Positions 1 to 25,398 of a stretch of DNA of 25,398 bases are shown piece by piece. Origin of the DNA: Saccoglossus kowalevskii (lineage: Eukaryota; Hemichordata; Enteropneusta; Harrimaniidae); contig NW_003110041.1 of assembly GCF_000003605.2 (NCBI RefSeq), positions 1 to 25,398 on the forward strand, read 5' to 3'. The notes beneath the pieces are model-generated. The model made no database searches and was not told the origin of the DNA. It saw nothing but the letters and a program-made list of their open reading frames with translations. Each line of letters opens with the position of its first letter. The stretch's first letter is position 1. Both the position numbers and the translations under genes were made by a program.

Positions 1-492
1 AAAAGTGGGAAGTTGGGTGAAATGATTACTGTAGTTCAAGTGATATTAGCGTATTTCTAATTTACTTTTTAACTCAAACAATATTTATTTACTCACTGTT
101 TACTATAGCTAGAGCGCTGTACGTGTCTTCATTTTCAGGTTAGTTCTTCTGCCGATTTCTCGCAACAACAATGTGATTTTTTATTTGGGATTTCGAGAAA
201 CATAACATGAATCGTTATGGCATTCATAACACAACACCTCGCCATGTTTCAACTTTTAAGTAGTCAGTTAACAAGGTCTTTCATAGTAGCATTTCTATGG
301 GATTGACATACTATCATGAATGGGTTCAATTGTCAGTGTTCACTGATGGCGTCATTTGACCGGCCCTCTAGAGGCGAAATGACGCCAGGAAAAGCGGACG
401 TTTGTCGTCTGCTTCACAGCCCGTTTTATACCCAATATTTAGGGCATTTCGCAGCACATACAAGTTGTTTTTATTGACAGAATTCATTCATA
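1..492. other. No gene recognised (left flank)
   Basis: AT-rich sequence with no convincing coding frame. A short open frame begins with an ATG at 379 and runs about 32 codons, but nothing in it is recognisable. The only structured feature is the hairpin at 347-387. Confidence 0.6.
347..387. repeat. Inverted repeat (hairpin) with 11-bp perfect arms
   Basis: The arms TGGCGTCATTT (347-357) and AAATGACGCCA (377-387) are exact reverse complements around a 19-base GC-rich spacer, which itself holds the palindrome CTCTAGAG. It could be a remnant of transposon ends or a chance hairpin. No flanking target duplication was found. Confidence 0.6.
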
Positions 493-579
493 GATCTCAG
501 ATTTCATGTACAGAGTGTCAAAAGCCACACCTCTGCTCCCCTTTAAAGGACATTCACATCCAGATCGGTCGAGAGTATT
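493..579 (+). pseudogene. LINE reverse-transcriptase thumb fragment, left of the hAT insertion
   Basis: Read from 493 in frame, the sequence gives a short stretch with HVQSVKS followed by RTFTSRS, with one in-frame stop at 544. Non-LTR retrotransposon ORF2 proteins (CR1/L2-like and related) have after the reverse-transcriptase palm a motif of the form R-x-F-x-x-R, then about ten residues, then LYxxLVRPxLEY. The second half of that motif, YKLYVRPHLEY, appears at 5424 just beyond the hAT element, and the spacing between the halves comes out right if 581-5407 is removed. The left piece is only about 29 codons, so its identity rests mostly on this join. Confidence 0.55.
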
Positions 580-582
580 CAG

Positions 583-671
583 AGGTCGCGTTAACGCAAA
601 ATTATGCGTCCATAACGCAGAATAAAATACCAGGACGCAAACAAAAAATGTTTTGCGTTCAGAGGGACGCA
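583..671 (+). repeat. Left terminal and subterminal repeats of the hAT element
   Basis: The terminal inverted repeat AGGTCGCGTTA is followed by three copies of GGACGCA or TGCGTCC within 80 bases, interleaved with AACGCA-type half motifs. The same heptamer is clustered at the right end in both orientations. Confidence 0.75.
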
Positions 672-961
672 GTTAAATCGACTTGTACCATACAAACCTT
701 AACATGCGTACGGGATAAGCCATTTTGCGCATTGAGTAAAAATCGTTACTGTCACAATGTATCATTAATTATAATCACAACATATTGTCACAGTGGTTGG
801 ATATAAACAAATTAAAAACCAGCGGGTGATTTCAGTTGCCCGGGGACCAAGTGAAAACTGTAACAAAGTCATAACATTGTCCGTAAATGTTGCCGAAATG
901 AATATTCTTATTGGCTGACATGTGTGTAAACTGACAGCAATCACCAACGTAATTTGCATGC

Positions 962-1102
962 CGCCTGCTCTCGAGATGGGTGAAGACAAAACAGTCATAT
1001 TTTGACGTTTATATGATTGTATATGCATGTTTTACAAAAGACGGAGTGGCGAAATCTCATCTGATTGGAAATTATGATGTACCAAACGGAAATGCAGAAA
1101 CT
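962..1102 (+). pseudogene. hAT transposase, N-terminal fragment before the nested insertion
   Basis: Frame 2 from 962 is open for 47 codons and contains FTKDGVAKS and DVPNGNAET. In the ZNF862/C17orf113-like branch of hAT transposases the corresponding stretch is a beta-strand region of the form VxYVRFxxxNGxV, followed by a GTAETI-type motif. The reading stops being recognisable exactly at 1102, where the nested element begins with CAGGCCCG. It resumes in frame at 4015 with IKNKITSILND. No zinc-finger (BED) domain or other N-terminal part is visible to the left, so the protein is truncated as well as interrupted. Confidence 0.75.
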
Positions 1103-2413
1103 CAGGCCCGTAGCCAGCACTTTTGAATAGGGGGTTCGAAAACAACAATACTATTTTTAATGTGAAACGTGTGAATTTTATAGTATTTAAAAAAGTGTCT
1201 TTGAGCTCTGTTACAGACATTATTTATATTCACGGTTTTAAATTCAATTGGTTTACTTTGTGTTACGTTGGTTATTTCACATAACTTCTTTGAACTATTT
1301 TACCATTTTAGAGAAGGGGTCCAGAGCCATTTCCCACCCACAGACAAACACAGCCTCACCCTTGATCCACTACGGCAAAATGTTGTACACAAAAAAGAAA
1401 AGACTATACGTGTCTTAGCATTATTGTGTAAGCATTTTAAGGTTGAATACTACTCATGATTTTTTTCGCTCTTCGCAGATGTTAGCGCACATAAAAGTGA
1501 CACGATTTCATGTCTAAATCTGTCTAGAATTATTCACTTTAGTATTATGTAAATTTATTTATGTAAAGGACCTCAGCCCATCGTACAAAATGTAATGGGT
1601 AGAAAAGTGCATAACACATTTTAAAAACAATACAACATCCATGTAAACATATGGTTAAGTTAAGTTGCATTCATATTCATCTCGTCGCTTGAAAACTTTT
1701 AAAAGATACAGAGCTAGTTGATAAATGATTGTGAAATTGAGGCATGCCATTCTTGCTGATATTTATTTTAATCTTTGAGTAAATATCTCTTAGAAATTTG
1801 CAGTATCTCCAACTTGATTTTCAAACCAGACAATGCTGAAACCATATTCGAACAGGAAAATGTTATGTGGATTACCCAAGTAAGTCTGCCAGATGAGTCT
1901 TGTCTAATCGTTTAAGCCTGATATAACATATTTTGGGGTTCCAGCTAGTTTTCACTTCCATTAATTTTAACCAATATGAGATAACCACAGCATAATGGCA
2001 GCCTTCCACATTCGTCGAACATCGCTACATTGTTTGTACAACTATTAAGTAGATATCTGCAAAATGTTGTCTGTCCCCTCTCGATTTCTGCATTTTCGTA
2101 CCCCTATATCGCTACTATACAAAATAGCTGGCACAATGATTGCATCAAACATATTAAATGCACTAACCAATGGCACATCACCAAGTTTCTTACAGTATGT
2201 AAATGTTGTGGTTCACTGTAAATCTGTTTTGGAGGGCAGTAAAATAATATGCATATAGTGGCAGTTTAGCAGCGGTCTTTGTAGACTTCAATAACTATAG
2301 TAATATGTGTTCTGACACTGAACACATGACTTTAGAGTGTACATCTTCTTTTTATGAACCAACTAAAAATATAGTCAATTTTCTAAGACATCAAAGAGAA
2401 ACGTGTCGGGCAC

Positions 2414-2428
2414 TATATATATATATAT
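2414..2428. repeat. (TA)n microsatellite
   Basis: About seven and a half TA units in an AT-rich background. Confidence 0.8.
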
Positions 2429-2514
2429 GTCTTTTTCACCATATGTTACCGGGAATTGTGAGATATTGGCATATATGCTTGCCATATGAAATAAACAAAC
2501 AAAACATATTGTTA

Positions 2515-2555
2515 TTTCATTTTTACATGATATATCATTTATGTAAAAAATGAAA
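2515..2555. repeat. AT-rich imperfect palindrome
   Basis: The arms TTTCATTTTTACAT (2515-2528) and ATGTAAAAAATGAAA (2541-2555) pair with one unpaired base, around a GATATATC-containing centre. Weaker complementarity continues outward. It could be a small MITE remnant, but no target duplication is visible. Confidence 0.5.
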
Positions 2556-2894
2556 CTGACAATAGTTTGTGTAGCACACTTAGGCATATCACACAATACA
2601 TTACATAAGTTATCCTCATTGGATGTAACTTTGCGAACGTATCAATATCGATTTCTCGATGAATGTGACCCGAAGTAAAGCTAGAGATGTCAATCTCTCT
2701 TTCTCAATATATTTATTCAACCTTCACCTAAATGATCTGCTCGACCCGTAGGTTTACACTATTGTCCAATATCAAAGGCTACACGTACTAATACAATAAG
2801 TTGGCTGATACACTTGGAACAGAACAGTATATACTAGTATGCCATCATTAGCTTGAAGAATACAAAACTAATGAACCAAACTAGGAAAGTACAG

Positions 2895-3630
2895 TGTCGT
2901 GTTGTTGTATCAATCTCGTTCGATCCCCACACAAACTGAGCGAACTATCAGGGGATAAATCTCTTCTCTCTGGGGGGTTCTCCACACTGTCAGGGGAAAA
3001 ACTCGTCTCGTCTCTCTATCTCGTCCCCTTGAGGTACGGGATCGGGAAAGTCACTTATACTTTACAGTCAAATAAGACACACACAACGAAATACGTTTCA
3101 GCTCTCGTCTTAGTCGGTCAATCGAGCACTCTATAAGACACAGCGCCCTGGGGAAAAAATCCCCAAGACTCTCGCAAGGCTGACCCAAGACTAGCCCAAG
3201 ACTGGACTGCCTCAAGGCTCGCCCCTGGACTCTCTCGGACTGCGTCTGTCGTGGAGTATTCGCCAAGACCAACTCAAACTCTCTTTATTCATTTTCAAAA
3301 CTCTAACCAATTACAATGCAGTAAAAAGACTCTAGGGCGTAACCTTCAATCATAAAGCCAATCACACTAAGTACTGAATACGTCATATCTTTTGATTAAT
3401 CGTTCACTACATTAATAACTACGGATGTCAGAATAGCGACGGTATCTTGTAATTAGTTCCAAACCACTGAGCCAAGTTCCGTCCAAAACTTCAAATAGAC
3501 CTACACGATGACAGACATAACACAGCAATTCGCTAATAATCAGTTAATTAAGTCAGTCAACAGATACGCAAAAACAAATTCATGACAGAACACTAGCACA
3601 AGACAAACGGCCCTATTCAGAACCACCACA
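2895..3630 (-). mobile_element. Solo-LTR-like block (tentative)
   Basis: This 736-base stretch begins TG and ends CA. About 400 bases of it (2895-3300) are much richer in GC than the surroundings. Read on the minus strand it starts TGTGGTGGTTCTGAA. It has ATTGG boxes and an AATAAA in the middle (3284-3289 on +), a pyrimidine/purine-biased, CTCGTC-rich second half with three CCAAGACT repeats (on +), and ends in ACAACACGACA. That layout suits a U3-R-U5 LTR in minus orientation. No primer-binding site follows and no matching 4-6 bp target duplication was found, so a solo LTR is only a suggestion. It could be another repeat type. Confidence 0.35.
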
Positions 3631-3969
3631 TCCTTCAGAGAGTGACTACCATTACATTATTGTTTCAATGTTGTTTTAATATTTAATATCAGCTGCCTGG
3701 ACGCTATCTTCATTACATCATAGCGGAATCGCCGTATAAAATCTTGCCCATTTATAACAACTATTTTTGATTGGCTGTTGTGAAGCTGAGACGGCATAAC
3801 TTCACGATTGACATTTAAAGCTCATTGCCACCAAAATGCTCATTACTATGCAATGTCGGCTGAGTCTGATAGTTACTCCACTGAGTCAGGTGATTTAAAC
3901 GATGATATTAATTTTAATTAATTATGTTCTAATCTACGATCATAAAACTATTCACTCCCCAAATTTATG
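3631..3969. other. Interior of nested element, no gene recognised
   Basis: AT-rich sequence leading to the right terminal inverted repeat. A 22-codon acidic, serine-rich reading frame begins with an ATG at 3853, but it has no recognisable partner. Confidence 0.5.
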
Positions 3970-4014
3970 GTTTTCGACCGACAGCCCCCCCCCCCCAACT
4001 ACGGGCCTGAAACT

Positions 4015-5255
4015 ATAAAGAACAAAATTACATCTATTTTAAATGACATGAACACAACAATATTTAAAGTAATGGGATTTGGTTCCCATGGAGCGGCAGT
4101 TATGAAAGGGAGGCGGACGGGCGTTAGTACTCGTTTGAAGCAGCTCAACCTGCTGATGACATCTGTGCACTGCGCCGCTCATCGCATCGCTCTTGCTTAG
4201 TCGGGTGCTGCAAAGAAAATCGAATCGATCTCTCACTATCGGCAAATGGTTAATACAATATTCAACCATTTTAAATAGTCGTTATGAGAGATTACGGGAG
4301 CTGGATCGTATTTTGGACGAGAATGAGTTCACAAGTTTGAAAGACTTCAGCTCACTTCGCTGGCTATCACTGAGTAAAGCCGTTGAGGGAATTGAACATA
4401 ATTGGTCTTCTCTTGTGACACAGTTTGGCGAAGACGGTCGTAACAACCTCACTGCTGATGGTTTATTAAAACAGATTTCGAAATACAGTTTTATGGCTAA
4501 TACGTACATGCTACTTGATGTAATGCCCATTATGGACAGACTCAATAAAATATTTCAACGGATGTAAATATCGGAATTATCAAGCCATCTGTCAAGACAG
4601 CTCTTGATTTATTGGGTAATTTACTGGACGACCCGGGTGACAAGGAAGCCAACTTTGAAAGCCAAATCACAAATAGTGTGTATTATAAAGGACATAAAAT
4701 GACTTTTGCAGGCAGAGCAAATATACAAAGCTACAAAACTGTGAGACGGGAATTTATTCAAACTTGGAAGATAGATTTCCGTCTATCAATCAACGCTTTG
4801 GACGTACTTCTCAACCCGACAGGTTTTTCTGATGATTACGGGGAACTCAGTGATCACGGAAATAATGCCTTGGAACGGATTATTAATGTTTTGACAACAG
4901 ATGTTGACGGAGTGCCACAAATAATTGAACCAGACGTTCTGAGAGGCGAATTTCTGGCTTATAAACATGCAATGAAAAATCACGGTGGACTTGTCGTGTT
5001 TTATTAACAGAATATAAAGACATGTTCCCGCAATTTACCACTCTAAGTATAGCGCTTATCATACCAGTGTCAACCGTGCAGTGTGGGCGTGGGTTCAGCA
5101 CACAGAATCGTATTTCTACTGCTAGAAGAAGCAGACTTACTTCTGACCATAGCGATAATTTGATGATTCTGTCCATGGAAGGACGTGACATTGAACAATT
5201 TAATTATGCAAGAGCTATTGAAATATTTAAAAGCAATGACAGGCGTAAAGTTTAA
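4015..5255 (+). pseudogene. hAT-family transposase (ZNF862-like), frameshifted remainder
   Basis: hAT transposases cut and paste their element through an RNase H-fold core and a C-terminal dimerisation domain. Read across four frame segments, the order is as follows. GFGSHGAAVM (from 4075) and HCAAHRIALA are the catalytic-region and Cys-x-x-His motifs. A stop sits at 4198. SLRWLSLSKAVEGIEHNW follows a frameshift near 4275. IIKPSVKTALDLL follows a +/-1 shift near 4561. The last part, from 5007 in a third frame, is the hAT dimerisation domain with IPVSTVQCGRGFSTQNRIS and a terminal RSRLTSDHSDNLM. The usual C-E-R-x-FS core reads C-G-R-G-FS here. At least two stops and three frameshifts make it non-functional. 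The family is clear; the sub-branch is my recollection of ZNF862-like proteins. Confidence 0.85.
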
Positions 5256-5347
5256 TTGGTATGTTGAAAAATGAGCGCAAACAATTTGTTACATGTGATC
5301 AGGTCACGTGGGGAAACCATTAATTAAAACGCACGCAGTGTTTACCG

Positions 5348-5407
5348 GGACGCATTTTTTTGTTACATGCGTCCAGGGACGTGTTTTATGGAAACCTAAC
5401 GCGACCT
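5348..5407 (-). repeat. Right terminal and subterminal repeats of the hAT element
   Basis: Holds GGACGCA (5348-5354), TGCGTCC (5368-5374) and a partial GGACG (5377-5381), ending in TAACGCGACCT, the exact complement of the left terminus. Confidence 0.75.
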
Positions 5408-5755
5408 GAGTACTATTCCTGCATACAAGTTATACGTCAGACCACATCTAGAATATAGTATCCGGGCTTGGAACCCTTGTCAAGCTCACTTCACTTACTA
5501 CATGTCGTTTACGTGGTGACTTAATCTAAATCTACAAGATCATGCAGGGTGCAGACGGACCTGAACATCAAAAGTCCTTCAATGTTGCCAGGGATTTAAC
5601 AACGCGGGTCACCATTTGAAATTACTGAAGCCCCATTGCACTTTTTCACAATTACATCACAATTACAGTTTCTTCTTACGAAATATTAATGTGTGGAATA
5701 GTTTATCAAGCCATGCGTTATGGCAACATCTATGAACATGTTTAAACATAGACCG
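5408..5755 (+). pseudogene. LINE ORF2 C-terminal end, right of the hAT insertion
   Basis: From 5424 the frame reads YKLYVRPHLEYSIRAWNP, the hallmark stretch after the reverse-transcriptase palm in CR1/L2-like LINEs. Near 5673-5720 another frame gives FLRNINVWNSLS, matching the usual C-terminal F-x-x-R-x-x-N-x-WN-x-L motif. The middle is frameshifted. Together with 493-579 this is one LINE copy that the hAT element entered. Seven residues separate the RS dipeptide on the left from the YK on the right after removal of the hAT, which is the spacing I remember for the family. Confidence 0.7.
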
Positions 5756-5867
5756 TATGGTTGCATGCTAAACCTGTAATTTCTGTGAGCAGTACAAGCT
5801 TTTTGGCTTTTTGTCTACGGCAATTTAGTATGGTATTTACGAAACAACTGGCTGATACAATTTTTTT

Positions 5868-7548
5868 CCAAATTGTGGCGAAGCACAGTATGATGAAGAT
5901 GGTAAACCTAAAAAGATGTATTATAATCTCCCACTGATTCCTAGACAACATCAAATGTATTGTGTGCCACACATATCAGCTCTGCTGCAGAACCATACTA
6001 CCGAAGATAATAATTTGTATAGTGACGTTTGGAATACCAATTCTTAGAAGAATCTCTATGCTGAAAGCGGGCTATTCAAGGCAAGTCATATTATATTATA
6101 TTAATAGTAGGTTAACGTGCCATTTTTAATATGGAGCATGGTATTTCTACAAAATGTTAATCATTTAAACAATAGTTGATTGACGGAATGTTTAAATTTG
6201 CACAATTACATGCATGCTTACACATGCATGTAGACAAGGGGAGATAGTTGTATATATATTGTTCTGGTGGTGCGATACAATATAGCGATCTTACAATTAA
6301 TTTTACCTTCTCTTTCAATATAGGATGAGAAAAGATGTCTGTCCTTGGGCTTTTCTTCAGATGCCAGCATTTGAACTTGCCATACTCTATATGACCACAG
6401 GCACTGAAATTTAAAATTTACCTCCAACAGTGCGTGAACATATGGAAATGTTGATGTTGGTCGGAGTAATACCTGGTATGTAAATCATGCATGTATGAGC
6501 TATCTGAAATTACTTTTAACACAAAATATTCCCATTTTGAACATTAACACATTAATTGCTATGTGGATTTTTTACCATACATTATTGACGGCTTTTGGTT
6601 TAATCTACTAATTATGTATGCACATTATTATATTTATCCTAGTATGTTACAGGTGAAGTCAATGAATTTGGGGCAGTAATAGGAAACTTGAAAATCAAAC
6701 TGCTAATTTGTTTGGCCACTTACATTGGACGCTACCTCATGGATGTATCTTGTATATTTCAGGTCCAAGCACACCATCAGACATGAATGGTTTCCACGAA
6801 TTGTTGGCACATCAAAAGTGTGTTGAAATGTGGGATGCATACAGAAGAGAGTCTGTTGTGTTGAAAGCAGATATAATCATGAATACAATGGATTGGCCTA
6901 CTAGATGCAAATGTTTCAATTTTAAATCTGCCAACTTCAAGTAATGCGTGTCCTTACTGCAGAATTAGAGGTGATTTCAATTTTATTTTTTAAACATAAT
7001 TAATATAATATAATTTTTTACAACATAATTAGGGGGTCTGATTAAAATCAGATCCATGTTTTTGACTTATTTTATTTAAAATAAGATCCTAATCAGATTT
7101 GGGGGGGGGGCTTCAATTGAGAAACTGTTAAATAGCATTTTATAAGAAAATGTGTGTAAATACTTATTTTCAGTATATGCATTTTATCTTTGAAGGTAAA
7201 CATTTGAAAGCATTGGACAAGACTGTGCTCATTGGAAGTCACAACTTCTTGCCATCTGATCATCCACTGAAAGAAGGTATGGAATTACCATCTTTTAAAG
7301 TGAATCATGTTGTAGATTCAAGTAGCAGAACAACTAATCTGGAAAATATCAAATATGGTAAAGCCCTAAATGAGATAAAGACGAAAATTAAAGATATTGA
7401 AACAGTCTTGAGTCAAGTACATACATTCTTCAATGATAAATATTCTGTGAATTATTGTATAAATATATTTGTAATCATAAACCATACAGGAAAGAAGTGG
7501 CAGATGTCTTTAAGCTATTGCAAAATAAACTGCAAAATGTTCACTAAA
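5868..7548 (+). pseudogene. Transposase_21 (tnp2-type) transposase, N-terminal exons
   Basis: Tnp2-type proteins are transposases of CACTA-like elements. Four exon-like blocks can be read. Block 1 (5868-6093) has CGEAQYDEDGKPKK and LPLIPR, one stop at about 6045. Block 2 (6324-6475) has NLPPTVREHMEML and LVGVIPG, one stop at 6412. Block 3 (6763-6970) has GPSTPSDMNGF, WDAYRRES and, after a frameshift, CPYCRIRG. Block 4 (7196-7440) has VLIGSHNFLPSDHPLK. The family order is a Cys/GKP region, PLIPRL, NLP, IPGP, then L-x-A-lle/Leu and FLP-x-H-P. Introns 6476-6762 and 6971-7195 have GT-AG ends, and both split a Gly codon as G|GT. The catalytic middle beyond block 4 is not recognisable. Family call by motif order; the exon edges of block 1 are approximate. 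Confidence 0.75.
7031..7110. repeat. Palindromic, G-run-bounded segment in an intron
   Basis: Contains the palindrome TCTGATTAAAATCAGA (7037-7052), a second imperfect palindrome around TTATTTTATTTAAAATAA, then ATCCTAATCAGATTT and a run of ten Gs (7101-7110). TCTGATTA is inverted between the two ends. It may be a short MITE inside the intron at 6971-7195. Confidence 0.4.
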
Positions 7549-7708
7549 TAAAAACTGAAATTCTATGGTTATTTCTTCACTACTCTTAACTAAAATTACA
7601 AGATAGTATCCTTATACATCATTCTCAAATAAATTATGATCATCTGACGCAAAATTTAAAGTCCTATCTATTGGCCTGCAATCTCAATTACACAACTTTC
7701 ATTTTCAG

Positions 7709-7810
7709 GTATATTTAAGCCACAAAGAAGGTGATCGAAAATATTTCTGGAAGACAGGAGCTTTGTTTTGTCCACATATAGGGAAAATGGGCAGAAGTGT
7801 GTGCCAATAG
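7709..7810 (+). pseudogene. Possible exon, 33 codons, unrecognised
   Basis: It follows a good acceptor (TTTCATTTTCAG at 7697-7708) and stays open for 33 codons to a stop at 7808. The composition is protein-like, with W, several charged residues and KYFWKTGALFCPHIGKMG. It sits between the two recognised halves of the tnp2-type gene, so it may be a middle exon of it, but I match it to no motif. Chance is not excluded. Confidence 0.25.
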
Positions 7811-8853
7811 ATAAATCTTATTGCATATAAATGAGATATATTTCATCAGTAAATTATATCACTCATTCCATTGAAAATACATTAACCACAACAATCTCTT
7901 TTTATGCTGGAGTTTATAGAATGTGTTATTCACCTGAAGAATTGGCTTGCCCATTCGAATCGTCGTGTTCACCCTTTTTAAGCTAAGTTCTGTTTTATAT
8001 TTAAATCATTATTTTGTGATTGATAAATATTATATACATTTACATTAAAGATTATGGCAAAAGATTTGTCAGAGTTGTCCAAGATCATGAAATGAGAATC
8101 AGAACTTGGAAGATTTGAACTGGATACCAGTGTGTAAGTATTTATATATTGTTGACACATAAGGTATTACATTGTGGAATTCCAATCCTGAAAAGGTACT
8201 TAAAGGATTGACAGGTCCCTGACACAGAGATATAAACAATTGTCTGTTGGAATGTTCTTTTGTTTTTCATTCAGGCAGTCAATTCATATGTCCGTTGTCT
8301 GTCTAAGTAATGGTGATCACTCTGTGACTGCTAAACTTAGCAACATCATAGGTACCACCAATACCAGCTGCCCAACTTCCTTAATTTGCACTTGCAAGTA
8401 CAATGTATATTTTCCCTGTCTGTCACTTTCCTTTGTTTGGAGGGCATAGATTAACAACAACAAAACACACAAATGTTCAAATACTAACTGCGACCATGCT
8501 GCAACCCAATTAAATACAATTACTATATAACATTCCACATGGTCACTACAAGCTGTGTAAATTCCAAGAAAATTTATTCTGTAATATTGTGAAAAGAAAA
8601 AACATACTACTGGTTGTTACAGTATGGGCATAGTGAATTAACCATGTTTTACATTGGAAATCTAGGCATTTTGGATCTCTTGTGTACACCTTCAATCTCA
8701 ACCATAAAACTATATTTATATTTATATTAGATAATTATATTTGTGATGTGTTTTGACACTAAAAAATATAACAATACAAATCACTGGCGGTTCGACTCAC
8801 TAGCTTTTGACTCGTGGACTACAATGGTTGTGAATATGGCTTGCACATTCTAG
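7811..8853. other. No gene recognised
   Basis: AT-rich sequence between recognisable parts of the tnp2-type gene. It presumably holds decayed introns and the lost middle of that gene. No frame here carries a motif I can name. Confidence 0.5.
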
Positions 8854-9520
8854 TTCTCGGAAGGGAAAGAAGGCTAATAATTCTGGGAGTAGAAAAAGGA
8901 GCAGGCAGTTAGCTGTCCCATTCTTGTTAACCTCAGATGAAAAGAAGCTTGCAGATCTTCGGGTTAACAGTATTAAAATGCCGCTCAACTTCTCTGTTTG
9001 AGCACTCGCATGGAATGAAAAGTGTTGAGTGGATTAAGGTATTCATATTCATTCTTTCTTCACCTACAACTGCTTTGTGTGAATAATGGTGGAATTTTTC
9101 AATCATCCATACAAACATATGCTCATTTGAAAACAATACACTAATTAAAATGCCGCTTAACTTCTCTGTTTGAGCACTCGCATGGAATGAAAAGTGTTGA
9201 GTGGATTAAGGTATTCATATTCATTCTTTCTTCACCTACAACTGCTTTGTGTGAATAATGGTGGAATTTTTCAATCATCCATACAAACATATGCTCATTT
9301 GAAAACAATATACTAATGTTCACTCTTTCATGATGTAGGTCTTCACTGATGGAGTTGTTCTGTACAGTTTGAGGGGCATGCTCTGGTCAACTTCTGCACA
9401 GCAATTTCACGCCTAAATATGCCTGTGCTTGAAAAGCCTCAAATTGAAGAATTGAAAAACAATTTATAACTGCGCTGACTTAACTGGAAAAACATTCACC
9501 AGTTTTATTTTTCAAAGTTT
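8854..9520 (+). pseudogene. tnp2-type transposon gene, C-terminal exons (DUF4218-like)
   Basis: An exon opens after an acceptor at 8852-8853 and reads SRKGKKANNSGSRKR, LTSDEKKLADLRVNSIKMP and, after a shift, GMKSVEWIK up to a donor at 9039 (repeated at 9211). The next exon starts at 9339 after TGATGTAG and reads VFTDGVVLYSLRGMLW, then ISRLNMPVLEKPQIEELK, with frameshifts. In animal proteins carrying Transposase_21 the tail has the same order: a basic stretch, ADxRVNxIxMP, MKSxxW, LRGML and a DUF4218-like LExxFP region. So 5868-9520 looks like one gene spread over 3.7 kb. The join to the N-terminal half is inferred from order and orientation. Confidence 0.65.
8972..9316. repeat. 172-bp tandem duplication, two copies
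   Basis: Copy 1 is 8972-9143 and copy 2 is 9144-9316. They are nearly identical; I see a C/T difference in GCTCAACT/GCTTAACT and a C/T difference near the end. Each unit carries the last 67 or so bases of the exon, its GT donor and about 100 bases of intron, so the exon end and 5' splice site are doubled. The near identity makes this much younger than the decay of the gene around it. Confidence 0.9.
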
Positions 9521-10086
9521 CTGACATTACCTTCTGATATTACCTTCACCGATATTACTATCGTCTGTGTTTTTTATATTTTGATACATTTCATTGTTTT
9601 TACATTTCAATTTTGGTGAATATTTTATCTTTGTTAGACAATAAACTTATCTGGAATATATAGTTCATTTCCTGATGCAGTATGCATTAAAGGAGCTTAA
9701 TAACACATTTTTGTTGTATTTTCCTATAGACTCTTTTGTTTCATCTCCCCACTACCACATTAAGGCGACAGGCACGGAGAGATGAAATGAAAAGTCATAC
9801 TCAACTTTGCAAAATCTATTGAAGTATCTGAATCGCAGACAGCCGACATGGAAGGTAATATACATAAAATAATTAAACTATTTTGCATTGGACTTTAATT
9901 TACAGTGCTGTTGTAATATTTCCCAATCAGCTTAAATGTAAAACAGGGAATGTAATCTTCATTTAATTTGATATTTAGCTTGTGAACAGATAAAACTAGG
10001 ATTATAGAATTTATGAAGTGGGTGTGCTAATCACCTCACATCCCATCAATTCTATATTTGAAATTAAATGTCCAGAGCCACGCTAA
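9521..10086. other. Mostly non-coding; one possible exon at 9730-9854
   Basis: A segment at 9730-9854 is bounded by CTATAG before it and GTAATA after it. It reads FVSSPHYHIKATGTER, then a stop. It could be a later exon of the tnp2-type gene, but I see no diagnostic motif. The remainder is AT-rich with nothing recognised. Confidence 0.3.
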
Positions 10087-11384
10087 GTCCCTACTGAACC
10101 CAGGGTAGCTGAACCAGCAGTGGTCACCCCTGTGGAAACTGGTCTGGGCCAGCAGTGTGTGGAGCCTGTAGCAGCTGAGACTCATGACGATGATATGAAT
10201 GAGCGCCACAGTGGTTTGGCAGGTGGGGTTCCAGCTGTGGATGATGCCCATCACAGTCCGGGAGAAATTAATGAGCAACAGGAGAGCTCAGAGCTTGCCG
10301 ATACATGTGCGTCAGGTGAGGTGTCAGAAGTGCCAGGTGTTTGGAGATCTGCACGCGAGCTTACACCCCCGGTTAGGCATGGCTATGATTGTTCAAGTAG
10401 GTTTTGTTTGGGCATGTGCGACCCTTGTGACTTACTGGAGTTGTATGCCAAGGCTGAGTGGCAGCTTGAACGGAAGGCTGGTGAGGTGGATGCCATCCGT
10501 GGTGAGATGACCCGTCTCAGGGAAATGTTCAGCAATCGGCTCAGATCCCATAGAGACGCTCTGCTAGCTGACAGTCAGGACATTGTGTTGGTGTTCCTTG
10601 GTCGTGTTGTTATTCTTACTCGGGATATTGATGTGATGCGTAGGCTGGGATATTGTGTTGCTTTTCATCTTGTCATTAATGGGGTGCTTCCTTTCCTAGT
10701 TGGACTCATTATAAACAGACAGAAGCCTGCCAGGATGGGTGATAGAATCCGTAGAGGCCCACATCCTTGGCCTATGTCTGTTGATGGTAAGGCTGTTGGT
10801 AAGGTGCACCCATCGCCTGTGCACCACAATCAGTGTGCCACCAGGGCTATGGTAGATGAGCTAAGGAAGGAGATGAATGAGTTACATTTCAAGCAGGTCA
10901 CCAAAATGAACGACACAAGGTTCAGTTTAACTCCCTGACTCGCCTAATATAATAAATCAACTTGCTTTAAATAGAGACAAAATATTATATCATTATCAGA
11001 AATGGGAGCCAGTTAGGATTTGGATTAACTCATTCAAGCCAGCTGAAGCGAACTGGTTAAAATGTTTTTTTTTGTAATTGTAAACAATTTCTTTTTGGCT
11101 ATTGAAATAGTACAAACAAAACATGACAGCTGGCTTTGAAGGGTACTAAATAGAACACACCACATTAGCCCACATCTCATTTTTGTTTTCTTTTCAGTTT
11201 TTTTTGTGTATGTATGCTTTTGTTATTTTTATGTTGTGTGAAAAATAAAAAATAAAATAAACGCAAAAAAAAAAAATGATTCAGTTTAACCGTCATGTCG
11301 CAGGCAGAGAGGGCGGAGTTCCCCAATGCTGCTGAGATCGCTGCCATTGGCCACAAGGATATGATCAAAGCGCTTAAGGCTTGA
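10087..11384 (+). pseudogene. gag-like frame of a Ty3/gypsy-type element, interrupted
   Basis: A frame open from 10087 to a stop at 10938 is the longest in the window (about 284 codons). It has no ATG near its start: the first in-frame ATG is at 10195, and the frame is open upstream to 10084. The product is acidic at the N-terminus, then has a Cys-rich patch (CDPCDLLELYAKAEWQLERK) and a predicted coiled coil (AIRGEMTRLREMFSNRLRSH), and a basic C-terminal half. An insertion at 10932-11279 cuts it. After the second copy of the flanking repeat the same frame continues through SQAERAEFPNAAEIAAIG to a stop at 11382. A zinc knuckle and protease follow, which is why I call this gag. The capsid region itself shows no motif I can name. 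GC content is higher than in the neighbours. Confidence 0.6.
10932..11279 (+). mobile_element. 348-bp poly(A)-ended retroposed insertion (SINE-like)
   Basis: The 11-bp direct repeat TTCAGTTTAAC flanks the segment (10921-10931 and 11280-11290). The segment ends in AAATAAAAAATAAAAT and a run of 12 As plus TGA. Direct repeat and A-rich 3' end are the marks of LINE-machinery retroposition. It is AT-rich, unlike the gag frame around it, and removing it with one repeat copy rejoins the gag frame. No tRNA-like A and B boxes are obvious, so SINE is only a label by structure. Confidence 0.65.
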
Positions 11385-11660
11385 AATCATGGACGACACT
11401 CTTCGGGACCAGAGGCTGGAGATAGCGGACCTGAAGAGGACCCTGGCATCGTGTCCTAAAGGTAAAGCTGCACCTTTGCCAGGGCCTCTTTAAGAGGGGC
11501 TCTCGGAGCATGAGAGGATAGAAGTCACACCGTGCTGGTTTTGTGGTAAGCTTGGCCATGGAAAAAGGAACTGCGACAAGATGAAGAAGCTTTCTACAAT
11601 GACTGAGGAAGAGGAGAAGGAAGTTGGTGGACTGATTCACTGTGGCTGGCCAAGTGTAGG
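11371..11660 (+). pseudogene. gag nucleocapsid region with CCHC zinc knuckle
   Basis: In frame 1 from 11371 the reading passes one stop at about 11490 and reaches CWFCGKLGHGKRNC (11533-11574), an exact C-x2-C-x4-H-x4-C zinc knuckle. It is preceded by a charged helical stretch (DDTLRDQRLEIADLKRTL) and followed by a KMKKLSTMTEEEEKE tail. Zinc knuckles of this kind bind RNA in the nucleocapsid part of LTR retrotransposon Gag. The frame differs by one shift from the upstream gag frame (which ends at 11384) and again from the protease frame. Confidence 0.8.
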
Positions 11661-11663
11661 TGT

Positions 11664-11930
11664 ATGTTCGTTCCTATGACAATTACTGGTTCACGGGGAC
11701 TCTTCTTGGTGGATACTAGGGCCACTGATGTTGCCATCTCTACTACTATGTGGAATGGTATGGTGCCACATTTTAGGCCACCGCTGAAATCCATCCCATC
11801 TGGTTGTGATGTCTGGGATGCTAATTCTACTCTGATAAAAGTTAATGGCTCTGGTTACTTTACAGTGACCCTTTCCACATTAGCTATTGTAGCGATTGTC
11901 ACTACTGTGCGAATTCAACTGCGTTATTAA
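11664..11930 (+). pseudogene. Retropepsin-like aspartic protease, DTG motif damaged
   Basis: The frame reads VPMTITGSRGLFLVDTRATD, with the Asp codon at 11712, followed by VAISTTMW and, further on, a hydrophobic LIKVNGSGYFTVTL strand region. Ty3/gypsy proteases have LLDTGAxxxLIS at this place. Here the Gly codon is AGG (Arg), a single-base change from GGG that should abolish activity. It lies straight after the zinc knuckle, as in gag-pol. The frame stops at 11930 and no reverse transcriptase, RNase H or clear integrase follows, so most of pol is gone. Confidence 0.75.
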
Positions 11931-12258
11931 CTTCGGCACCAATGTCTTGCGCCTAGGGAGGACGCTGAAGTGGTTGGAGCAGTCTCTGCGTTGGAGGAGT
12001 GTTTTTTATAATCTTTTTTTATATGTATCTCTCAATCGTATGTTTCGGGAGGATGTGTGCCTCCGGCTGTGTGTTTCCTTCTGCCTTAGAACGCCTTGTA
12101 CACGCCCTCTGGAAATTAACGAACTTCGTGGTTTGTCTCTGTTTTTTGGCTGCTCGAATACCTCTGGGGCCAATGTAAAGACCAGGCGAATCTCGATTAT
12201 TTAGAATTTAAATAGGATCAGACAGTTGGACTGATCAATTCTATAATTGTAGTGCTAT
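11931..12258. other. Possible 3' end of the gypsy-like element, no clear gene
   Basis: A purine tract GGAGGAG (11993-11999) precedes TGTTTTTTATAATC at 12000, which could be a polypurine tract and the start of a 3' LTR. No matching 5' LTR was found upstream of 10087, so this is a guess. ATCAATTCTATA is shared between 10045-10056 and 12234-12245, possibly by chance. Confidence 0.2.
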
Positions 12259-13505
12259 ATGTCTGCCACTTATACACTACCTGTAAATACTGTACTAAGG
12301 GTATACAAATTCGCGCAAAATATCGAGAGAAATGTCAGGAAATTAAATGGTTATCATCTCGAGAAGATTAATGGTGCCAGAAATGTTCAGCTAGGAAAAG
12401 AGCCTGCAGTCAACAACATCCATCTCGGGGAGGAAATCGGCATGCTGAAAAAACAGGTCCAGGATCTTACGATCAAGAAGGAAATTCTTGAAGAGCAGTA
12501 GTCACTAACAGTTTCATGAGAATGCAAATAAATTAACAGCTGCCACTCATTGTTGTGTGTATTTTTTATTGGAGCATCATGTTTCTGTTATGCATCAATA
12601 ACTGGCCCACGTGCACATTCGAAGCTAGTTGGAAGAGATGTCAATCATCTACCATCCACTTCAATATTCAATAACTGGAATATTGAGAGGGGTATCTTGG
12701 GCCAAGCACATCCTTAATGATATTGATCATGTATGCAAGTCAACATCCAACAATACTTCTAAACAAATCCTTGCCCATATTCAAAATAGCTTATTTACGA
12801 GATGCTGTTCAATGTGGAAGATTTCATGCAAGGGAAGTTAATTTATGAAGATGTTGTCTATGACCACTTGATTTCTCCATCTGTGTATTATGATCATACC
12901 AGTGTCATTTTGCAAATCTTGTTTCCTGCCCTCACCAAACTACTTGAGCATGAATTCTAAGATGATCTACCTGCAGCCTGAACGAATGTTTGCTTATCTG
13001 GATGATCTCCTTTCATTCAAGCTGAATATTTCTACACTTGCCTCTCAATCATATGTCGTATTTACCATCAACCAGACAGGAAAGTGGTTGCCAACAAAGA
13101 TGAAAGTCTCNNNNNNNNNNNNNNNNNNNNNNNNNNNNNNNNNNNNNNNNNNNNNNNNNNNNNNNNNNNNNNNNNNNNNNNNNNNNNNNNNNNNNNNNNN
13201 NNNNNNNNNNNNNNNNNNNNNNNNNNNATGAAAGTCTCCAGTCTCCAAATTGATTGTGAAGATGCTACCAAAAAGTAAGTGGGCAGTGGAAGTTATTCCA
13301 TATAAGAACAGAAAATATTATAGATTAGAAAGGCAAACCAAGAAGCTGCTTTTCAAAAACGGGCCAGACAGCGTGCAAAAGCGTGCTCAATCTGCCTGAA
13401 AGTCGCCCAGATGATGGAACAGTTCTCTTGCTCGGAAAGACTGTGAAACACTTGTTCATAGAAGATGGTTTAAAGAAATGGTATAATAGTGAAGTGATAT
13501 CACAG
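12259..13505 (+). pseudogene. Copy A of an unrecognised multi-domain family, exon 1 (internally deleted)
   Basis: It is not a family I can name. Pieces of it line up in order with copy B (16300-19055). A coiled coil comes first (EEIGMLKKQVQDLTIKKE, ending 12501). CVYFLLEHHV (12554-12583) matches CVYTLLKHHV. LPSTSIFNNWNIERGILGQ (12649 on) matches the NMNIQRLWLAQ region. HILNDIDHVC to ILAHIQ (from 12707) matches ILQDIKTRSS to ILGHIS. DFMQGK and VYYDHTSVILQILFPAL (12808-12957, stop at 12958) match DFMEGT and YDPDTRAIFETSLPAL. RMFAYLDDLLSFKLNISTLAS (12983 on) matches RILAYMDQLLGFKPNVSILAS. A basic region lies beyond the assembly gap, and GKTVKHLFIEDGLKKWY runs to the donor at 13506. The Asp- and Cys-x-x-His-bearing centre seen in copy B is missing. 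Stops and shifts show decay. Confidence 0.75.
13111..13227. other. Assembly gap (117 N)
   Basis: ATGAAAGTCTC ends at 13110 immediately before the Ns and the same 11 bases begin at 13228 immediately after. The gap may therefore be an unmerged overlap rather than missing sequence. It falls inside copy A. Confidence 0.95.
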
Positions 13506-13999
13506 GTATTCCAGGCGAATAGATCAGCCACCACAAATTTCTCTCTGTAAACAATTTGCTGGACCTAGGACCTTGTTCAAAATAACCATAGAGTACACAT
13601 TGTTTACCTGGAGGTAAATTGACATAGCACTTTATTCTGTGATTCTCACAAATAATACAGTACCAAGTTTTTCTCTATAAAGGAGCTATAACATATATTC
13701 AGTGTTCTCCAGAAATTGCAATACTATAACTACACCATCATTTGGTTTTTAGCTTGTATACATAGAGAAATACCCCATTTATGTTTTCAAAGCTGGTGTA
13801 TAGATATAAGAACCCACCATCATATATAGAGAAGCCTTGAGTTGTGTAATTGGAATCCACTCATTGCATATATCATATATTGTTATTTTATAAGGTAATA
13901 AGGCTGGCCTAAGTGTTATCATTGATGACCCAGCCACAGATATTAACCACTTTATTAATTTATTAATGGAGTTTGCACTGCCACGGCAACGGAATGTAG

Positions 14000-14805
14000 C
14001 ATGGTTATGAAAAAGCAAAAATATGATTTGTTGTGGCTCTTTCGTCAGAAGGGAAAATTAAATATTCTGCGAGAGTATAAAAATTTGAGAAATCGCTATG
14101 AGAAAAAACAGTTTTTGGACTTCGAAAGATTCAGTTTGTAAAGGAGTCTTGCAGATCCCAATTATTTTTGGTCAACACTAAATTCATCATATACCCCTTT
14201 ATATTCCAATATACATTCTGACCAGTGGTTTATTTGACTGTAGTGGCACTGCTTACGATTTCCACTTAGCTGCGGAGTTAGAAAACTATGTTGACCAAGG
14301 TGGATGATATTTTGCCAGATGTTTATTTTGAGCTTGAATTGATTAATTGCCCAATTAGCTCGGGGGAAATTAGGATAGGTATAGCCAGTATTGAAGGGGG
14401 CAAGTCGGGGGACCAGATGGCCTGCTTGATGATTTTTTTAAGATAACAAGTGATTTTATTATCCCCTATCTCCATGTACTTTTTAATAAAATGTGGGGAA
14501 AAAGTGTCTTCCTTGAGCAGTGGCGGGAGCTATCATTATCCCTTTGTATAAGCACGGGTCTCAAAAAATTAGAGAGAATTATAGGGGTATTTTCCCTGCT
14601 CAGCATTTTTAGTAAAATTTTCACAGGAATTTTGATACCAGGAGGAAAATGTTCAAAATGTTATTTAATATTCATAGTAATGTCAAAGCATGTGTGAAAT
14701 CTATAAATGGTTTCACAGAATTCTTTGACTGTCCTATGTGTGCATGCTGAGCCCTTTCCTTTTTTCTTTTTTTATAAATGAGTTGGCTTCTCATTTACAG
14801 ACATT
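14000..14805 (+). pseudogene. LINE reverse-transcriptase fragment inside copy A's intron
   Basis: It lies in the intron 13506-15338. Frames in series give ILREYKNLRNRYEKKQF and DPNYFWSTLNSS (the linker before the reverse transcriptase), then DDILPDVYFELE and, after shifts, SGGPDG, IIPYLHVLFNKMW and RGIFSLLSIFSKIF (fingers). An abrupt jump leads to VKACVKSINGFTEFFDCPM and FINELASHL. The palm segment with the first catalytic Asp is missing between about 14635 and 14645, an internal deletion. The clade is not resolved; the wording is typical of CR1-group LINEs. Confidence 0.75.
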
Positions 14806-15338
14806 TTTAACCAGATAATTGTACATATCATTCATATCTTTCAATGTTGTGATTATTATGGTTATAATAAATGATGTATTCTGCTAATTTATATAATCAT
14901 ATTATTTTTTTTCAAATCACGAACGAGTCCAAATTGTTCACAATATATTCAAGTTGCATTTACACTTTCCAAATATGTCATACAGCAGTGGCTACAAATT
15001 ATTTTGTTTGAGGTACAACAATATTATATATTTAAGGTCCATGTACTGCTCTTACTTTTCAATACTACTCATTGTGATAGCATTGTTTTGTCATTTCCCT
15101 TTCAAAAAACATGCCTATAAAGTAACTTATGGTGGATCAAACCTTCTAAGTCAGTTGTAACTTAAAATAAAACACTCTGCAGTTAATTTATCATTACATA
15201 TCTTCAATTTGTTCTGCATATGTCAGAATATGGCACCTCATTGTTTGACAAAATGTAATAGCATTAACATTTGTGAATATTGAATTAATTCATGCTAGCA
15301 ATGTTGATAAGGATACTAACTAAAATCCTCCATTTCAG

Positions 15339-15455
15339 GTACCAGGGTATTCGCAGTGGTACAATATTACCTATGATGAATGTCACTGAAGAAGGTTTAC
15401 TTCTTGTTTATACTTAGAAGATTATGAAAAAGAAGATCTTCAAATTATTATTTAA
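15339..15455 (+). pseudogene. Copy A, last exon
   Basis: After the acceptor CATTTCAG (ends 15338) the sequence reads VPGYSQWYNITYDE, then after a disruption YLEDYEKEDLQIII and a stop at 15453. It joins in phase 0 to EVISQ at the end of exon 1 (donor GT at 13506), giving an intron of 1833 bases. The joined tail, GK-x-V-x-H-x-F ... WY-x-x-x-V-I ... PGY-x-x-WYN-x-x-YD ... EDY-x-x-xDL, looks like a small SH3/Tudor-like beta barrel, which is inference from pattern only. Confidence 0.7.
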
Positions 15456-16299
15456 TTACCAGGCCATGTTTTTTTCTTTACACAAGCAAAAACGAGAACT
15501 ACCATTAATAAGAAACATCCCACATACACACAAAGTATGTAATCGTTTGGACAGCAATCGCAGTGTTAACATTTCATCAGTATTTGATTATTTGTCGTAA
15601 TGTATACCAAAATATTAAATATGCCCAAATCAACAGTAATCTGTGAAATGTTGCACAGAGCCTTGGGCATTCAAATGGTTAAAGGGAAATATGTATTTCA
15701 ATATTGATATGGCAATTACCATGGTGAAAAAATGAATAAACACCTGCCCATACAACATGATACTACTCTGTCAATCACTGAAAATGTAAAAAAAAAATGC
15801 AAATCATGTGCCTTTTATAGCTGATATAAGAGTAATAACAATAAAAGAAGGATAAGTCAAAAGGTATAGTATGGATCAATTTGTCACCATTTTGGTGATT
15901 GGAATAACTGCTAATGTGATAGTGCTAGTAGCCATTTCAACAACTTATGAATTACAGTCGATTTCATTGAAATTTTGATTAAGTTTTCAACTTAATTCAA
16001 CACTTAGATCTAATCATTTGCTGGATATCTTGGATTTATATACTCAAAACCCCACATTGTGGTGTTTTGTTTGAATTGCTCAAACACCAAACCAATTATA
16101 ACGGCACTGCAGAGATTCCACTTCTAATAATTTCCTGTGCCTAAAATCAAAAAGAAAGGTTATTGACCTTGCAATAATCATTGCAATTAAGATCACCTCA
16201 TTTGCATAACAAAGGGTAACTATTTTGAGGAGATTCCGGTTTGCAACAATCAGCACTGATTTTGAAATGGAGTAGAGACGTTTTTGGAAGTCACTGACT
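15456..16299. other. Spacer between copies A and B, no gene recognised
   Basis: AT-rich sequence with no convincing coding frame. The N-terminus of copy B may begin upstream of 16300, but I cannot see a start. Confidence 0.5.
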
Positions 16300-18440
16300 A
16301 CTGAAGTCACGCAACTGAAATCAGAGCTTGGCAAAGAGCTAGAAGATTTGAAAACCGTCAAAGAAGAGTTGTCAGTGGCAAAGGTCACTGTGAGATTCAA
16401 AGAATCCGAAGAACTAAAGTTGAAAAAAAAATTAAATTGGCAGAAAGTGGCCAAAAAAAGAACGACACAAAGATAAGATTATTGGAGTGGTAAGTTTGTA
16501 AAATTGACGGAGGAGAGTGTCCCCAAGCTCTAAAAGACGAACATAAAAAAGTTAAAACAACAGATTGTTGAAATGTACCATCAACTTGACAACTTGCATG
16601 AAAGCTAACTCAGCTGAAAGATGAAGTTGTGAAAAGGGAGGGAAGAAATATATCCCGGAACTACAAATGTGTGTTTATACTCTGCTGAAACACCACGTCA
16701 ATAGTAAACATGTTGGTGAAGTTATCACAAGCTGCCTGAAACTGGTGCATAAAAAGTACCATCTGCATCAACAGTGTCGAATATGAATATTCAGCGTTTG
16801 TGGTTGGCCCAGCATCAGCTTGGAGAAGAATATTCCACCATGGAAGAAACTATCCTCCATACTGATGAGACCTCCAAGTATGGAGATAAATATGGGGCTT
16901 ATGCTGGACGTGACAAAGATGAGGTTTACTACTGTTTAGGTCTACAGGAATTACCCACCAATTCCGCACAAGACACATTGGACACATTCCAAACCATACT
17001 GCAGGATATCAAGACCAGATCCAGTGTGTCAGACTGTGATGTTGGGAAGAAGATCTTGGGCCATATTTCCAGTACTATGTCAGACAAGGCTGCTACTGAA
17101 CGCAAGTTCAACAGACTACTAGAAATCCATCGTCTGCAGATTCTTCCTGAGGTCAAGCCCAATTACCATCAATTGACAGAAGAAGATCGCAGTTCAGTAG
17201 ACCATTTGATGAACTTCTTCTGTGGGCTGCACAGTCAGGTACACATGGCAGAAACAACCAGGAGTGTGTTCACTTCTTTAGAGAAAGACCATTTTGAAAG
17301 TAGTATCCCCATATTTAGTTCAGATTATCGTCAGAGAGATGAGCCAGGCACACTTGCATTGGTTAGGGTAGGGTGTAAAGCTTTTGCTAGGGGGGGTGAT
17401 GAAAAGTCAGGGTGCCACAGAGCTTTTAAAACCTTTGTTGGGGATTTTGTAAAGAGGTAACAGATTTGATCTTTTTTTTGCTAATGCTGGTCATTTGTAT
17501 TTTTTAGATGATCAAATGAAATATTTTCTTTTAAGTTATGTTGCTGGATGTCGGACTCTAGGCTTAGTTTCCAAATTTATTTCAACACCTCTGTGGAAAT
17601 TATTAGGATAAAGGAATACACATCATGGATATGGCAGCGTATTATCTCAAATTAGTGACATATTTACATGATGCTTCAATCAATTTGGATGATTTCATGG
17701 AGGGCACCAAGTGCAGTATATGACCCAGATACAAGAGCCATATTTGAGACATCATTGCCAGCTCTTGCTATATTGGTGAAGAAAGACTTCAAGGACCAAC
17801 TTCCTGGAGGTTTGTTGGAGGCTGGGCAGTGGACAGACGTAATGAGACAATGCGCGCAAAGTGTGGAAAAACAACAAATATGTTGAGCGTATTTTAGCTT
17901 ATATGGATCAGCTATTGGGCTTTAAGCCAAATGTGAGTATTTTGGCGTCGGAGGCATAAACCATGTTCTGCCTGAACAGGACAGAGCAATGACTGTATGC
18001 CCAAGATGATGCCACAGATAAAAGATTGGTAGGTGCTGCCCGCAAGAGAGTTAAATCCATTAAAGAAGAATTTAAGGCCAGAAAAAATGGTTATCGAAGA
18101 AAGAAAACAGCAGAGTTTGAGAGAGCACCAAAAATTAAAAAAAATAGCTGATCTCGAAAAACAAACACATGAAATGATTCACTATGGACTTTGGCAGTCA
18201 AAAATGCAAGTAGACACAATGCCAAGTACATTAAAAACCACCAAAGAAAAAATAGATGCTTTAAAAGCTCAGTTAAGATTCGGGAAATGTATTAAAACAA
18301 GATCTAGGAAATAGGGATTTATTTGTTTTCAATGAGGAGGGGGCTCGCAGAGTTACATTGACGTGGGAAGAGTTATCTAAGGGTTACATACAAAGGATTA
18401 GTTGTATCACATGTAGCAGCTTTGGCAAGATTTGGCACAA
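16300..18440 (+). pseudogene. Copy B of an unrecognised multi-domain family, exon 1 (near full length)
   Basis: I do not recognise the family. In order: a charged coiled coil (KSELGKELEDLKTVKEEL, 16300-16473). YIPELQMCVYTLLKHHV, then KHVGEVITSCLKLVHKK. A 228-codon frame (16774-17460, opening at a GTG, so not a true start) with ILHTDETSKYGDKYG (Asp at residue 31), ILGHISSTMSDKAATERKF (Asp 104) and MNFFCGLHSQVHMAET (Cys150-x-x-His153), ending GGDEKSGCHRAF. FANAGHLYFLDDQMKYFLLS and GCRTLGLVSKFISTPLW. YDPDTRAIFETSLPAL and FKDQLPGG. RILAYMDQLLGFKPN. A highly charged helical region with YGLWQSKMQVDT and IDALKAQLRFGK. Lastly LFVFNEEGARRVTLTWEEL. About six frameshifts or stops. The Asp/Asp/CxxH layout recalls RNase H-fold transposases, but that is inference. 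Confidence 0.7.
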
Positions 18441-18958
18441 CTCGTGTCATTAACAAACTTAATAGTAATTTGATATGTTGTGTGATAGGATGTAACGTAA
18501 TGGTAATTTTATTTAGTGGGTGATGGGATTGTGTATGGAAGGTTTAAGGGGTGTACGTAACTTAAAAAATGATAATAAAGTTACTACGGTAAACCATGTT
18601 TCCTTGTGAAAATTATATGTTTTGTGCATTCCACAAATATCATACCTAAGTCACCAACAGAAAATCTTTAACATAAAAGAAAATCATGTTTGGCATCAAC
18701 ATAATTTGAAAATGCACTAGTTATCATGTCCATCATATTAAAGTAAGTTTCGTTTATGTTGTTTAGCTGCTGTGCCATGCTGTGTTTTAAATTAATCCAG
18801 AAATAAATAATCATAACTGTGAACAATATTCTTGTGCTACCAATCCTTGTGGTCTATACAATGTTAATAAGTCAAGCCAACATAAAATATAGTAATAAAT
18901 TGATAAGTATAATTAATGTTCAATAAATAACTAAATACATTTTTAAACACTTTTCCAG
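18441..18958. other. Presumed intron of copy B
   Basis: AT-rich, no coding signal. The acceptor TTTTCCAG (ends 18958) is clear. The donor cannot be placed because the end of exon 1 is degraded. Confidence 0.45.
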
Positions 18959-19055
18959 GTCCCTGGCTTCCCGACTTTGTTTAATAAAAGCCATGTATTC
19001 CTATCACTTACAAGAAGATATGAGAAATGGTGATCTGGAGGTATTAGTAGAGTAA
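18959..19055 (+). pseudogene. Copy B, last exon
   Basis: It reads VPGFPTLFN from the first base after the acceptor, then after a frameshift YSYHLQEDMRNGDLEVLVE and a stop at 19053. This matches copy A's last exon in position, phase and wording (VPGYSQWYN; EDYEKEDLQ), confirming that the two copies share gene structure. Confidence 0.7.
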
Positions 19056-20148
19056 TATGGTGAGTGTTAAGTTTTATTTCCTTAAAAGAATAATTAAATG
19101 ACATACTAATATGAAATCATCTTCATTGATATTTGATGCACTGTGAGGGGTACTTAAGGCCACCTTTAAAATCAAACAACAATACCCCCTATGTCAGTAT
19201 GAAAGCTGCTGTGAAATAAAGGTAATACTACATCACAACTTTGATTTGTTTAGCACTAAAAGCTCAAATAGACAGTTCTCGAAGTACTATGGCTAATTTG
19301 CATATTTGGCAAAAAGATTTTCAAAATTTGTGTTTTTGATAAGCTGCCATATCACAGGATGGCCATTTTTTTCAGTGGAACAGCACATTCCCGGACCAGG
19401 TGAATCACATGCCAAGTGTTGTTTGACAAAAATTTGCATAATTAAAAATGCTTTGTTATAGCTATCAAAGTACAGTAAAATATCACTCATTAATCCAAAT
19501 TTCTGAAACGTACCAAGATCAGTACATACCTGAAATGATTACAACATACTAAGAACCAACAAAATTCACATACAGCACCAAAAAGGATGAATTTCTAACA
19601 GCGCGCAAACTAAATGTGCGGCTGGTTCACTTTCGTTCCGGTGTGTGTTGTGTCAGGGGTCAAACAGACTCATTAATATTTATGAGCATCAGCACCAGGA
19701 ACAAGATAGAGGGCGCAGTACATAGAATCACACAAAATCATATCAGTCGGATTACATAAATAAAGCAGACACCTTGGAACAACAAAAGTACTCACAAAGT
19801 ATAATGAAGACGAGTTTTCTAAATTTGGATTTTCTACCAACAAAAAGTGGTCAGAAAAATATTTGTGGATTTTAGTGTTCTTTACTGCACAAGATATTAA
19901 CAATAATAAATAAATAAATTGTGCATCTACCATAAATAAATATTGAATCTAAGGTAAGTGCGAATGTAGTAGTAATGCTGTACTAGCATGTATGATCTGG
20001 CAGTGTGATGTTCGTTGTATGCCACTGTACTGGGATTAATATGACTTACCTGTCGGAGATACCGTTGATTTAACATGACCATGATGCAACAGTGCTGAGA
20101 GTATCATGTTGTCTGCGGAAAACGCCATAAAAATCTAACCTATTATCG
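19056..20148. other. No gene recognised; may include a LINE 5' region
   Basis: AT-rich with a short GC-richer patch around 19600-19660. No frame over 90 codons and no motif. The part close to 20148 is probably the 5' region of the LINE whose ORF1 follows. Confidence 0.4.
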
Positions 20149-20850
20149 TTGTTAGATAAACTAGTGTTTCAAATGTTGAAAAGGAAAATTACTGCCAAGG
20201 AAGTGAGCAGAGTTGTTGCTGTAAATGGAACAAATTTACACTCGTTTCTTGGCCTATTCGAAGACGCCATTATTAAGAGCACCTGTGAGAAAACAGTGCA
20301 GTCGTTAGTATTCGGTATTGAAAAACGATTAGATGCGTTCGATTTATGATGGAAAAACCACGACATTAAAATTGTTGAATAGAAATCATATGTGGATGTC
20401 TGGCCTGGATATTGACACACAAGGTTAACACATCGGTCACGAAAACTATAGATATTCAAGTAGATGAATTGGATAATAGAACTAGAGGAAACAATATTAT
20501 AATTTATAACATTCCAGAAGAAAGTGAGGAATTTCCACATGCCTGTGAATACTTTGTGAAACTTTGGTTAAATGTGCACATCGCAGTCCGCCTAGAAGGC
20601 GGGCAACTTGAGACTGGTGCGAAACCACGCAAAATCTGCGCTCGATTTAGAGATTAGGGGAAATACTACACTGAGATACACCGAAAATATTGAAAAGTTT
20701 TGTATACAAAATGAAAAATGATTATTACGGACGACGACGAAGGTCCACGAAGCAAGACGACAATTGACTTAAAATTAAGACCTTGGTAATGCCAACAAGT
20801 TTGCTATTGTGCCTTCCTCGGTGCTACTAACGAAAAACGAGGCGGGAAAG
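20149..20850 (+). pseudogene. LINE 1st copy: ORF1-like protein (coiled coil plus RRM-like core)
   Basis: LINE ORF1 proteins bind the element RNA as coiled-coil trimers. A first frame (20149-20349; it opens at TTG, so not a true start) is helical with evenly spaced leucines and ends FGIEKRLDAFDL. After a break the frame at 20412-20657 reads VDELDNRTRGNNIIIYNIPE, equivalent to the IDxLExxSRRNNLxIxGIPE motif that opens the RRM of L1/CR1-type ORF1, then IAVRLEGGQ and KPRKICARF, equivalent to AHRLG and RPIIVRF. A later frame gives GNANKFAIVPSSVLLTKN. Several stops and shifts. Confidence 0.7.
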
Positions 20851-20984
20851 CGGGTTTATATGTTGATTTATAATTAGATTTGGGAGAAGATGTATTAAAT
20901 TAAGCCAAGCCTTTACAAAGCATAAGTTTTGTTTTATTAGTACCTATCTAACAAGTACTTTAACATACAGACTAGTGAAACATT

Positions 20985-21215
20985 ATTTTTAAGTGGTAAT
21001 TTTAATATTGTGATCGATTCATTTATATTCATTGTGACTAAAAAAACTGTATTAAGAAAGTTGAGGAATTAACCTCCCTGTTTTTAAGAATAAAAAAACC
21101 TTATTTAAATACATTTACATGAAGAGGTTGGAAACCAGCTATCCAATGTAGATTAGATGTTTAGTTAATTTCGAACAAGGTATTACCTTCTCTTGGAAAC
21201 TTTCATCATTATTAG
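20985..21215 (+). pseudogene. LINE 1st copy: endonuclease fragment
   Basis: SGNFNIVIDS near 20990 corresponds to the GDFN active-site motif of APE-type LINE endonucleases, with Asp changed to Asn. NTFTxRGWKPAIQCRLD at about 21105-21155 corresponds to the TFTW...SRLD motif, with a stop in place of the Trp. The SDH end of the domain is not seen. It probably belongs to the same L1-like copy as the ORF1 upstream. Confidence 0.6.
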
Positions 21216-21357
21216 AAGGGACTGAAAATGTTCAGATGGAGAAGGAAAAAATAAACTGGATAGAACGAATAAATTATATTAATGAGCCAAGAGTAATATG
21301 AAAGCTTTTGAAGTTTAAAATCAGATGTTTTTCGATTAATTTATAGTACAGATAAGC

Positions 21358-21576
21358 AAAACGATATAGAGAAGATGGATGATATCAAAATAGAATCCAA
21401 CGAATTAACTCTAAAATTAGAACAGGCAACATGTGATGAAGCAATAAATGCAGTTCAAAACGAGTTTGGGTAACAGCGTGCACTTCGAGCTCCCGACTAA
21501 CTGCTACGTAATGTGACAACCACAGTCTGTATCCGCTGAAAAATCAAATAAATAGTAAAATGAATGCGTATTGACG
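21358..21576 (+). repeat. LINE 2nd copy: 5' region, direct copy
   Basis: This segment, continuing to 21644, matches the reverse complement of about 23950-24275. It reads ESNELTLKLEQATCDEAINA, then a stop, then a 5' leader with a four-codon upstream frame (ATG at about 21560, stop just before the ORF1 ATG at 21577). Relative to the inverted copy it lacks 34 bases after 21470. Confidence 0.75.
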
Positions 21577-22365
21577 ATGCCTAAGAAAATTGGCCGCTTG
21601 CAAGAGAAGAAAGGAGAGCAACATTAGGAAAAAACGCCTTCGCCGTCCAGCCATGCTCGTAGTGGGTTTTCAACACCTGGGACACCGGACAATGAAAAAC
21701 TGAAGAGAAAAAGTTCCGCCGTTTTATGAAAGAAACTTTGACTAGAATAGTGAAAAACAAAACAAAATAACTGGAAACCTCTGAGTGGGAAAGGGATTGA
21801 ACATGTCACTGCCTTCATTAGAAACTCGTCATTTAAAGATCCAAAAAACATTGTCCTCCATATTGGCTCAAATGACATGGACTAAGGAACGCCGATAGCA
21901 ACATGCCGTACTAAATATGAAGAACTACTACACACAACTCATAAAATGTATTCAACCAGCAAGATTTTCCTGTCAAGTATTCTTCCAAGATTAGACAATG
22001 TTGAATTCAATACAATTCTACAATCAATCAGCGAACAGTCACCTAATGATAACTACCACTATATCCACCATAACTTTGTAGACGAAAGAAACAAAATCAA
22101 ATCGTTCATGTTTAAAGACAACAATAACAGTGCTGTTCGGGTGAACGTTAGCAGCATGAAGCGCTATATAGAGAGAGCAGTTGTACAAAATCAAATAAAT
22201 CACACTATCACCATTTCAGAGAAACAAATGAAAAGACCAAAAACTCAACACCGCGACAAGCTACAAGACGGACCACGTGTACCCAAAGACAGTAGACGAA
22301 ATACCTCAAAGAACAAACACACTGAGACTCTGCTTACCTGCATCATGAACATTATTGACAATTAA
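21577..22365 (+). pseudogene. LINE 2nd copy: ORF1 with SGNH/GDSL-esterase-like domain
   Basis: The frame starts MPKKIGR at 21577 and stays in register to the stop at 22363, about 262 codons, with six in-frame stops (first at 21625, last at 21883). It has a basic N-terminal part, then NIVLHIGSNDMD (21847-21882), the block III G-x-N-D motif of SGNH hydrolases, and IFLSSILPRLDN with HHNFVDE further on. ORF1 esterase domains of this kind are known in CR1-group LINEs. A charged tail (ISEKQMKRPKTQHRDK) follows. The catalytic Ser of block I and the C-terminal DxxH were not located. At 21625 the TAG is GAG in the inverted copy. Confidence 0.7.
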
Positions 22366-22466
22366 TAGCAATGAACATAGCAATCAACTAAAGCATTGAC
22401 CTAGAACCAGGTATATTCCTTTATTACTTATATCATTTTTCCCCTTCCCCTATCCAGCTATTTAAC
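22366..22466. other. Spacer between LINE ORF1 and ORF2
   Basis: A 101-base AT-rich spacer with no coding signal, the usual arrangement between the two ORFs of a LINE. Confidence 0.5.
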
Positions 22467-25398
22467 ATGACTTTTTCTTCGGCAAAGAAAACTTGTCTTA
22501 CATTTTCAACTTGGAATATTTATGGTAGTTTAGTTAAAACAAATTAATGACCCATGTTTTATAGCTAGAATTAGTACTTCAGATGTTTTCAGCCTAGTAG
22601 AAACTAAAACAGATAGACTCAAATTTAACAATCCTCAAATACTCATATTTCCACTCATTCAGGAGTAAAAAACATAAAAAGGCCCGCTCCAATTATGGAG
22701 GAATTGTCTTTTATTACAAACAAAATCTATTCAAATGGCATAAAACAATTACCAAGTAATAGTGAAGATTTTATCTGGGCTCGTTTAGACAAAGATTTCT
22801 TCAACCTTGGCGAAAACATTTTCCTTTGCTCACTTTACTTAAGTCCACAACACTCCAGCATCTTTGATTGGAAAGAATCAGACCTTTTTTCAACTGTTGG
22901 AAAAAGATATTAGTACATATTCAAAAGTTGGCTCAGTAGTTCTAACGGGGGACTTCAATGCTAGTACCAAATATGAAAAAGATGTGGCAATTTTTGACAA
23001 TATTCGTGTCTACAAATACAGACAATTCCATCAAAGAACGAGCTTCTCAAGACATCCACGTTAAGAACCAATATGGCAATAAACTTTTAGATCTATGTAT
23101 TGCCACAGACACTGTCATACTTAACGGAAGATGCATAGGGGATCTTACTAGGGGATTGTAGGTTATACAATAGTTATTTAAAATTTATTTAAAAATATTT
23201 CTTTATTCTATGTACATCTATTGAATTTAACCTTGTCATATCACTGCCAGATATCTTACCACATTCAAACAAATGCCTTGCTAAAAATCTCTTCCACTGC
23301 AACATGCACACAGGTGCCCCAAAACTTTAAAACAGCAAACATGCACAAATATTTGGAACGAGAAATCAAAATTTCTTTTTAATGAAGCACTACATTGCAA
23401 AGATATGTGTAACTTAATCAATAACTTTAATTTAACTGATTTTGATAACTCTCAACAGGCAGTCGATTAAGCCACAGATCTTCTCTCGAATATTTACCAT
23501 GCTGTAGCCCGTAAAAGTTTAACAAAACGTAAAGTAAAGACAAATAAGAAAAATAACCCTGAGTGGTACACTTGTGAATTGACTAAGCTCAAGAAAGAAG
23601 TTCATAAAATGTCAAATAAATTATCATTTAATCCGTACAACAAACAGCTCAGAACTGAATGCTATACTATGAAGCGAAAATATAAACAGCTTGTAAAAAA
23701 GAAGAGGCGAGAATACAAGAATGATATACTAACTAAACTAGACACAATGAGTAACTCGCGTCCTGTAGAATATTGGAATTTAATAAATAAACTAAAGAGA
23801 GGATAAGAAAATAAGTTATATTAATGCTGAAAAGTGGTATGAACATTTTAAGATACTCAATACAAATGAAACCCCATTTGATGACAACCTAAAAATAGAA
23901 ACTGACAGCCTAAAAACTACACCTATTACAATGTCTTTGGATCTTTAAATGATGAAGGCGAAGGCGTTTTTTCCTCATTTTGCTCTCCTTTCTTTTCTTG
24001 CTTGCGGCCAATTTTTTTAGGCATCGTCAATACGCATTCATTTTACTATTTAGTTGATTTTTCAGCGGATACAGACTGTGGTTGTTACATTACGTAGCAG
24101 TTAGTCGGGAGCTCGAAGTGCACGCTGTTACCCTTCCGCCATCTTGTAAACAATTTCTTTTTTATCCAACTCGTTTTGAACTGCATTTATTGCTTCATCA
24201 CATGTTGCCTGTTCTAATTTTAGAGTTAATTCGTTGGATTCTATTTCGATATCATCCATCTTCTCTATATCGTTTTTGGACCAAAATATCTCTCAATTAG
24301 AAATTCAAACTGCAATCAGTGCTTTAAAGAATAGAAAATCTCCCGGTGAAGATAGCATAACAAATGAAATGGTTAAAACTGGTAGAAATGTCCTGATAAA
24401 GCCTCTACAAAAACTGTTTAACCATATCCTCAACAGTGGTCACTTTCCTAGTGCCTGGAATATGGGTATTATCACGCCAATCTTTAAAAAGGGGGAGCGA
24501 GCTGACCCAGGAAATTATCGAGGAATTACTCTTCTAATGAGTCCGAGTGAACTCTTCACGTTACTAAACATATCAATGAAAACAACATTATAATTGAAGA
24601 ACAGATTGGCTTCATGCCAAAATTCAAAACAGCTGATCATATCTTTGTACTTAAACGGTTACTGAGTAAATATCTAAAAAGTAAAAAGCTAATCTTTGCA
24701 TGTTTCATTGACTTTTAAAAAGCTTTTGATTCAATCTGGCACCAAGGCTTACTTTACAAACTTCGTAAAAACAACATCTCTGGTAAATTCTACAATATCA
24801 TAGAATCAATCTATCAAAATTCTCTTGGTTGTGTCAAAACAAAAACTGGGCTTACACCCTCTTTCCCGGTAAACGGAGGGATTAGACAGGGAGATAACCT
24901 GAGCCCACTTTTATTCAATCTATATGTTAATGACATCAAATACCACATTGAATCATCACAAAATAACCAACCAACCAACTATCTTGTTTACTGTATGCAG
25001 ATGACCTATTACTACTTTCAGAATCAAAACATGGTCTCCAAAATGCCATTGATTCTGTAGGAATATATTGCAAACAATGGAGGCTGGATGTCAATGCATC
25101 AAAATCAAAAATACAAATGTTCAACAAATCTAGGAAAATGCTATCAAAAAACAAATTTAAAATAAATGAACAAGAATTCATATACCTATTTAGGACTACA
25201 AAATAAATTCTTCAGGTAAACTCAGCAAAGCACATAAAGATCTTGGACACAGCAACAAAAGCACTATTTAAAATGAAACAACTATTATACTCAAAGAATA
25301 ACATCCCAATAAAAACACACCTGAAACTATTTGACATCATAATCAAACCAGTCCTACTCTATTGCAGTGAAGTATGGGCTAGTGATTGCATACTACAA
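22467..25398 (+). pseudogene. LINE 2nd copy: ORF2, endonuclease and reverse transcriptase, cut by window edge
   Basis: ORF2 nicks the target and copies the RNA into it. From the ATG at 22467: CLTFSTWNIYGSL and VFSLVETKTDR (endonuclease N-terminus), EDFIWARLDK and FLCSLYLSPQ, GDFNAST (Asp at 22951), GNKLLDLC. A basic linker follows (23579-23806, PVEYWNLINKLKRG). After an insertion come QTAISALKNRKSPGEDSI, PIFKKGERADPGNYRGITLL, FIDF with a stop at 24716 then KAFDSIWHQGLLYKL, GGIRQGDNLSPLLFNLYVND, and YADD (24994-25005), with both catalytic Asps kept. The thumb LKLFDIIIKPVLLYCSEVWA reaches the window end. The SDH part of the endonuclease is missing around 23160. CR1-group by the esterase ORF1. 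Confidence 0.85.
23942..24280 (-). repeat. Inverted, internally deleted copy of the LINE 5' region inside ORF2
   Basis: The reverse complement of this 339-base segment matches 21358-21644 closely, then jumps to the TCATTTAAAGATCCAAA found at 21829-21845, skipping about 180 bases. It is flanked by GTCTTTGGA (23933-23941) and GTTTTTGGA (24272-24280), a likely 9-bp target duplication with one difference. Removing it brings ITMSLD on the left next to DQNISQLEIQTAIS on the right in one frame. It has the 34 bases and the GAG codon missing or mutated in the direct copy, so it was not made from that damaged copy. Confidence 0.85.

Follow-up and report, generated by a model that had tools for sequence, protein, structure and literature searches.

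Two decayed copies of a putative DDE-like transposon family with a Spindlin-type tail in Saccoglossus kowalevskii

Copies A and B

Two gene-like sequences, copies A and B, lie head to tail on the + strand of a window of Saccoglossus kowalevskii DNA (the whole stretch analysed here, 25,398 bases, identical with contig C477), with 0.8 kb between them. A sequence-only reading had taken them for a tandem pair of a gene or transposon family that shares an intron, ends in a small beta-rich tail and matches no family that could be named. The genome searched comprised 572 Mb in 4,830 contigs. Our results make it rather likely that A and B are dead copies of an undescribed DDE-like transposon family, the transposase of which carries a Spindlin-type chromatin reader. 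Spindlin is an animal protein that recognises histone marks at active genes. The parts of the two copies and one neighbouring repeat are listed below.

12167-12291, no strand: other dispersed repeat, abutting the 5' side of A (C3421, 91%; C4479, 86%)
12294-15455, +: copy A, decayed and 5'-truncated
12294-13505, +: remains of exon 1 of A, with coiled coil, core pieces, LPGG-like region, charged helices and the first Spin/Ssty half
13111-13227: gap of 117 N in A, with identical 11 bases on either side
13404-13505, +: first half of the Spin/Ssty repeat of A, from the translation
13506-15338, +: intron of A, phase 0, donor TCACAG/GT, acceptor TTTCAG
15339-15455, +: last exon of A, second Spin/Ssty half, VPGYSQWYNITYD... 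EDYEKEDLQII
16285-19055, +: copy B, decayed and 5'-truncated
16285-18412, +: remains of exon 1 of B, from the coiled coil through the tail start
18413-18958, +: intron of B, donor degraded to TCACAT/GT, acceptor TTCCAG
18959-19055, +: last exon of B, second Spin/Ssty half, VPGFPTLFN, AMYSYHLQEDMRNGDLEVLVE in another frame, stop

Besides the dispersed repeat, further degraded mobile elements (a hAT dimerisation fragment and a reverse transcriptase) were observed near the pair.

The reading frames are interrupted in both copies, and domestication, which had been suggested as one possibility, is not supported for A and B themselves. Exon 1 of A lacks its 5' part and has a broken frame; its DNA homology with locus L037 starts at 12294, and the similarity between L037 and L047 extends further upstream. 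The gap of 117 N is probably false, since the same 11 bases flank it on both sides. The last exon of A is interrupted mid-way in its frame, and the family stop codon lies at 15453-15455. In B, the longest open stretch (16753-17460, 235 codons) contains LHTDE, TMSDKAAT and CGLH and is followed by several frame breaks, and the degraded donor (CAT/GT near 18413) was placed by eye, by comparison with the family.

Translated local alignment of A with B gave scores of 89, 57 and 57, compared to a maximum of 49 and a median of 38 in the shuffle control (100 shuffles, nine frame pairs). The remaining matches scored 43 or less and were individually at chance level. The two copies are homologous and colinear, as had been claimed, and align better than shuffled sequence. 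Both copies were also aligned by tblastn with the 723-aa open frame of the best relative, on C1912 (L010; the handle L029 denotes this locus together with additional flanking sequence). Residues 35-673 matched B at 16649-18378 in eight pieces with 50-66% identity, and residues 36-541 matched A at 12536-13099 in four pieces, in the same order as in B. L010 also has a 221-aa N-terminal frame, which overlaps its main frame in another phase and had no tblastn match in A or B. Upstream N-terminal matches to L010 were present in L034 and absent from B in tblastn.

The short final exon directly behind an AG acceptor was found as described, starting with VPGY at 15339 in A and VPGF at 18959 in B, and the donor at 13506 agrees with the proposed phase 0 of the A intron. 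A donor at the same place and in the same phase was present in seven of the 19 sequences scanned (the window and 18 loci), that of L033 reading CAA/GT. Eight acceptors of the family type (VPG; VPE in L037) were spread over seven of 20 sequences scanned. Because both donor and acceptor were found in A, L029, L032, L033 and L037, the intron must be old. In the L033/L038 pair, the right-hand boundary of the homology falls within this intron, and the boundaries of this pair are not element ends.

Subfamilies and family size

An all-against-all DNA comparison of the window and 18 fetched regions showed that A is nearest to L037 on C2268 (74-93% over 12294-15466) and that B is nearest to L034 on C850 (86-88% over 16285-17367). 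A separate search placed another relative of A at C2921:466695-468192 (74-79%). No direct DNA match between A and B was obtained in blastn at E values up to 1e-8. Judged by these relatives, A and B come from two subfamilies within a single dispersed family and are now adjacent, so that the term "tandem pair" is correct for their position but not for their origin. The head-to-tail order, the spacing of 0.8 kb and the common intron would favour a recent tandem duplication of a single gene; however, the nearest relatives of A (C2268 and C2921) differ from that of B (C850), and the two copies have no mutual blastn match. The different DNA relatives rule out a tandem duplication of one gene, and a recent event of this kind retains hardly any probability.

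The search of the genome with the L010 protein gave at least 70 matches on 21 contigs, a lower bound obtained with 62 of 91 candidates scored and with copy A not among the matches listed. Internal stops occurred in 56 of the 70 listed matches, which we grouped into about 26 loci. Long open frames were found on C1912 (723 aa), C1166 (758 aa) and C3792 (462 + 396 aa), and two copies on C1166 were ~98% alike. The copies stacked on L010 have several motifs in common, picked out by eye: LHxDExxKYG, TMSDRAATxxKFN, NFFCGLHSLVHMAE, CKAFARGxDEKSGCH, RGNRFNILFxNA, AGCRALGLISKxxTxPLW, LPGG, SVxKHNK, LAxEAxxMFxxNKTxxWL, YGLWQT and LKAQLRFRKNVL.

Between subfamilies, pS was saturated at 0.75-0.87 and pN was 0.29-0.50, and within the closest group dN/dS was 0.59 (L029-L035, 15 stops) and 0.48 (L029-L044, 19 stops), with both pN and dN/dS biased downward because they were taken from tblastn alignments, which favour protein similarity. 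The substitution pattern is compatible with an active protein lineage that sheds dead copies. No viral relative was confirmed in IMG/VR with the B open frame or L010, PHROGs gave weak matches only (best E of 0.044), and Rfam gave 0 matches. Unnamed invertebrate proteins in the databases presumably have the same motifs and tail.

The Spin/Ssty tail

The tails were scored after the two exons had been spliced together at the conserved donor and acceptor, and the gathering cut-off of PF02513 (Spin/Ssty) is 25 bits. The tails of L029, L032 and A scored 44.9, 39.2 and 26.4 bits, respectively, and L010 without the last exon scored 16.8 bits. In direct comparison with Spindlin-1, the L029 tail gave an E value of 1.8e-22, with its best match to the second repeat, and the spliced A tail one of 6.2e-6. 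By profile and alignment, the tail is a Spin/Ssty repeat. The shared intron and the small beta-rich tail of the sequence-only reading are thus retained and its Tudor-like tail can be named, whereas its statement that the layout matches no family no longer holds for this part.

According to the available text of PMC7878818, Spindlin-1 has three Tudor repeats and holds H3K4me3 via F141, W151, Y170 and Y177 of the second one, and the mutation F141A lowers binding about 40-fold. We located the corresponding residues of the tails manually in the printed alignment, guided by the spacing of 10, 19 and 7. Aromatic residues occupy all four cage positions in L032 (F/W/Y/Y) and in L029 (F/Y/Y/Y, with Y at the position of W151), the tails being nearest to the second repeat of Spindlin-1; in A, F/W/Y are kept and the fourth residue is lost. 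Three stretches of Spindlin-1 could be aligned with the L029 tail, the third one weakly. A search for three Spin/Ssty repeats gave one stretch per spliced tail in L029 and L032, and no other in the six frames of the relatives.

The protein body

The residues D, D, CxxH and E follow one another in the body in the same order as in the hAT, P, MuDR, Kolobok and Dada transposases. In column counts over 21 sequences, with gaps left out, D110 was kept in 12/16, D183 in 15/18, C229 in 17/18, H232 in 16/17 and E524 in 11/14. D110 is absent in L033, L034, L045 and L047, all of which are decayed copies, and E524 is absent in L041, L047 and copy A. D411, D435, D449 and D509 (13/15 each) are as conserved as the proposed triad, so conservation alone cannot pick out the catalytic residues. 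In Pfam searches of four relatives in six frames, no transposase or DDE model was hit at E values up to 1, and no PDB structure covering the body was found by sequence or profile. AF2 without an alignment returned a pLDDT of 36 for the 235-aa open stretch of B and thus no confidence in its fold. The Pfam rows GlutR_N, HTS, Ribosomal_L12, GBD_Y3, TTD, DUF1835, BBP1_C, CENP-Q and NADase_NGA and the remaining non-Spindlin rows were below their cut-offs and were taken as chance, as was the weak PDB match 8glv (E of 0.38). We infer an RNase H fold from the motif order, with D, D and E as the putative catalytic residues; since no Pfam model, solved structure or confident fold covers the body, the name DDE transposase is likewise one that we infer.

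Evidence for mobility

When the leading 600 bases of the L029 unit served as the query against the contigs of the genome, four contigs besides C1912 were matched: C2920, C3528, C379 and C2261. The matches on C2920, C3528 and C379 all start at query base 22-23, and that on C2261 is an inner piece only. The four loci L029, C2920, C3528 and C379 have the 5' terminus TAGCGATAAC[A/T]GACTGGC in common, and their flanks are unrelated. C2920 and C3528, neither of which is among the listed matches to the L010 protein, exhibit the same internal deletion with its junction at L029 3129/6898, which spans L029 3130-6897 and thereby nearly the whole gene. C2920 has in addition an extra stretch of ~860 bases near L029 7275. 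The presence, at two unrelated sites, of a derivative that lacks the gene but keeps this left end indicates either movement in trans or spread of the derivative, and a shared 5' terminus combined with a shared deletion junction is not expected from random gene duplication.

On the right, the homology ends at L029 coordinates 8420 for L029/L035, 8274 for C3528, 8171 for L044 and 7894 for C2920, with the limits of C3528 and C2920 read from a 3-kb region retrieved for either locus. The copies matched by the 5' query differ from L029 by 7-17%, and the variable right ends can thus be the result of later damage. In L035, ATCATTG immediately precedes TAGCG and recurs immediately behind ...ACATACCTA, forming a 7-bp candidate target-site duplication. 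L029 and L035 are the two units of this subfamily for which both ends were available; the candidate in L035 was noticed after the fact, and no such duplication was found in L029. The very ends of L035 read TAG...CTA. Terminal inverted repeats beyond those in shuffles were found in none of the four units tested at their ends.

The transposon-like nature that the sequence-only reading had proposed is borne out by a related subfamily, the dispersed copies of which all start at one fixed 5' terminus and include a deletion derivative that has multiplied. We regard it as highly probable that the A/B family is a mobile one, with the fixed 5' terminus established in the L029 subfamily only and mobility suggested by kinship for the subfamilies of A and B.

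Proposed mechanism and alternative explanations

In the reading that we prefer, A and B would both be dead copies that have lost their 5' parts and represent two subfamilies of one old family of DNA transposons. In the L029 subfamily, which is the one studied best, the unit is about 6 kb long and contains one long gene. The protein would start with an N-terminal region and a coiled coil. In the DDE/D core that follows, 72 residues would separate the two Asp and 45 the second Asp from CxxH, with a long insert before Glu, and the C-terminus would be one Spindlin-type Tudor repeat split by the phase-0 intron. It may multimerise via the coiled coil and bind the element ends, and the D-D-E core, by its motif order, would cut and rejoin DNA. 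The multiplied deletion derivative supports the idea that the protein works in trans on gene-less copies. The Spindlin repeat may bind the tail of histone H3, with H3K4me3 as the most likely mark in view of the conserved cage residues, and this contact would steer integration or tethering to open promoter chromatin. The parts of this scheme differ in strength: DDE-type catalysis appears reasonably likely, the reading of methyl-lysine by the tail has an even chance, and the targeting of integration by the tail is a tentative idea, possible rather than probable. More doubtful still is the broadest form of the proposal, in which the family constitutes a new animal superfamily of DNA transposons that is led to active promoters by a Spindlin-type H3K4me3 reader, with the tails and the Spindlins being of shared origin and the reader passing between host and transposon.

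The same sequences might belong to an old host gene family that arose from a domesticated transposase with a captured Spindlin repeat and then underwent small duplications and decay, with A and B as its pseudogenes. The small number of copies (about 26 loci among the listed matches), the long open frames in few relatives (C1912, C1166 and C3792), the two C1166 copies at about 98% and the result that no inverted repeats were found in the four units tested are all consistent with such an origin, as is the well-kept protein between subfamilies (pN of 0.29-0.50 versus pS of 0.75-0.87, with pN lowered by the use of tblastn). However, the occurrence of one 5' terminus at four sites with unrelated flanks, two of which also have one deletion junction in common, argues against a host family. 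We consider such an origin unlikely for the family as a whole and possible for the divergent long-frame relatives on C1166 and C3792. Another possibility is that the elements moved by a different route, for example by rolling circle or a tyrosine recombinase, and that D, D, CxxH and E are not catalytic. The combination of a constant left end and varying right ends would suit this route, as would the inverted repeats missing from the units tested, but no Rep, helicase or recombinase domain was over the Pfam cut-offs in the six frames of the relatives scanned, CxxH and the acidic residues are among the better-kept columns, and the variability of the right ends can be later damage in copies that differ by 7-17% from L029. 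We therefore find this route quite improbable, and a DDE-like transposon family with a Spindlin-type tail remains our preferred explanation.

A fusion of Spindlin or Spin/Ssty with a transposase was not found in the open-licence PMC literature. The family may already be catalogued in Repbase, Dfam or animal protein databases with its tail unremarked. The unusual feature would be the reader domain on a DNA transposon. To our knowledge, histone readers on integration enzymes are known mainly from retroelements, in the form of chromodomains. If the proposal is true, the joining of a Spindlin repeat to a DDE-like element would represent a new means of aiming insertions, the family would give a name to proteins without a Pfam domain over most of their length, and the tails would bear on the origin of the Spindlin genes, which form a family amplified on the sex chromosomes of mammals.

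Comparison with known systems

In hAT and P transposases, a long insert precedes the glutamate, as it does here. The available text of PMC9587614 gives D, D, CxxH and E in order as the signature of hAT, P, MuDR and Kolobok, and the family here resembles them in this order. In contrast to these groups, it showed no Pfam match to their transposase models and no inverted repeats were found, and it differs from Kolobok in having no TTAA duplication. Dada transposons, as described in the available text of PMC3706591, have D, D, C/DxxH and E in order and target duplications of 6-7 bp; their transposase genes contain introns, and terminal inverted repeats are absent. The Dada transposases possess zinc fingers and are aimed at small RNA genes. 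The motif order, the introns in the putative transposase gene, the inverted repeats that were not found and the 7-bp candidate duplication of L035 (versus 6-7 bp) all resemble Dada, which is the most similar in habit among the named groups, likened by its described features; the zinc fingers and small-RNA targets of that description are not among the features noticed here.

Compared to Spindlin-1 and its three repeats, the tail here is a single repeat that ends a long protein and is split by a phase-0 intron. We know of no Spindlin with a transposase-like body. Chromovirus integrases bear a chromodomain as a C-terminal histone reader, and the protein proposed here would likewise be a DNA-joining enzyme of a mobile element with a histone reader at its C-terminus, whereas its reader would be a Spindlin repeat instead of a chromodomain, for another mark and in another class of element.

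Assembly gap and other features in the window

Besides the two decayed family copies, A and B, the window holds the following features.

Further features of the window
4965–5255, fragment of a hAT C-terminal dimerisation domain (PF05699, E 1.6e-6)
8972–9317, 172-bp unit in two tandem copies (98%)
13111–13227, assembly gap of 117 N inside copy A
21358–21647 and 23954–24276, inverted pair of ~320 bp with 86% identity in DNA comparison
24719–25060, reverse transcriptase remains (PF00078, E 1.1e-10)

The gap in copy A is flanked on either side by ATGAAAGTCTC and is probably a false gap left by an unmerged overlap. The reverse transcriptase remains were assigned by eye to the non-LTR type, and the adjoining stretch (24180–24593) gave no match. 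Frames from 3946 onwards, upstream of the hAT fragment, also looked hAT-like by eye, and an open frame at 11607–11930 contains LVDTR, by eye similar to an aspartic protease motif such as a degraded LTR element would carry; the Pfam search returned no match for either.

Structural variation among the relatives

Two relatives, L037 (a region close to copy A in DNA) and L047 (which resembles L037 further upstream), carry a hairpin-like stretch of ~40 bp downstream of the A-type 3' end, at 7472–7511 and 619–658, respectively. The stretch is oriented oppositely in the two copies, and in both it is followed by CACCATCCTCC. In L038, a family copy on contig C1169 (455.8–458.1 kb), the two halves are oppositely oriented, which amounts to an internal inversion.

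Contig C1166 (17.9 kb) carries a 758-aa open frame. Its two copies of a divergent relative, L041 and L042, share ~98% identity and adjoin a long tandem array with units of ~157 bp. These copies may represent a live or young branch of the family.
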